Below, piece after piece: positions 1 to 64,000 of a stretch of DNA of 64,000 bases. The stretch spans positions 1,240,001 through 1,304,000 of the forward strand of contig NC_035923.1 in assembly GCF_000348985.1 (NCBI RefSeq). The letters are read 5' to 3'. The notes under the pieces were generated by a model. It was not told the DNA's origin. It made no database searches and worked only from the letters and a program-made list of their open reading frames with translations. Source of the stretch: Huiozyma naganishii CBS 8797 (Eukaryota > Ascomycota > Saccharomycetes > Saccharomycetales > Saccharomycetaceae). A program made the translations under genes and the position numbers. Positions within the stretch are counted from its first letter, which is position 1, and the number at the start of each line of letters is the position of its first letter.

Positions 1-3000
1 GGTCTTAATCTCACCATCAACGATGGTCTCGAAGATCATTTGGATGTAGTTATTTCTAATCTGTCTACCCTTTTCACCACCAAAGTAGATTGTTAGCTTC
101 TTTGGATTGTTTATAACGATGTCCAAAATGGAGAAACCATAGGTCTTCTTGAAGTGGACATCAGCTCTGTCCCAGACATCTCTGGCAGCGGCCGACGTCT
201 TATACAAGTCCATACCCATACCCTGTTCCTGAGAACCTTGGCCAGTGAAGACAAAGGTGGAAACTGGTTGTTCAATCTCAGCCTCCCCATTCATGACAAC
301 CTCATCATTGTCGTTCCTGGTTTCGAATCTCATCAATTTTCTACCATTGATCATACCAACATGTTGGATACTTGTCTTCAATGGAGTGTTTGGAAGAACC
401 ATGTTTGTGAACTGACAAGTGTAGCCACGAACTCTGGATGAGACACTATCGGCAGCCCAGTTTTCGATCAAACCACGAACAGCAGCCGACGAGTACATAC
501 CATGAGTAATGGTACCTGGCAAGTCAGCGTAATTGGCAAAGTGACGAGAAACGTGAATTGGATTTAAATCACCGGAAATGCGCCCGTATGGTTCGTTAGT
601 GCTTGGAGATTGGGTGTCAACAACAGCAATTGGGATAACATTTTCCAAATTAACCTTTTCTTCTAAAGTGGAACCGTTTCTCTTCAAAAAGTCAACGACA
701 GGATTACCGTAGGACTCACCAGCGCTGTAGTCTACAACACCAATTTCAACGGTTTCCTTAGTTGGCAACTCCATCTTAATCGGACCAGAGCATTCCACTG
801 ATGAGAAGACGTTGGCGTTCTTGAAGGCAACTTCGGTTTCGGTCTCGAAGATCAAAGTTTTACCCAATAGATCAATTTCCTCGTCATCCATTTGAAACCA
901 TTCCTTTGAACGCAAAACAGCGACGTCCTTAGCAGATTTGATGAACATTTGGTAAACTGGTTCGGTGGTCTTTTGGAAAGTGTTCTCAAAGTCGGTGTAT
1001 TTACCTCTGTAAAAGAAAGATGAGATCACTTCCATGACAGGCTTACCGTCTCTAGACAAGGTACCAATAACTTCGACAACCTTACCTGTTGGTTGGTTGA
1101 CAACGGACTTGACAATAGCGGAAGTCTGGATAACGTCCCCTTCTTTCAAAGGAGAAGCACCTGGAACCATCTTGTACCCGTTAGACAAATGCACCAGCTT
1201 CAATAGATCACCATCAACAGTGTCAGGGAAGATAGCCTTGATGATTGCTCTCCAACCAACAACGATAGCGAAATCCATTGGTGCAAGGATCTTTCTACCA
1301 GATCTTGCAACGAAGTCCTCACAGTTATTGCCAATGGCGTGGGTGAAGTCAGTGATAGCGCTCGCGGTAATTTTGTAGTCTCCACCCTTGATGACATGTC
1401 TTGGGTCGAACTTCAAGTTGAAAGGCTCATCGATCCACAACTTCCAGTACATTTCCTTGATTCTCTGGTTACGGTCTTCCATAACTTCAGCGATTGGGGC
1501 AAAACCGTCCTCCGGTTGGTAAACATAGAGCAATGGAAGGGCAACTGGCTTACCGTCCGTGGTTCTGTTTTCAATTAGTTCCAATTGGATCAAGTTGTTC
1601 TTGACTAGTTTCAAAGTAGCAGTAACCTTTTGCTCACCCTGAACAGATTCGGTCAAAGTAACAACGGTCTTCGCTGAATCAGTTGGATTCTCGATTTCAA
1701 CAATCATGCGATGACAAGGTTTGAACACCTTTTGAGCAGCATTTGCAGTGTAAAAGCTATCTTGAACGAATTTATTGCTGGTGAAGAAGGCGTATCTCCA
1801 GTCCTTTTGGGAACCAGCCAATAACTTGAACCAAGCTTCTGGATCACTGTTAGTGTGAGCCTTGTAGATAAGTTTGGACTCAGTAGATTTGACTGTAGAG
1901 GCAACTGGCTCTTCGCCACCGAAGTATTCAACCACTGGGATCTTTGATTCGTCTCCACCGTAATAGTCCTTCAACAACTTGCTGATGTGACCGTCGTGGA
2001 TGCCATCCATGATACTCTTGATTGGTTCATCGATGACCTTGGTGTACTGCGCGGCAACTGGACCGTGCAAAATACATGTTCTCTGGACATCCTGGTCGAC
2101 AACAGCCTCCAAATGTTCGGATTGCCACAACGAATCCTTCTTGAAGAAGAACTCGAATCTGTGGTCAAGAACAGGCACGAATGGAACAGGTTTCTGCACT
2201 GGATTTTGACACATGTTCAGGAAGTGGTCTACGTCTTGAGCGTTCAAGTATTGTTCCTTAGCAGCTGGGAAAGCGGTGAAAACAGCCTCCAAGGCCTCCT
2301 CTGGTTTGTCTAGCATGGTGTAGGATTGAAGGACAGAGGTGGTCTTTGCATTCGTGAAACGTTCCTCCACACGACGCAAGAAGTCACCAGTGAAGTTTCT
2401 CAAAGTGACGTCAATCCAGGATTTGGTGCTTTTGATGAACATCAAATCGACCAGTCTTTGGGCAACCTCCTCGTAAGTCATGGCTGGCAAATCACGGATT
2501 TCCCCGTTGACGGTCGCAAACCAAGGCTTTTGTGTGTCAGCGTTCAACTTCTTGATGATGTATTCCTTCTTAGCATCTAAAGCAGGTTGCAGTTTGTTCT
2601 TTGGAAGGTTGAAGATAGTCTCGTCCATTTCCTTCCAGAAGATGACGCAACGAGTGGCGATCTTGTGAATTGGTTCACCCATTTCGGAACGCACCGTGAC
2701 GATCCCACCAGTTGGTTTCTTGTAAGTGTTTTCCCATTGGCCGTCAACGATACCTGGGCATTCGACAATGGCCTTCTTCGCGTCTCTGGAGGTTTTGGCC
2801 TCCTTGGCGATCATGACTCTTGAACCAAACAAGAACCCGTCAAATGGCATAGGAGGGTAGTTGTACTCCTTTGACCATTCACCGGTCAGGTATGGGTAGG
2901 TGTCCTCGGCGGAACCGAACCCAGAACCTGCGATCAGTATGATGTTAGACTGTCTTCTGATCTTGGAGTACATCTGGATCATTGGTGCGTGAGCATCTTC

Positions 3001-5232
3001 AAACGAGTGATGACCACCGGCTCTACCACCAGTCCATTGCAATACGATTGGGAAGTTTGGATGAGCCTTTGCGATGTTGATGACTTGCGAAATGGAGCTG
3101 ATGGAACCTGGCTTCAATCCCAAATGGGTCAGGCCTAGAGTTTCAATGTACTCACTCGCTACTTCGATGGATGGGACACCGGCACCAATGGTTAGCGACT
3201 GGATTGGGTAGCCCTTGCCTCTCAACTCCTTGATCAGTGGGATGGCCCACTGCATCATTCTTGGGTTGACGTAAATCAGGTTGATACCAAAACTGTACCC
3301 CTTCTTGACCTGGCTGACGATCTGATCGATGGCCTTCGCCATCCCATCGGGGGAGAAGTACCCACCACCGGCAAGTTCGATCTGGTACCCGGCGTTGATG
3401 GTAGCAGCGACAAAGTCTGGGGAGACAGTGGTAGGAGTCATACCTGGGACAAGCAATGGAGCTCTACCCAACAGTTTTGAAAACTTCGTGTCGACAAAGA
3501 TCTTCCCGGACTTGTTTTTGATCAGTCTAGGATGGAATTCCTTCAACCAGTCTGGGTTCCTCTTCAAGCCCTCAGGGTTGACGTCGAAGATCTCCTGTTT
3601 GAAACCGTAGTCGTCATCTGGGTTGATGTCCAAAGTACCGACAACAATGATACGGACACCAGTCCCGTCCTTGTTACGGTGGGTCAAGACACCGAGCCCA
3701 GATGCGCCACCTGGACCGAAATCCAAGATGTGCGAAGTTGTAAACTGAGTGGCGGTCTCCCAGTTGACAGGCAGTCTAACAATGCTGTCGACGATCCTGT
3801 CGTTGAGGTCCCCCGCGTAGTCTCTCAGGTCCTTCCCGTCGAAGGTGTCGTACACTGGGATCTTGATGTCCTTCTGTGCGAACACGATCTTGCGGTTAGC
3901 CAAGTCTTTCAAGATGTCTTTGCTTGCAGGGATCAGCAAATGCGAGTGAAAGGGGGACGTAATGGGCAAGAATCTGTTTGAAAACTTCAACTTCCTCTCG
4001 CTGAAGGGGATTCTGGACTGGTCCAAACCTGAGGGGGCCTTAGCCTTTCTGAGCACGAGGTTAAGACCGTACAGGGATTGAGGTGGGCCCGAGACGACCA
4101 AGTTCTTCGCGCCGTTCACCAACGAGATCCCGACGTGTTTGTCCTCTGGCAGATGGGAGTTTGTTTGGTCAATGAAACTTTGGACCTGTTCTTTGGTCAA
4201 GTTGGATATTGTCAGCATTGGGTATGGAGCACCTTCACCGTTCTCCAAGGAATCCTCGACGATGGATGGTGGCAGCGATGTGTTTGGGTAAGTCAAGTAG
4301 CAGCGGACACCGATGAAGAAGAGCAATGCGATTGACTTCTTGATGATCTTGAAGAAGGAATCCCAGGAGTCCGCCTCAGCGACCGCGATCGCGGTGACGA
4401 GACCTTGTGAGTGGCCCGTGGCGCCCTTGAAGTGTTGTCTCAACTCACCTGGAGTGAACCCTAGCAACCTAGCGGTGATCGCGTAATGCGTCAGTTGGAT
4501 GACGCCGATCAGGGGGCAAGATATGGGGATGGAAAGTAAGTAATCCTGGTCTGGAGTCTTTGCTGGGCTCTGCAGCCACTCCAGGAGGTCAAACCCTTGG
4601 GTGAAGATCTTCTCCGCACCCGCGGTGGACCTGATGAGATCGGTCAGCGTCTCTGAAGCGAACTGGATAATGTCGCTGCTCAGGACGTTATATATGTCGT
4701 ATATTTCCCTCAATTCCTCGAAGTAGTCGTCTGTGTTCCCCTGTCCACCGAAGATAGCGACCAATTCTGAGGTTTTTTCCTCCACGGACTTGAAGAGAGC
4801 GGACGGTTTGCTTGCGTTGTTGTTGCCCCTACCTGCGACGTGTCTTGCAGTGACGTAGTTTTTCACTAGTTCCTTCACTTTCAACAAAGTGGTCGAGCCA
4901 TCCTCCGTCAGCAAGTTGGCGGCGAGCGTGTGGATGTCGTTACCGTGCAAGTAGCTGTTTTCGAACTCTGAAAGCGAGACATCCAGCACTTCGTCGAATT
5001 GAGTCTTTGTGCCTTCTGTAATCAGTGAGGAGATGTAACTTAAAAACTTCCCCAACAACTCGGCAGACGATGACGGTTCATCATCAGCGGCGAATTCCTC
5101 CGTTGGTTCTGGCAGAGTTTTCTTGAATTGTTCCTGCAATTGAGAGGCAGCAAAGAAGGAAACGTTGGGGATGGACAATTTATGCTCGATCGACCCGTGG
5201 GTGAGCGTCAGCGATCTCGTTGACGCAATCAT
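1..5232 (-). CDS. FAS1: Fatty acid synthase subunit beta (C-terminus beyond window)
   Basis: Beta subunit of the cytosolic alpha6beta6 type I fatty acid synthase. In fungi this chain carries acetyltransferase, enoyl reductase, dehydratase and malonyl/palmitoyl transferase activities. The frame is open without interruption from the ATG at 5232 to base 1, giving 1744 codons of a protein of about 2050 residues. Residues near the start (ASQLQEQFKKTLPEPTEEFA) match yeast Fas1 closely. The acetyltransferase nucleophile motif GHSQG has its Ser at residue 275. The enoyl reductase and dehydratase hot-dog regions follow in the usual order, and the window cuts the gene inside the MPT domain before its GHSLGE active site. 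Orientation relative to INA1 fits the YKL182-YKL187 ancestral order. Codon choice is strongly biased, as expected for high expression. An Ino2/Ino4-type site and a Reb1-type site lie upstream. Confidence 0.97.
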   Translation of the reverse strand, partial: MIASTRSLTLTHGSIEHKLSIPNVSFFAASQLQEQFKKTLPEPTEEFAADDEPSSSAELLGKFLSYISSLITEGTKTQFDEVLDVSLSEFENSYLHGNDIHTLAANLLTEDGSTTLLKVKELVKNYVTARHVAGRGNNNASKPSALFKSVEEKTSELVAIFGGQGNTDDYFEELREIYDIYNVLSSDIIQFASETLTDLIRSTAGAEKIFTQGFDLLEWLQSPAKTPDQDYLLSIPISCPLIGVIQLTHYAITARLLGFTPGELRQHFKGATGHSQGLVTAIAVAEADSWDSFFKIIKKSIALLFFIGVRCYLTYPNTSLPPSIVEDSLENGEGAPYPMLTISNLTKEQVQSFIDQTNSHLPEDKHVGISLVNGAKNLVVSGPPQSLYGLNLVLRKAKAPSGLDQSRIPFSERKLKFSNRFLPITSPFHSHLLIPASKDILKDLANRKIVFAQKDIKIPVYDTFDGKDLRDYAGDLNDRIVDSIVRLPVNWETATQFTTSHILDFGPGGASGLGVLTHRNKDGTGVRIIVVGTLDINPDDDYGFKQEIFDVNPEGLKRNPDWLKEFHPRLIKNKSGKIFVDTKFSKLLGRAPLLVPGMTPTTVSPDFVAATINAGYQIELAGGGYFSPDGMAKAIDQIVSQVKKGYSFGINLIYVNPRMMQWAIPLIKELRGKGYPIQSLTIGAGVPSIEVASEYIETLGLTHLGLKPGSISSISQVINIAKAHPNFPIVLQWTGGRAGGHHSFEDAHAPMIQMYSKIRRQSNIILIAGSGFGSAEDTYPYLTGEWSKEYNYPPMPFDGFLFGSRVMIAKEAKTSRDAKKAIVECPGIVDGQWENTYKKPTGGIVTVRSEMGEPIHKIATRCVIFWKEMDETIFNLPKNKLQPALDAKKEYIIKKLNADTQKPWFATVNGEIRDLPAMTYEEVAQRLVDLMFIKSTKSWIDVTLRNFTGDFLRRVEERFTNAKTTSVLQSYTMLDKPEEALEAVFTAFPAAKEQYLNAQDVDHFLNMCQNPVQKPVPFVPVLDHRFEFFFKKDSLWQSEHLEAVVDQDVQRTCILHGPVAAQYTKVIDEPIKSIMDGIHDGHISKLLKDYYGGDESKIPVVEYFGGEEPVASTVKSTESKLIYKAHTNSDPEAWFKLLAGSQKDWRYAFFTSNKFVQDSFYTANAAQKVFKPCHRMIVEIENPTDSAKTVVTLTESVQGEQKVTATLKLVKNNLIQLELIENRTTDGKPVALPLLYVYQPEDGFAPIAEVMEDRNQRIKEMYWKLWIDEPFNLKFDPRHVIKGGDYKITASAITDFTHAIGNNCEDFVARSGRKILAPMDFAIVVGWRAIIKAIFPDTVDGDLLKLVHLSNGYKMVPGASPLKEGDVIQTSAIVKSVVNQPTGKVVEVIGTLSRDGKPVMEVISSFFYRGKYTDFENTFQKTTEPVYQMFIKSAKDVAVLRSKEWFQMDDEEIDLLGKTLIFETETEVAFKNANVFSSVECSGPIKMELPTKETVEIGVVDYSAGESYGNPVVDFLKRNGSTLEEKVNLENVIPIAVVDTQSPSTNEPYGRISGDLNPIHVSRHFANYADLPGTITHGMYSSAAVRGLIENWAADSVSSRVRGYTCQFTNMVLPNTPLKTSIQHVGMINGRKLMRFETRNDNDEVVMNGEAEIEQPVSTFVFTGQGSQEQGMGMDLYKTSAAARDVWDRADVHFKKTYGFSILDIVINNPKKLTIYFGGEKGRQIRNNYIQMIFETIVDGEIKT

Positions 5233-5646
5233 TGATTCTCAGCTTAATGTATGAGTGTATCACGTGGGGCAATTGCACTTGCGGACGAGTACAACGCTTT
5301 ATTTGAGATCAAGTTCGTTTGGTACTGAAGATTGCGAAACTTCTAAACGGTTGAGCAAAGAAGAGAAAAGAAAAAAATAGGAAAGAGAAAAAAAGAGAGA
5401 CGAGTTCTAGCGACTGTTTATAACTGTGATTCAATTCCGCCAGTTCCACTATCAGTATATATATATATATATATACTGATACCAGATAATGTAATGGAGT
5501 TAACAGCTAAGCAGCGCTGAGTAAGAATACGGTAGGGAAGAGAGAACTACGTAAAGTAACAGCAACAGTGCCTTTAACAAACGAAAAAAGACTGGCCTCG
5601 ACGAGCGTTTAACAGTTGCTGGCGTAGTTAGTGGTGGCTGCCGCTG

Positions 5647-5655
5647 CATGTGAAA
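5647..5655 (+). promoter_or_regulatory. UASINO-like Ino2/Ino4 site of FAS1
   Basis: CATGTGAAA matches the Ino2/Ino4 inositol/choline-responsive element (CATGTGAAAT). It lies about 415 bp upstream of the FAS1 start. Two further CATGTG cores occur at 5689-5696 and 5849-5855. Control of FAS1 by Ino2/Ino4 is established in S. cerevisiae; function here is inferred from the motif and position. Confidence 0.55.
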
Positions 5656-5723
5656 ATTTTGTGGGCGCAGCTTTTGGGAAATACGTTGCACATGTGCGTT
5701 TCGTTGAGTTTTCCGAAGCGGGG

Positions 5724-5730
5724 CGGGTAA
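5724..5730 (+). promoter_or_regulatory. Reb1-type site
   Basis: CGGGTAA is the core of the general regulatory factor Reb1 (reverse complement TTACCCG). It is located between the UASINO-like elements and the GC-rich block in the FAS1/INA1 intergenic region. Yeast FAS promoters are known to use Reb1. The motif is only 7 bp, so this is a moderate call. Confidence 0.4.
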
Positions 5731-5744
5731 CAGTTTGAGTTGGA

Positions 5745-5776
5745 CGGGTGGCCGGGTGGCCGGGTGGCCGGGTCAC
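5745..5776. repeat. 9-bp GC-rich tandem repeat
   Basis: The unit GGCCGGGTG is repeated about three times in direct tandem at the edge of a GC-rich block. A related copy in the opposite orientation (CACCCGGCCACCC) lies at 5866-5878, giving an interrupted inverted repeat with a stem of about 12 bp. No coding potential is evident. Confidence 0.7.
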
Positions 5777-6781
5777 CTCCGGGCTGCTGCCCCCGGAGTT
5801 ATCGTGCTGAAACCTGGGGTCTGGCCGGGTTACCCCGACGGCCCCGCCCATGTGACCCCGGCCCTCACCCGGCCACCCTTTTTCCCGCGCCCAAAACTGA
5901 AAAACTCAACAACATTTGGGACCCGCGCCGGCGGGCGGTGGGGTTTCTCTACGTGTTGCAGGGGTTACGCACGCTCTCTGCGCCTGCTTCTGAGAGACGG
6001 GAGTTTCTGTTGGGTAAACTGCGGCGGAGGAATACTCCCCCGCCGCCCGTCTCTGCTAGCGCCTCCCCGCGGACCCAACAAGCTGCTCCCGTGGGCGTCT
6101 GTTCCATTCTTGTTTTTTCTCGCTTTTTTTTGTTGAATTTTTGGCGGGGCCCAAACGGGAAATAGCCTATTGTCTATGTTTTCATTGCTTTTTTCGGGTA
6201 CCTTGCTCGTTCAAAAACGTACGCCCCAGAAGAGGCCGTAGCGCAGCAGTATCACTTCACTGCTGCTTGCCTGCGGATGTGTGCGGCCGCTTCTGTGGTC
6301 GAGGGCATTCGGATCTTTCTGCCCGAGTCATCGAATACATGCTGCTCTGTAAACACACAGTAGCACACGGGTTTGAAGTTTTTCGTTGGAGTTTGCCCTC
6401 TCTCCTCAGCACATGGGAGTAGTAAGGTTGCACCGAGGTCGGAAACAGGATCATGTACAGCTGCAACAATGGTTTGTTACCTCATCGATGACCCCCCTTT
6501 CAACAGACGGACAGGTTTCAACTGTGGTGCACTCTCTCTCTCTCTCTCCACTTTCGTACAACAATGCAACATGTTTCTTTTATGTTATGAAAGATTCGTT
6601 GGAAGGCTGCCCCGTTTACCACACACTTCACATAATACATCAGGAACATACACACAATCACATATATATATAGAGAGAGAGAGCGCATCTTGCATAAACA
6701 TTCATCCCTCTCAAAATTGAGTACTTTCACTTGTTCCTCTGCTCACTGGTCTAACTACAAACGGTATAAACACTCGGCAAC

Positions 6782-8833
6782 ATGTTCCATAACAAAAGAG
6801 TGCTGCTGTCTTGCTGCATACTGTTTACTTTTGCCGCGTTCATATTCGTGTGTATCGCAACTGCAGGTTCAAGCTCCAATTACAAACCCATCACAAATGT
6901 GTTCATCGGTGATGCAGGTATCAAGCACATCAACGTCACAAAAGTTATCCCACCGTTGGAACCAGTAGTGGACGTGCTCAGCAGAGCACTTTTGGCCCCC
7001 GGTGCTGACCAACAAGCCATCTTCGGCGCTTTGAAAAATATCTCAAAGACAAGTGTCCTAGCACCATTCCTAACCATCCTAGTCAACTCGCAAAACACGA
7101 CCACTACGTTGAACGCCATCACTAACTTGGCCCCTCTGGCGTTCACTTCAGGTGTCGGATCCACAAAGGAGGAACTGGCAGGGATCAACTCGCTGTTGGC
7201 ATCGTCGAAGGACGCTAACTCCACAGTGGACAACTTGCAAGACTTGCTGGACCAAGTGCTAAACAACAACTCCTCCTCCATGGCCTCTTTGCAAAAGACA
7301 ACTTTCGTCTTGTTGAAGGACTCTAAGGACCCAGTCGCTACAACGGAGTCCCTAGTTAAACTGAGCAGTCTCTCTCTAGCGGATATGGCGCCTCTAATGC
7401 CAGCTTTCCAAATCCTACAGGGCACCAAAAACATCACGGGATCGTTCGTCTCGCTAGAGACCCTCATGAACGCTACGATTCCAACCTCTTTGGCTCAAAC
7501 TATGTTTTCCACTATAGAGACCCAGTTGGCAGCAGGTTCCAATGTCGACGACATCTTCGACAGACTTTCAGCAATGGTACCACAATCGCTAACAGGGTCA
7601 ATGGACGCTGTGAGGACGTTGCTTGTCTCTGCCAATTCAGCAAACGCGACTCTTGGTTACTTGAGCTCGATCTTGGCTGCTAACTTGACCTCTTCCCCCT
7701 CAGCTAAGAACGTCCTTGCCACGATCTCCAATCTGTACGACGACTCGAACAATCAAACTTTGTTGTTGACCTCGGTCACTGGGTTGGTTTCCGCTGTCGG
7801 TAACAAGGACGTCGTCAATGAATTGACATCCTTGGATAAACTGATCGAAGCCAGTAACACGCAATCGGACACCGTTAACACTTTGAGTGACTTGCAAGAC
7901 ATTTTGGCCACAGACACCTCAAACAACAAATACATCCCATACTTGTTCGACATGTTGCAAACGTCCAAGGACCCAGCGGCCACTTTCAGCTCCCTGTTGA
8001 ACGTGACCCAGTTCGCTGCAGAAAATATGGCCATGTTCACTCCAGTGCTAGGTCTCTTGGGGAGCGCCATCCAGTCGCCAGAGGTCACCGACGAGCAAAT
8101 CTACGACGTGATCCCACAGATCTTGGATTTCTTAAATATCCCAGCCAAATTCAGATTGTCCATCTTCACCTTGTGTCACGTCTCTGACACAGGTAAAGTC
8201 CTCGACTGTTCCAAATCCCACGCGGTCCAAAACTTGGATTTCAGAAACATCATCTACGATGCCCTAATGAAATCCGATTTCAACCCATACTTGACCGCCT
8301 TGGACATCAGTGCGGACGACTTGGAATTGAAGGGTAAGCTGTTGAACAAGGAACACATGTACGTGCCAGCTGTCAAGGCTGTCCTGGCCATGAATCTGCT
8401 ATTCATTATTTCCACTTTTGCCATCACCATGTTCTTCATCTACATGTTTGTCAAAGTCGGTTCCTTCTCGCTAACCCACAGAGGTTGGTTCATCCTAATG
8501 GCTTTGTCTCTGTTCTGTCCCCTATTCTCCGGTCTAGGTGCCACCATCGTCGCAGCTATGATCACCATGATCAAGTCCGGTACCAAGCACGATAGATACA
8601 ACGTCGTCTACACGAGAGGTGTCACTTACTCCGGGTTGACATGGAGTGCCTTCACTCTAACCTTCATCACGTCCATGATTGTCGGTTTGATGTGGCTAAA
8701 CCACTGGAAGGCGGAACATAACCCATTCGCGCACCAAGAACCAAACGCCGAGAGCACGGAGGGCTCCGGTGACAGCGACACCAGTTCTAAAATCAGTAAG
8801 AACAATGTGACCAACGTCGCTGAAAAAGTGTGA
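6782..8833 (+). CDS. INA1: SUR7-like four-TM membrane protein, Ina1/Fat3 family
   Basis: 683-residue membrane protein orthologous to the S. cerevisiae ohnolog pair INA1 (YLR413W) and FAT3 (YKL187C); Fat3 has been linked to fatty acid uptake. It has an N-terminal signal-anchor helix at about residues 7-28, then an extracellular loop of about 500 residues rich in Asn-X-Ser/Thr sequons. Three further hydrophobic helices lie at about 531-560, 569-597 and 619-640, followed by a Ser/Asp-rich cytoplasmic tail. Just before the second helix is a Cys pair followed by FRNIIYDAL, a signature also present in the convergent neighbour PUN1. Position between FAS1 and PUN1 and the plus orientation suit either ohnolog; the PUN1 side favours INA1. 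The biased codon use suggests strong expression. The molecular function is poorly defined. Confidence 0.85.
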   Translation: MFHNKRVLLSCCILFTFAAFIFVCIATAGSSSNYKPITNVFIGDAGIKHINVTKVIPPLEPVVDVLSRALLAPGADQQAIFGALKNISKTSVLAPFLTILVNSQNTTTTLNAITNLAPLAFTSGVGSTKEELAGINSLLASSKDANSTVDNLQDLLDQVLNNNSSSMASLQKTTFVLLKDSKDPVATTESLVKLSSLSLADMAPLMPAFQILQGTKNITGSFVSLETLMNATIPTSLAQTMFSTIETQLAAGSNVDDIFDRLSAMVPQSLTGSMDAVRTLLVSANSANATLGYLSSILAANLTSSPSAKNVLATISNLYDDSNNQTLLLTSVTGLVSAVGNKDVVNELTSLDKLIEASNTQSDTVNTLSDLQDILATDTSNNKYIPYLFDMLQTSKDPAATFSSLLNVTQFAAENMAMFTPVLGLLGSAIQSPEVTDEQIYDVIPQILDFLNIPAKFRLSIFTLCHVSDTGKVLDCSKSHAVQNLDFRNIIYDALMKSDFNPYLTALDISADDLELKGKLLNKEHMYVPAVKAVLAMNLLFIISTFAITMFFIYMFVKVGSFSLTHRGWFILMALSLFCPLFSGLGATIVAAMITMIKSGTKHDRYNVVYTRGVTYSGLTWSAFTLTFITSMIVGLMWLNHWKAEHNPFAHQEPNAESTEGSGDSDTSSKISKNNVTNVAEKV

Positions 8834-9028
8834 ACTCCTCGCATAACCCCCCTTCTACTTCTCTTCTCCCACCGCATATTCTCTTTTGGAATCATTCCTC
8901 AACCATACACACATTTACTTCTTTGTACTTTACAACTAATTATATACCTTTAATACTATAACATATCTGTATTTTATTTTGTGAGGAAAGAATATATGTA
9001 TATGTATGTTAAACATTCTTTCAACTTT

Positions 9029-9823
9029 TTACATAAATGGCTTCTTTTCGAGTGGATCCTGCGCGTAAACGACCCTTGCTCTGTTGGCGGACCTCACGGA
9101 GAGCCATGTGATCAGGTTGAACAGCGCAGCGGCAACAGCCCCCCACGCAATCCCCATGAAATTGCGGCCCAAGTTCAATTCGATACCGTACTGCGAATAG
9201 TCCTTGTCCAATGTATGTTTCACGAACACGAACACACCTGTGGCGCACCCCATACTGATGAGCAGGCTTATGAACCCGAAAAAGGAGCAAAAAACCCCGA
9301 GCCACTTGAACACTCTGATGTGTATGATCCACCGGATCAGGCAGAACACCAGGTTCAAAAACGTCAGCGCTATCCCGATCAACAAAGTGATGAATGTGCA
9401 TTTAATAATGTTGTTGATGTACGTCAGTTTGTCCTGAACACTCGTCGGAAGCACCACTGCAGACGCATCTAACGCCTGCAAGAGCGTGTTGTTCTCTATG
9501 TTGTCGTATATCATGTCCTTCAAGTTGAACTGCTGGATCCCCTTTGGCGATGTACACGACTCAATGGAACCAGAGGACGACTCCAAACAGTACGACCACA
9601 GCCCGAGATTGATCGCCGAGGGCAATTGCACCTCAGAGTTCGTCACACTGGCCAGCGTTGGGATGAGCGCCGAGAGTGCAGCCTCCTTCAAACTCAATTG
9701 AGCAACGTATATCTGGTTTATTGGGTAGTAATTTTTGGTCGACCCAGCACACGCAACGATGGCCAGTACCAACGCAGCTAGTGCGAAAATCGCCGTGAAC
9801 AGCAATCGAAATACATTCGACAT
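9029..9823 (-). CDS. PUN1: SUR7/PalI-family plasma membrane protein Pun1
   Basis: 264 residues, nearly the same length as S. cerevisiae Pun1 (YLR414C). This family of four-TM proteins resides in eisosome-associated plasma membrane domains (MCC) and is linked to stress and filamentous growth. Visible features are an N-terminal hydrophobic helix at about residues 7-27, a W-x-x-C...C pair in the extracellular loop followed by LKDMIYDNI, three more helices between about 138 and 240, and a short Lys-rich tail (PLEKKPFM). It is convergent with INA1, 195 bp apart, the same arrangement as YLR413W/YLR414C. The start is the first ATG of the frame and immediately precedes the hydrophobic segment. Confidence 0.88.
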   Translation of the reverse strand: MSNVFRLLFTAIFALAALVLAIVACAGSTKNYYPINQIYVAQLSLKEAALSALIPTLASVTNSEVQLPSAINLGLWSYCLESSSGSIESCTSPKGIQQFNLKDMIYDNIENNTLLQALDASAVVLPTSVQDKLTYINNIIKCTFITLLIGIALTFLNLVFCLIRWIIHIRVFKWLGVFCSFFGFISLLISMGCATGVFVFVKHTLDKDYSQYGIELNLGRNFMGIAWGAVAAALFNLITWLSVRSANRARVVYAQDPLEKKPFM

Positions 9824-10447
9824 TGAGTATGTGTATGGATATGGAGAGGGTTACTAATAGCAAACGCGACGAAGTGAACAATTATCGAGTTCTCCCAGTA
9901 AACCGCAAAAAAGAAGAGAGCACTACGACACCGGATTTATATACAATTCGACCTTTCTAGAAAGCAAATCATCACCAGCACTTACATAACCGCATTCTGC
10001 CCATCCCTGACAGCACAACACGGACGCCCCGCTGCAACAGCAATCTATTTTAAATGACGAGGCTTGGCTATCCTCCCAGAGAGAGCATCTTTTGCGACGC
10101 CGCCGGCTTTCTATATTTGGCAGGGCAGACACAGTTGCCAGATTGGGAAACTTCTAANNNNNNNNNNNNNNNNNNNNNNNNNNNNNNNNNNNNNNNNNNN
10201 NNNNNNNNNNNNNNNNNNNNNNNNNNNNNNNNNNNNNNNNNNNNNNNNNNNNNNNNNAAATGGGGTAATCTGGGCGGGTAACCCACCCGATGGCGTAATG
10301 TTGTCCCCTTTGGGACATCGTATCTCTAAGTGCCCAATCTGTAAGCCCTCTTCGCCCTTGTGGTGTGCAAGAGGAGGCAGTGGACACAAGGGTCTGCCTG
10401 CCTGCCCACGATTGATTTGAGTACGGTGCTTGCCGCTGTGGCGTAGG
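9824..10447. other. PUN1/VPS36 divergent intergenic region with assembly gap
   Basis: A divergent promoter region holding no supported gene. It contains the 100-N gap, a Reb1-type CGGGTAA at 10275-10281 overlapping a GGGTAACCC palindrome, and a short inverted repeat GTCCC-N4-GGGAC just downstream. The unsequenced part could hide more; its true length is unknown. Confidence 0.7.
10158..10257. other. Assembly gap of exactly 100 N
   Basis: Exactly 100 undetermined bases, the conventional placeholder for a gap of unknown size. Protein-coding sequence on both sides (PUN1 and VPS36) is intact, so the gap is confined to intergenic DNA. Confidence 0.99.
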
Positions 10448-11983
10448 ATGGACTTGTGGTACGATGTGGCGACGAACAATTCAGGGCGGCCCCTGTTGCG
10501 GGGCGGTGAGCAAGTGGTGCTGATTCAGGATGCAGTGGGGCTCTATGACGGTAAAGAACGGGTTGAGGGGAGGCAGAGCGGTCGGGTGTTTCTGACTCAG
10601 CAGCGGTTTGTGTACGTCGATGATTTGAACCCGACGGGGAACTCTGTCGCGCTCGATCTGGAAAATGTAGCGTCACTCGAGTATTCTTCAGGGTTCCTGA
10701 AAAGATCGCCAAGACTGGTAGTCTTCGTGAGGGATGGGGGTACTCGTCCCCCGGGGGAAGATATCACCAGTGCAGGGTTTCTCACTCAATGGGTATGTCC
10801 CATCTGTGCAGAGAAGAATTCTACAGAGGGTAAATTTTGTGATGGGGACAGTTCGGTGCAACCCGTATGCTTCAATTGTGGTGTTCCAGCCGATTACGAA
10901 CTGGCGAGGGACTCAATCAAATATATTGAGACGAATAAAAGTACGGATCCAACGGATCGCGACACTGTGGTGTGTCAAAGTTGTACTTTCATAAATCACA
11001 AACTGATGAAGTTTTGTGAAATGTGCGGGGGTCGTCTACCCCCGAGGAAATCCCATAGATCTAAGAAATTATTCTTGAAGACAGGGTCCCTCAAGGAAAC
11101 TCCGCAGTTTTTCCAACTAAGTTTCAGGAAATCGGATGGCTCTCTGTTTGCAAAGGCGGCAGAGAAAACACTCAATGATGCGCGCCAGAAGGATATATTT
11201 AACCAAAACGTCGCGGAGATAGATGGAGCTGCAGTGAACCCAACAGTGAAGGAGGAGGAACTCGTCAAGAAACTGGACAAGATGGACCTGATGGGGATCA
11301 ATGGGCTCGAGAAGTTTAGAGAGAACCAGCTTTTAAATAATGATATTTTGTTCACCAATGCATTGCAAGATCTGAACAAACTGATGTCCTTGGCAAACTC
11401 GATAGAGAGACTGTACAAAAGGGAGAGCAATAATTCAGGTAGCTCAACGACAGCTCACCCGTATCTGGTTGTTGATCGCGAGAAATTTTTCACAAAGGAC
11501 TCCTTCCTTGACGAGATCGCCAGAGAGGTGTACGAATTCGCAATGTCTGAATTCAAGGATAACGAAATCGACAGGAATGTGATTGTTACCCTTGTGGATT
11601 TTTATGCAATGTACAACAAGTCCGTGCGGATCGGTACGGGGCTGATCTCACCGCAGGAACTGAGGGATGCATGTCAGCGGTTCCCCAAATTGGGGTTGCA
11701 CGATTTGAAATTGTTGAAAGTCAATAAAAGAGTGTTGTGCTTGACAAGTGTGAACTCGCTCAAATTTGTAGAAGAGAGGGTAATGGAGATAGTGCAAGGG
11801 CAACCAGGCTCCGACTCCTTGAAGATCACACAGGTGCTGAATGAACAAGCGAAGACGGACAACAGTTGGGCAATCGGTATCATTGATGAGATTCTCAGCT
11901 CATGTATAAATAACGGGAAGCTGGTCTTGGACGAACAAATGAGCGGAATGCTCTATTATTCTAATACATTTTGGTCACTATAA
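10448..11983 (+). CDS. VPS36: ESCRT-II subunit Vps36
   Basis: 511-residue orthologue of YLR417W (566 aa in S. cerevisiae). ESCRT-II sorts ubiquitinated cargo into multivesicular bodies on endosomes. The N-terminal GLUE domain (split PH fold) binds phosphoinositide and is interrupted by two NZF zinc fingers: WVCPIC...CFNC at about residues 114-140 and VCQSC...CEMC at about 175-195. In yeast the first finger binds Vps28 of ESCRT-I and the second binds ubiquitin. The C-terminal half contains paired winged-helix domains with the conserved segment MYNKSVRIGTGLISP. The ATG at 10448 gives MDLWYDV, a natural GLUE-domain start. Convergent with CDC73. Confidence 0.95.
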   Translation: MDLWYDVATNNSGRPLLRGGEQVVLIQDAVGLYDGKERVEGRQSGRVFLTQQRFVYVDDLNPTGNSVALDLENVASLEYSSGFLKRSPRLVVFVRDGGTRPPGEDITSAGFLTQWVCPICAEKNSTEGKFCDGDSSVQPVCFNCGVPADYELARDSIKYIETNKSTDPTDRDTVVCQSCTFINHKLMKFCEMCGGRLPPRKSHRSKKLFLKTGSLKETPQFFQLSFRKSDGSLFAKAAEKTLNDARQKDIFNQNVAEIDGAAVNPTVKEEELVKKLDKMDLMGINGLEKFRENQLLNNDILFTNALQDLNKLMSLANSIERLYKRESNNSGSSTTAHPYLVVDREKFFTKDSFLDEIAREVYEFAMSEFKDNEIDRNVIVTLVDFYAMYNKSVRIGTGLISPQELRDACQRFPKLGLHDLKLLKVNKRVLCLTSVNSLKFVEERVMEIVQGQPGSDSLKITQVLNEQAKTDNSWAIGIIDEILSSCINNGKLVLDEQMSGMLYYSNTFWSL

Positions 11984-12095
11984 CATACTCTTGCATGCGC
12001 ATAATTTACAATGTACAATATGTCCATAACACACACACAAATACACACATGACGGGCACTTCCCCTCTCCTTTTTGTCATCGAGATCATAACACT

Positions 12096-13298
12096 TCATT
12101 GGTAACCTCTTGCCAGTAACTCCTTTTCAAGACTGTTCCAAAAGTAACGAACAATCTCGACGTCTTTAAATCTCTGACTTTTATCTAACTCGACTCTCTG
12201 GACGTTCCATTGCTGGACATGCTGAGGTACCTCTTCACCACTGAAATGGAAGTAGTAACCCTTGCAATGCTGGAAAAGCTCCTGTGGGGTGTTCCATTGG
12301 TAGTTGTTAAATTGCCAAGAGTGGCCAGTTGTGAAAACGGCAACGACACGGTCCCAGTACTCTGGTTTGGTGAACATCCGGGTGTTGTTAACGACAATAA
12401 ACTTGATCGGCCTCTCCAATCTATCGAATTTTTTCTCCACTGTGATCAGGTTATCGTTCAACGAGCTTGGCAGCTGGCGTGGGTCAATATACCGCGACCC
12501 TTCCAAAAACTGTTTGATGTTGCTTAGAGTTATTAAGGAAGATGTCGCCGATGGGATCAATATGATTGGATCCTTTCGCTGAGTGGGTTTCCTTGTGTTC
12601 GCAGTTTTTAAAACGTGGCCATTGGTTGCACCATTTTTACTCGAACGCAGCGATGCTTTTATCGATTGTACCAGTTTCAGTTCCGAATCCTGTATTAGGT
12701 ACCCAAAGTCAATTGGCTTGGACCCACGCAGAGACGAGTTGTGGTCGAAGAAATTACGTTCATTCTTCAGGGTATTCACCAACACAGGATCCGCGTTAAT
12801 CAGTTTATTCTCTGCACTTGGCTCCACCGCAGAGGTCCCCTCCTCCTTCTCTTTCCCATCTCCCCTCTCCTCCTTCGTGTTCTGTGCTGTCTCTCCAATG
12901 GTACCTTCTGCTGGTACAAGTTTCTCCCCTGTCTGCAACGTGGACGTGGCGTCGTTCTCTTGCAAGTAGGCAGATGTCTCTGATCTACCGCTGAGCCAGC
13001 TCAACAGATCGTTTCTTTGCAAGAAAGAAACGTTCGTTAGATGCTTATTCTGACAGTCTGCCAGATACTCAGCTGCGCTGGAATCCCTATGCAAGTAGCA
13101 ATGCACAACAACCCTCAATTCTGTGGGCTTGCCATCCACTAAAAACTCCGTGGGCTGATCCAGCACAATCGTATCCGCGTCACCGAATTGCACAGAGACT
13201 GCCCCTACAATATCCTCAGTGACACCACCACCATTATCCAGCAACTTTATCGCATCACCGTTCTTAACATGCTCCCTAAAGTTCTGCAGAACGCCCAT
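12096..13298 (-). CDS. CDC73: Paf1 complex subunit Cdc73
   Basis: 400 residues (393 in S. cerevisiae, YLR418C). Subunit of the Paf1 transcription elongation complex, which travels with RNA polymerase II and promotes H2B ubiquitination and 3'-end formation. The conserved N-terminus reads FREHVKNGD, followed by LHRDSSAAEY and NVSFLQRNDLLSWLSG, which match Cdc73 proteins. The C-terminal Ras-like domain (about residues 245-400) includes PIILIPSATSSLIT and FWNSLEKELL. An acidic low-complexity linker at about 135-165 separates them. The ATG at 13298 is the first in frame. Divergent from the YLR419W orthologue. Confidence 0.95.
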   Translation of the reverse strand: MGVLQNFREHVKNGDAIKLLDNGGGVTEDIVGAVSVQFGDADTIVLDQPTEFLVDGKPTELRVVVHCYLHRDSSAAEYLADCQNKHLTNVSFLQRNDLLSWLSGRSETSAYLQENDATSTLQTGEKLVPAEGTIGETAQNTKEERGDGKEKEEGTSAVEPSAENKLINADPVLVNTLKNERNFFDHNSSLRGSKPIDFGYLIQDSELKLVQSIKASLRSSKNGATNGHVLKTANTRKPTQRKDPIILIPSATSSLITLSNIKQFLEGSRYIDPRQLPSSLNDNLITVEKKFDRLERPIKFIVVNNTRMFTKPEYWDRVVAVFTTGHSWQFNNYQWNTPQELFQHCKGYYFHFSGEEVPQHVQQWNVQRVELDKSQRFKDVEIVRYFWNSLEKELLARGYQ

Positions 13299-13451
13299 TA
13301 TCAACCTTCAACAACTTAAAAGCAAATTCACCTAAACAGCCAAGATATCTCCACGTCAACACCAATTCTAGTCCTCTTCTATCAACTGTTCGGTGCTGAG
13401 TCTTCACCGTTTGACGGTTCATGGAAAATTTACAGCGAAAAGTGAAGAGTT

Positions 13452-13521
13452 CGGGTAAAAACGAATAATTTTTGGAATTTGAGATTCTCATCGCTTCAGA
13501 AGATCGAGATTGAGCGATGAG
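13452..13521. promoter_or_regulatory. Reb1-type site and two opposed PAC-like cores, CDC73/YLR419W promoter
   Basis: CGGGTAA (Reb1 core) is at 13452-13458. CTCATCGC at 13487-13494 and GCGATGAG at 13514-13521 are inverted copies of the PAC core bound by Dot6/Tod6 in ribosome-biogenesis promoters. They lie 67-101 bp upstream of the helicase start. Motif matches only; regulation is inferred. Confidence 0.4.
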
Positions 13522-13587
13522 ACGGCCTGTTTTGCGTTCAATTGTAGTCATCCGTGGTCTCAGCGAGTCAATTGAGTGGTTCTGTTG

Positions 13588-16500
13588 ATGGCTAAGAAGG
13601 GGAAGAAGAATGGGGCAAGTCCGTCGCCCGAGGTAGCCCCCGGGAAGAAGGGCAAGAAGGGTTCCAAAAGCGAGGAGCCGGCCATTCTGACTAAAGAAGA
13701 GCAGAGGGCTCAGCAACAGGCTCATAGGGCCAAAGTGACCTCCACAGCGAGTTGGACTGGGAAACTGCCCCATACTTTGCTGCATGAGTTTTGTGTGAAG
13801 AAGAAATGGAACAAAGTTGAGTACGATATGAGAAGACATGGTGATAAAGGTATGGTAGCCACGGCAGTGCTGTCCTGGACAGACCCGAAGACTAAAGAAG
13901 TGTTGAAGGTTAAAATGAACGATCCAACATTTGACAGGACCACTGGGACCGGTCTGCTGCTGCCGCAGGAGACTGCCGCGGAGGCGAGGCATATGGCCGC
14001 GGTGGTTGCGTTGTCGCGAGTCGCATTCAATAAGAATTTGCAAATGATGCTCCCACCTAACCATAAAAAATTGTGGTACGATTTAGAGGACTACAGGAAA
14101 TTGATCTCGAAATCTGATCCGAGATCTTGTGCTAGGCTTTTCGATTTGGAACCCTTCACATCCATGGTCGAGGAGAAAAAGACTAGAGAAAAGGCTGAAG
14201 AGGAATTCAAGGCAAAACAAAACCAAGCTGAAAAGACGCAACAGATACCCATCTTAATAACAAATGCATCCTCTTCGAAGCCTAGCTCGAGTTCAAGGAG
14301 AGCTGGGAATGATAGAAATAAACCAAGTGACGGACAAATAACAAAAATTGTCAAACCTGCCAAGACAAGACGGTCACTCGTCAAGTTCCCAAGGAAAGTA
14401 TGGGAACGTGCATCCTTTGTTGATTTGGAGGAATCTACAAGGCAAATGATAGAAGCTACATTGAAACCTGTCATAAATTGGGAATCAGAAATGTACAAGG
14501 AAACACCTGAAAAGCATGCAGAAAGAGCGGAACTTGAGGTAAAACTTGTTGGGATAGGATTCAGACAAATACACGTCAAGGAGGCTATGCAGTTTAAAGA
14601 TCCATTATCGTTCTTACTGTTTAATTTACCCGATGACGACTTACCGCCATTCTTCCATAAAAGAAAGGAGGATTCAAAAAATAAGGTGGAGATTGCATCT
14701 CTGCCGCTATCTACTAGATTAGTAGTGGAACGGTTGACTGAGCTTGGCGTTTCAGAAGACGAAGCACATTACTCCCTGCAGGAAGCCCGAATGAATGAAA
14801 ATGAAGCCGTTGCTATTCTAATGAGTGAATTTGTCACTGTGCCACCTTCCAGCGCTGACCATTCCACAGAAATCTCGGAGGAGGAGTCCTTGGAGATGTG
14901 GAGGCAAGAATTAGAAAGTTTACAATGCATCGATGAGTCAAAAGTAGAGGATATCGTAACTGATTTAAGCTACAGTGTGGTTTTAGAGGGTGGATTGAAA
15001 CTGAAGGCGCGGCTTTATAGAACGCAAGGATACCCTTACAAATTACCTGGTATCATAGTCTCAACTTTTGACAAAAAATACAAGCTACCGAACTACATCA
15101 AAAAGCAGATCCTGAGTAAATTGGTGAATTACCTCGTTGAGGGAAACCTCATTGGTGACATGCTTGTGTACAACATTATTGAGTGGTTAGAGGACAACAT
15201 CCAAAACATTATTGACAATCCTGGATCACTCCTCTCTCAGAATGACTTAGCGACATCTTCTCATTCTGATACAATTAGAGGCAACCATGCTAAAAGCGTT
15301 TACAACAAAAAGAAAAATAGCAGGAATGTATCTCTTAGTCCGCAGCAACTGGACTCTCTTCACACTGAGTATTTGAACAGACAAAAGACTAAACAATATA
15401 AAGAGATGCAGGAGGTGCGTGCTCTGTTACCTGCGTGGAAAAAACAGGATGAAATTGTCGAACTGATTGAACAAAACGACGTCGTTTTGATTACAGGTGA
15501 AACTGGTTCTGGTAAGTCTACTCAAGTTGTCCAGTTCATCCTGGATGCACTCCAAAATTTGAAAAGAAGTACTAAAATCATCTGTACTCAACCTAGAAGA
15601 ATATCTGCCATTGGTCTAGCAGAACGTGTTGCTGATGAAAGATGTGTCACTTGCGGAGATGAGGTCGGGTACACTATAAGAGGTGTAAACATGACTAAGG
15701 CGACCACCAGAATCAGGTTCATGACCACCGGTGTACTTGTTAGAATTTTACAAGGTGACCAAAGCCTGTTGAATGACTCAATTGTTGTAATTGATGAGGT
15801 TCACGAGAGGTCCATAGACACTGACTTGGTGGTCACGTTGCTGAAGAACTTGTTGGGGAAGGTCAAGGGACTGAAAATTGTTCTCATGAGTGCCACAGTC
15901 AATGTGGACTTGTTTAGCAAGTTCTTCCCCCAGTTGGGTAGATGTCACATTGAGGGTCGTACTTTCCCTATCAAGGACTACTTTTTGGACGACATCTTAG
16001 AGGCTTTGGACTTTAAAATCAAAAAGAATGAAAAACCGCAGTTGTACCGATATGAAGATACTGATGATCTAGATAACGGGTCTCAGGGTGGTGACGATGG
16101 ATACATTAGACCTGGACCGGATTCTAATTTTTTCAAATCTGGGCAAATAAACTACGACTTGCTCTGCCAGGTCGCATTGCATGTTGATCAAGAGCTTAAA
16201 TCCGGCAGTAATGATGGGTCCATTATTATATTTCTTCCAGGTGTTGCTGAGATAGACAAGAGTTGTCGAATGTTAAAAGAAATGGATACTTCGCATAGGT
16301 TTGTTGTGTTGCCCCTGCATTCCGCTCTGACTCCTGAAGACCAAAAGAAGGTCTTTAGGAGGTACGGATCTAAGAGGAAGATTGTTGTTTCTACCAACAT
16401 TGCCGAAACATCCATTACCATTGACGACTGTGTTGCCACTATCGACACCGGGCGTGCGAAAACCATGTACTATAACCCTCGGGAAAACACAACACGATTG

Positions 16501-17949
16501 ATTGAGTCGTTCATCTCCAAGGCGGAGGCCAAACAGCGTAGAGGTCGTGCTGGTAGAGTGAGGAAAGGTGTTTCGTACAAATTGTTCTCGAAGAGGCTTT
16601 TTGAGGAGGATATGGTGGATATGCCTGCACCTGAGATCAAGAGAGTCGCACTTGAGTCGCTGTACATTAGCGTTAAAGCGATGGGGGTCAAAGACGTCAC
16701 TAGTTTTCTAGCTTCTGGTCTGGAGAGTCCTCCCCTGCAGTCGCTGCGGAAGGCGGAGAGGATGTTGACGACTGTTGGGTTGTTGGAGGAGGACGATCGA
16801 AGTTTAACTCAACTGGGCCGGTATATTTCGTTGATGCCCGTTATGGACAGCAAGCAGGGCAAGTTGTTGATCTACAGCATTATATTTGGAGTCACCGATC
16901 TTGGTGTGCTAACGGCTTCGATCCTAAGTTCCGGGTCTCAAATGTTCATTGGTGGAAGGGACAACAGGGATGCCATTAAGAAGGTGCTGTTGCGGTACCA
17001 AGCGAGAGGTGATCTGCTGGCGATGGTTGAGATTCTGAGACAATACTTGAGTATTGAGGACAAAGCTGCGAAGAGACAGTTTATGAGGGACAACATGCTG
17101 TCATACAACAAAGTGAGCGAGATTCTATCCGCGCGGGCACAATACTATTCGATCCTGCGAGACGTTGGGTTTTTGCCCATGAGTTACCGTCCCTGGAATG
17201 GTTCCCCGACTTTCAATGCCAACGAGAGTAATAGCAGTGTTGTGGAGATAATTCTGACTGGTTCGTTCTACCCAAATGTTGCTCGTGTGCAGTTACCGGA
17301 CCCTAAGTTCCTGGCCACCAGTTCCGGTGCGATAGAGAAGGACCCTGAGGCGAAGACGATCAAGTATTGGGTCAGAAACGAGGAGTACGTGGACAAACTT
17401 TCTGAGTTGCGGCAGACGCAGACGGCCAGCGGCTCTGTGGACATGGATGATATGCCTTTACCTTCGACGAGGGCCTTCATCCACCCGTCCTCGGTGCTGT
17501 TTTCCGATCGAAACGTGAACGTCGAGGAGATAAGGGCGTTGGAGGGTGCCGCCGAGGAGGGCGCTGCCGATAAGTATGCCTCAAGGAATCCGATGTTGAA
17601 GTTGCCCTTCCTCGTGTACAACTCGTCGCATTGCACTTCGAAGTTGTTTCTGAACGGGATCACTCCGACGTCGACGCTATCGTTGCTGCTGTTCGGTGGC
17701 CCGATCAGTTACGATATCCATGGAGAGCAACACTCCCCTGGGATTGTCGTTGACGACTGGCTGCCGGTCCGAACGTGGTGTAAGAATGCTGTACTGATCA
17801 AGCGTTTGCGGCAACAGTTGGATGTCTCTATCCGGGAAGTGTTGCAGCGGCCAAGATACGATTCGCGGCCGAGCGACGCCCGCAGTGACAGTGACACGGC
17901 CACCGCTACAAGTGTGATCGATCTCGTAGTGAAAATCGTTGGTGCGTAA
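13588..17949 (+). CDS. DEAH/RHA-family RNA helicase (YLR419W orthologue)
   Basis: 1453 residues (1435 in S. cerevisiae), a DHX29/DHX57-like member of the DEAH/RHA superfamily 2 helicases. Order of parts: a Lys-rich N-terminus; a region resembling the dsRNA-binding-like N-terminus of the family; a UBA-like segment at about 380-420; an RWD-like segment at about 430-560; motif I GETGSGKS near residue 637; motif II as DEVH near 736 rather than DEAH; SAT; and motif VI QRRGRAGR near 984. HA2/OB-fold sequence follows to the C-terminus. The yeast protein has no firmly established role; related mammalian DHX29 acts in translation initiation. The ATG at 13588 (MAKKGKKNG) was chosen as the first in frame. 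Its stop is only 19 bp from that of CNB1. Confidence 0.93.
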   Translation: MAKKGKKNGASPSPEVAPGKKGKKGSKSEEPAILTKEEQRAQQQAHRAKVTSTASWTGKLPHTLLHEFCVKKKWNKVEYDMRRHGDKGMVATAVLSWTDPKTKEVLKVKMNDPTFDRTTGTGLLLPQETAAEARHMAAVVALSRVAFNKNLQMMLPPNHKKLWYDLEDYRKLISKSDPRSCARLFDLEPFTSMVEEKKTREKAEEEFKAKQNQAEKTQQIPILITNASSSKPSSSSRRAGNDRNKPSDGQITKIVKPAKTRRSLVKFPRKVWERASFVDLEESTRQMIEATLKPVINWESEMYKETPEKHAERAELEVKLVGIGFRQIHVKEAMQFKDPLSFLLFNLPDDDLPPFFHKRKEDSKNKVEIASLPLSTRLVVERLTELGVSEDEAHYSLQEARMNENEAVAILMSEFVTVPPSSADHSTEISEEESLEMWRQELESLQCIDESKVEDIVTDLSYSVVLEGGLKLKARLYRTQGYPYKLPGIIVSTFDKKYKLPNYIKKQILSKLVNYLVEGNLIGDMLVYNIIEWLEDNIQNIIDNPGSLLSQNDLATSSHSDTIRGNHAKSVYNKKKNSRNVSLSPQQLDSLHTEYLNRQKTKQYKEMQEVRALLPAWKKQDEIVELIEQNDVVLITGETGSGKSTQVVQFILDALQNLKRSTKIICTQPRRISAIGLAERVADERCVTCGDEVGYTIRGVNMTKATTRIRFMTTGVLVRILQGDQSLLNDSIVVIDEVHERSIDTDLVVTLLKNLLGKVKGLKIVLMSATVNVDLFSKFFPQLGRCHIEGRTFPIKDYFLDDILEALDFKIKKNEKPQLYRYEDTDDLDNGSQGGDDGYIRPGPDSNFFKSGQINYDLLCQVALHVDQELKSGSNDGSIIIFLPGVAEIDKSCRMLKEMDTSHRFVVLPLHSALTPEDQKKVFRRYGSKRKIVVSTNIAETSITIDDCVATIDTGRAKTMYYNPRENTTRLIESFISKAEAKQRRGRAGRVRKGVSYKLFSKRLFEEDMVDMPAPEIKRVALESLYISVKAMGVKDVTSFLASGLESPPLQSLRKAERMLTTVGLLEEDDRSLTQLGRYISLMPVMDSKQGKLLIYSIIFGVTDLGVLTASILSSGSQMFIGGRDNRDAIKKVLLRYQARGDLLAMVEILRQYLSIEDKAAKRQFMRDNMLSYNKVSEILSARAQYYSILRDVGFLPMSYRPWNGSPTFNANESNSSVVEIILTGSFYPNVARVQLPDPKFLATSSGAIEKDPEAKTIKYWVRNEEYVDKLSELRQTQTASGSVDMDDMPLPSTRAFIHPSSVLFSDRNVNVEEIRALEGAAEEGAADKYASRNPMLKLPFLVYNSSHCTSKLFLNGITPTSTLSLLLFGGPISYDIHGEQHSPGIVVDDWLPVRTWCKNAVLIKRLRQQLDVSIREVLQRPRYDSRPSDARSDSDTATATSVIDLVVKIVGA

Positions 17950-17968
17950 ATGAGGGTACTGTATACGT

Positions 17969-18496
17969 CTATATATCGTACTGTAGAGTGAGGCTCTTGG
18001 CAACCTCTGTAGTCTCGATTGCGCTCTTGAACTCTTCGAAGCTGAGTTTCCCGTCCCCGTCCTTGTCGTTCTCGACAATTGTCCTGTCGACGATCTGTTG
18101 CAACTGTTCGTCCTCGAGGTTGTTCCCGACCATGATCTTGAGCACGATGTACAGTTCCCCGTTGGAGATGTACCCGTCCTTGTCGATATCGTAAATCTTG
18201 AACGCAAAGTTCAGTTTCTCGTCCTTCCCGCTGCGCCCACTAAAGATGGACAACCCTGTAATAAACTCTTGAAAATCTACGTCCCCCGAGTTATCCGTGT
18301 CGAACACCTCCATGATCCTTGCAGCGAGCGGGTTCGATGAGACACCAGGGATGCTCATGAACTCGTTCTTGTCGATGGACCCGGACGAGTCCCTGTCCAG
18401 CTTCATGAACCGCTTCCGCAGCCGCTCGATCTCATCCCTGTCGAAATTCGTGTCATCCAGCAGGTCATCCACTATCCGCGACGTCGCACCACCCAT
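17969..18496 (-). CDS. CNB1: Calcineurin regulatory subunit B
   Basis: 175 residues, the same length as S. cerevisiae Cnb1 (YKL190W). Regulatory subunit of the Ca2+/calmodulin-dependent phosphatase calcineurin. The N-terminus MGGATSR carries a Gly2 N-myristoylation signal. Four EF-hand loops are intact: [39 protein letters not shown] and [13 protein letters not shown]. The S. cerevisiae gene has an intron near its 5' end; here the coding sequence is continuous. This is a YKL-track gene beside the YLR419W orthologue, and it marks the left breakpoint of the large inversion. Divergent from LSM3 across 137 bp. Confidence 0.97.
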
Positions 18497-18633
18497 TGCT
18501 CACCGTCCTCCCGTCGGGGCCCTGTCCCCTGGTCATTGCAACAAGTGTCAGATAGTGAAAATTTATATTTAAGAAGACGACGGTGCAATACACCGAGTTA
18601 CTGGCTGTGTGCTACGCTCAACACGTCAACAAG

Positions 18634-18885
18634 ATGAGCGAGACGCCGCTGAACCTGCTGAAGTTGAACCTGGACGAGCGGGTGTACGTGAAGTTGCGTG
18701 GGGCGCGGAGCATGGCGGGGACGCTGCAGGCGTTCGACTCGCATTGCAACATCGTGCTGAGCGACGCCGTCGAGACGCGGTACGAGCTCGTCGACGGCGA
18801 GTTGCGCAGCACTGAGAGACCCTCTGAGATGGTGTTTGTCCGTGGGGACTCTGTCACGTTGGTGACCACGCCCGAGGACGAATAG
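18634..18885 (+). CDS. LSM3: Sm-like protein Lsm3
   Basis: 83 residues (89 in S. cerevisiae, YLR438C-A). Component of the Lsm1-7 ring (cytoplasmic mRNA decapping) and the Lsm2-8 ring (U6 snRNA 3' end). The Sm1 motif (about residues 12-45, with FDSHCNIVL) and the Sm2 motif ([11 protein letters not shown]) are both complete. The ATG at 18634 gives [17 protein letters not shown], aligning with the yeast protein. The same frame is open a little further upstream, but only non-homologous residues would be added. Its start lies beside the left breakpoint of the inversion relative to S. cerevisiae. Confidence 0.95.
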
Positions 18886-18949
18886 ATGTGCCACCCAGTT
18901 ATCAATTAACATATATATATTAGTACGTAGCTAAGGACAACTTACACCA

Positions 18950-20212
18950 CTAGAGAGTGTTGAGGGCCGCCTCGATGGCTTTACAACCGCGAAGGAGGTC
19001 CTCCTTGGAAATGACGAGCGGTGGAGCGAGTCTGATGATGTTGTCGTGGGTTGGTTTGGCTAGGACACCGTGTTCGCGCATCGCAAGACACAAGTCCCAA
19101 GCGGTTTTCCCCTTTGTACGTGTTTGATCAATGACAATGGCAGTGAGAAGCCCAACACCACGGACCTCTGCGATAACGCCTCCTGAGAGTTCTTGCAGTC
19201 TGCGGAGCTCCCCCAGGAGCAACTCCCCGAGTTCCGCGGCACGTTCCACTAGTTTCTCGTCCTTGATCACTTGCAACGCAGCGACGGCGACTTTTGACGC
19301 CAATGGGTTCCCACCAAAAGTGGACCCGTGAGACCCTGGAGCAAAACAGAGCATGATTTCCCGGGATGCCAATACTGCACTGCAGGGGACGACACCGCCT
19401 GACAAGGCTTTCCCCAATAGAACGATGTCTGGTTTCACGCCAGGGGAGTGTTCCGAACAAAGCAGTTTCCCCGTGCGGCCAATCCCCGTTTGAATCTCGT
19501 CACAGATGAACAAAACGTTGTGTTTGCGACACAGCTGTTGCACCTGGGACAAGTAACCCTCCGGTGGCACGACGATCCCTGCCTCCCCCTGGATCGGTTC
19601 CAAGATCACTGCGGCGAGCTTCCCACCTTGATGTTCGAACGCCAATTGCAAGTCCTCGATGACACCGTACCTGATCGGGGCGTTTGAATGGGGGGACACC
19701 GCCGAGGTGTTTGCCAAGAACGGCCCGAAATTCTTGCGCGAATCCTCTGCGTCGGTGGACAGAGAGATTGCACCGAAAGTTCTCCCATGGAAGTTCCCCT
19801 GGGCACCCAACACCATAGCCTCGTTCTCGGGGATCCCCTTCACTTCGTACCCCCACCTACGGGCCAATTTCAAAGCCGTCTCCACTGCCTCAGCACCGGT
19901 GTTCATGGGCAGAACCATATCGTACTGGAAGTACTCTGTGACGTATTTGGCGAACTCTGCAAACGCATCACTGTGGAATGCACGGGACGACAGCGTTAAC
20001 AGTTGCGCCTGCTCGACTAGCGCCCCGACGATCTTCGGGTGGCAGTGACCCTGGTTTACTGCGGAGTAAGCAGACAGGAAATCGAGATACTCTCTGCCCT
20101 CTGGGTCCCAAACGTGTGCGCCACTGGCCTTGTGGAAAACCACTGGCAGCGGGTGGTAGTTGTGTGCAGAATATTTCTGTTCCCACTCGATAGTCTGTTC
20201 GGAAGATAGCAT
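18950..20212 (-). CDS. CAR2: L-ornithine aminotransferase
   Basis: 420 residues (424 in S. cerevisiae, YLR438W). Class III PLP-dependent aminotransferase converting ornithine and 2-oxoglutarate to glutamate-5-semialdehyde and glutamate, the second step of arginine catabolism in the cytosol. The PLP-binding Lys is residue 268 in LLGKALSGG. The substrate and cofactor motifs [43 protein letters not shown] and [14 protein letters not shown] are all present. Divergent from DIF1 as in S. cerevisiae. The upstream region carries a 15-bp palindrome close to the start. Confidence 0.97.
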
Positions 20213-20303
20213 TGTGGTTGGGTGTGTACACCGTCAAATGGTAAAGCAGTAAAGCAGTAATGCAACAGCCTCTCTGCCTTATATATTTCAGGGATTCCGG
20301 GGA

Positions 20304-20318
20304 GAGGGTATTACCCTC
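20304..20318. promoter_or_regulatory. 15-bp palindrome GAGGGTATTACCCTC in CAR2 promoter
   Basis: Perfect 7+1+7 palindrome 92-106 bp upstream of the CAR2 start. The half-site TACCCTC resembles a Reb1 core or a dimeric zinc-cluster site. No known CAR2 regulator is assigned to it from sequence alone. Confidence 0.35.
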
Positions 20319-21211
20319 GCTGTGGGTTACTCTCTGGGGAGCGCAGGAGTGAAGGGCAGCCGACAGCGAGGCGCGGCGCGTGAACGGAAGGAGACAGCGA
20401 GGCGGGAGAGCACGTGACGGGTGGCGGTTTTGTGTTACCCGGAACGCCTTGCTTTCTTGCACAGTGAAGGATAAGCATAGCACTATTATCTATATACCTT
20501 CTGTACAGACCTTGCATTTCAAGTGCTACAGCAGTGCTGTCAATCGTAGATTATGGCTATCACTGGCTTTTACTTTCTAGAAATAAACACATTATTTACA
20601 ATTGCGATGCCGAGGTGCAACTGTAGAGGTTGATAATGTGAATCGAGTTATGATCGGCCGAGTCGAAGAGACCCTGTAGTTATAGCATCTCCAGCACGTA
20701 CTCAGCACTATCCTGTCACGCGCAGTCCCATGACGTACGGTCTGGGGTGGGTGCGTGGTCACGTGATAGCACCACGCTCGTACCCAGTGATATCCAAAAT
20801 ACACACAGTGAGTACTGCTGCTGTGAGGAGATGCTCTTTGCGTGCGTGATCTCAGCACGCAACCAGTATCAGCCTGTGCTCAGCGCTCAAAACGCAAGTC
20901 TCTGCACAGGAGGTGTACAGATAACAGTGTCCCGCATGCTCACTACGGTGGGTACCCCCAGGTCCACCAGCTTCAGCTTTCCAATGTACTGATCTACAAT
21001 GTTTATATTACTAAGTGAGTAACTGTGTGCTTGCTTTCTTCTAGTATCACACATTCTATGTTCTTGCCTTGTGTAGCACCGGGTGCCAGTCGTCTGTACC
21101 GTAGCTGGGGTAGCTGTACAGGTGGCGCCCAATTGAGTCACTCTGCACGGCGCCCATAACATCACTACCCACGGCACACCCAGGAAAACTGGCCGAGAAA
21201 AGGCCCGCTCC

Positions 21212-21227
21212 GTTGCTACCTGGCAAC
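21212..21227 (+). promoter_or_regulatory. Rfx1/Crt1 X-box upstream of DIF1
   Basis: GTTGCTA-CC-TGGCAAC is a near-perfect inverted repeat matching the RFX X-box (GTTGCYA-N0-3-TRGYAAC). It lies 62 bp upstream of the DIF1 start. In S. cerevisiae Crt1/Rfx1 represses RNR genes, HUG1 and DIF1 until DNA damage; conservation here is inferred from motif and position. Confidence 0.7.
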
Positions 21228-21288
21228 CGGTCGACAACTATGATGAGCCGTACCATCGCGGGTAGCAGCAGCAGTAGCGAGTACACCA

Positions 21289-21639
21289 ATGGCAGAGACT
21301 TACAGTAGAGACCTGCTCAGCACGGTCGGGATGCGTGTGAGGCAACAAGTGGACATGGGCCACGCGTGGGTGCCCCTGGGGGGCCATGCGGAGTCGCTGG
21401 ACCAGGCCACAAGTGCAAGATGCGTCGCTGGTGTTGTTGTTCCGCAGTTCAACGCCGCCGTGGTGCAGAGGCAGGAACAGTTGCAGCAGACAGTGCAGCA
21501 TGGGCGGCTGCAGCCGCCCATGCTCGCTGCAACGGGGCCCTGCGAGTCGAATTTGTCCACCTCGTGGGGGGGAGACGCCGAGGCGGAGGAAGCCGGTGGT
21601 GACGATCATGACCACACAAGGAAGAGACAGTGTCCATGA
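21289..21639 (+). CDS. DIF1: Dif1-like regulator of ribonucleotide reductase localisation
   Basis: A 116-residue small protein, recognised as the orthologue of YLR437C DIF1 (133 aa) in the Spd1/Dif1/Hug1/Sml1 group. The diagnostic stretch STVGMRVRQQVDMGHA corresponds to the Hug domain of Dif1, followed by VVVPQF and a later LQPPML. In S. cerevisiae Dif1 brings Rnr2-Rnr4 into the nucleus and is degraded on DNA damage. Position between CAR2 and ECM30, the strand (same as ECM30), and an upstream Rfx1-type X-box all agree. The middle and C-terminus diverge strongly and are Gln- and Asp/Glu-rich. A longer open frame on the opposite strand (21238-21645) is a Cys/His/Pro-rich shadow. Confidence 0.8.
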   Translation: MAETYSRDLLSTVGMRVRQQVDMGHAWVPLGGHAESLDQATSARCVAGVVVPQFNAAVVQRQEQLQQTVQHGRLQPPMLAATGPCESNLSTSWGGDAEAEEAGGDDHDHTRKRQCP

Positions 21640-21825
21640 TCCCACACAATCAATACCTTCTCTCCCCCCCCACCACCACCACCACCTCCAAACACATACT
21701 TACATACTCCGTACACTGTTTGTAAAACATGATATTTTTCTTACAGCGTGATTTCAACGTCTTCAACAGCGCAAGCGATAACAGAATCACAAAGACTTCT
21801 CCATCTTACCTGTGATAACCGGTCA

Positions 21826-24800
21826 ATGGGCAATTCAGACTCGAAACTGAGTGGGCCCTGCAGGGAACAACTTGGGAGACTCGCCGCACCACAACCAGAA
21901 CCAGCGTTCGTCCAAAATGAGGGACACGAATCCACAACCATCAACCCGTTCTACTTGGGGGTAGTCGCCGCCGCAGAGAGGGAGAGACTAGATCCAAGGG
22001 TGCTGAAGTACTGTGCTGTGAGGAACCCGACTAATTTCTCCAATTTCGTGCTCGTGAACGCAGCGATCGTCGTCGAGGCCACTAGGGGGAAGGAATTTTC
22101 CTCTGTGGTTAGGTCACTACGATTACTTCGCAATACCCTCCCGACGTACTTCCAACAACTGGCGGGTTCCCCCAGTGGAGATATCCTGTGGCTTGCTGAA
22201 GTGCCAGGCGGTGGCGAGGAGGGGTACGCCCCGCAACTCATCAATTCTCTCCTGGAACTAGCAATGTGCCCTGAGTTCACCTTGTCAGCACAGCAACTGT
22301 GGGAATGTGGGATCAATACACTCAATTCTCAACCACCAACACCACTCAATAACCCGCGCATTGACTCCCACAGACTAGAAATCGTTAATCTCTTGCTCGT
22401 GCTGGTGTCCCAGGATATATACACCCAGGGACCATCACAGAACAGGTACTGGCAGTACCTCACACAGGGGGCAAGGATCCCTGACGAGTTCCACATCTCC
22501 ATTGTCAACGTCGCGTGTGCCGGTGGCAGAAGTAGGGACCCTGATGCAGGGTCTGTCACGGAGCACGACACGCACGGAGACGGGTACTCGAGACAGCAGT
22601 ACGCTCAACTCCGCCAAGAACTCAGTAACTCGTGTTTACAACTCGTGAACGTGTTTCTACTCCCGGGGGGGGGACCACCACATTTCTACACGCAGTTTCT
22701 CCACACGGAACACGACCTGAAGTACTTTGTCTCAGCGTTCATCAAAGTGTTCAAGTGGGCAGTCAACAAAGCTATAGAAAACGAGACGAACTTGTTGCAA
22801 TTGTCCAGTGCGAAGGACCAAAGTTATCGCAATAAACCTTCACAGACGGACAACTCGCACCACCAACCACAACAACAGAAGGGCAGCACGGAGAACGGTA
22901 ACTCTTTGTCCCTCCCAGAGGTACACCCTCAACTGCCGCAGTTTCTACTACTTATTACAAACCTTCTGCCCTTGAACAAGCCCTTTGAAAACTACTTCGA
23001 GGATAAATTCGCAAACAAGTTCATGGTCTTCGCACTCTACTACATTAAATACTACGACCATATCCCACAGTACTCAGCTCAGCTTGTCCCCCTATGCTAC
23101 ACACTTATGCTCACGCTGTCAAGACAAAATTTGGTCAGGTATAAGTTACTCGCAAACTTCAACGGGAACTACTACACGAACAACCTACCAAACTTCTTCA
23201 AACTACCAAACTTCAACAACAGCATGAACACTTTAAACTTCAGAGACTTCCTCATAATACAATGGTCTCAACTGGCCACCCAGCTGATCAAAAGGAACCT
23301 TATCCCAAACAAGTTCATCACAGAGATCATCTACAACATCCTCCTCACAAACCTCGAGATCAACAAGGACAAAGATTTTTTGCCACCACTGTCCTCGACA
23401 AACAAAATCTCGGACACACTCTCGTACTCGGCAACCATCTCTTTGCTCAATTTACTCTCCAAGATGTCCTCCAAGTCCTACGTCTCCACTTTCGGTAACA
23501 ACCCAATTTACGTCAACGGAGCACAGTACTTCCCCTCGATACAATCTCTTTCGTCACCAGCTTGGAAACTGGATCAACTGGCACTTTTACTCCGCTCGCT
23601 CGCATGCTACATGGTGCTCTACTACAAACAGGCGGGGAACCTCATCTTCCTTCTTTCAAGACACCAAAACCTTCTCGCACAAGTCAGAGACTCCCTCAAC
23701 TACATCACAAGGCTCGGTAACGGCAACGTGAAAATAAACGAGTTCATATTCAACAGACCAAACGAACACCCATCTTTGACCATCCAGGAGGTCATACCGC
23801 ACCAGGACCACCAGGAGTACTCCAACAGTGATGATCTCGACGGGAACTACCTCGTCTTCGACAGCTCCAAGCTTGCCGAATCACAGGATGTGGACGAACA
23901 GGCAGAGTCCCTTTCATCCAACAGAGGGTCCATAGACGCACGCAGCAACTCAGAGTTGTCAACTACACAACAACAGCAATTGCAGCAGCAGCAGCAGAAT
24001 GCAGGGGCCAACACGTCGACAACGGGGCAGGACTCCAACAAGACGTTCGAGGTCTACGAGCACTCGGATTACGGGTACGATCTGTTCCTCGATAATGAGT
24101 ATCTGTACACGAGACTGAGAACGAAGTGGCCCACTGGCTTGACGGAAACGTCGAAACTGAAGGCGCCCAAGGGAGTCAGCTTCATAAACCAGTGGACGGG
24201 GGCGCCCTCGTTACGGCTACTCATACGAATCACAAAATTGTTCTCGGCAGAGTTCCCACAAATATCTGCAACGACAAAGAATGCGGACTACGCGGAGTTG
24301 ATGAATCAGTTCATGCAGTATGAGGATACTTTCCATAAGAGAATCGCTCCCTATCTGACCGCTTTCCTACAGCAACAATACCAAGTGAAACCTATAGAAT
24401 TCCCACTCGAACCAGGCGTGTACCACCGGTGGCTCCACAGACTGTGCTGGTCGAACATCTTCAACATGCATTCGTGGCCCTACACTAACAAAGTTGGGGA
24501 CTCCGTCGCGCCAGACACAGCTGCACTCAGTAATCCAAATGCACTGAGCGAGAGTAAGACGGCATCCCCGCTCTTGCCCTCTCTCGAGAGGTGGGCCTCC
24601 AATGGATCCAACTTGACCAGAACGCAGAGCAACGGATCGTCGATCCTCAATTACTTCACTCAGGACAACAACAATAACACGGAGTCGTACAACACTTCTG
24701 TCACTCAGACGGGTCCCAACAGCAATAACGGCAACAACAACAATAACACTAATGACGCTAAGAATCACTCTAGGGATGGAGACTCATCGTACTCGTTTCT

Positions 24801-25179
24801 ACGGTTCCCCTGGGGTGGATTTAACAGACATCACGGTACGGAGAGTCCTATCAAAGAGGGTGAGGAGTCGGAGTACGGCACCGCTGCTATTGAGAACGTG
24901 CCGCAGAACTCGCAGGGGAACTTCACCATCGATATGAACCTCGTAAAGGAGAACCTTTGGGCAGGCACAGACGTCAAGTTGTTCCCTTTGAGGAGGGACG
25001 AAAGAGAGGAATTTTCATTCATGGACATGACGTCTTCGTTGTTCCGCAAACTGCGCCTGTCGAGCGGGAGCTCCTTGGAATCGACGCCGCCGCAATCGCA
25101 GAGCCCTCAGCAACAGAATGGCAGACAGTACAATCAACCATTGAGTATCCCCCTGTCCGCGGCAAGACGGTTCTACTGA
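21826..25179 (+). CDS. ECM30: Ecm30, HID1-family trafficking protein
   Basis: 1117 residues (about 1270 in S. cerevisiae, YLR436C). Member of the HID1/DYM-like family of peripheral Golgi proteins; yeast Ecm30 is implicated in cell wall biogenesis and permease sorting. The ATG at 21826 gives MGNSDSKLS, a Gly2 myristoylation signal also found in yeast Ecm30 and animal Hid1. The upstream extension of the frame has no other ATG. Conserved HID1-type blocks include NPTNFSNFVLVNAAIVV, LLLITNLLPLN and FFKLPNFNNSMNTLNFRDFL. Two low-complexity inserts are a Gln tract at about residues 735-745 and an Asn-rich tract at about 960-980. The Ser/Gln-rich C-terminus is poorly conserved. Confidence 0.9.
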   Translation: MGNSDSKLSGPCREQLGRLAAPQPEPAFVQNEGHESTTINPFYLGVVAAAERERLDPRVLKYCAVRNPTNFSNFVLVNAAIVVEATRGKEFSSVVRSLRLLRNTLPTYFQQLAGSPSGDILWLAEVPGGGEEGYAPQLINSLLELAMCPEFTLSAQQLWECGINTLNSQPPTPLNNPRIDSHRLEIVNLLLVLVSQDIYTQGPSQNRYWQYLTQGARIPDEFHISIVNVACAGGRSRDPDAGSVTEHDTHGDGYSRQQYAQLRQELSNSCLQLVNVFLLPGGGPPHFYTQFLHTEHDLKYFVSAFIKVFKWAVNKAIENETNLLQLSSAKDQSYRNKPSQTDNSHHQPQQQKGSTENGNSLSLPEVHPQLPQFLLLITNLLPLNKPFENYFEDKFANKFMVFALYYIKYYDHIPQYSAQLVPLCYTLMLTLSRQNLVRYKLLANFNGNYYTNNLPNFFKLPNFNNSMNTLNFRDFLIIQWSQLATQLIKRNLIPNKFITEIIYNILLTNLEINKDKDFLPPLSSTNKISDTLSYSATISLLNLLSKMSSKSYVSTFGNNPIYVNGAQYFPSIQSLSSPAWKLDQLALLLRSLACYMVLYYKQAGNLIFLLSRHQNLLAQVRDSLNYITRLGNGNVKINEFIFNRPNEHPSLTIQEVIPHQDHQEYSNSDDLDGNYLVFDSSKLAESQDVDEQAESLSSNRGSIDARSNSELSTTQQQQLQQQQQNAGANTSTTGQDSNKTFEVYEHSDYGYDLFLDNEYLYTRLRTKWPTGLTETSKLKAPKGVSFINQWTGAPSLRLLIRITKLFSAEFPQISATTKNADYAELMNQFMQYEDTFHKRIAPYLTAFLQQQYQVKPIEFPLEPGVYHRWLHRLCWSNIFNMHSWPYTNKVGDSVAPDTAALSNPNALSESKTASPLLPSLERWASNGSNLTRTQSNGSSILNYFTQDNNNNTESYNTSVTQTGPNSNNGNNNNNTNDAKNHSRDGDSSYSFLRFPWGGFNRHHGTESPIKEGEESEYGTAAIENVPQNSQGNFTIDMNLVKENLWAGTDVKLFPLRRDEREEFSFMDMTSSLFRKLRLSSGSSLESTPPQSQSPQQQNGRQYNQPLSIPLSAARRFY

Positions 25180-25394
25180 GGAGTTGGAGGAGGACTGTCG
25201 GGCTTAGCGAATGATCACAAACGACTAGAGCAATGATAATGATTAATGTATAGATATAAATATATATGGATATACACTTACTATACTATATTACAGGGTA
25301 TTCGGTTTATAATGTGTTTGGTAGATACGCAAGTATCAATGATGCCTCCTAGCTCTATGCGCAGAGTGAATGGACCGCTGACGATCTATTAATA

Positions 25395-26024
25395 CTAATG
25401 CCTTCTCTTACCTTTCTTTTGAACCAACTCGAACCCATCATCGTCGACAACGGGTTCCGGCGCGGTGGTAAGTTCAGGAATGCCCGCATTTGCCTCCATT
25501 TCTCCATCCATACCCATGTCCTCGTCCTCATCGTCCTCGTCCTCATCCCCCTCGTCGTCAGTGCCGCTGACCTCGTTAATCTGAACGTATCTCGTCGTGT
25601 CTACACCTCTCCGTTGCTTCTCCATCCATTTCCCGTACAATTTCTCCACGGTGTTGAAGTTCAGTTGTCTGCACTCGTCATACAGCTTCAACATCCCCAG
25701 GGCGATCATCTGCGCGGACCCGTCGTCCACATGCGTGTCGAACTCGTCGAACATGGCGTACAGCAACGTTTCCTCGAGCACCGCCGAGTCCAGCGTCTTG
25801 TTCTCCTTGAACAGGTCCACCACCACAGAAGTGATCCAGTCCCTCTTGTCCGCAGACTCTGGGCCACCCCACTGGTTCACCACAGCGATGTCCAGCGAGT
25901 CCCAGCCGTGAACCAGCATGGACAACCCGAGTTCAAACCGCGCCTGCTGCTTCTCGTCACCGAACAAAAGACTGTTCTGTCCCTGGTCGCATTCAATCAC
26001 CGCATACTGATCTGTACTAGACAT
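25395..26024 (-). CDS. TSR2: Tsr2, ribosomal protein S26 (eS26) escortin
   Basis: 209 residues (205 in S. cerevisiae, YLR435W). Tsr2 extracts Rps26 from its importin and delivers it to pre-40S particles; its loss impairs 20S pre-rRNA processing. Conserved text includes FGDEKQQARFELGLSMLVH, WGGPESADKRDWI and EETLLYAMFDEFDTHVDD. A strongly acidic Asp/Glu tail (about 155-180) precedes the conserved end VVDDDGFELVQKKGKRRH. The start MSSTDQ at 26024 aligns with the yeast protein; the frame extends 11 codons further but without homology. A PAC/RRPE pair lies immediately upstream. Confidence 0.95.
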   Translation of the reverse strand: MSSTDQYAVIECDQGQNSLLFGDEKQQARFELGLSMLVHGWDSLDIAVVNQWGGPESADKRDWITSVVVDLFKENKTLDSAVLEETLLYAMFDEFDTHVDDGSAQMIALGMLKLYDECRQLNFNTVEKLYGKWMEKQRRGVDTTRYVQINEVSGTDDEGDEDEDDEDEDMGMDGEMEANAGIPELTTAPEPVVDDDGFELVQKKGKRRH

Positions 26025-26067
26025 TCTCAAATGATTTGATACCAGTAAGTCGTTCAATCCAAGCGAT

Positions 26068-26120
26068 GCGATGAGCTAACTATTCATCGATGCTCTTGTT
26101 TAAGCATCAAAAATTTTTCA
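26068..26120. promoter_or_regulatory. PAC and RRPE elements, TSR2 promoter
   Basis: GCGATGAGCT at 26068-26077 is a full PAC match. AAAAATTTTTCA at 26109-26120 is a full RRPE match (Stb3 site). This pairing is characteristic of yeast ribosome-biogenesis promoters. The elements are 44-96 bp upstream of TSR2 and lie in the 154-bp space shared with ATG23. Confidence 0.7.
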
Positions 26121-26178
26121 GTATAAAGACGGTCGAAGAGGAACCCCAGACGCAGGAGGGCATCGCGATCTTGCTGCG

Positions 26179-27555
26179 ATGGGATCTGTTGCTGTCGGTG
26201 TGGCACCCGGTCGTATGCGTCTTGACGAGGTGCTCGAGCAGCAGCAGAGTGTAGAGGCGCAGTTTGAATACCTGGTGGAGGTTCATGGGAAAGTGCTGCT
26301 GGGTGAGGAGAATAAGGGAGTTGGATCATGGAATTTGGATGAGGTCCGCAGGGATCTCTCGGTCTGTTTGAACGATTTTTGTATACTCAATGACCTCTTG
26401 GTGGCGCACGATGGTGAGTTGAAGGGTCAGATTGGGTTATTGGAGGAGTCCCGTGTGGTGGTTGCAAAGTCGTTAGAGAGACATTCGAAGTTGGTCTCTG
26501 AGAGGCAGAGTTGGAGTTCTACTTTGCAACTGGACCCTGCGGGTCCACCAATTGATTCTACCTCGCATAACATTTTGATAAGTACAAGATACAGGACATA
26601 TTTGGACCAATACATTGAACTGGTCGGTGTGACTGATACTTCGCTGGCACCAAAAGATTCCCTCTCAGCAGACGAGAGGGGGTCGACTGATGACAGAAAG
26701 ATTGCCAATTCTTTGCAACTTTTAACCAAATCGCATGAAAGTATTCAACAGGAAATTGCACAGCTGAGTTCGCTCGTGAACGAGCTCAAGAAGGATAATT
26801 CCTTTATTGAAAGGGAAATAGCCTCCAAGCAGCACAGAATACAGTTTGAATTGCAAAGGCTTGATGAGGCGTTGTTGCAAACAGAAAAAGAGATTAAGTT
26901 GATTTTATCAGATGCAGGATTAAAACTACCAAGACACGAAGATCACTCAATCACGCAGAGACTGTTCAATTTCAAACTGGACGAAGACGCCGATAGAAAG
27001 GTCAAAGATGATAAAGAGCTGGATGACGACATAATTCAGCATGCACCAGCATTTATCGACGTAAGATTGAACGCTACTAAAAACCCATTGGCCAGCGAGA
27101 AAGATAAATCTTTGAAAGTGGTAACTGACAGAGACATATGGGCCGATTGTGTCAACGCTGTACAAAATCTTGAAGCAGATCTCTCGAGGTCACTAGCACA
27201 AAACCGAGAAATATCATCAAACGATATGATAATCAAGATAGGGGAAACCACGCATTACCTCGAATCGTTATTGAATTCAGTGTATAGTTCACAGGTCAGC
27301 ATATTAATCACGCAGGAGAAGGAAACGTTGGAGAGGGCCTGCCTAGAGCTTGACGCTACCGCACCTGTTAAAAGCGATTTCACGACTTCAAAACCGACAA
27401 ATATTCCAAACAATAAATCAGAGCTTGACAAATCGGTCTCCAGAGCAAATCCATCGCATTTTATCGCAAATAAATCACCACCTAAGATAGGCATCCCTGA
27501 TAGCAAGCCAGTTCTCTCCGTCACCCATAATTATGATCTCAAAAAGAAAGATTGA
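26179..27555 (+). CDS. ATG23: Autophagy/Cvt protein Atg23
   Basis: 458 residues (453 in S. cerevisiae, YLR431C). Peripheral membrane coiled-coil protein that cooperates with Atg9 and Atg27 to supply membrane to the phagophore in the Cvt pathway and autophagy. It is identified from overall length, predicted coiled coils (about residues 15-130 and 175-245), and synteny beside SEN1. The alternative start at 26215 (MRLDEVLEQQQ) aligns better with the yeast N-terminus MELNQVLEKQE, so the first 12 codons may be untranslated leader. The C-terminal third is Lys/Ser-rich and weakly conserved. Convergent with SEN1. Confidence 0.83.
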   Translation: MGSVAVGVAPGRMRLDEVLEQQQSVEAQFEYLVEVHGKVLLGEENKGVGSWNLDEVRRDLSVCLNDFCILNDLLVAHDGELKGQIGLLEESRVVVAKSLERHSKLVSERQSWSSTLQLDPAGPPIDSTSHNILISTRYRTYLDQYIELVGVTDTSLAPKDSLSADERGSTDDRKIANSLQLLTKSHESIQQEIAQLSSLVNELKKDNSFIEREIASKQHRIQFELQRLDEALLQTEKEIKLILSDAGLKLPRHEDHSITQRLFNFKLDEDADRKVKDDKELDDDIIQHAPAFIDVRLNATKNPLASEKDKSLKVVTDRDIWADCVNAVQNLEADLSRSLAQNREISSNDMIIKIGETTHYLESLLNSVYSSQVSILITQEKETLERACLELDATAPVKSDFTTSKPTNIPNNKSELDKSVSRANPSHFIANKSPPKIGIPDSKPVLSVTHNYDLKKKD

Positions 27556-27684
27556 CGTCGCCTTATAAATATATATATTGCCGGACGCTGGTATACAGCT
27601 GCTAAATATTCCCCCATCCTTTACTAATGAATGCAACGTTATTATTTATTATTAGATACTTAACTTCAAAAGACACATATCAAC

Positions 27685-30600
27685 TTAGAAAGGTCTCTTT
27701 CTCTTGGGGATAAACATGCTAGACGAATTGGCCTTTGGTCCACGTCTGCCCGGCGGTTTGCCCATTGCTGGATTACGTTGTGGGTGAGGTTGTTTGGGGC
27801 CGGTTGGTAGGCTTACGGTTTGGGGTCCCAGCTGAATCTTAAATGCAGCAGCAGCTAGCGTAGATGGTGGAGCACTGTTGTGATCTGTAAGTGTCACTAA
27901 CGGTTCAGTGTTCTCGCTGGATTGTTGATGGTTTGTTTTCTTGTCTGTTTGAACAACGACAGCAGGCTTCGGAATGTATTCGTCATTGTCCGGCAAAGTG
28001 ATTATATTCTCATTTGAAAATGAGGCTAAGTCTTTGTCAGTTGTTTTGGGGATAGTTTTCGGTTTTGCTGTGTTTGGTACATTATTATCAGATTCGTGCG
28101 TTGGTTTGGTGGTTTTCCCAACAGTACCAGAAGATTTTTTAACATCTCTAATAGCAGGATTCGCTCTTTCAATTGATGAGGGCCCTATCGTGGGTATATA
28201 GTCATCGTTATCTTTCGTTGGAGCGTGATCTGTCACTAGATTTCTTTTTGTTTCTTGATCCTCTTTCATACTTTTGTATATGCTGGACGTCGGTTTGGGC
28301 AAGTCTTTTGAAGGTATCAAGCTTTTGTACTCCTCGACATTTGGAATGGAGGTCGGCGTCTCAGAAAATGTGATGTGTTTGACCGCTTTCCTTTCTCTCT
28401 TCTTCTTTTCTTTACTGGCTTCGTCGTTGATGTAGAGATTTTTCGGTAAACTATCACTCAAAGATGGTGCACCAAATATAGAAGATTTTTTCTTGGTTCC
28501 GGTGGCAGTATTTAATGTATCAGATTTCTTCGCAGTTTTGGAGCTTTCCCGTTTTTCCTTTTTACTTTTCTTCAACTTCTTACTTTTCTGCTCCAAACTC
28601 TGTTCGCCCTCTGGACCTTTCTCTTTCTTTTGGGTCACAACATCAGGTTTAGCATCCGACTGCAGTTTCCTTTTTCTTGTTGTCTCTTTTACTTCCATCG
28701 GATCATAGCTATCGGTTTCTTCTGCAGAAAAACGTCTCAAAGCCGATTGTACCACAGTTTTATTTGTCGGGTTTTCAAAGAGAAAGTTTGGACCGATCAT
28801 TTCTATCATATTCCGATTTCTTGCGTCTTCGATTAGGTTTCTCCAAAGCTTGTTCTTAACCAGGGACCTTTGATGTCCTAATATCCACATACTTGTCTTA
28901 GCTCTGGTAAATGCAACATTCATACGCCTGAAATCCTTCAAAAACCCAACGCTAGATTTTGTGTCATCAGCTCTAACACAAGATATAATAATAATCTCCT
29001 TCTCTTGGCCTTGAAAACCATCGATGGTGTTGAAATCGATGTATTTGGTGATGGAACCACCAAACTGTCTAGTAAACTCTCTTCTCATCCTCAACATTTG
29101 CTCCCTATAAGGCGAAATTATACCAATCTTTCCGGTAAAATTCACTGTGTTATCAAACTTTTTGAATAAATGATCAATCAGCTTCAACGCGGCCCTAACC
29201 TCCTCAGCGTTTGTGAAAGACATGCTTTTGAGGTTTTGTTCCTGCCTTCCCATAGCTATATCAAAGAACTTATACGGTGACAGAGGAGGACAAGAATGCC
29301 ACGGCCTCTTGTTTATCTCTTCCATACCAGGACCGTCAGTTAGCTTTCCGTCATAAAATTCTTTGGAAGGGAAACTGCTAATATCGGGATGCATACGGTA
29401 TTGGACATTTAGCAAGTACGGTTGAGAGTTTTTCTCCATCCTGACAAATAAAGATTGATTGTATTTGAAGTTGCTGGCAGCACCAGATAACACAGTTGGC
29501 GGCAACTGATTTGGATCACCAACCATAATACAACGTTTACCACCATACCTCAGTGGGATAATGGCAGATAACTCTGTACACTGACATGCCTCATCAATGA
29601 TTACCGTATCAAATGTAATACCCAAGGTGGCGAGAACATCATGAGCAGATCCTGACAGGGTAGAACAGATGATATTACTATTTGCAAGGATTTGGACCTG
29701 AGCATTTCTTCTGTGAAGATCCCTGCTTCTATAATTAACAGAGTTCTTTTCCCTGATCTCATCCCGCTGTTTACCAAGTTCGTTGATCTCTTTGCTCAGT
29801 TCTCTGATTTCTAATTGCAGTTTTGTGATGTCCTCTGATGACAGTTTACTAACTGGAGATCCATCTTCCGCATTCAATTGATCTCTGAGCTGTCTTCTTT
29901 TGGTAACGGCGTTGTTAAATTTGCGATCCAATTCGGAGTTTTGAGTAAATTCGTAACTGTTTTGAGAAAGTCTTCTTTCAACTAGTTCCTCAAGAGTCAA
30001 GTCCTTGATAGCAACATTTACGACATCAGACCGCCCAATTCTAACCAAATTAGGTTGGAACAGCTTCCCATGCGCATCATAGACACCACTTTTCAGTCTC
30101 AAACAGATTTCATCAACAGCAGCATTACTAGGCGCGCAAATCAAAATTTTTTGCTTCTTTAGTTGCTGTTCCAGTGATAAAGTTGCCTTCTCCCCCGGAA
30201 TCTTGATAACATTGGATGGAGCTGTCCTTCTTGTTGATAAAAAGTATCCTATGATTCCCAAAATAGTTTTTGTTTTACCGGTACCTGGAGGACCCTGGAT
30301 AAGAGAAAACCCATCTTTAATTACGGTATTCACAATGGCTTCCGCTTGGGATTTGTTTAGCTTGTAGTTATTTTTCACAACCTCAATTTCCTCTGGGGAT
30401 AACGAGTATGCTGGAGGTGGTTTTGCCAGTAAGATTTGGTCAACCAAGTCGTAATACTCCAGCCCTTCTAGAGTTTGATATTCTCTCTCTACAGTAGTCA
30501 TCTGCATGACTTTCACGGCATGAATTTCGGAACGTAAAACTAAGAATTTTGAGAAGTGATGATTACGATGGATTCTGAGAGTGAGATCAACAGCATTGCC

Positions 30601-33600
30601 CTTGGTGTGTTTGATTGTCCGGACTTTTGCAAGACAAGTGTTTTGAGCTCTTTTGAAATTCTCACTCGATAGCTTTTCGCCTGTTCTGACGTCAGGTAAG
30701 TAGGCTAGAACAATCAAATCGGACTCGCTAACACTTGAGTCCTGAATCATTTGCTTTGATACTGAGGCATAAACTTCATAAAAGTCAGATACAGCAGTTC
30801 TATTCCCGACAATTATGCTAAAAGGTCGATTATCTTCCCTATCACGAGCAGAGCATAAACCTTGCCAGCATTCAAGTAGAAGTAAAGGTTTCATAATGCT
30901 TCGATACTCCTCTACAGATCTGAACGCATCCTTCACATCGGCATAGCTATCACCCCTCTTGTCTGTTGGATATTCATCAGACCTATTATAATCCCATTGT
31001 AGGATGACGTCGTACAAGGAATTAATTTCGACATTTAATCTCCTTCTCATGTTTTCTTCTTCCCGTCTTTTCTGTTCAGCACTTGTATCTTTTTTGATTG
31101 TTTGGCCGTTGATATCTAAAATTCCAATCCCCTTTCCTTTGTTCTTTGTCGAGGCAAACAGTTCCCTGGCGGTTTCGATATCACCATCATCTTCACTCTC
31201 ATCACTGCTGGAGTTACGACGTTCCGTGGGATGAACGGACGGTTTACTGTTAAATACAGATGTGCTTGGAGGATGGACAATTCTGTTGTTTAGCAGCTGT
31301 CTTCTAGCTTGTTCCATTCTGGACATTGGCTTCGCTGCTTTAGTTGTTTTCAACGAGACATATTCACCTGGTTGCATACTACCAAACGCCGTTATTTTAG
31401 GTTGAGAACTCTTTGGGCGGCTCATAAGTGAAGATGATGTAGCCTTCCTATGCAGAAAATCGGCTTTATTCTCTAAAGCATCACTCTGCTTCTTTTTGCT
31501 CTCTGTAGCTTGTAATTTGGCCATCTGCTTTGCCTTATGATAAGCTTCAGTTTCTTTAACTACTCGGTCTGTAAGTGCGCTATCACACAATCTGGCTTTG
31601 GATAGAATCTCAGAAGTTTGGGAGTCGCTTAGTTTATTTGAATATGTTTTTGCCTTTGAGGCATAGCGAACCATTGCGTCTATAATTTCATCGTCAAACT
31701 TGATGTTTTTTTCGCAAGCCAAGTCAACCGTTGATATTATTAGTTTGACGCATGAATCAAGTAGCTCCTCATCGCTTAAACGTAGCCAATATAACATGTT
31801 TTTGAAAGCCTTGCGAATATTTTTGAAAAGGTCAAATCCACTGCCATGCAAAATGTCGGATATTTCTCTGTATGATCCGACTAGCGAGTTGGTTAATTCC
31901 AGTGTATCCTTAGTAAATTTTTCAAGTTCTGAGTAGTCATATTTGGCAGCCCACTTCAGAGTGCATCGGTATATCGTGTCTAAAAACGACCAAATCAGGG
32001 ACCAAAACTTGGCGACAGTTCTATCCGATGACTCATCTTTCAAAGTCGAGTAATTAGAGATTAGGCCTGTAACTGGATCAGAGAATACGCTAATAACATC
32101 CATGAGAACTCTGACTGCTCTAGGACATGGTTCATAAAACTCACATTTGATCAGCTGGCTCAACACTATATTAATAGCATCTAGTTGATTGTTTAAAGAT
32201 TTATGCAGTAAAGCTTGAATCCCCTCAAACCTACCTTCGACGTCGAATGTGTCGTACAACATATTTGTTGCCTCTTGGTAAAGCTGCGAGTCGGACGAAA
32301 AGACACACGACCAAAACCCTTGTGAAGCTTCTTTATCACACAAAATTGTTGACATCTGCTGGGGTAAAATATCAGCAAACTTTTCTATAAGTTTGGTAGA
32401 GAAATAAATGAATGTGATTACCGTATTGTTGTGTTTTTCGACAGTTGCGGATTTGATGTTGACTGGAAGGAGGCCGTTGATGTTCCTCAAAGAGATTAAA
32501 AGCTCTTTAGCGAGTAAGGGGCCATCGTGAAATGACCGCAAATCGACTTTGGTTACCACATTTTCCAGTAGTGTTAGCGGTAACGGGTAGTCGCTAATCG
32601 CCTTACCCATGTAAAGTTTATAAGTTCTTTGGCAGAGTAAAAGAATATCGAAATCGATACATTTTGTCAAGACCAGCATAGCTGATCTGGCAATAGACGT
32701 CGCAGAGTTCCCCAAACCAGGGTAAACTTCTGATGGGTTTGTTGCTGACTTGATAACCATACTTTGGACCATAGGATTGTTCATCAAAGTCCTCGAATCA
32801 GTCTTCGTAAATAGAACTGTTTGAAAGTCCTCATTGTAGTAGAGTTGTGAACGTTCCTCTTCCTTTATGGTTAGAACCGCGGACAATAACGCTGTAGATG
32901 AATTCATCAGGCAGGCCTTAGGAAGAGGTTTAAGATCAGGGAAGTTGGCAATTATTCTGAGAAATGCAATGGAAACCTTTTTCACCATTTGGATCCTTTT
33001 GGAAGTAGATAGTGAATGGTAGAATGGAAGATTCCAAGAGAGCAAATCGTCAATATTCCCCTTTGTAAAGAGTTTGTCAAGGTCGTTATGAGGTAGCGGT
33101 TCGTTCTGGGTCTTGATGAGTTTTGTCGCAAACGTGGATTTTTCAAAGATGTTATCCAAAATGCTGTGGAAAGTGTAAGGTTCTATCTCTTGCCAGAAAA
33201 CGGGTCCCATCTTTTCTAAAAACATCCTCATGACCTTCAAAAGAATATCCAATGGTTTGTCATTATAGTTTTTGGAGAGATGATTGTACCACAAGATGAA
33301 AATGGATACGATGGGATATCTTATTGATTGTTTCAAAGATTCGATATTTTTAGGAGTGACAAAGTGCTCATTGAATACTGACATATCGAACAGGCTGAGA
33401 ATGGGGAAGAATCTAGTCCAGAACTGGGAAATTACCGTTTCATTCCAATTGGAAGGATTCTCCAAAAACAGTAAATGGAAGTACACCTCTTGTAGGATAT
33501 CTGGCGGTAGAGTTTTACCCGTGAATGTAAATTTTTCCTTGTGTAACTTTTTCAAAAACGATCCAGCCCATTTGATCTCTTCGTCAGATCCTTCACACCA

Positions 33601-34248
33601 ACAGTATATGACCCCCGCCAGAAATGTATTTAGACTTTTCGGGTTAGTAACATTTAAAAATTCGTTCTTCTCATCATAGAAGTATTTGAAGAGGGCATCG
33701 AAGCAAGCTTTAAACTCTTTATTCAGTCTTAGCATATGAGGGTTGCACAGCGATTCAAAAATCCCCATTTCAATCTCTTTTGTAATTAGTACCGAACTGT
33801 TGTTAACAACCTCGATGTTTCGGAGTGTCGGTGACACTGCTTTTATTCTCCAAATGCAAACGATATCGTTAAACCTTGAAACGTGCTCGTGCGGCACATG
33901 CCTCTGTATTGCAAAATGCTCTAGCATTTTACATTTACCTCTTATAAAGTTCAAAACGCACTTGTCACATTGGGTTAGGATTGGATCGAATCTATTCTTC
34001 AGCCAATCAACGGTATTTTGCTCGCTGAACGAGAATATGGTCAGGCAAAATATAGAGATATGTTTTAGCACTGGATCACAGAATAAATGGAAGTCTAGCG
34101 GGACCTCCGCTAACAACCTCAACAAGTCCCCGAGTAATTCTGCCTCCACTATACTTGGATTAGTCCCCTTGTAAACTTCTTCAATAAGCGGTATGTAGGA
34201 ATTTGCCTTTTCTAGTAGGTCCCCGCTCAATGCACTAACATCAGTCAT
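27685..34248 (-). CDS. SEN1: Sen1 RNA/DNA helicase, transcription termination
   Basis: 2187 residues (2231 in S. cerevisiae, YLR430W). Superfamily 1B helicase of the Nrd1-Nab3-Sen1 complex, which terminates non-coding RNA polymerase II transcripts and resolves R-loops in the nucleus. The long helical N-terminal domain is followed by a charged linker. The helicase core (about residues 1290-1800) shows motif I QGPPGTGKT near 1320, motif II DEACQCTE, NVQYRMHPDISSFPS, TIDGFQGQEKEIIIISCVR and VAFTRAKTSMWILGH. The C-terminal tail is Lys/Ser-rich, ends with the basic PKRKRPF, and carries two acidic Asp-Tyr-x-Pro motifs (DNDDYIPTI and DNDEYIPKP) resembling the Nrd1-interaction motif. The gene looks AT-richer than its neighbours. 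Confidence 0.97.
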   Translation of the reverse strand: MTDVSALSGDLLEKANSYIPLIEEVYKGTNPSIVEAELLGDLLRLLAEVPLDFHLFCDPVLKHISIFCLTIFSFSEQNTVDWLKNRFDPILTQCDKCVLNFIRGKCKMLEHFAIQRHVPHEHVSRFNDIVCIWRIKAVSPTLRNIEVVNNSSVLITKEIEMGIFESLCNPHMLRLNKEFKACFDALFKYFYDEKNEFLNVTNPKSLNTFLAGVIYCWCEGSDEEIKWAGSFLKKLHKEKFTFTGKTLPPDILQEVYFHLLFLENPSNWNETVISQFWTRFFPILSLFDMSVFNEHFVTPKNIESLKQSIRYPIVSIFILWYNHLSKNYNDKPLDILLKVMRMFLEKMGPVFWQEIEPYTFHSILDNIFEKSTFATKLIKTQNEPLPHNDLDKLFTKGNIDDLLSWNLPFYHSLSTSKRIQMVKKVSIAFLRIIANFPDLKPLPKACLMNSSTALLSAVLTIKEEERSQLYYNEDFQTVLFTKTDSRTLMNNPMVQSMVIKSATNPSEVYPGLGNSATSIARSAMLVLTKCIDFDILLLCQRTYKLYMGKAISDYPLPLTLLENVVTKVDLRSFHDGPLLAKELLISLRNINGLLPVNIKSATVEKHNNTVITFIYFSTKLIEKFADILPQQMSTILCDKEASQGFWSCVFSSDSQLYQEATNMLYDTFDVEGRFEGIQALLHKSLNNQLDAINIVLSQLIKCEFYEPCPRAVRVLMDVISVFSDPVTGLISNYSTLKDESSDRTVAKFWSLIWSFLDTIYRCTLKWAAKYDYSELEKFTKDTLELTNSLVGSYREISDILHGSGFDLFKNIRKAFKNMLYWLRLSDEELLDSCVKLIISTVDLACEKNIKFDDEIIDAMVRYASKAKTYSNKLSDSQTSEILSKARLCDSALTDRVVKETEAYHKAKQMAKLQATESKKKQSDALENKADFLHRKATSSSLMSRPKSSQPKITAFGSMQPGEYVSLKTTKAAKPMSRMEQARRQLLNNRIVHPPSTSVFNSKPSVHPTERRNSSSDESEDDGDIETARELFASTKNKGKGIGILDINGQTIKKDTSAEQKRREEENMRRRLNVEINSLYDVILQWDYNRSDEYPTDKRGDSYADVKDAFRSVEEYRSIMKPLLLLECWQGLCSARDREDNRPFSIIVGNRTAVSDFYEVYASVSKQMIQDSSVSESDLIVLAYLPDVRTGEKLSSENFKRAQNTCLAKVRTIKHTKGNAVDLTLRIHRNHHFSKFLVLRSEIHAVKVMQMTTVEREYQTLEGLEYYDLVDQILLAKPPPAYSLSPEEIEVVKNNYKLNKSQAEAIVNTVIKDGFSLIQGPPGTGKTKTILGIIGYFLSTRRTAPSNVIKIPGEKATLSLEQQLKKQKILICAPSNAAVDEICLRLKSGVYDAHGKLFQPNLVRIGRSDVVNVAIKDLTLEELVERRLSQNSYEFTQNSELDRKFNNAVTKRRQLRDQLNAEDGSPVSKLSSEDITKLQLEIRELSKEINELGKQRDEIREKNSVNYRSRDLHRRNAQVQILANSNIICSTLSGSAHDVLATLGITFDTVIIDEACQCTELSAIIPLRYGGKRCIMVGDPNQLPPTVLSGAASNFKYNQSLFVRMEKNSQPYLLNVQYRMHPDISSFPSKEFYDGKLTDGPGMEEINKRPWHSCPPLSPYKFFDIAMGRQEQNLKSMSFTNAEEVRAALKLIDHLFKKFDNTVNFTGKIGIISPYREQMLRMRREFTRQFGGSITKYIDFNTIDGFQGQEKEIIIISCVRADDTKSSVGFLKDFRRMNVAFTRAKTSMWILGHQRSLVKNKLWRNLIEDARNRNMIEMIGPNFLFENPTNKTVVQSALRRFSAEETDSYDPMEVKETTRKRKLQSDAKPDVVTQKKEKGPEGEQSLEQKSKKLKKSKKEKRESSKTAKKSDTLNTATGTKKKSSIFGAPSLSDSLPKNLYINDEASKEKKKRERKAVKHITFSETPTSIPNVEEYKSLIPSKDLPKPTSSIYKSMKEDQETKRNLVTDHAPTKDNDDYIPTIGPSSIERANPAIRDVKKSSGTVGKTTKPTHESDNNVPNTAKPKTIPKTTDKDLASFSNENIITLPDNDEYIPKPAVVVQTDKKTNHQQSSENTEPLVTLTDHNSAPPSTLAAAAFKIQLGPQTVSLPTGPKQPHPQRNPAMGKPPGRRGPKANSSSMFIPKRKRPF

Positions 34249-34887
34249 GATATTATATGGTAAGGCCTCGTGGTAAGTGGTAATATGGGTAGAGACAATG
34301 CAAAGTTCTGATCACCTTAGAGTTAAAAGGTGACAAAAGAAGAAGAAAAAAGGATATATCTATAGACCTAATAAGAAACTACAGAGAGTTTATTCAGGAC
34401 AAACTTAATGGTAGCCAAAATTCACATATAAAATATCGCAACACCAGAAACAGAATTTTTGTTTTGTTTCTATTTGTAGGATATATAAAGTGATCGAGCT
34501 TCCACGTCTATGACTATGCAAATAATATGGAAAAAGAGAAAGAAAAAAAAACAGGTAGAGTCCACGGGTGCAAACAGCACTGGTTTAACGTCCTGAATAA
34601 CAAGTTATTCGGGTTGTAAATATCGACAATTGATCACCAGAACGAACCGAACACAGTACACGAATGAAGGTGTGGGACAAGAACAGAAATCGATGATATC
34701 GAGATTTCTTTTTATTTTTTTTTTAAAGTTAAAAAAATCGACGCCTCGCCAAAATTGATTTTTTTCGTGTTTGGCGCGCACGTGACGTTCAGACGTGATC
34801 GTGTTAGATACTATCTATCTTATGGTTGTTACATAACGTTCGTTCCCTCAGCTGTTCGGGCCGGGGGCCGGGGTCCGGGGACAAGAA
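34249..34887. other. SEN1 upstream / CRN1 downstream intergenic region
   Basis: 639 bp with A/T-rich and homopolymeric A and T tracts, and one CACGTG E-box at about 34779-34784. No coding or structured RNA gene is recognised. It should include the SEN1 promoter and the CRN1 terminator. Confidence 0.6.
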
Positions 34888-36792
34888 TCAGTTCTTCTTG
34901 TCCAGCAGCTGTTGCATGCTCTTCTCTAGTGCCTCCAGGCGTTCGTCCTTGTCGAGGTTAGCCTTCGTCAACTTCTCAACGACTTGTTCCAGATCCAGGA
35001 CGAGGGAGGATAGCTTTTCAACAGATTGCTTCAGTCCCATGGATTTGGCTCCTCCTGAAGCGGTTTTTGCAGCAGGTGTGCTTGCGGGAGGTGCTGTCGA
35101 GCTGGGAGTGGGTGTGGTTTTCTTGGACTCCTCACTTGGCTTGACTGGGTCGGTTGTCTTTTCAGTTCTGTCTGTGGCTATTGAAGTGGGTTCCTGTTTG
35201 GGCTCTTCTTCTGGGCGCTTGACAACTGGTTCAGCTTGCTTCTTGATCGGCTCCTTAGATATGACAACAGGCTCTGGAGAGCGAGGCTTGTCGTCTTCGT
35301 CGTCCCAGCCAGACGTGTCCTTGGCCGGGTCTTCCGTGTTGTTGACAGTATCAAGGTCCGACGCCTTCTGCAACAGCTTCCCGACAGAGTTATCAGAGCC
35401 TAGTCTGTCACTCAAAGTGCCCGATTCCTTAGAAGCGGATGGAGAGGGAGACTTCTTCTGAGGCTCTTCCTTCTTAGGTTCCTCCTTCTTAGGTTCCTCC
35501 TTCTTAGGTTCTTCCTTCTTTTCCTCCTTGACTTCTAACGTGGACTTTTCAGCGGCATGGAAGCTTGGGGCGCAACCATCAAAAACATCCTTCATGCTGA
35601 CTAAAATTGGACCATCCACTTCCTTTCCAGAAACCCATTCCTCTGCTGTCAATGCAGGTTTATCCGATGGGGCATCTGGGTATATGTCCTCTTGGAATTC
35701 CTCGGATTTCCTGGGGACGTAAAATGAAATTGGTTCGATACGTTGGTCCACTACGGTCTTAAAACCTCTCAACACCTCGTTTTCCTTGATGTTAACCAAG
35801 TACTTGGGTACAACGGCAAATCCTCTCTGTGCAACAGTGGATTGGTACTCAGATAATTCAAACAGTTCGTCATTTTGAAATTCATAGTACCTAATGTTAC
35901 CGTCACCTTTACCCGCTAGGTACAAAATCTTGTTACTGTCGTCGTAGAATGGCATTAAAATACCAGACGACTGATCAACGGTGTAAAACCCGCCAAGATC
36001 CCCATTTTCCAAATGGAACGCATCCCAGATACCAATCTGGCGGTCACTTAGTTTGGAGAAGCCAGTGGTAGCCAATCTGTCGGAGTTGCCCAGCCAGACA
36101 ACCCTTTGGTTTTTGGCCCCCGCATGAGCGGTACCTTCACTGACTACTTCACCCTTTCTTACATCCCATACTCGCAGCTTCTTATCCCTAGCAACGGTTG
36201 CCAAGTGAGCACCATTATAGGAGAAAGACATAGAGGTGACCATGTCCGGATGTTTCAAAGTAAACAAAACTTCACCAGTCTCGACATTCCAGATCTTGAC
36301 AGTGTAATCTAACGAGGAGGAAGCCAAGATGTCCTGCGCCAACGGATGATAAAGTACATGCCCAACTTTCCTGGAGTGGCCCGCCAGCATTTTGACAGGT
36401 TTAATATCCTTGGGATCGCCATTGGAGTCCAGGTAGTTGTGGAAGGAGTAGTCCTCGGGAATATCCCAGATCCCAATCTTAGAGTCATCAGACCCGGACG
36501 CCAATCTGCGTTGGTTGAACGGATCGAAATCGGTGTCCAATACATGGGCAGTATGGCCTCTAAACAGCGGTATTTGTTCTGGAGATTTGCCCACCTCCTC
36601 AATTGGAATCACAGAGAAGGCACCCCCACCTGACGAGTTCCAATTAACAGAGATGAACTTCCCGTTGGTCTTAATCAGGTTAGAATCCCAAGCGTTGTTG
36701 GTAACCTTAATATTTTCATACTGCAGTTCCCGCTTGGCTGCCTGCCCAAAAACGTGTCTGTACTTGGACGCACGCACAAACTTACCACTCAT
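34888..36792 (-). CDS. CRN1: Coronin
   Basis: 634 residues (651 in S. cerevisiae, YLR429W). Cortical actin-patch protein that binds F-actin, the Arp2/3 complex and microtubules. The N-terminus SGKFVRASKYRHVFGQ is the coronin signature. The WD40 propeller covers about residues 70-390, with ASGSDDSKIGIWDIPEDYSF and SSSLDYTVKIWNVETG. A low-complexity linker contains four KKEEP repeats (about residues 425-445) and a conserved acidic Trp motif DTSGWDDEDD. The C-terminus (about 595-634) is the trimeric coiled coil. The ATG at 36792 matches the yeast start; 35 extra upstream codons in frame are not homologous. Confidence 0.96.
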   Translation of the reverse strand: MSGKFVRASKYRHVFGQAAKRELQYENIKVTNNAWDSNLIKTNGKFISVNWNSSGGGAFSVIPIEEVGKSPEQIPLFRGHTAHVLDTDFDPFNQRRLASGSDDSKIGIWDIPEDYSFHNYLDSNGDPKDIKPVKMLAGHSRKVGHVLYHPLAQDILASSSLDYTVKIWNVETGEVLFTLKHPDMVTSMSFSYNGAHLATVARDKKLRVWDVRKGEVVSEGTAHAGAKNQRVVWLGNSDRLATTGFSKLSDRQIGIWDAFHLENGDLGGFYTVDQSSGILMPFYDDSNKILYLAGKGDGNIRYYEFQNDELFELSEYQSTVAQRGFAVVPKYLVNIKENEVLRGFKTVVDQRIEPISFYVPRKSEEFQEDIYPDAPSDKPALTAEEWVSGKEVDGPILVSMKDVFDGCAPSFHAAEKSTLEVKEEKKEEPKKEEPKKEEPKKEEPQKKSPSPSASKESGTLSDRLGSDNSVGKLLQKASDLDTVNNTEDPAKDTSGWDDEDDKPRSPEPVVISKEPIKKQAEPVVKRPEEEPKQEPTSIATDRTEKTTDPVKPSEESKKTTPTPSSTAPPASTPAAKTASGGAKSMGLKQSVEKLSSLVLDLEQVVEKLTKANLDKDERLEALEKSMQQLLDKKN

Positions 36793-37068
36793 TTCTCTGC
36801 AAGCTGCTTTTGAATACCCAATTGACTCCTGCAAATGGCTCGAACCCCTTTCTCCGGAGAAGGTGTTGACTACCAATATCTGTAAACAGTTGTTCACTTT
36901 CGTTTTTGTTTCTTCAAAGGAAATATCCCGGTGGAAAGGCAGGGCAACTCCAACAGCGTCTCAGACGAACAAACCGGTCTACAAAATCAATGCGATGACT
37001 GCTCTTCCAAATGTATATAGGGACGTGTCAGAGACGGTTATAATGCATAGTTGAGGGGGAGGGGGGGT

Positions 37069-39033
37069 TCAGGTACTAAACAGAAGCACTTTACCTTTCT
37101 TTTTCTTCTTTTTTTGGCTCTTATCAGTTCCCGCACTAGTGGGTTCGAAGCCCGACGATTCCGCACTATTCTCTTGCATTCTTTGAAGGAGCATCGCCGT
37201 GAACTCTTCGTTCTCCTTGGAGGTCTTTTCATCCGATATCCTCTGAATTGATGTGCCCCACACTGTATTCTCCCGGTACGTTCTATTCTTGTGTTTTTCT
37301 TCCTTGTCCAGTACGTGCCGGTCCTTAGCACCGGCTAACGAGTCCAACATTACCTCCGAATTCATTAACTTTTGGAACTCTGCGGAGTCCACGTACGACA
37401 CATAGTCTGCTCTCTCCGATTTATAAAAGGCGGCTTGTTCTTCCTCCAGTTTAACCTCGTACAGCTTCTTCATCTTGTCCTCCTTCTGCTTCTTGATGGT
37501 GAATTGTCTGCGCCTCTGTTTCAGCTCAGAGTTGAATTGCGACAGCGTCTCCCTTGAGACAAAATCTATCTTCCTCCAATCGAGATCCACGTATGCGATC
37601 TCCGTACCGAGTGCTAAATGGCCCATGTATTTGTATCGACGAATCAACGATTCTGTGACAATGTTCCCGTAATGCACGTTTTCGAGAGTTACATTCAAGT
37701 CTGGTGGGAAGTTGGAATAGGATTCAAAAATGGCTAACAGTATTTTTATATCCAACGGCGACAAGAAGTATTTTGTTGATGTATCAAAGGAAGTCTGGTA
37801 GAAGAAAAAAGCTGTTTTATCGTCGTAAATCATAGTGTTTTGATCCCCCAGATTTAGCTGGAAGAGTCCTTTCGACAGTGTTGTCTCTCCCGGTATCTCC
37901 TCACTAGTGGAAAGTAACTGTGATATTTCATCATTGATCTGTTCTATGGCTAAATTAGAGAATTTGTCACTCTCATTGTACATTGCATGATCAATCTCAT
38001 ATTGCGTTTTGATTGCATTGATATCGTTATCAAGAAGGTGTAAAGTGTACTGTAAGTCACACTTCATTATCTTTGCGTATTTGGACGCTTCGGTCATCGT
38101 TATATCAGGGATGTTACCCACCGAACAAGGATCGATATTCAGAACGATTGGTAAAGCTAACATAGACTCTAACGGTCTGCACATCAGTTTTAGGTTGATC
38201 TCCTTTCCAGGTCTAGGTTTTTGGTTTTCTGCGTATAAAGTCTCATAGAGAACGTTCTTGACCCTCTGGGGTCTCACAATGTTATTACAAAGAGGACAGT
38301 CCTTGTATTTCCTCTTTTTAACATGGCCCGTTTCATTGTTCTTGATGACTTCTTCGACGGAAAAGAAATTGATCAGACAACTACGGCAAAAGATGTGTCC
38401 ACATGTGACCATTTGTGGAGCCACTGGTTCGTCACACAGACATATGGGGCAGTTTTGGCCACGTGGTACAATGATTCGTACCGTTAGATCATCTGGAACT
38501 ATGGCGTTTGGATTATGATCTTGTTCTTGGTATTCGTGGCCCTCTTTAACAAGTAATCGATAGTTGACATTGATGAACGCGTCACCAGTCAGGCTGATAT
38601 GTTCAGAATCAGAAATCCTTCTTCTTGAAAAGTTGGCTCTTCTTCTTTCGTTAGATTTCTCCACTTCTGGCAATTGGAAATCTAACAGATGGTTAATGGA
38701 AAGTTTGGCTTTCCGGCCTTGAGCTTTGAAACTGCCATTGGCTAGTTCCTCTTGAAGGGAAAAATCTAACGCTTGTTCGTGTTGATATGGATTAGACCCG
38801 TCAAAAGTTTTTTGTTGTCTCTTATACTGTCCAGTACGTTGTCTACCACCTCCTTTACCTCTCTCCCTAACATCCTTCGAAGACATAGCCCTCTCGGTTG
38901 ATGTTCTTCGGTTTGTTTGTCTATTCTGCTCCTTGACCAGTCTCGATTGATCTCCCGGAATTGTGGTTGGCTTTTTTTCGTCTGACATGGATTTTGTCGA
39001 GTTGTTCACTTGTCCACTGTTCACACTGGACAT
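37069..39033 (-). CDS. MAG2: Mag2, RING-type E3 ubiquitin ligase (RNF10-like)
   Basis: 654 residues (670 in S. cerevisiae, YLR427W). In yeast Mag2 ubiquitinates Rps3 (uS3) on non-functional 40S subunits during 18S rRNA decay; RNF10 is the animal homologue. A C3HC4 RING finger is visible at about residues 194-255 (CPICLCDEPV, CGHIFCRSCL, CPLCNN). A conserved region after it includes AYVDLDWRKIDFVSRETLSQF. The N-terminus is basic and Gly/Arg/Gln-rich, and the C-terminus ends with a Lys-rich stretch. Start: the ATG at 39033 (MSSVNSG) is the first; one at 38988 (MSDEKKP) is a plausible alternative. Confidence 0.92.
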   Translation of the reverse strand: MSSVNSGQVNNSTKSMSDEKKPTTIPGDQSRLVKEQNRQTNRRTSTERAMSSKDVRERGKGGGRQRTGQYKRQQKTFDGSNPYQHEQALDFSLQEELANGSFKAQGRKAKLSINHLLDFQLPEVEKSNERRRANFSRRRISDSEHISLTGDAFINVNYRLLVKEGHEYQEQDHNPNAIVPDDLTVRIIVPRGQNCPICLCDEPVAPQMVTCGHIFCRSCLINFFSVEEVIKNNETGHVKKRKYKDCPLCNNIVRPQRVKNVLYETLYAENQKPRPGKEINLKLMCRPLESMLALPIVLNIDPCSVGNIPDITMTEASKYAKIMKCDLQYTLHLLDNDINAIKTQYEIDHAMYNESDKFSNLAIEQINDEISQLLSTSEEIPGETTLSKGLFQLNLGDQNTMIYDDKTAFFFYQTSFDTSTKYFLSPLDIKILLAIFESYSNFPPDLNVTLENVHYGNIVTESLIRRYKYMGHLALGTEIAYVDLDWRKIDFVSRETLSQFNSELKQRRRQFTIKKQKEDKMKKLYEVKLEEEQAAFYKSERADYVSYVDSAEFQKLMNSEVMLDSLAGAKDRHVLDKEEKHKNRTYRENTVWGTSIQRISDEKTSKENEEFTAMLLQRMQENSAESSGFEPTSAGTDKSQKKKKKKGKVLLFST

Positions 39034-39402
39034 CCACAAATAGTTTTGGCAAGTATCCTTGGCAGTATGCTAAGAAAGAACAGGTCCGTCCTGGTTTAAT
39101 CGGACTGATCTTCTCGTCCTGCCCTTTGAGTGTACACCTGCCGGACCTTTCGACGTTTTTTTGAACAATTTTAAAATTAAGTTAGTTGGTGACAAATTAT
39201 ACCTAATGCAGTACCCTTATTAGCGAACAAACAAGAGGGAAACGCACCATAAAGGTTCATTGTACAATCAATTGTCTGACCACGTGGGAGTTTTTAAAAT
39301 CGGTACAAAACACTCGTATTCTAATTACCAAATTATGCTTGATATCTTGCTAATGTACACAGAATTGTCTATAAACGTGGTATAAAGATGTAGTCATCCA
39401 GC
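39034..39402. other. MAG2 upstream / TDA5 downstream spacer
   Basis: About 370 bp of moderately AT-rich DNA. A CACGTG E-box (Cbf1-type) lies near 39282. No gene or structured RNA is recognised. Confidence 0.6.
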
Positions 39403-40413
39403 TTATTGCTCGATGGAATTGTCAATTCGTTCAGTGGGTAAGCAGTCATCCATGCGGGCCACCACACGCACAATATTTTGAACCATATAGGGCATGGACA
39501 TCAGAATGTAAGCGAAATTGACATAAAAGGGGTCCTTCAGCGTCCCTCTCACTCCAACATTGCAGCAGTCAATGATCTTATGCGCTAAATGGGACGCTGA
39601 AACTACTGGAGCCCAAAACTTTCTCGGTGGATTGAATCCGGCAAACATAGATGTGTCCAGCTGTCCAGGTAAAACTAGTAGGGTCCGTACTTTGGAAATA
39701 CCTCTTGAATTCAGTTCAGAGGAGTAAGAGTGATGGAATGCAATTGAAGCAGCTTTGCTAGCAGCATACCCAGCCACTTTGGCAGGGGCAAGGATTCCTA
39801 ACGCGCTTGCAACGTTCACAATATAGCATTGTTGGTTCTTTACAAGCTCTTGTATTATTCTCACCGGGGAGATGCTATTCACTTGCATTATGTCTTGAAG
39901 TTCGTTCATTCCTGTAGCTTTACAGCTCATGTATGGTAGTCTGAATCCTGCATTGTTGATAATTAGGTTGATTCTTTCGCCATATTCTTCTCTCAGCTTT
40001 ACTAGCGTCTCGTTCAATTGCTCAGTGTCTAACAAATCGCAGGCACAGTACACCACTCGTTCTTGTAATTTGTCATCCTCTGCCTTTGGCGGTGTCTTGT
40101 CAAGGTTGACTATGCTTAATGACGGATACTTGGATAGTAGTTCCAGGATAAGTGCATTCCCTAGCCCATTCGACCCCCCCGTAATCACAGCAACAGGATC
40201 TTGTAGTTTTCCTATCGTAACCCAATCTTCTCGACCAAACGTCTTGAACCAGTTATTCAATCTTAGGAAGCACGACAGCACAACCGAATATGCAAGCAGC
40301 GCTATGAGGAGGTTTTCGGAAACATATTGCCGAAATGGGAGCACAACAACAATTGGAAATCGGATAACTGGTATAACTACCCACTCTACAATTGAATCCA
40401 CAGTGAATTCCAT
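39403..40413 (-). CDS. TDA5: Membrane-anchored short-chain dehydrogenase Tda5
   Basis: 336 residues (326 in S. cerevisiae, YLR426W). Short-chain dehydrogenase/reductase of unknown substrate. The cofactor motif TGGSNGLGNA is at about residues 76-85, NNAGF follows at about 150, and the catalytic Tyr-x-x-x-Lys is seen as YAASKAAS near 216. N-terminal hydrophobic segments at about residues 10-30 and 32-52 suggest membrane anchoring. The S. cerevisiae gene is recorded with a 5' intron; here a single ATG-initiated frame covers the whole protein. Its upstream region has been invaded by two solo LTRs. Confidence 0.85.
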   Translation of the reverse strand: MEFTVDSIVEWVVIPVIRFPIVVVLPFRQYVSENLLIALLAYSVVLSCFLRLNNWFKTFGREDWVTIGKLQDPVAVITGGSNGLGNALILELLSKYPSLSIVNLDKTPPKAEDDKLQERVVYCACDLLDTEQLNETLVKLREEYGERINLIINNAGFRLPYMSCKATGMNELQDIMQVNSISPVRIIQELVKNQQCYIVNVASALGILAPAKVAGYAASKAASIAFHHSYSSELNSRGISKVRTLLVLPGQLDTSMFAGFNPPRKFWAPVVSASHLAHKIIDCCNVGVRGTLKDPFYVNFAYILMSMPYMVQNIVRVVARMDDCLPTERIDNSIEQ

Positions 40414-40633
40414 CGTAGCCCTACAGAACTGAGTCAGGTGGACATGCTCGTTAAGAGTTCCGGTTACTGGGTTATTTTATATTTTTCACTTTAAACAGGG
40501 CAAGCGGTGCTTAGGAAATGGTAAGGATGTTGATTAAACCGTGTATATCCTAATGTGGAGGGCTCAATCTTGGTCAATTTACAGTACCAGACATTTGAAG
40601 CCTCTCCCCAATATAAATTATATACTATGAATA

Positions 40634-40989
40634 TGCTGGATATAGAAAATGAATATGATAAGGATGATAGGATATCATCATAGGCATAAACAGGACACAC
40701 ACACTTGATAAAAGACACAAATGTTAACGAGACAAATAACGATGCCACAAGTGTGGAAGTATCCACCACAGTGAGAAAGTGAAAAGTCACACCATTGACT
40801 TTGAGCAAATTCTCATTTATATAAAGCCTAACTACATCGAATGAATTGATCCTTCTATCTGTGACAATATAGAAGAGATCATCGAACCATATACTTATAT
40901 ATTAAATATACACCAGAAGTAAAGTGAACTAAAACAGCTCTTTACTCTACTACAATGAATAGCCACGGCGAACAAGACCCTATTCAACA
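40634..40989 (-). mobile_element. Solo LTR, Ty-like retrotransposon (left copy)
   Basis: A 356-bp element reading on the minus strand, starting TGTTGAATAG and ending ATATCCAGCA (TG...CA termini). It is near-identical, about 15 differences by eye, to the 358-bp copy at 41167-41524 in inverted orientation. The size, termini and 5-bp flanks fit a Ty1/copia-class LTR. No internal coding region is present nearby. Its plus-strand flanks are gaata on the left and ttatc on the right, so its own target duplication is broken. Confidence 0.88.
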
Positions 40990-41166
40990 TTATCTCATAT
41001 TCAAATAAAGACCTTTTCCAGCTCGATGCTACTTGTTTACTAATTTTGGATTAATTTAAAGATTTTTGTAAATTCCATTCAGTATTCCTAGCGTTGCTTT
41101 TGTATAAGTTGATATTTCTTAATGGGATTCAAAAGGTGAATATAAAACACCTCAGTTCAAGTATTC
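40990..41166. other. 177-bp spacer inverted between two LTRs
   Basis: AT-rich unique DNA between the inverted LTRs. Its first five bases (ttatc) and last five (tattc) are reverse complements of the bases outside the opposite LTRs (gataa and gaata). Turning this spacer around restores a perfect 5-bp target duplication at both LTRs. Confidence 0.75.
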
Positions 41167-41524
41167 TGTTGAATAGGGTCTTGCTCGCCGTGGCTATTCA
41201 TTGTAGTAGAGTAAAGAGATGTTTTAGTTCAGGTATGACTTCTGGTATATACTTAATATATAAGTATATGGTTCGATGATCTCTTCTATATTGTAACAGA
41301 TAGAAGGATCAATTCATTCGATGTAGTTAGGCTTTATATACGTGAGAATTTGCTCAGAGTCAATGGTGTGACTTTTCACTTTCTCACTGTGGTGGATACT
41401 TTCACACTTGTGGCATCGTTATTTGTCTCGTTAACATTTGTGTCTTTTATCAAGTGTGTGTGTCCTGTTTATGCCTATGATGATATCTTATCATCCTTAT
41501 CATAGTCATTTTCTATATCCAGCA
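41167..41524 (+). mobile_element. Solo LTR, Ty-like retrotransposon (right copy)
   Basis: A 358-bp element with the same TGTTGAATAG and ATATCCAGCA ends as the left copy, on the plus strand. Its flanks are tattc on the left and gataa on the right. It ends 17 bp from the TUS1 stop codon, so it probably supplies part of the TUS1 3' UTR and polyadenylation region. Confidence 0.88.
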
Positions 41525-41541
41525 GATAAAATTACAAAGCT

Positions 41542-44500
41542 TCAACTACTGTTATCAATACTACATTCGAGCAGCAACTGTCTATTCGGGATATTCGGGT
41601 GGCTCATACCTAGTACGACCTCAGCACCGGACTGCCCATCGCCCAGTAGCTGTACCCTTCTCCCCTTGATGATTTGGATTGGTGTCATCGCTCTCAAGGG
41701 CAATGACTCTGATAGTTCCTTCAAAGCGTATATTTGGACAAGGCTCTCCGCAACCAAGATCAAATACTTTTCAAAAATAAGGGCTCCCGTACAACAAAAG
41801 TCCAAAACCAATATGTCAGTTTCCCAGTTTGCTATTTCACCGTACTTATTGATGCGGACTATGGCCTGGTCATAAACAATGAGGTATTCCTTCAATGTCT
41901 CGTGGAGTGGCACAAAAGATATAGGATTTGCCTTGCACAGTGCTATATCTCTTTTCACCCTTTTGATCATCTTCCCCTTCGATAAACCTTTGCTAGGAGA
42001 GGAATCGCCGGATGGCAATATAATGTTCTTCTCCTTTAACTGGGCTAGGATACCATCATCGTTATAGAACGTGGGTAAGGTTATACCTTCATCATCAAAA
42101 TCACTCTGATAAAACAGGACTCCTTTGTTAGTGCACACCACAAAACAGGTTTTAAACGTGACAATCTTACTCACAACTGTGTTGTTGAGAGAAACAGAGG
42201 ATCCAGGTAGTTTGTATTCCTTATACTCTTTGAACAGTTTCAACGCTTTTGACAATTGATCAAATTCGGGCGTCAACACATGAATCTTGTTCTTTCGCTC
42301 GTAAAATAAATGCTTGGAGCTGCTAAAGTCTTCCGCAAATTTGAAACAGCTTACTTTATCGCGAATAACAACACCGACCACGGTATTGTCATGTAAGTAC
42401 CGCTCGCTGTGATAATATGCGCCCAGGATGCTCGGAATACTGAAGTAAATCAGATTCTTATTATCTAGGACAAAGACAAGGCCGAGCTTATGATTGACCT
42501 CAAGCATGGTTGCACAGGAACATTGTATTACTTTCCTGAGCTTGTTGTCTATCCCATTTTCCAACCGAATCAGTATGCCATAGTTACATGCCACCATCAA
42601 AAAGGTCTTCCCCTCGTGCCTTATCGTGGACGTTGTCAACAAATTTGCTACAAGGGGGAACCCGAATATTTTGTCACTGTTACCACGGGACTCGTATTTC
42701 TGCAATGCTTTGTCAATTTCCGAACCATCTATTGTCATGGGGAGGTTTACTGGTGCGTCTTTATCAGAATACGCAAACTGTGAACTTAGCGCTTCAAATT
42801 GGATAGCGGAAGACATTTTAGACTTACGAGCTTTGAATGCAGAAATGATCGCATCGATCCAACCTCTTTTTTCCTTTACATTCGCTGCCAGAAGAGAAAC
42901 AGATTCGTTCGTCGCTGTGTTTCGAATTTTGAAGTTCAGCTCTTCTTCATCTGGATTTTTGTTCGAAATACCTGTATGAGTTTTCACGTCTTTCTCACTA
43001 TGTATTGTGCGACCCACGGCTGCACTCAACAGATGCGGTCTTCCTGAACCCATCGGTGAAGTCAAGGACTGAGGGCCCAATTTACGGGCAGAATCCAGTT
43101 GGTGATAACTATCTCCGGCAGAACTTTCTAATAGGCTGTGAATAGAGTCCACATTTACTTTTTTCTCAAGATTCAAATAGTCTAAAGGTATCGGTTTCTC
43201 GGAAAGTTTATAGACTTTTTGTCCATTTTTAACTAGCGGTTCTGTAACCAGCAAATAATTGTCCAATAGCGCGACGTACACTTTTATCGGATCTAACCAC
43301 AATTCTCTCTTCTTTAAAAGATTGCCGGACCAAAAAAGCTTCCTTTCGGGATCTTCCAAAGCCAAATCAAATCCATTATTATTCGAATTTTGCTCTTGCA
43401 ACGAGGTCGATATACCATCTGGCGACGAGTGGTTTGCTTTGTTAAAGTAGCCAGCGGGTGTGCTATTATTAATTTGAAGCTGTAAAGAAAATCTCACGAG
43501 TTTCCGGTGGTCGATTGCGTCACCATGTACTTTATTAACATCGGAACTCAGTTGCTCAATGTCCCTTATGACCATTTTCAAATAGTCATGGTCCTCGTTA
43601 GATACGTCTGTATTTTTCAATATCGAGTTTAACGTGATGGGCATGTTTTGCAAAGATTTGAAGAACCCACCAAAAAATATCACGTCATGGTATGTTTTTG
43701 AACGGATGATCGCCGGACAATCGTCTACCTCTTTAAGCCACTTGGAGAATTGTGTATTGTGTTTCTTCTCCCACGTTATAATCTCATGGACTGTCGCCAT
43801 TGCCGTCGCATACTGTAGGTACAACTCCCTTGCCTCATGACACCATTTCAGATAGATCTTGCCTATACCGTCTATAAATTTGCCCTTCGTTTTGATCTTC
43901 CAAAAGAGGGGTCCCATCAGGTACTCCTTATGAAGTTGAATCATGGGTTCAAAGATGGAAAATGCTAACTTAGAAAAGTCAGGGTCGTTTGGCAGGAAAC
44001 TCGGGTCAAACCTTTTTCCGTATATTTCCACAGCAGCATTTGCCATGTTCAGGGACCGCTCCTCCAAGATAATTAAATCGAAGATAAAACTTTGTCTTTG
44101 AATCTCATGATTATCTATCTCCTTCAAGTCTTCTGGTGTCAAAGACCAGTAATCGGTCCAGAACCCCACTGATTTGTTTGTTATTTCGGACATCGGAATA
44201 TCCTTCCTACTGCCCCTAGATGGACAATTTTCCGTACAAGTGTAGGAATAGCACTGGAGCGTGTGTTCCTCCTTGTCGTGGTCTTCGAATGAGTAACACT
44301 GGAGCAGCTCGGTGAAGATTCCCTGGACGTCTAGTCCCGCGATGATGATAGTCAAATCCGATCCCTCATCGTCATCATTCTCGAACCGTACGGCCCCCTG
44401 GGTAACCAGTGATGCTATTATTCTGTCGACGTTGGAATCTATTATCTCTTGGTCGATGTTGTTGGACAGTTGGAATTCCAGTAACCTTTGTATCACTTGA

Positions 44501-45456
44501 TAGAACTCGATTTTCCCGAAAACGAACTCGTTGAACCACTCGAAGTAAATCTTTAGAATCCACTCGTAAATGTCAGACAGTTTGTACACGGTATAGCACT
44601 GGTACAACTTATTCTCATCTAGTGCCGCTATGTTGAACGGTTTTGTTGGGGCCGTCAAACTTGGAGCCAGCTCCAGCGGTTTGCTCTTGGACAGCGAATT
44701 GAAACTACTATGGCGTGCGTTGTTCGAGTTGTTGAAAGTGTAGTTCGAATCCGAGTAATAACTCTCGATACTGTCCGACTGTTTACTGAGTTCACTAATA
44801 TTCCTCAAACTAGACACCGGAGGCGGCGGTGCATCCCTTAAGAATTCCCCGTAGTCCCGCACGCTGGTTACTGTCGGGCTCGGAGAGATGGGTTCCTTTT
44901 CAAAGGGTACTTTTCTAATATGCTGTTGCGAGGGGGACACATCGGTCTCGGACTCGCCCCCGCTGAGCCATGATGACTGGGGGCTCTTTATATGTATGGT
45001 GGATCCTGATACTAGGGATGCCCTTTCCGCTTCGTCTATGTGTGCATTTATGGGTTCTCTGTGTGAGTCACCCTTCGATTGTGGTTGTGGTTGCTGTTTT
45101 GGATGCGGCGGTAGGGGCGGTGGTCTTCTATGCAAAGGAGTCCTATTATGTCCGTGTACGATCTGTGGTGATGCTGATCGAGGTAAGAAATCTGGTGAGC
45201 CGGCAGAAAACCCAGCTGGATGCCTTCGCGACCGATGTCGTGGCGGTGTCGACGGTGCGGCTTCAGTGAGACCGGGCGAACCGTTCACAGCCCTATTTTC
45301 GCCCAATGGGTCCCCTCGCCCTCCCTGCACCTGCGCCTCTGTTCTTTTGTGCTCCAAAAAAGATCTCCTAGTGTTTAGCGGCGGCAGTTTGGGCAAGACC
45401 ACATCTTCTCCCTGGTGCGGTCTAGTATATTCCCTACTATGCCCTCTGCCGTACAT
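41542..45456 (-). CDS. TUS1: Rho1 guanine nucleotide exchange factor Tus1
   Basis: 1304 residues (1307 in S. cerevisiae, YLR425W). GEF activating Rho1 at the bud neck and in cell wall integrity signalling. After a Ser/Pro-rich N-terminus come a helical region at about 280-420, a DH domain at about 455-650 (starting near ERSLNMANAAVEIYGKRF), a PH domain at about 700-890 (SGNLLKKRELWLDPIKVYV) and a C-terminal citron-homology (CNH) domain at about 935-1280. The ATG at 45456 (MYGRGHSREY) resembles the yeast start, and LPKLPPLNTRRSFL is conserved just after it. Further upstream codons in frame lack an ATG. Confidence 0.95.
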   Translation of the reverse strand: MYGRGHSREYTRPHQGEDVVLPKLPPLNTRRSFLEHKRTEAQVQGGRGDPLGENRAVNGSPGLTEAAPSTPPRHRSRRHPAGFSAGSPDFLPRSASPQIVHGHNRTPLHRRPPPLPPHPKQQPQPQSKGDSHREPINAHIDEAERASLVSGSTIHIKSPQSSWLSGGESETDVSPSQQHIRKVPFEKEPISPSPTVTSVRDYGEFLRDAPPPPVSSLRNISELSKQSDSIESYYSDSNYTFNNSNNARHSSFNSLSKSKPLELAPSLTAPTKPFNIAALDENKLYQCYTVYKLSDIYEWILKIYFEWFNEFVFGKIEFYQVIQRLLEFQLSNNIDQEIIDSNVDRIIASLVTQGAVRFENDDDEGSDLTIIIAGLDVQGIFTELLQCYSFEDHDKEEHTLQCYSYTCTENCPSRGSRKDIPMSEITNKSVGFWTDYWSLTPEDLKEIDNHEIQRQSFIFDLIILEERSLNMANAAVEIYGKRFDPSFLPNDPDFSKLAFSIFEPMIQLHKEYLMGPLFWKIKTKGKFIDGIGKIYLKWCHEARELYLQYATAMATVHEIITWEKKHNTQFSKWLKEVDDCPAIIRSKTYHDVIFFGGFFKSLQNMPITLNSILKNTDVSNEDHDYLKMVIRDIEQLSSDVNKVHGDAIDHRKLVRFSLQLQINNSTPAGYFNKANHSSPDGISTSLQEQNSNNNGFDLALEDPERKLFWSGNLLKKRELWLDPIKVYVALLDNYLLVTEPLVKNGQKVYKLSEKPIPLDYLNLEKKVNVDSIHSLLESSAGDSYHQLDSARKLGPQSLTSPMGSGRPHLLSAAVGRTIHSEKDVKTHTGISNKNPDEEELNFKIRNTATNESVSLLAANVKEKRGWIDAIISAFKARKSKMSSAIQFEALSSQFAYSDKDAPVNLPMTIDGSEIDKALQKYESRGNSDKIFGFPLVANLLTTSTIRHEGKTFLMVACNYGILIRLENGIDNKLRKVIQCSCATMLEVNHKLGLVFVLDNKNLIYFSIPSILGAYYHSERYLHDNTVVGVVIRDKVSCFKFAEDFSSSKHLFYERKNKIHVLTPEFDQLSKALKLFKEYKEYKLPGSSVSLNNTVVSKIVTFKTCFVVCTNKGVLFYQSDFDDEGITLPTFYNDDGILAQLKEKNIILPSGDSSPSKGLSKGKMIKRVKRDIALCKANPISFVPLHETLKEYLIVYDQAIVRINKYGEIANWETDILVLDFCCTGALIFEKYLILVAESLVQIYALKELSESLPLRAMTPIQIIKGRRVQLLGDGQSGAEVVLGMSHPNIPNRQLLLECSIDNSS

Positions 45457-46064
45457 CTCTATCAGTTTGACGAAAGGAATAAAAGAACCCTCCCCTTCTG
45501 TCAATTGTTTCTTTACAACTCCAAACTTTTCCAGTTATACTTCACTTCCCCTAGTAGCAACAACGGTCAATTGATTACAAATCAGACACTTCACACGGAA
45601 CCCATTGGTTACGAAGAGATCAGACATCAGATACAACTTCGCTTCATCTCGAATCTCGAACGAAAGCAATCGTTGTTTCGAAGACAAACCCAGACACCAC
45701 ATTAGTTTGACTTGCCCATCTCCAGATTAATGGCTTGCGACGCCAGTGTTGGGATCAGGACAGAGGGCACCGCCTCAGGCCTACTAGTTCAGTCATTACC
45801 AATGTGCCCTTCCCCGGTTTTGGCTCTCTTCGCTCACGCACAAGATATACAACAAACACGTCTAAAGACCAATACACACCACGCCACACCCTCTCCTAAA
45901 TGCAAGTGCTGGACAAAACAAAACACAATAAACCAACTCAATCCATTATTAGCTAGCGTTCATACCCAGAACAACTGTTAACCTGAGCTAAATAGGTTGT
46001 AATCACGCAATGAAATTATTAAAATACAGTCTTCCTGATAATTTCAAAAAGTCAGACTTTAGTA
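45457..46064. other. TUS1 promoter side, no gene seen
   Basis: About 600 bp between the TUS1 start and the tRNA-Asn gene. Short frames exist but show no similarity or composition suggesting a protein. It is moderately AT-rich, with no clear LTR relic. Confidence 0.6.
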
Positions 46065-46138
46065 GACTTCGTGGCCAAGCTGGTTAAGGCGTGCGACTGT
46101 TAATCGCAAGATCGTGAGTTCAATCCTCACCGAGGTCG
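46065..46138 (+). tRNA. tRNA-Asn (anticodon GTT)
   Basis: A 74-nt cloverleaf. The 7-bp acceptor stem GACTTCG pairs with CGAGGTC (one G-U pair) and is followed by discriminator G. An A-box-type sequence (TGGCCAAGCTGG) and a B-box (GAGTTCAATCC) are present. The anticodon GTT is at 46099-46101 in CGACTGTTAATCG, and there is no intron. A T7 RNA polymerase III terminator follows at 46142-46148. Nearly identical to S. cerevisiae tRNA-Asn(GUU). Confidence 0.97.
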
Positions 46139-46413
46139 TTATTTTTTTGCTTCTTTTTACTCTGGTTTACCCCACGTTCAGTATACATGGGGCCGCGACC
46201 CACCTCACCCTCGGTAGTTGATACCAACACCGTCTGCCTTACTAACTGCGGGGAGCTGCGTAACTCAACCTTCTACTCCCCTCCTTTTCAGTATGAGTGC
46301 ACTGAAACAAATCACTTACTAAGAATTCAATTTACAACTATTAAAAGGGCATTTAACCATCGATACACTTTGTGGAGGGACCATACACACACCACAAACA
46401 CATCCTGGACTGA

Positions 46414-47330
46414 ATGTACGCATCACTGATTGTAAGAACAGGTGCCCCCCTGTGGGCCGGGCGGGCGAGCAGCAGGGTGATCAATGCGGTGCCGATGGCA
46501 GCGTTTAGAAGAAGCACCAGATTGTACTCGCAGCAGCAGCAATCTTCGTACAAGACAGGGTACTACTACGAAGCTACTAACAAGCGGAGGGCGAAATTGC
46601 AGCGCTGTTCGCCATGCTTGCCGCTGCGTACTATGCCACTCCGAAGCATTTGCGTCCCGATTTCTCGAAGAAGGTCAAGCAAGAGCAGACACCAAAGGAG
46701 GAACCGGTGCAAGAGGAACAACCAGCTGAAGAACCTGTACAGGAAGAACAACCCGTTGATGTTTCATCAGAAGAGCCATCCTCTTCTGAGGAATCCACTA
46801 CAGAGACTGCTGAACAGTTGGCTGAAACGGAGGAAGAGGTCAATAAAGAGGGTGCATACAATCCAGAGACCGGTGAGATTAACTGGGACTGTCCATGTCT
46901 TGGCGGGATGGCCCATGGTACCTGCGGTGAGGAGTTTAAAGAGGCGTTTGCATGCTTTGTGTACTCTGACGCAGACCCTAAGGGCATAGACTGTGTGGAA
47001 AAGTTCCAACACATGCAGGACTGCTTTAGAGCTCACCCTGAAGAATACGCAGAGCAATTAAAGGACGAGGAGGAGGCGACCGCTGCTGCAGAGGCCGTGG
47101 GGGCCGCAGAGACCCCAGGGGAAGGTGATGGCTCCCGCGAGGATTCCACGGAATCCTTCGAGGTTGTAGCGGCTCCCGACAAGTCCCCAGAGACTGATGC
47201 CGAACCGGTGTTCCAAGAGACGGACGATATACTCTCATCCTCGGACGAATCAACGCCGGACGCTGAGCTACAAACTCCAACGGAGGAACTGGATCCAATG
47301 GAGGAGGTCGAATTGACCGAGAGTAGCTGA
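46414..47330 (+). CDS. MIA40: Mia40, mitochondrial intermembrane-space oxidoreductase (frame broken)
   Basis: Orthologue of YKL195W, the receptor and disulfide donor for CX3C and CX9C proteins in the intermembrane space. The catalytic CPC motif is near residue 160 and the twin CX9C helices are [11 protein letters not shown] and [11 protein letters not shown]. Acidic low-complexity segments flank this core. The reading frame from the start codon at 46414 gives a good Arg/Ser-rich presequence ending [11 protein letters not shown]. The inner-membrane anchor ([20 protein letters not shown]) and the catalytic core are in a different frame. The two join if one G is missing from the GGG at 46589-46591, giving about 305 residues (403 in S. 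cerevisiae). Without that, only the core from 46614, lacking its presequence, would be translated. An intron is a less likely alternative. Confidence 0.85.
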
Positions 47331-47406
47331 TGGAGTTGATCAAGACCATGGGCGTTTATACCACGAGTTGGACTTCCTACTGTAAATAACAAGCTGTTAC
47401 ATAAGC

Positions 47407-49401
47407 CTACAAAACTAATTCGTATAAGAACAAAGGTTTGAATATTCCATGGGGGTCCTCCAACCACAGGATGTCGTCCTTGATGGCAATTCTTGCATTG
47501 CGACTCCCTCGCTGAACTTGGAATACAGGCACCATCGCAGAATTGTTTCTTCCGTAAGGGAGATGCGCAAATTGGTTCGAAGTCTTCTGCAACAGGTACC
47601 CGTGTTGCTCACAGTAATCCTCGATGACCTCTTTGAAAGTCGCCGTTACTTTCCTTAGCGGGATGTTGCTTACCGTATATGCATTCGTGGCAGTGCCGTT
47701 GCTCTCCTCGTCCTCGACTACTCCAGAGAGTACGTCCCCAACGTCAAAGGTTTCGTCATGATCTGGAACACCGGAGTCAATCACACGGTACGACCGTCGT
47801 ACCTGTTCCAGTTCCTCCACAGAGGGCAACTCCTTGCTAAACAGTTCGTTGATAAACCAGTTAAACCAGAGTTTGACATCGTCTTTACAATCCCTTTGGA
47901 AGTTTATCCAATCGAACACAAACTTGTTCAATTCATTGAATACCGCTTTGACCAGCAGATCGTAATCTTGCTGGGCCAATAAAATGCGGCATGATCGGAT
48001 CCTCATTGCAGCGTAAAGGGAGCAAGCCTCTGCGTCTGGATCCCTATAGGTCTCCTCGACATCTAACGCCAAATTAAAATACTTGTCCCACACTTGACTC
48101 ACCAATTGCTTTACAAGGTGCTTTCGACTTATATTGTCATACTCATCATTCGGTAGAATATCTCTGACAAGTTTGAACACTTCATCAGCCGGTAAAGGGT
48201 CCCTGTGATACCACTCACTAAAATACGCGGTTATCTTGGCACGCACAATCTCTTGCACAGTCGATATATCTCGTGGGGGCAATTGTCCATAGATCTCTCG
48301 TAACCAAAATTGCGGCTGCATCTGGGGATCCATAGGGTCCCAACTCTCCAAGGCAGCCACAATTTTTGGCACCATGTAGCGGTCGTAAACGTATTCGTAG
48401 CAACCGATGAACTTCAAAACGTGGTCAAACTCTGCCAGAAGTGAACAAACTGTAAGCGCCTGCTGCGTATCGGAGAAAGCAACAGCTTCCCAGTGGGGCA
48501 CCAACTGCGGGAACACAATCTTGAATATTGCAGACTGTGTTTTGTTCAGTCTTCCAGGTACTGTCTCTAACCTGTACGTTAGAAGTTCCACCAGGGGCAG
48601 AATCAGGTTGCGAGTTCGCTTCAATGATGCCATTGTCCCCTCGCCTGTTGGCAGGAACAAATTGTGTAGAAGTTTGTAGACCAAAAGGTCAACGACCTCA
48701 TCGTCCGCAATCAGCATAATCGAATCGATTGCAGTTGTGACCTCCTCAAACTCGGAACTCGGTCCCAGCGTGTCCAGTTGTGTTTTCGCAGAACTGATTT
48801 GTGACAGATTGTCCTCCAGGGACTGCTCCTCTGCAGCTAGCAGGGGCATTCGCCGTTTCAGCAGACCCAAACGGGCCTGGGCCTCCTGCAACCTGTCCAC
48901 AAGCTCGAGCAACTCCCTCTTCTTGCTCATGGGGACTCTCTCCAGAGTGCTCACACGATCTATAACCTCGGAAACATCCGCCAATTGGAGTGCCCTCAAA
49001 CGCGACGCAATGGACTTCCTCTCTCGCGGAGTCAATGTCGTCGCCCCCGTCCTGGTAAACGTCACTGGGGAGGGCAGAGCGGGTCTACCGTTGCCTCTGG
49101 GCAAGTCCTCACCAGTCTCGGACTCTGACTCGGAACTCGTCTCAGAGGGGGACCCCCACCCGTCATCCTGGGACCCACGGACCCTGCCCATCAGACCACT
49201 CATCTGGCCCAACCCAACATGACCCTGTGGCCTCGCTTGCACCTCTATAGGGCTGTCAATGCCCGCACCGTCCTTCCCGAGTCCCTGGCCAGCTTTGTAC
49301 CCCATCCGGGCGAGCAGAGTCGCACCGACACCGTACTGCCGCTTCAGCGACGCACTCGCCTGCTCGCCATCCTGCGTGGGCCGCTGTCGTTTGCCCTGCA
49401 T
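47407..49401 (-). CDS. SPP382: Spliceosome disassembly factor Spp382/Ntr1
   Basis: 664 residues (708 in S. cerevisiae, YLR424W). G-patch protein of the NTR complex that, with Ntr2, activates the DEAH helicase Prp43 to release the intron lariat and disassemble the spliceosome. The G-patch is at about residues 24-70 (GATLLARMGYKAGQGLGKDG). The remaining helical TFIP11-like domain includes LLPLVELLTYRLETVP, LVPHWEAVAF and YDRYMVPKIVAALESWDP. The ATG at 49401 (MQGKRQR) is the only sensible start. Divergent from ATG17 across about 110 bp, as in S. cerevisiae. Confidence 0.95.
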   Translation of the reverse strand: MQGKRQRPTQDGEQASASLKRQYGVGATLLARMGYKAGQGLGKDGAGIDSPIEVQARPQGHVGLGQMSGLMGRVRGSQDDGWGSPSETSSESESETGEDLPRGNGRPALPSPVTFTRTGATTLTPRERKSIASRLRALQLADVSEVIDRVSTLERVPMSKKRELLELVDRLQEAQARLGLLKRRMPLLAAEEQSLEDNLSQISSAKTQLDTLGPSSEFEEVTTAIDSIMLIADDEVVDLLVYKLLHNLFLPTGEGTMASLKRTRNLILPLVELLTYRLETVPGRLNKTQSAIFKIVFPQLVPHWEAVAFSDTQQALTVCSLLAEFDHVLKFIGCYEYVYDRYMVPKIVAALESWDPMDPQMQPQFWLREIYGQLPPRDISTVQEIVRAKITAYFSEWYHRDPLPADEVFKLVRDILPNDEYDNISRKHLVKQLVSQVWDKYFNLALDVEETYRDPDAEACSLYAAMRIRSCRILLAQQDYDLLVKAVFNELNKFVFDWINFQRDCKDDVKLWFNWFINELFSKELPSVEELEQVRRSYRVIDSGVPDHDETFDVGDVLSGVVEDEESNGTATNAYTVSNIPLRKVTATFKEVIEDYCEQHGYLLQKTSNQFAHLPYGRNNSAMVPVFQVQRGSRNARIAIKDDILWLEDPHGIFKPLFLYELVL

Positions 49402-49511
49402 CCCGCGACTAGTCTAGTAGCGTTGTTCATGTGTCTCTATGTATCACAAGCTCATCGCATCTTCAATTGAACCAACCGTTAAACAACGACGTTACTACAC
49501 CAGAAGACGAG

Positions 49512-50819
49512 ATGCTGGGACGTGGATCCCCCGGTACTGTCGCAGGCGACGCTGGAACAGTACTTGACGCACGCAAGGGTGACGCTGGAGGAGTCCCAAG
49601 GGCTGTGCAAGGAGGTATACCGGCGCATCCGGAGTTTGCAGTCCAACTGGCGGGCCTGGAGGGACAAATGGGCGTCCTGTCGGTTCCTCGTGGATGGGGT
49701 TGGTCAGCAGGCGGACTTCCTGGTGCAGTCTGTGCTCAAGGGTGGCATCGAGGGGAAGTTGATCAGGGATCAGTGGAATGCTGGTGTTTTGGGGTACGTC
49801 TTGTGTCGGATTTACAAAGGTGGCAAGACAAGATTGACCGGGAAGTCGAACTGCTGGACTCTGTCAGGAACGAGCTGAGCTCTCCTGACGGCACGCGGGA
49901 CTCAGCCGTGCTAGGGGACTACATTTCGAGGGAAAACCTTGATTTGCTGCGAGGCAGGCTCGAGGAGATCCCGACCGTCGAGACTCACATTGCAAACATC
50001 ACAAACCAGTACCGCGTAATGGTCCGGAAACTGGAGGAGAAGCTGCTACAGGGGAAAGTGAGGTCACTTTCCAAGTGCTTTGACAGGGATCTGGGAATAG
50101 AAAACGAGCAAGTCGCCCTACTAATGACTGAGTACCATGCGAAATTGCTTCTTCTGGAGGAAGAATTAGTAGAACTTCTTCAATCGCTGACGGACCACTT
50201 CGACAAGTGCAAGCTGCTGTTGCAATTGTCCGCTTCTGGGACTGAATCGGACTCCGGCAGGAAATCCACGGATTACCTAGAGCTTCTTGAAGTGGTACAG
50301 ACGGACGACAGCCAACTGGGCGCCATCACGAGGGCTCTGTGCGACACAATAGACGATATCGATGCGCACTTGCTACAGTTCCAAAAGTTGCTGGATACAA
50401 AGACGGGCCAGCTGGACAAGTCGCTTTTCGCCGTGCAAGAGGTGATCCTGCAGTTCGAGAAGAACGTCGAGTACTTGACCATCTTTCAAGATATAGGGCA
50501 ACTGATCACAAATTTCAAAGAGCTATGCGGACAAGATATCCAGCTTGTACAAGGTCTGGTCGACTTCTTCGGGAAGTACCGGGACAGCTACGACCGACTG
50601 TTACAGGAAGCCCAGCGGCGAAGACAACTCTCCACGAGAATGCAGGCGACGATCTCCGAATGCTTGGACGAACTGCAAACTTTACAGGACGACGACTTCA
50701 CCAAGAGGACCAAATTCTTGGAGCAAAACGGGAACTACCTACCGGAGAACATTTGGCCGGACCAAATAGACGACTTCTCACCGTTGTTCACGTTAGAGTA
50801 CACTATAAAGAAGGTGTAA
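49512..50819 (+). CDS. ATG17: Autophagy scaffold Atg17 with two compensating frameshifts
   Basis: Orthologue of YLR423C (417 aa), the coiled-coil scaffold that dimerises with Atg29-Atg31 to nucleate the phagophore assembly site. A continuous frame of 435 codons runs from the ATG at 49512 to 50819. From about 49795 onward it is true Atg17 (LGDYISRENLDLLRGRLEEI; end FLEQNGNYLPENIWPDQIDD). The first about 95 codons of that frame are Gly/Pro-rich nonsense. The homologous N-terminus (LEQYLTHARVTLEES ... GGIEGKLIRDQWNAGVL) is in the +1 frame from 49522 to about 49793. One surplus G at 49517-49519 and one missing G at 49791-49794 would repair both junctions. Confidence 0.9.
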   Translation: MLGRGSPGTVAGDAGTVLDARKGDAGGVPRAVQGGIPAHPEFAVQLAGLEGQMGVLSVPRGWGWSAGGLPGAVCAQGWHRGEVDQGSVECWCFGVRLVSDLQRWQDKIDREVELLDSVRNELSSPDGTRDSAVLGDYISRENLDLLRGRLEEIPTVETHIANITNQYRVMVRKLEEKLLQGKVRSLSKCFDRDLGIENEQVALLMTEYHAKLLLLEEELVELLQSLTDHFDKCKLLLQLSASGTESDSGRKSTDYLELLEVVQTDDSQLGAITRALCDTIDDIDAHLLQFQKLLDTKTGQLDKSLFAVQEVILQFEKNVEYLTIFQDIGQLITNFKELCGQDIQLVQGLVDFFGKYRDSYDRLLQEAQRRRQLSTRMQATISECLDELQTLQDDDFTKRTKFLEQNGNYLPENIWPDQIDDFSPLFTLEYTIKKV

Positions 50820-50920
50820 AGACGACACCCGTAGCGATTACGGTTCGTTGGTTATATACGTATATACAGCATTTGAGTCAGAGCGACGACGACGGCGACA
50901 ACCCTGGCCACAGTTTCAAT

Positions 50921-51409
50921 TCAGTTAGCCTCTGGGTTGGAGAGGATGTGCTTGACCGTTTCGCCAACGGTCTTGAGCTCATCGGCGACTTTGTCTGGGA
51001 TCTCGATCTCGAATTCCTCCTCGATCGCAACGAGCAACTCAACGGTGTCCAGCGAGTCCAGCCCAAGATCCTTCTGGAAGCTGGTCGCTTCAGTGACCTC
51101 AGCGGCAGGGGTGTCCGCGTTCGACGCAGACGTACCGGTCTTGCTGAAAGACTTGATGACGTCGCCCACCCTCTTTAGCACGTCCTCCTGCTTCAAGGTG
51201 TTCCCCCCAGCAGCAGCGGCAAAGAACCTCTTAGACACAAACGCGGAAGCACCACTCTGCCTCGACTGCAGCAACGCACCTTGACCAGCACCGCACCGGC
51301 TGCCAACACTGCAAAGCATCCGCCTCGCACCCATAGTGGGGACCACCCTCAAAACGGCATTTCTCGCCGCAACCGCGACAGCTCCAGAACGCAGCACAGA
51401 TCTCAACAT
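50921..51409 (-). CDS. ACP1: Mitochondrial acyl carrier protein
   Basis: 162 residues (125 in S. cerevisiae, YKL192C). Mitochondrial type II acyl carrier protein, needed for octanoyl/lipoyl synthesis and for Fe-S assembly and respiratory-complex biogenesis through LYR proteins. The phosphopantetheine attachment motif is GLDSLD with Ser119, followed by the conserved [21 protein letters not shown]. The presequence of roughly 70 residues is Arg/Ala/Gly-rich, longer than in S. cerevisiae, with a likely processing region at [10 protein letters not shown]. The start is the ATG at 51409 (MLRSVLRS). A YKL-track gene between DCK1 and ATG17, both YLR-track. Confidence 0.94.
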
Positions 51410-51647
51410 CACTCAAAGAAACCAACAAACTACTACACTCAATTAGTCTACGTAGCTACCTAAACAGAGCACTCCCATCAACCCTCACCATCAACTTCAA
51501 TACTGAGACACCCTCTATCTTCTGCAACTTCTTCAAATCGTCGTCCAACAGCAGCCGTTTCCGTCAGAAGTGACACCTCTTGCGGGTCCCTACCAATGGA
51601 CCACGGCCAGACCGCCTCCAGGCCCCAGCAAAACCGCCTGAGCGTCG

Positions 51648-54600
51648 CTAGATGTGCAGCGAGTGATTGTACGCCTGGTTCAGGTTGAGCAGCGTTGTTT
51701 CCGGGGTTCCCTCGCCTCGATCCCGGGTTGGACCTGAACTGGGTGTCGGCGACAGCGTCCTCTGCGACAGCGGTTGTAACTTGATGTACTTGTCGAACAC
51801 GACCGCGACGTTCCCCGTCGTGTTGCTGCTGCTGCGGCGGTCCTCGAGGGATATGCTGCTGCTCGGGCCCGAATGCTGCGGTGGGAGCGTCAGGTGCGGC
51901 TGCAAGTTGAACGGGTTTCGCCCGCTGAAGGACTTCTTCATGACTTTGCGGTTGGAGTGGTCTCTTGAGAGCGGTGCGCCCTGCAGTCCGGAGCCCCTCG
52001 TGGCTCATTAGACTCGCTAGCGACATCTCAGAAAGTTTTATGTTGTTCCGCTTGATCTCCTCGTGGAAGTTCTCCTCGTACAGTTCCGTCAGGATATCGT
52101 GCGTGTCTCGCGGTTGCGTTGCGGGCATCAGCTCCATGTGCAGCACGAGGCAACGGCTCAAGACAACGGCCAGTTCGTCAAACGCAGCGACAAGTTTCCG
52201 CAGCTCGTAGCTGTCCACCTGCGAGCAAACCGGTTCTTGCAAGAACTCCTTGTATTTCGACAGCCCGCCGTTCACGGGAGCAGAGATCGTGCCCGTTATG
52301 TTCCGGGATAACTCGTTGAACACGTTCGACGGGTCGTCCTGGTCCTTTACAGTCTTGTAGCACATGCTCTCCAGCCCGCTGAGCTCTTGGATCTTCAACT
52401 GCAGGGACTTGACCGCGTTTTCCAGCGGCGAAAGCTTCCGTTTCATAACACTCTCAACGGGGGACCTATTCATCAGCGTGGGGAAAGTAGAAACAGTCTT
52501 GTACGTGTACTCTTCTACCCACAGGTCAGTTACACCTTTGGAACCGGGTAGCCTCCTTGCGTTACTGAAAGTTCTCAGGTTCCTGTTCTCAACGTACATT
52601 CTCACTTTGTCGTTGATCATGTTCGTCTTGTTACTTTTGGCATACTCCTCGGACAGCTCAAACTGAGGCTCCACAGTCGTAACGTTGATGTACTTACCCA
52701 TTGTCGGCTTCATCAGTAACTCATCCACCATCTCTTGGGAGTTCACAATCGTCGACCCGTGGTACAACTTCAGCAATCTGCCGTGCATCGATGTGATATG
52801 CTCAAAGGATAAACCTTCAAAGATAAACATCATGTTCCGCAGAGAGTTCGGGAACCCGAACCCCATAAATGACACTTTGAAATAAGTCGGTACTAATCTG
52901 TCAACAGACTGCAACTCAGTGTATATCTGCGAAATTTGGTCATGAACAAACGCCAACCCGTTCAAGTCGTAACTGATCTCGTCGTACGCCTTTATCAGAT
53001 CTTTGTAAACGGAAAGGGCCTTCTCTGGCTTTAACCCTTCTGTAAAATTCCGGGCAGCCTCCTTGTACAAATACTCTTTCCTTTCAAAGGATGACTGTGG
53101 CGGTAGTGGTGGATAAGGAATCGCATCCAAATAATCGTTCGGATCCCACGTATACGTACTCGCCAATAGTTCCAAACTCAAAGCCGCCTGGACGTGATCG
53201 CGTTTTTTTATCGAATGGATGAAAATATCACTAATCAACTTGTGGAAAAGTTCAGGCTGGTTCGCATTGAGAAGATAACCAAACATTTCAATATACCGAG
53301 ACACTCTATCGTCATCAAACTCTTCCTGCCCGGTAATCTTATACGCTTCTGCAACAATCTGCAAAAATCCAATCAACTCTTTCAACATATCCAGAACGGC
53401 CATATACAGCGGATCATCGCTCGGCATGTGCACAGTGTACATGACACAGTTGATGTACTTGTTCAAGTCATCATCGTCCACGTTTAGTTTACCCTCTTGA
53501 TAGCCGTTGTACAACTCCGGAATACAGATATAAAGTAGTGGCTGCAGAGAACCAAATTTTACCCAAACGTTCACAACCAAACTCCACACGACGACACAGC
53601 TTGTCCTTACAGCATCAATGTGTTTATGGAAGGAGAATATAAACAAATCACGGAGCAAAATTGGGTGGTCAGAGATCAACCGGAACTGACGGTCACTAAT
53701 CTCCCCGACACCAAACTTAACAGCCAGCTCCTTCTTAAATTGCCCTTTACCCAGTGCAGTCCAACATGTCGCTAGCAGATTAGATGCACGTTTCTCGAGA
53801 TCACCTGTAATAAAATAGACCGCCTTTCTTGGTAGGATTGCCAATTTGACGAGCGCACATACTTTGTGGTTGGATACCATCAACAGACATTTCAAGTAGT
53901 CTATCCAGATACTGTCGGTTAATGTGCTACCGCTCTCAGGGGCGTTGGTACTTGAAACCATAAAATCTTTGCACATTGACAGCATGTTGAGCCCAGTACG
54001 CGCAAATAATGCTGTTATTCCCAGCCATTTTTTCTCTGAGTAGAACTCCCCCCTGAATAGAAGTTTTATAGTCCTTGTTATGGTGTGGATATGTTCGCTT
54101 GACATTTTCTGCAAATATATGCCAGTCTGGAATAATGCACTGTCTCTTGTCTCTTCGATAACTTTCGTGAACGACGGTGAGTCGCCACATAGTTGCCATG
54201 CGATCTTGTTCAATTGACAGATAATTGTGGCAAGTTCCAGTAGGACCTCTTCGACAACTTCGTCATTGACAATTGAGTCCATGGAAACATATGAAAATGT
54301 CATCGTCGTCGGGAAGAGCTCAGTGAACGTTCTCCTACTTTTGAACGAATCAGATTTCTTGCAGTACTTCCTCAAAATGAGGAAGATCTTACAACACATG
54401 GGGATTAACCTAATCATGTTTCGTAGAAGGTACTTGTCTTTTGAATTCTCCAATATGAACATAAAACTACTGTTCGCTAACCTTATCGTTGACAACGGCG
54501 GTTGTGCTGAGTTTGCCAAAAGATATACGTCAAAAATGTTGTTCACGGAACTTACAATTAGTTGGGTAATTTTCTCACTGACTTGTTCCGTCTCGAATAT

Positions 54601-57498
54601 ACACTTGTAGACGTATTCGTTTTCCAAAACGTGCCGCAGTAACAACATTTTGACGTCCAAGTATTTTATTTCCTCCGCGTCCAAATCACTGATACGCGCT
54701 TGAAGCACCTTCTCCTTTACTGCACAACTTCTAAATATTTTGGAAGTGTAGGAGATCAATCTCTCTGGCTCGTTGTGCAACCCGATGACAGACAGCCATG
54801 CAATGTAATTTTCTAACAGGGCGATCTGGCCCTTCGAGGCAGATTTGTCCGTTTGTTTGAAGAAGTCGCAGCTGGAGACGACAAATTGCGTTGCCTGCTC
54901 TTCCCACTTCTCGTCCTCTTTCTGTGTACACATCATGGCGAGCATGTAGAGGTACAATGCCATCGAGCACATGTGCGTGCAGTTTTCATTCTTGGCAATA
55001 GCTGGCTGTGATATCGTGACATTGTAACACCATAAGATGGAGTACCCGATATTTGATGAGACAAGCGAAGATTTACCCTCCAGGGACTCTTGAAAAATCT
55101 TGTAGAATTGTTCCTTACAGTTATGGTGTTCCGTCTGAGACATGGCAGAACGGAGGAACAGGACCAAAGAAAACAATATCATCTTGGGGAGACTCTCTGG
55201 TAATTTGTCGACGTTCTTGATCACTACCAACTCAATTAATTTAATGTAGTTTAGTAGCAAGCTGTCAAAATACACGGCCAATACTTCAATGTCTAACTCG
55301 TTGACCCCACTTAGCAGCTGTTTGCATTCGTCCACGAAGTTTCCTTCCGGTATCGACTCGCGTGCTGCCAATTCGGCAAACTCCTGTATAATGGTGGGTA
55401 CGTTGAAGTTTTGCCCATAGTACTTTGTGTGGATCTGCAGGTCGATAAGGGGCCGTTTCTGCGCGGAGAACAGTTGCACGACAGTACTACTGTCGTATTC
55501 TACTATTTTGCCGCACTTTACTATCGGTAACGTCGCCCTTGCCATGAGGAACCCGTTCAGGTATGCGTATATTGTAATGTTTTCGTTTACCGTGTCCGGT
55601 GAGATATTGCCGATGCGTATCGTTTCATCGATCGTTTCTCCCGGTCCAACTGATAGGAAACTCCATTCCTTGCGCACCCTTTCGTTGACGTTTTCGCAGA
55701 ATGTGATCTCATTGTTCTCACAGAACACTTTAATCATTATATTCTTGATGTTGGTCACCTTCTGAGTGACGTTGGACAAGGAGATCTTCCCGAGGGTGAA
55801 GTAACACTTCTCCTGCTTGGAACACAGGCCCTCTAGGACTTTCGCAGTCGGGATGTTTGCCGTTGATAAGGGCAGCTCCGACTTGCATTCCTCCGGGGCC
55901 AGTTCCTTAACGGTCGCCGTGATCGCGACCGCCCTCGGGTTGATGATGATCCCGTTCCTGGAGTCGTTCAAGAGGTTGTCTACGATGGACCCCCACCCGA
56001 ATTTCTCAGCGAGTCCAAAGTGGGGCACCGACTCCTTAGATTGTGCATTTGGGGGTGCGCTGAAAAGGTTGACCTTAAGTTTATGTGCAACACAGCTGTT
56101 GGGTCTTGAGTAGTACTTGTTGAAAGTGGACGATAGGTCGATGACGCCGACGGAGACACCCCTCTTGAGTCTGTGCGCCCTCATGCGGTCCTCCGTGTCG
56201 TCCATGAGCACGAAGGGTGCCGCGAACGCAGAACTGTCGATCTTCCCCCTGAAGCTGATGCGGACCTGTTCCGTGACGGCAACCACGAGGTATATCTTGT
56301 TGTTATCCACGGTCTCCGTGGGGATGTTTGTGAACAGGACGGGAGTAAGCGCGTCCCTTGCCCCATCCGAGGCGTCCATGCGCACGGACACCGGTTCCGT
56401 GAGGATCACCTGTTTCGTCCGCAGGTACAAAGTGAGTGTTGCCTTGTGTAAGTTAAGGTGTTCGGAGAGGTCCCGCTCGTGTAGTATCTTGTGGAAATCT
56501 ATAAGCAACTGTGTCTTTGCAAATGCGAAGGGACTCCTTTCCGGAGAGCACTTCTGCCTTCTCACCCCCAGTGGGTCGTTAGTCAACCCGTAGAGCATAG
56601 TATCTGCGACTAGTCTGCGGAGACTGGTCCCCTCGAAAGTGAGCAATTCCCCCGTGTGACTGCTTCTTGCAAATATACCTTCGTACCCTCTCGGGTCTGG
56701 TACGATGGGTGCCCCGTTTGTGATGAGTCTGTTGGTCCTCCCCCTTGCAGAGAAGAACTTGGCGATCTTGACGAGAAGTGTCGTCGCAGAGTGCACCGTC
56801 ACGGCCCTCTCATGTGCCGTGGTGAGCCCGTACTCGAGCTTGAGCCGGATCGCATCCAACTGGTAGTGCAACTGTGTAAGTTTCTCGTAGATGGTGAACT
56901 CCCCAGCGGAGTACATGGCGTATATGTGTGAGCACAGAACGGCAAGCATGACGCTGAGTTCCTCCTTCAGGGGCAAATGGAGGTACCTGAAGTACGGGAA
57001 TGGCGGTTTGGACGGTTTCCTCGCCGTAAGCGCCACTGCATCCGTAGAGTTGTCTCTAAGAAGTGAGGAGTACAGCGAGGGAGACTCGCAAGCTGTATCG
57101 ACGAAGTCCCTAAAGTCCTGCTCCTCGGGGCTCTTAAAGAAGTCCATAGTGTCAACAGTGACTTGCTCGTCGATGTGGATGTACTTGCGAGGCAAGAGCA
57201 CCGTCTTTGCCGTTACATCAGGCACTTGTTCCCCCAACACTGTCATCGTCGCTGCAAAACTCTGCGGTAGTGGGCGACAGCAGAAGTAACCACGACACCA
57301 CCTTCCGTCCTTCGTCATCGCAAACACAAACACCTCTGCCCCAACGAACACGTCCTGGAAGTAGTTGCTGTGGTACACAAGCTCCGGATGCCTCGCCAGC
57401 GGGCAGAACGACTTCACGAGCGTGCCCTTCAGCATCCGGCCCGTGGGGACCCACGTCACCTCGCCGGTCACACTCTCATTGGGAACCACCGACGCCAT
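51648..57498 (-). CDS. DCK1: DOCK-family GEF Dck1, frame broken near C-terminus
   Basis: Orthologue of YLR422W (1932 aa). DOCK-type exchange factor that with the ELMO-like Lmo1 activates Rho5 in oxidative-stress, mitophagy and cell-wall signalling. It has an SH3-like N-terminus, a C2/DHR1 region and a C-terminal DHR2 domain (TYFKVSFMGFGFPNSLRNMMFIFEG). The frame from the ATG at 57498 is intact to about 52000. It then slips into a frame that runs on to 51478 (2006 codons) with an unrelated Gln/Arg-rich end. The Ser/Pro-rich tail expected for this protein (SRDHSNRKVMKKSFSGRNPF, ending NHSLHI at 51648) is in the neighbouring frame. Removing one G from the run at 51994-51997 joins them, giving about 1950 residues. 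Confidence 0.9.
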
Positions 57499-57660
57499 AC
57501 CGACGTCTCAATAGCAGCAGCAGTAGTAGTCGTCTTCCCTAGTTGCTGTCAAACGGTTCCTCTCTTACATATCTTCTTCGTTATAAAGAAGTTGAAGAAG
57601 AAGAAGAGGACTACAACCGCCACTTCAACTTCGAGCCGAGGACCTCCAAAGGGACTACCG

Positions 57661-58152
57661 ATGAGCGACGAGATCCAGTTCCGTGCCGGGATGGCTCAAT
57701 ACGATGAGGCGAGTGGCTTGTGCACTGCGCTGCCCGCACAGGGTCGCATTACGATGCGGCCCAACGACGAGGAGCAAAGTCTAGGGTTCTGGGACTTCGA
57801 GTGGCGCCCCACTGGGACCACGGGGGAACCCATCCAGTTGATCCTGATCCCAGGGGAGACGCACTGGGTGCCACTGCGGTCGTGCAAGACTGGGCGGGTG
57901 TTCTGCCTCGTGTTCTCGTCCAACGAGAAGTACTTCTTCTGGCTGCAGGAGAAGAACAAGGCCGGGCTGGCGCCCGGCAAGTGGTCCCCCGCGGACCTGG
58001 CGCTGTACGACCGCATCAAGAAACTGCTGGCGTTTGCTGACGAGGACGAGGACGAAGACGAGAGCGAGAAGAAGAGCAGCGGTGATGATGACGACGCTGG
58101 GAACGACAGCGAGAAGAACAACGATGTCATCATGGCGGACGCAGCAGCGTAG
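57661..58152 (+). CDS. RPN13: Proteasome ubiquitin receptor Rpn13
   Basis: 163 residues (156 in S. cerevisiae, YLR421C). 19S regulatory particle subunit that binds ubiquitin through its Pru (PH-like) domain. The Pru domain covers about residues 1-115 with FWDFEWRP, IPGETHWVPL, VFSSNEKYFFWLQEKN and DRIKKLL. As in S. cerevisiae the animal-type DEUBAD domain is missing; instead there is an Asp/Glu-rich tail ending DVIMADAAA. The ATG at 57661 (MSDEIQFRAG) was chosen; the open frame further upstream is non-homologous. Divergent from DCK1 (162 bp) and convergent with URA4. Confidence 0.96.
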   Translation: MSDEIQFRAGMAQYDEASGLCTALPAQGRITMRPNDEEQSLGFWDFEWRPTGTTGEPIQLILIPGETHWVPLRSCKTGRVFCLVFSSNEKYFFWLQEKNKAGLAPGKWSPADLALYDRIKKLLAFADEDEDEDESEKKSSGDDDDAGNDSEKNNDVIMADAAA

Positions 58153-58212
58153 CCTCATACACACTTCACATACATAGATATACGTACTAGTAGTAGTCAA
58201 TTGCTCACTCAC

Positions 58213-59322
58213 TTACTTTTGCCATCTGATGTCCCAGTGGAGCGTCTCGCCCGGCATGAAGGGGACGACCGAGACGGTTTGGGAGTTGTTGGTGACCAGC
58301 TCTGGGACGACGTGGTCGCGACGGTACAGTGTCACTGTGTTTTTGGCCTCACCTGCGACACGGTAGAACCTCCGGGCGTTGTCCGAGACGAACTTCTGCA
58401 AAGTGTCGAGTCTTCCCTGCGCTTCGAACACCTCTGCGACGTACGCGAGAGCGTACCTCTGGGTGAAGATCCCAGCGGAGACGCCACGGTACCGCTGCTT
58501 GTTCTCGACCGGGTGCGGCGCCGAGTCCGACCCGAAGAAGAAGCACCGCTCGCCAGAGGTCGCCGCGGAGACTAGCGCACGACGGTCGTGGGACAACTTC
58601 GCAACAGGTTTGCAGAAATTCACAGGGTCCCCGGCCCAATCGTCTACTGTCAGTAGCAAGTGGTGTGCGGTGATTGTCGCCGCAACGACAGGGTCGGAAT
58701 CGCTTGGAACCTGCTGGTTCAGTTTCCGCACGAGCTCGATCGCTTTAGCGGTCGTACAGTGCTCCAGCACGATCCTCAACTTCGGGAAATCAGCGTGTAA
58801 CTTCTCCAAAGCTGGTAGAAACTTCTCCTCCGCATTGAGGACGTTGATACCGTCACCTTCACCGTCACAGTCACCCTTGGAGGACGGTTTCTCGCCGTGC
58901 AAGTTCAATACGAGTCCTTCCTCTTGCATTGCCTCGAACACAGGGTAGAACTGCGAGAAATCGTTCGGGTCTACACCTTGATCCGAGTTCGTCGTGACGC
59001 CTGCAGGGTAGCACTTCACCCCGTGCACTGCACGGACCCGTGCGGCCTCGTGAATCACCTCAGGTGTCAACTCGGGGGACAAGTACAGACTCATCAGAAA
59101 CGTCGTCTGCGGGGCCAATTCCTGCAGCCTCGCACGGTACTGCACCACACGGTCCACCGTAACAATAGGAGGCTGTAAGTTCGGCATCACGTACGCCACG
59201 GAGACACCTCCATCCCGCACCATCGGCGTCACCAACTCGCACATTGCGCCCTCACGCACATGCACGTGCATGTCGCAGGGCTCTTGGAGCACCACCTCTT
59301 GAACCTCATCACAGCGAGACAT
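58213..59322 (-). CDS. URA4: Dihydroorotase
   Basis: 369 residues (364 in S. cerevisiae, YLR420W). Zinc amidohydrolase converting carbamoyl-aspartate to dihydroorotate, the third step of de novo pyrimidine synthesis. The metal ligands HVH are in CDMHVHVREG. The likely carboxylated Lys is in GVKCYPAGVT, with further ligands in LNLHGEKP and LEHCTT and the catalytic Asp in FGSDSAPHPV. The ATG at 59322 (MSRCDEV) is the first in frame. Its upstream side is the right breakpoint of the large inversion, where it now faces MRPL4. Confidence 0.97.
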   Translation of the reverse strand: MSRCDEVQEVVLQEPCDMHVHVREGAMCELVTPMVRDGGVSVAYVMPNLQPPIVTVDRVVQYRARLQELAPQTTFLMSLYLSPELTPEVIHEAARVRAVHGVKCYPAGVTTNSDQGVDPNDFSQFYPVFEAMQEEGLVLNLHGEKPSSKGDCDGEGDGINVLNAEEKFLPALEKLHADFPKLRIVLEHCTTAKAIELVRKLNQQVPSDSDPVVAATITAHHLLLTVDDWAGDPVNFCKPVAKLSHDRRALVSAATSGERCFFFGSDSAPHPVENKQRYRGVSAGIFTQRYALAYVAEVFEAQGRLDTLQKFVSDNARRFYRVAGEAKNTVTLYRRDHVVPELVTNNSQTVSVVPFMPGETLHWDIRWQK

Positions 59323-59503
59323 ACCAGCAACCGCTACAACAATATAGCACAACTACCAACTGCCACCAACTGCCACTACTCGTCAGAGTGAACTGTTCTT
59401 CGAAGACTTCGATATATATTAATTTGATTCAAAGTCATAGTACGAGTACATCTAGTGGGAATAGCCCTAGTAGTAGTAGTGGTAGCAGGGACGACGCCGT
59501 GAT

Positions 59504-60487
59504 ATGCTGTGTGCACGGAGAAGAAGCGTTGCTATTGGTCTTTCTCCCGCCGTGGTGCCCGCTCGGCGGTGTCTTTCGCAGACGAGGGCCCTGTTGGCCC
59601 GGACGAAGTTCACGAAGTTGAAGCAGAAGGTGCCACCGGCTCCACGGGCAAACGTGCGGCTGCCCACGCAGCAGACGGCGCACTCGAACAAGCTACGGAT
59701 CACGCAGCCGATTGAACCCTCGAAGGGGAACTTGAACACGTCGTTGGACCACCCGCTGTGGCAGTTCTTCCACGAGGGTCAGTTCATCCGGGACGCCGCG
59801 CAGCTGGACACGCGGTCCCGCAGCTGGAGCATCCCAGAGCTACGTAGGAAGTCCTTCGAGGACCTGCATGCGCTCTGGTACGCGTGTCTCCGCGAGCGCA
59901 ACGTGCTCGTGCGCGAGATCCACCTCATACGGACAGCGCTCAGGACGGAGGTCGATGCGTTCACGGACGTCGACGAGCGCATTAGAACGACCATGTGGCG
60001 CATCAGGCATGTGCTCAGTGAGCGCGATGTCGCCTTCAGGCGTGCCCAGGAGACTACTCTTGCCTCGGGGGGCCAGGAGGGACGCAAGTTCGCGGAACAG
60101 TTCGCAGAGAGGTTCGTCAACGACACAGAAACCCCCGAGGAGGAGCTCTGGGAGAAACTGCAACGGTTCCAGCTTGCAGTATTTGGTATCAGCGAGATTA
60201 TAGAGGATAACCGCATTGACAGACCGTTCATCGACGGGATCAAGTTCGTCGCAAACCTCAAGATGCGCAGGTTCGCCAAGGAGGACCCAACACTAGAGGG
60301 TCACCCACCGATCACCGATGTGGGCGAGGCGTTCGTTCTCTTCACAAGCGAGAACGACCTCAAGTCGACACGCGAGGCCTACGAGGTTGTCAAGGAGCTC
60401 AGAGAACAGGGGAAATCCGTGCCTCGCCTTCAGGAGGTGCAAACGGTCACAAGGTACATCGAACAACTAGCAGGAGTGGACAATTGA
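59504..60487 (+). CDS. MRPL4: Mitochondrial large-subunit ribosomal protein uL29m
   Basis: 327 residues (319 in S. cerevisiae, YLR439W). Component of the mitoribosomal large subunit. An Arg-rich presequence (MLCARRRSVAIGLSPAVVPA) precedes the conserved block GNLNTSLDHPLWQFF. The L29 core follows: RSWSIPELRRKSFEDLHALW and CLRERNVLVREIHLIR. The start is the first ATG. Divergent from URA4, a pairing created by the inversion; convergent with SEC39 as in S. cerevisiae. Confidence 0.95.
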   Translation: MLCARRRSVAIGLSPAVVPARRCLSQTRALLARTKFTKLKQKVPPAPRANVRLPTQQTAHSNKLRITQPIEPSKGNLNTSLDHPLWQFFHEGQFIRDAAQLDTRSRSWSIPELRRKSFEDLHALWYACLRERNVLVREIHLIRTALRTEVDAFTDVDERIRTTMWRIRHVLSERDVAFRRAQETTLASGGQEGRKFAEQFAERFVNDTETPEEELWEKLQRFQLAVFGISEIIEDNRIDRPFIDGIKFVANLKMRRFAKEDPTLEGHPPITDVGEAFVLFTSENDLKSTREAYEVVKELREQGKSVPRLQEVQTVTRYIEQLAGVDN

Positions 60488-60604
60488 CTCCCGTGACAGA
60501 GACACCTCCCAATCTCTCCCCCACCCTCCATGTAAATAACAGATATATCCATTAACGTACAGCGACAAGTGCATATGTATATGCAGGGCAAAAGCGCGCC
60601 CATC

Positions 60605-62620
60605 TCAGCGATTAAACCCTGTCAGCAGCGAGGACACGGTCCCCGAGACGTCCTTCAGCGAGAAGTTGTGCGACAAAGAACTTTGGTTCTCCAGGGAGTA
60701 CTGGTCCTGGACAATGTCCCGGGACGATAACTCCAACTCGAGCCCGCTCCACTGCGACGTCACGACCTCGATCTCCTCCGCGGGGCACACCGCGAGCAAC
60801 TTGCTCAGGACCTCGAGTTGCAGAATGATGATCTCTGTCGGCGGCTCATTGTCCACCCAGTTCGGGTCGTTATACTTCCCCACTTGCAACACAGTAGACC
60901 AGTAACGGGAAACGTTCCCCCGCTCCAGCAGTTGTAACACAAGGTTGTATGCAAAGGTGAAATCGTTGTTGGCTAATGAGAAGTCGACATGCAACGCCAT
61001 CAGCCTCGTGTGGAAATCCTCCAATTGTGTTTCGGGCAACGCTAAAGCGATAAGTAGTTTTGACAGCAGTGGGAAACTCACCGTGTCAAGGGACTTGTAC
61101 AGCGTCGGGTTCAACTCTAGTAGAATAGTGAATAGTCGCAGCGGGTCGTCGTTGAAATCAAGAATATTTGATGGTTTGAATGGTATTTGCTTGCCCAGTT
61201 TCAAACTGTAGTGGGATAGCTGTTCACTAAGGTCTACGAGCGCCGTCAGCTGCTTGAAACGGTCACCCTCTTTGGCCTTGCTATTCGCTTTCAATATCCT
61301 CAAAATCGTCTTCGCCTTTGTCATCTCGCGAGTCCCCGCATTCGAGGCATTGTTGAAGAACTGCCAAAAGGCGTTTTTCAAGATATCCAGTTGCTGAACA
61401 TCGTCGTCTTGCAGGATCGATTCTAGTAGATCAAATTTCTCCAGCCGTATCAACGTCTCCATCAATATGGCCCTCCTCTCTTGACCTTGCTCACCGGCAT
61501 CATTCAACTTGTTGAACAGATCCAGTCGCTGCAGGAGGATGTGTAGATCCGGATGCGCAGTCTTCAACAGATACATTTCGCACAGTGTTATGAAATGATA
61601 CCTCTGCGCAGAACTATCATCTTGAGCTACACGGTAAACATCTTTGAGTGTGTAGTCCTGTGGGAATAGATCATTCTTCAAGTACTGGCAATACGTCAAG
61701 AGATCCGACACGGTGACGTTGTAATCGGTCAGTCTGGAATCTGGGGAGACTTTTTGCAGAACCCTCTCCTCCAAATCAGAGCAGGTCGAGTATTTGAATA
61801 GGTTACCGCTGTTCTCAAACACTATTCGCAGAGTGGCTGTTTCAAAGAGGGCTTTATTATCCCCGTCCGAGATCCTCTGCAAAAGTTCAGCAAAGACCGC
61901 GTGGAACAGTCGAATGTTCGCTTCAGAATCGAGCGAGAACTTCTCTGAGTTGTAAAAATCGGTCACAAACTGTTGGTAGAAATTGTCACCGTTTTGTAGC
62001 ACTGGGAAAAGTTCGCTGTTCAATGCCGCTTCGTCCAAGGTAACCCAGTTATCGATGATCAAACGGAGCATTGCCCGCCGTTCCAATTGAGAAAACTCAC
62101 TAATCCTCATCTTTTCACCAGTCCTCTTGTTCCAATGTGTTAGCGGTTTCACGAGACAATTGATCCATCTCTGCAGGTTTTCGTCACCTTGTTGGGTCTC
62201 CCATAATTTCGAATATCGGTTCGCATCGCTCGGATCAAAGTTGTTGCACAGGATGACTCTTTTCTGCAACCAGTTCAACTGACCCTCGGGCAATTTCCCA
62301 TCGACATATTGCTTCAACGCACTATACCTCTCAGTGAGCGCATTTTCGTCGCCGGCCCCCAATATACAGATGAGTCTCTGGTCGTTTGCCATGTGCTCAA
62401 CAAACACGTTCTCATTGATCTCCAGCTTTTCCACCGTTTTATACGCACACAGGAACGACAAAGCCAGAGGATCGTCCAGTTCCGGCCACAGAACAACCAC
62501 TGCATCTGTCAACTGCTCATTGAAGTAAGGAAGCAGCTTCGTCAGACCTTCCGAGTCCCGCGCACTCGCGTGTAAACAGCACAAAATGTACAACTTCTCC
62601 TGTAACAGCATGGACATCAT
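60605..62620 (-). CDS. SEC39: Dsl1 tethering complex subunit Sec39
   Basis: 671 residues (709 in S. cerevisiae, YLR440C). Alpha-helical subunit of the Dsl1 complex (with Dsl1 and Tip20) that tethers Golgi-derived COPI vesicles at the ER. Recognised from the N-terminus (LLQEKLYILCCLHAS), LWPELDDPLALSFL, AFWQFFNNASNAG, KPSNILDFNDDPLRLF and the highly conserved DPNWVDNEPPTEIIILQ and EIEVVTSQWSGLELELSSRD near the end. Three ATGs lie within the first four codons (62620, 62617, 62611); the first is given. Confidence 0.95.
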   Translation of the reverse strand: MMSMLLQEKLYILCCLHASARDSEGLTKLLPYFNEQLTDAVVVLWPELDDPLALSFLCAYKTVEKLEINENVFVEHMANDQRLICILGAGDENALTERYSALKQYVDGKLPEGQLNWLQKRVILCNNFDPSDANRYSKLWETQQGDENLQRWINCLVKPLTHWNKRTGEKMRISEFSQLERRAMLRLIIDNWVTLDEAALNSELFPVLQNGDNFYQQFVTDFYNSEKFSLDSEANIRLFHAVFAELLQRISDGDNKALFETATLRIVFENSGNLFKYSTCSDLEERVLQKVSPDSRLTDYNVTVSDLLTYCQYLKNDLFPQDYTLKDVYRVAQDDSSAQRYHFITLCEMYLLKTAHPDLHILLQRLDLFNKLNDAGEQGQERRAILMETLIRLEKFDLLESILQDDDVQQLDILKNAFWQFFNNASNAGTREMTKAKTILRILKANSKAKEGDRFKQLTALVDLSEQLSHYSLKLGKQIPFKPSNILDFNDDPLRLFTILLELNPTLYKSLDTVSFPLLSKLLIALALPETQLEDFHTRLMALHVDFSLANNDFTFAYNLVLQLLERGNVSRYWSTVLQVGKYNDPNWVDNEPPTEIIILQLEVLSKLLAVCPAEEIEVVTSQWSGLELELSSRDIVQDQYSLENQSSLSHNFSLKDVSGTVSSLLTGFNR

Positions 62621-62890
62621 TCCCCCAACTCAGCAGGCTTCCCCCCAACAGAGCGTCAGTACTTTTGTATAGGCTTGCAAGTTTGCAAGTTCTTTAATTT
62701 TATAATGCAATTATTATTATTGATATTTTATATATATAAGTTGAGAAGTTGTATAATTGACGGATCGATTTAAGTGGCGTCTCCTCCGGAGCATTTATAT
62801 GTAGTGTTTCATTGATGGCTGTTGTGCTGTGCTTTTGGTTGGTTGTTGTTGCTGTAGTGATTGTATTCTTTGGTCGTTCTATTTTCTTGC

Positions 62891-63658
62891 TTACACAGCT
62901 TCTAGAACTTCATCGTTGAAACCGGCAACTTTCTTACCCTTTTCCTCTGCGGAACCTTCACCGTGGAGAGCCATCAAGGCACCAACGTCGAACTTTGGCT
63001 GTTTCAGAAGCTTGACCTTTCTGATGTGCACGTTCTGTAGAGGGAAGATGTCCTTCGTGGCGTTTTCGATCTCCTTGTTGATGACTTCTGGGATCAACTT
63101 GGAGGTCAATTGGGCCAAAGTGGAGTTCTGCACCTCTCTGGTCAATATCTCGGAAATGACCTTTCTGATGGCTCTGATGTGGGAAGATTGAGCGTACGAG
63201 TGTCTCTTGACTTGGTTAGCCTGTTTTCTCGTGAACGCAATGGCGAAGATTCTGATGACGTACTCGTCGGAGGTCTTAACGGTGACGTTAGCCTCGATCA
63301 GAGTTTGCCACTTTCTAACCATGGATCTCAACTTGTCAGTGGTGAAGTCAATACCGTGGAAGTTAGTCAGCAAGTTCTTACCTTGGACTTCGTCGACTCT
63401 CAATTTAACCTTTCTGAAAGAGTGGTCCTCGGACCCTTGCAAGTCGGCCAAACAGACCTCAACAACTCTTCCCTTCAAGGCATCCGCGGCGTTCTTCAAA
63501 CCAGTGGACTTGTTGACCAGCGTCTTACCGACGTTCCTGTTCTCGAACGTAGATGGAGCCTTGATGTCAAACCATTCCTTTCTCGTGAATGGGTCGACAA
63601 CCTTCTTCTTAAGTCCCTTCTTACCCTTCGAAAGTCTCTTATTCTTACCAACAGCCAT
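62891..63658 (-). CDS. RPS1A: 40S ribosomal protein S1 (eS1)
   Basis: 255 residues, the same length as S. cerevisiae Rps1A/Rps1B. Small-subunit ribosomal protein near the mRNA exit channel. Sequence is nearly identical to yeast throughout ([18 protein letters not shown] at the start, [21 protein letters not shown] at the end). Codon use is extremely biased. Position next to SEC39 corresponds to YLR441C (RPS1A). Upstream are an exact 35-bp tandem repeat touching the start and a Rap1-type site. Confidence 0.98.
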
Positions 63659-63660
63659 TA

Positions 63661-63730
63661 TTGTATACTGGGTTGTGTGTTTTTCTACTGCTGTATTGTA
63701 TACTGGGTTGTGTGTTTTTCTACTGCTGTA
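63661..63730. repeat. Exact 35-bp tandem duplication in RPS1 leader
   Basis: Two perfect copies (63661-63695 and 63696-63730), each beginning TTGTATACTGGG and ending CTACTGCTGTA, followed by a partial third start. The array begins 2 bp from the RPS1 start codon, so it probably lies in the 5' UTR. Confidence 0.95.
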
Positions 63731-63903
63731 TTGTATCGTACCACTACCTACTCAGCAACGAGTTCCACTCATGTACACATACACACACCAGCAATACCAG
63801 AGACCTTTTGGCTGCTGTTGATGGCGTCTCGCAGCTATTTTTTTTTTCACTTTCCCTCCGTTGCGTCATTACCGGATTGGGAAATTGTGCTAAAACCAGT
63901 TTT

Positions 63904-63917
63904 GAGTGTCTGGGTGT
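63904..63917 (-). promoter_or_regulatory. Rap1-type site, RPS1 promoter
   Basis: On the minus strand the bases read ACACCCAGACACTC, fitting the Rap1 consensus ACACCCRNACAYY. The distance of about 250 bp upstream of the RPS1 start is typical for yeast ribosomal-protein genes. A T-rich tract lies nearby at 63838-63848. Confidence 0.65.
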
Positions 63918-64000
63918 ACAAAAGCAGTCACAAAAACACACCGCTCGCTGACAGCTGCCGTTTTCTGTACTGTTTTACGGCCTCGCTTACAGCTTCCATT

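Follow-up and report, generated by a model that had tools for sequence, protein, structure and literature searches.

The window analysed here is a 64,000-nucleotide stretch of the genome of the yeast Huiozyma naganishii CBS 8797 (C2:1240001-1304000), and searches were run over the 10.85-Mb genome in 13 contigs. The gene products examined in the window are those of a budding yeast, namely VPS36 (YLR417W), a relative of TUS1 (YLR425W), and coronin-, RING-, SDR-, G-patch- and ATG17-like proteins, and the genes presumably keep the S. cerevisiae YLR order. The TUS1-like gene, which encodes a Rho GEF related to YLR425W, is located on the minus strand at 41542..45456. The nearest TUS1 proteins are about 51% identical to its product over nearly the full length, and that of Kazachstania africana is among the TUS1 relatives, at 50%. 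A gene for a short-chain dehydrogenase (SDR) follows downstream, also on the minus strand (39403..40413); we take it to be YLR426W by position, as a gene-order name.

Two LTRs in inverted orientation lie in the intergenic region between these genes. LTR A (356 bp, 40634..40989, plus strand, sense TGCTGG...CAACA) is preceded by gaata at 40629..40633 (plus strand, letters checked exactly), and LTR B (358 bp, 41167..41524, minus strand) is followed by gataa at 41525..41529 (plus strand). The two are separated by a spacer of 177 bp with 71% AT (40990..41166), which begins with ttatc (40990..40994, plus strand) and ends with tattc (41162..41166, plus strand). The 3′ ends of both LTRs, corresponding to the region of the gag start codon, face this spacer. 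The spacer matches the genome only once, at its own position, and the two LTRs are the sole repeats of at least 40 bp reported in the window by an ungapped search. The stop codon of the TUS1-like gene is just 12 bp beyond gataa; LTR B has the same sense as this gene, whose 3′ end may now form inside the LTR (window 41525-41544).

The sense of the element can be deduced from another copy, C9:235452, in which the sense strand, TGCTGGATATAG...CCTATTCAACA, continues past CAACA into tggtagctccttacc (beginning with tggtagctcc), a putative primer-binding site like that for tRNA-iMet. It fits a tRNA-Met of this genome (anticodon CAT; gene ending in ..ggcgcta) at 9 of 10 positions, where the CCA end of that tRNA and its initiator identity are our assumptions. 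At the same locus, a gag frame (495-1562, minus) overlaps the LTR and has its first ATG inside it; this frame, from one partial copy only, scores 25.6 bits against the Pfam TYA family with a cut-off of 22.9. Because this copy runs from CAACA into the primer site, and into a gag frame starting within the LTR, the sense of LTR A is on the plus strand and that of LTR B on the minus strand. The first-pass annotation had labelled A as minus and B as plus, which is reversed relative to the element sense, with no effect on its argument. Judged by their TG...CA ends, the duplication of about 5 bp, the iMet-type primer site and the TYA-type gag, A and B are full-length solo LTRs of a Ty1-like (copia-type) element. 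Twelve integrase-core matches were counted for the genome as a whole, irrespective of LTR family.

The interpretation of the flanks depends on the LTR termini being correct. At least 43 matches to LTR B, A and B included, are present in the genome, where copy counts are lower bounds because the best 40 of 69-74 candidates were scored per search (best 40 of 74 for LTR B). Flanks of 42 of the 43 were read together, that of C2:1182248 being the end of a partial match, for which the true end was read by eye; those of C5:752674 were read separately, and C13:272292, available on one side only, was not judged. Among the 35 other full-length copies, 22 have their own 5-bp duplication exactly, five have it with one mismatch and eight have none. 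The termini used by the first-pass annotation are therefore the true ends, since other full-length copies carry their own target duplications precisely there; the alignment of additional copies that the annotation had proposed as a check comes out in its favour. The eight copies without a duplication include the full-length partner of a second inverted pair on C7 (see below), two with primer-site-like sequence on one side (C9:235452 and C5:741843), one interrupted by another LTR near its end (C11:458513), and four to which none of these accounts applies. Duplications are also intact, by eye, at four further places: C5:752674 (gattc), C4:101130 (ttatc), C3:22270 (aatgt) and C1:131722/134921 (tcttc). 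The last of these (C1:131722-134921) is a single LTR of the family, interrupted by roughly 3 kb in which an integrase-core match lies (C1:133469), and the interrupted LTR keeps its duplication.

The coordinates of LTRs A and B and their four 5-bp flanks (gaata/ttatc and tattc/gataa) are exactly as first described. In place, the flanks of neither LTR match each other; when 40990-41166 is reversed, the locus reads gaata-LTR-gaata and gataa-LTR-gataa. Thus, the inner flanks are read as inverted copies of the duplications (ttatc of gataa, duplication 2; tattc of gaata, duplication 1), and the spacer as inverted. An origin from a single insertion is ruled out, as two different duplications are present. 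Between different copies of the family, 5-bp flanks match at a rate of 0.57% (8/1406), and the chance rate is 0.39% from position-specific composition and 0.38% from local intergenic 5-mers. The odds that both cross-matches at A and B arise in fixed register are about 1.5e-5 to 3.2e-5, so that the earlier statement that two such chance matches are very unlikely holds, at about 1.5-3 in 100,000. Over all 42 copies, 12 of 1722 flank cross-comparisons match, three of them within the two inverted pairs.

LTRs lying within 1 kb of each other were surveyed among 50 places (43 LTR B matches, with 1 and 6 from further searches), and the second of these pairs is among them. A 129-bp fragment at C7:664533-664661 and a full LTR at 664844-665199 are inverted relative to each other, with a 182-bp spacer and arms 96% alike. 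GTATT at the intact end of the fragment is the same as GTATT at the far end of the full LTR, whose own flanks differ (AAGTG/GTATT). One duplication is testable in this pair, the other having been lost with the truncated end of the fragment, and a single cross-match of this type has chance odds of about 0.4-0.6%. Exchange is hence found in both of the two inverted pairs whose arms are 96-97% alike, in the second on one side only. It is seen neither in the diverged inverted pair, nor in the nested arrangements, nor in the direct pair C2:979315/979918. In the diverged pair (C7:50581/50939), the two copies belong to different subfamilies (69% and 88% to the query); the plus copy has cgttt intact as its duplication, and the flanks of the minus copy (cttac/ctaag) show no duplication, be it original or exchanged. 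In the nested set C2:1182173/1182248/1182669 (to 1182851), the inner copy keeps gataa by eye, and the nested direct copy C11:458852 is normal with ttttc. Each LTR of the direct pair C2:979315/979918 has its own duplication, gaaat/gaaaa (one mismatch) and aaacg/aaacg. Another direct pair, C3:558964/560307 (to 560666), consists of nearly identical subfamily-2 LTRs with agttt/agttt on the outer and aataa/aataa on the inner sides. The 983 bp between them contain 20 N and match C4:692260-693002 partially, in permuted order. An inversion of the spacer cannot make this flank exchange, which could come from a circle captured into a solo LTR or from misassembly.

An inversion made by a crossover would leave A and B as reciprocal mosaics. 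In an alignment of 37 copies, the two differ in 16 of 364 columns, and stretches of identity between them span at most 85 columns. Counts of haplotypes over 12 informative columns point both ways when columns 17, 67-70 and 82 are paired with column 240: for columns 82/240, the current combinations occur in five and zero other copies and the un-crossed ones in 20 and four, while for columns 67/240 the current haplotypes are favoured. Under a copying model, un-crossing A and B at columns ~76-131 gains 3.5-4.9 ln units over four settings; in a control with one setting, a gain of 3.6 was reached by 11 of 150 random copy pairs sampled from 595 possible ones. Chimerism of the two LTRs is thus at most suggested by these patterns, and it is not claimed here because the column pairs with 240 point both ways. 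A and B alone share a (GT)5 repeat, for which three or four units are present in the other 32 copies where the repeat was found; variant events private to two copies number 49 on 27 of 666 pairs, with (GT)5 entered twice in this count. The shared (GT)5 would fit a conversion tract and lends slight support to one, and chance slippage is possible.

The locus is probably best explained by two oppositely oriented insertions that were both cut down to solo LTRs, and by recombination of one with the other, in which the spacer was turned around. In this scheme, two Ty1-like retrotransposons would have inserted about 175 bp apart between the TUS1-like and SDR-like genes, with gaata as the target duplication of one and gataa as that of the other. 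The interior of each would have been lost via recombination between its own two LTRs, and the elements, or the solo LTRs left of them, would have recombined with each other as inverted repeats, reversing the 177-bp spacer and exchanging the inner duplications; the loss of the interiors may come before or after the flip. The anatomy and the exchange of the duplications are directly visible in the sequence; that recombination was the agent is deduced from the homology of the LTRs, their orientation and the second case. The first-pass annotation had already read the locus as a flip by recombination between the LTRs, and this reading gains from the exchanged duplications, which are far beyond chance, and from the C7 pair on its testable side.

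S. cerevisiae needs Rad52 and Rad59 for DNA between inverted repeats to invert spontaneously (PMC8748988). By analogy, the flip at this locus probably proceeded by annealing or by template switching at a replication fork. The instability of inverted repeats drops with spacing and divergence: in one study, recombination was down 300-fold when the spacer was extended from 12 to 100 bp, and rearrangements were down about 20-fold from 12 to 200 bp (PMC10164571). Cruciform extrusion is accordingly an unlikely trigger at this locus, as the 177-bp spacer is beyond its strong range (PMC10164571). A more tentative proposal, which we regard as possible and rather doubtful, is that the pair acts as a slow reversible switch, in which close inverted solo LTRs turn their spacer around so frequently that the species is polymorphic for its orientation, and the two highly similar pairs happen to have been caught flipped. 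If true, such a switch would change the intergenic sequence next to TUS1 and its neighbour. TATAAAA and AATAAA, which the spacer carries on the TUS1-to-neighbour strand in its restored orientation but not in its present one, were considered and discounted in DNA of 71% AT.

The most serious rival to inversion by recombination is an assembly error, in which the 177-bp spacer has been placed backwards between inverted repeats of about 357 bp; the yeast itself would then carry a pair of normal solo LTRs, each with its duplication intact. Assemblers readily put a short unique segment the wrong way round when it is enclosed by long inverted repeats, and a spacer in the restored orientation needs no event at all. 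The assembly is a gapped draft, as a run of 100 N occupies 10158-10257 of the window, and 20 N are present between the C3 LTRs. However, with 16 differences between A and B and identical runs of up to 85 columns, the two LTRs could be phased with reads a few hundred bases long, and the C7 case has just 129 bp of inverted homology, which is within an ordinary read length. The flanks are also consistent in 27 of the 35 other full-length LTRs, an observation that does not bear on spacer orientation. Taken together, a misplaced spacer is improbable, with a small but real share of the possibilities left to it.

Crossed double integration, an idea derived in this analysis, is very unlikely. Two cDNAs would have integrated together at sites about 175 bp apart, with each cDNA joined to both sites; the intervening segment would thereby be inverted without homologous recombination. 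The geometry yields exactly these flanks, and the spacers of the two cases are nearly equal in length (177 and 182 bp). This process, however, predicts direct pairs as frequent as inverted ones, with reversed spacers, which are unseen in the two non-nested direct pairs: C2:979315/979918 is normal, and the flanks of the C3 pair do not agree with this model either. Moreover, A and B differ in their variants, and they are thus probably not from one cDNA batch.

Insertion of a hybrid element requires a cut-and-paste transposon, and it should therefore not apply to an LTR element. It was considered for the Galileo transposon, where exchanged duplications alone were said to leave such an insertion possible and chimerism of the copies decided the matter (PMC2775673). 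Finally, mere coincidence, with unrelated flanks and decayed true duplications, is hardly credible: the flanks are AT-rich and one 5-bp cross-match between copies has a rate of 0.4-0.6% by itself, but coincidence would have to produce two in fixed register (~1.5-3e-5), and the highly similar inverted pair on C7 adds a third.

Exchanged target duplications at opposite copies of an element are a hallmark of inversion by ectopic recombination, as stated in two Drosophila studies (PMC2775673; PMC3355041). Inversion 2z3 of Drosophila buzzatii resembles the present locus in having opposite Galileo copies with exchanged duplications at its ends, ascribed to ectopic recombination; on the other hand, Galileo is a DNA transposon, the inversion is a large chromosomal one, and both chimeric copies and the non-inverted arrangement were shown, whereas here solo LTRs flank 177 bp and chimerism is only suggestive (PMC2775673). 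Inversion 2s of Drosophila mojavensis is similar in that the 9-bp duplications of BuT5 were exchanged and taken as evidence of ectopic recombination, although it is a large fixed inversion between remnants of a DNA transposon (PMC3355041). In an S. cerevisiae ade2 inverted-repeat reporter, the DNA between the repeats was inverted in a Rad52/Rad59-dependent manner, and spontaneous recombination in wild type was 0.62% for gene conversion and inversion together. In contrast to the natural LTRs of about 357 bp with 3% divergence at this locus, the repeats of the reporter are long and engineered (PMC8748988). The Ty1 elements and solo deltas of S. cerevisiae are alike in LTR length (~332 bp) and in the origin of solo LTRs from LTR-LTR recombination, and inversions are named among the rearrangements that Ty1 elements mediate. 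They are of another species and another element, and the likeness rests on length and origin, not on LTR sequence (PMC3102749). In the literature on exchanged duplications or on Ty1 and solo-LTR inversions, as covered by titles and the beginnings of abstracts with most subscription papers outside, the precedents are from Drosophila and no yeast solo-LTR case was found. The accessible parts of PMC10085805 and PMC2672092 contain no further case, and the tool of the latter, as described there, does not check target duplications. The signature of exchange is thus already established, and the A/B locus is a tiny, well-marked yeast instance of it.

Thanks to exchanged duplications, small LTR-driven inversions can be recognised in one genome, with no need of a relative for comparison. 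This yeast has two cases, each with a spacer of about 180 bp (the second tested on one side), and the pattern could be counted across sequenced yeasts. Such counts would measure how often close LTRs flip the DNA between them, and they would serve as a modest but direct test of intergenic reshaping by inverted repeats. The surroundings of other copies were also inspected. Nearness of LTR copies to tRNA genes was examined and led to nothing. The LTRs at C9:235452 and C3:686273 have the same 15 bases beside their TGCTGG ends (gcttctagcagtact, in sense orientation), which suggests that these two copies may have inserted into a repeat.
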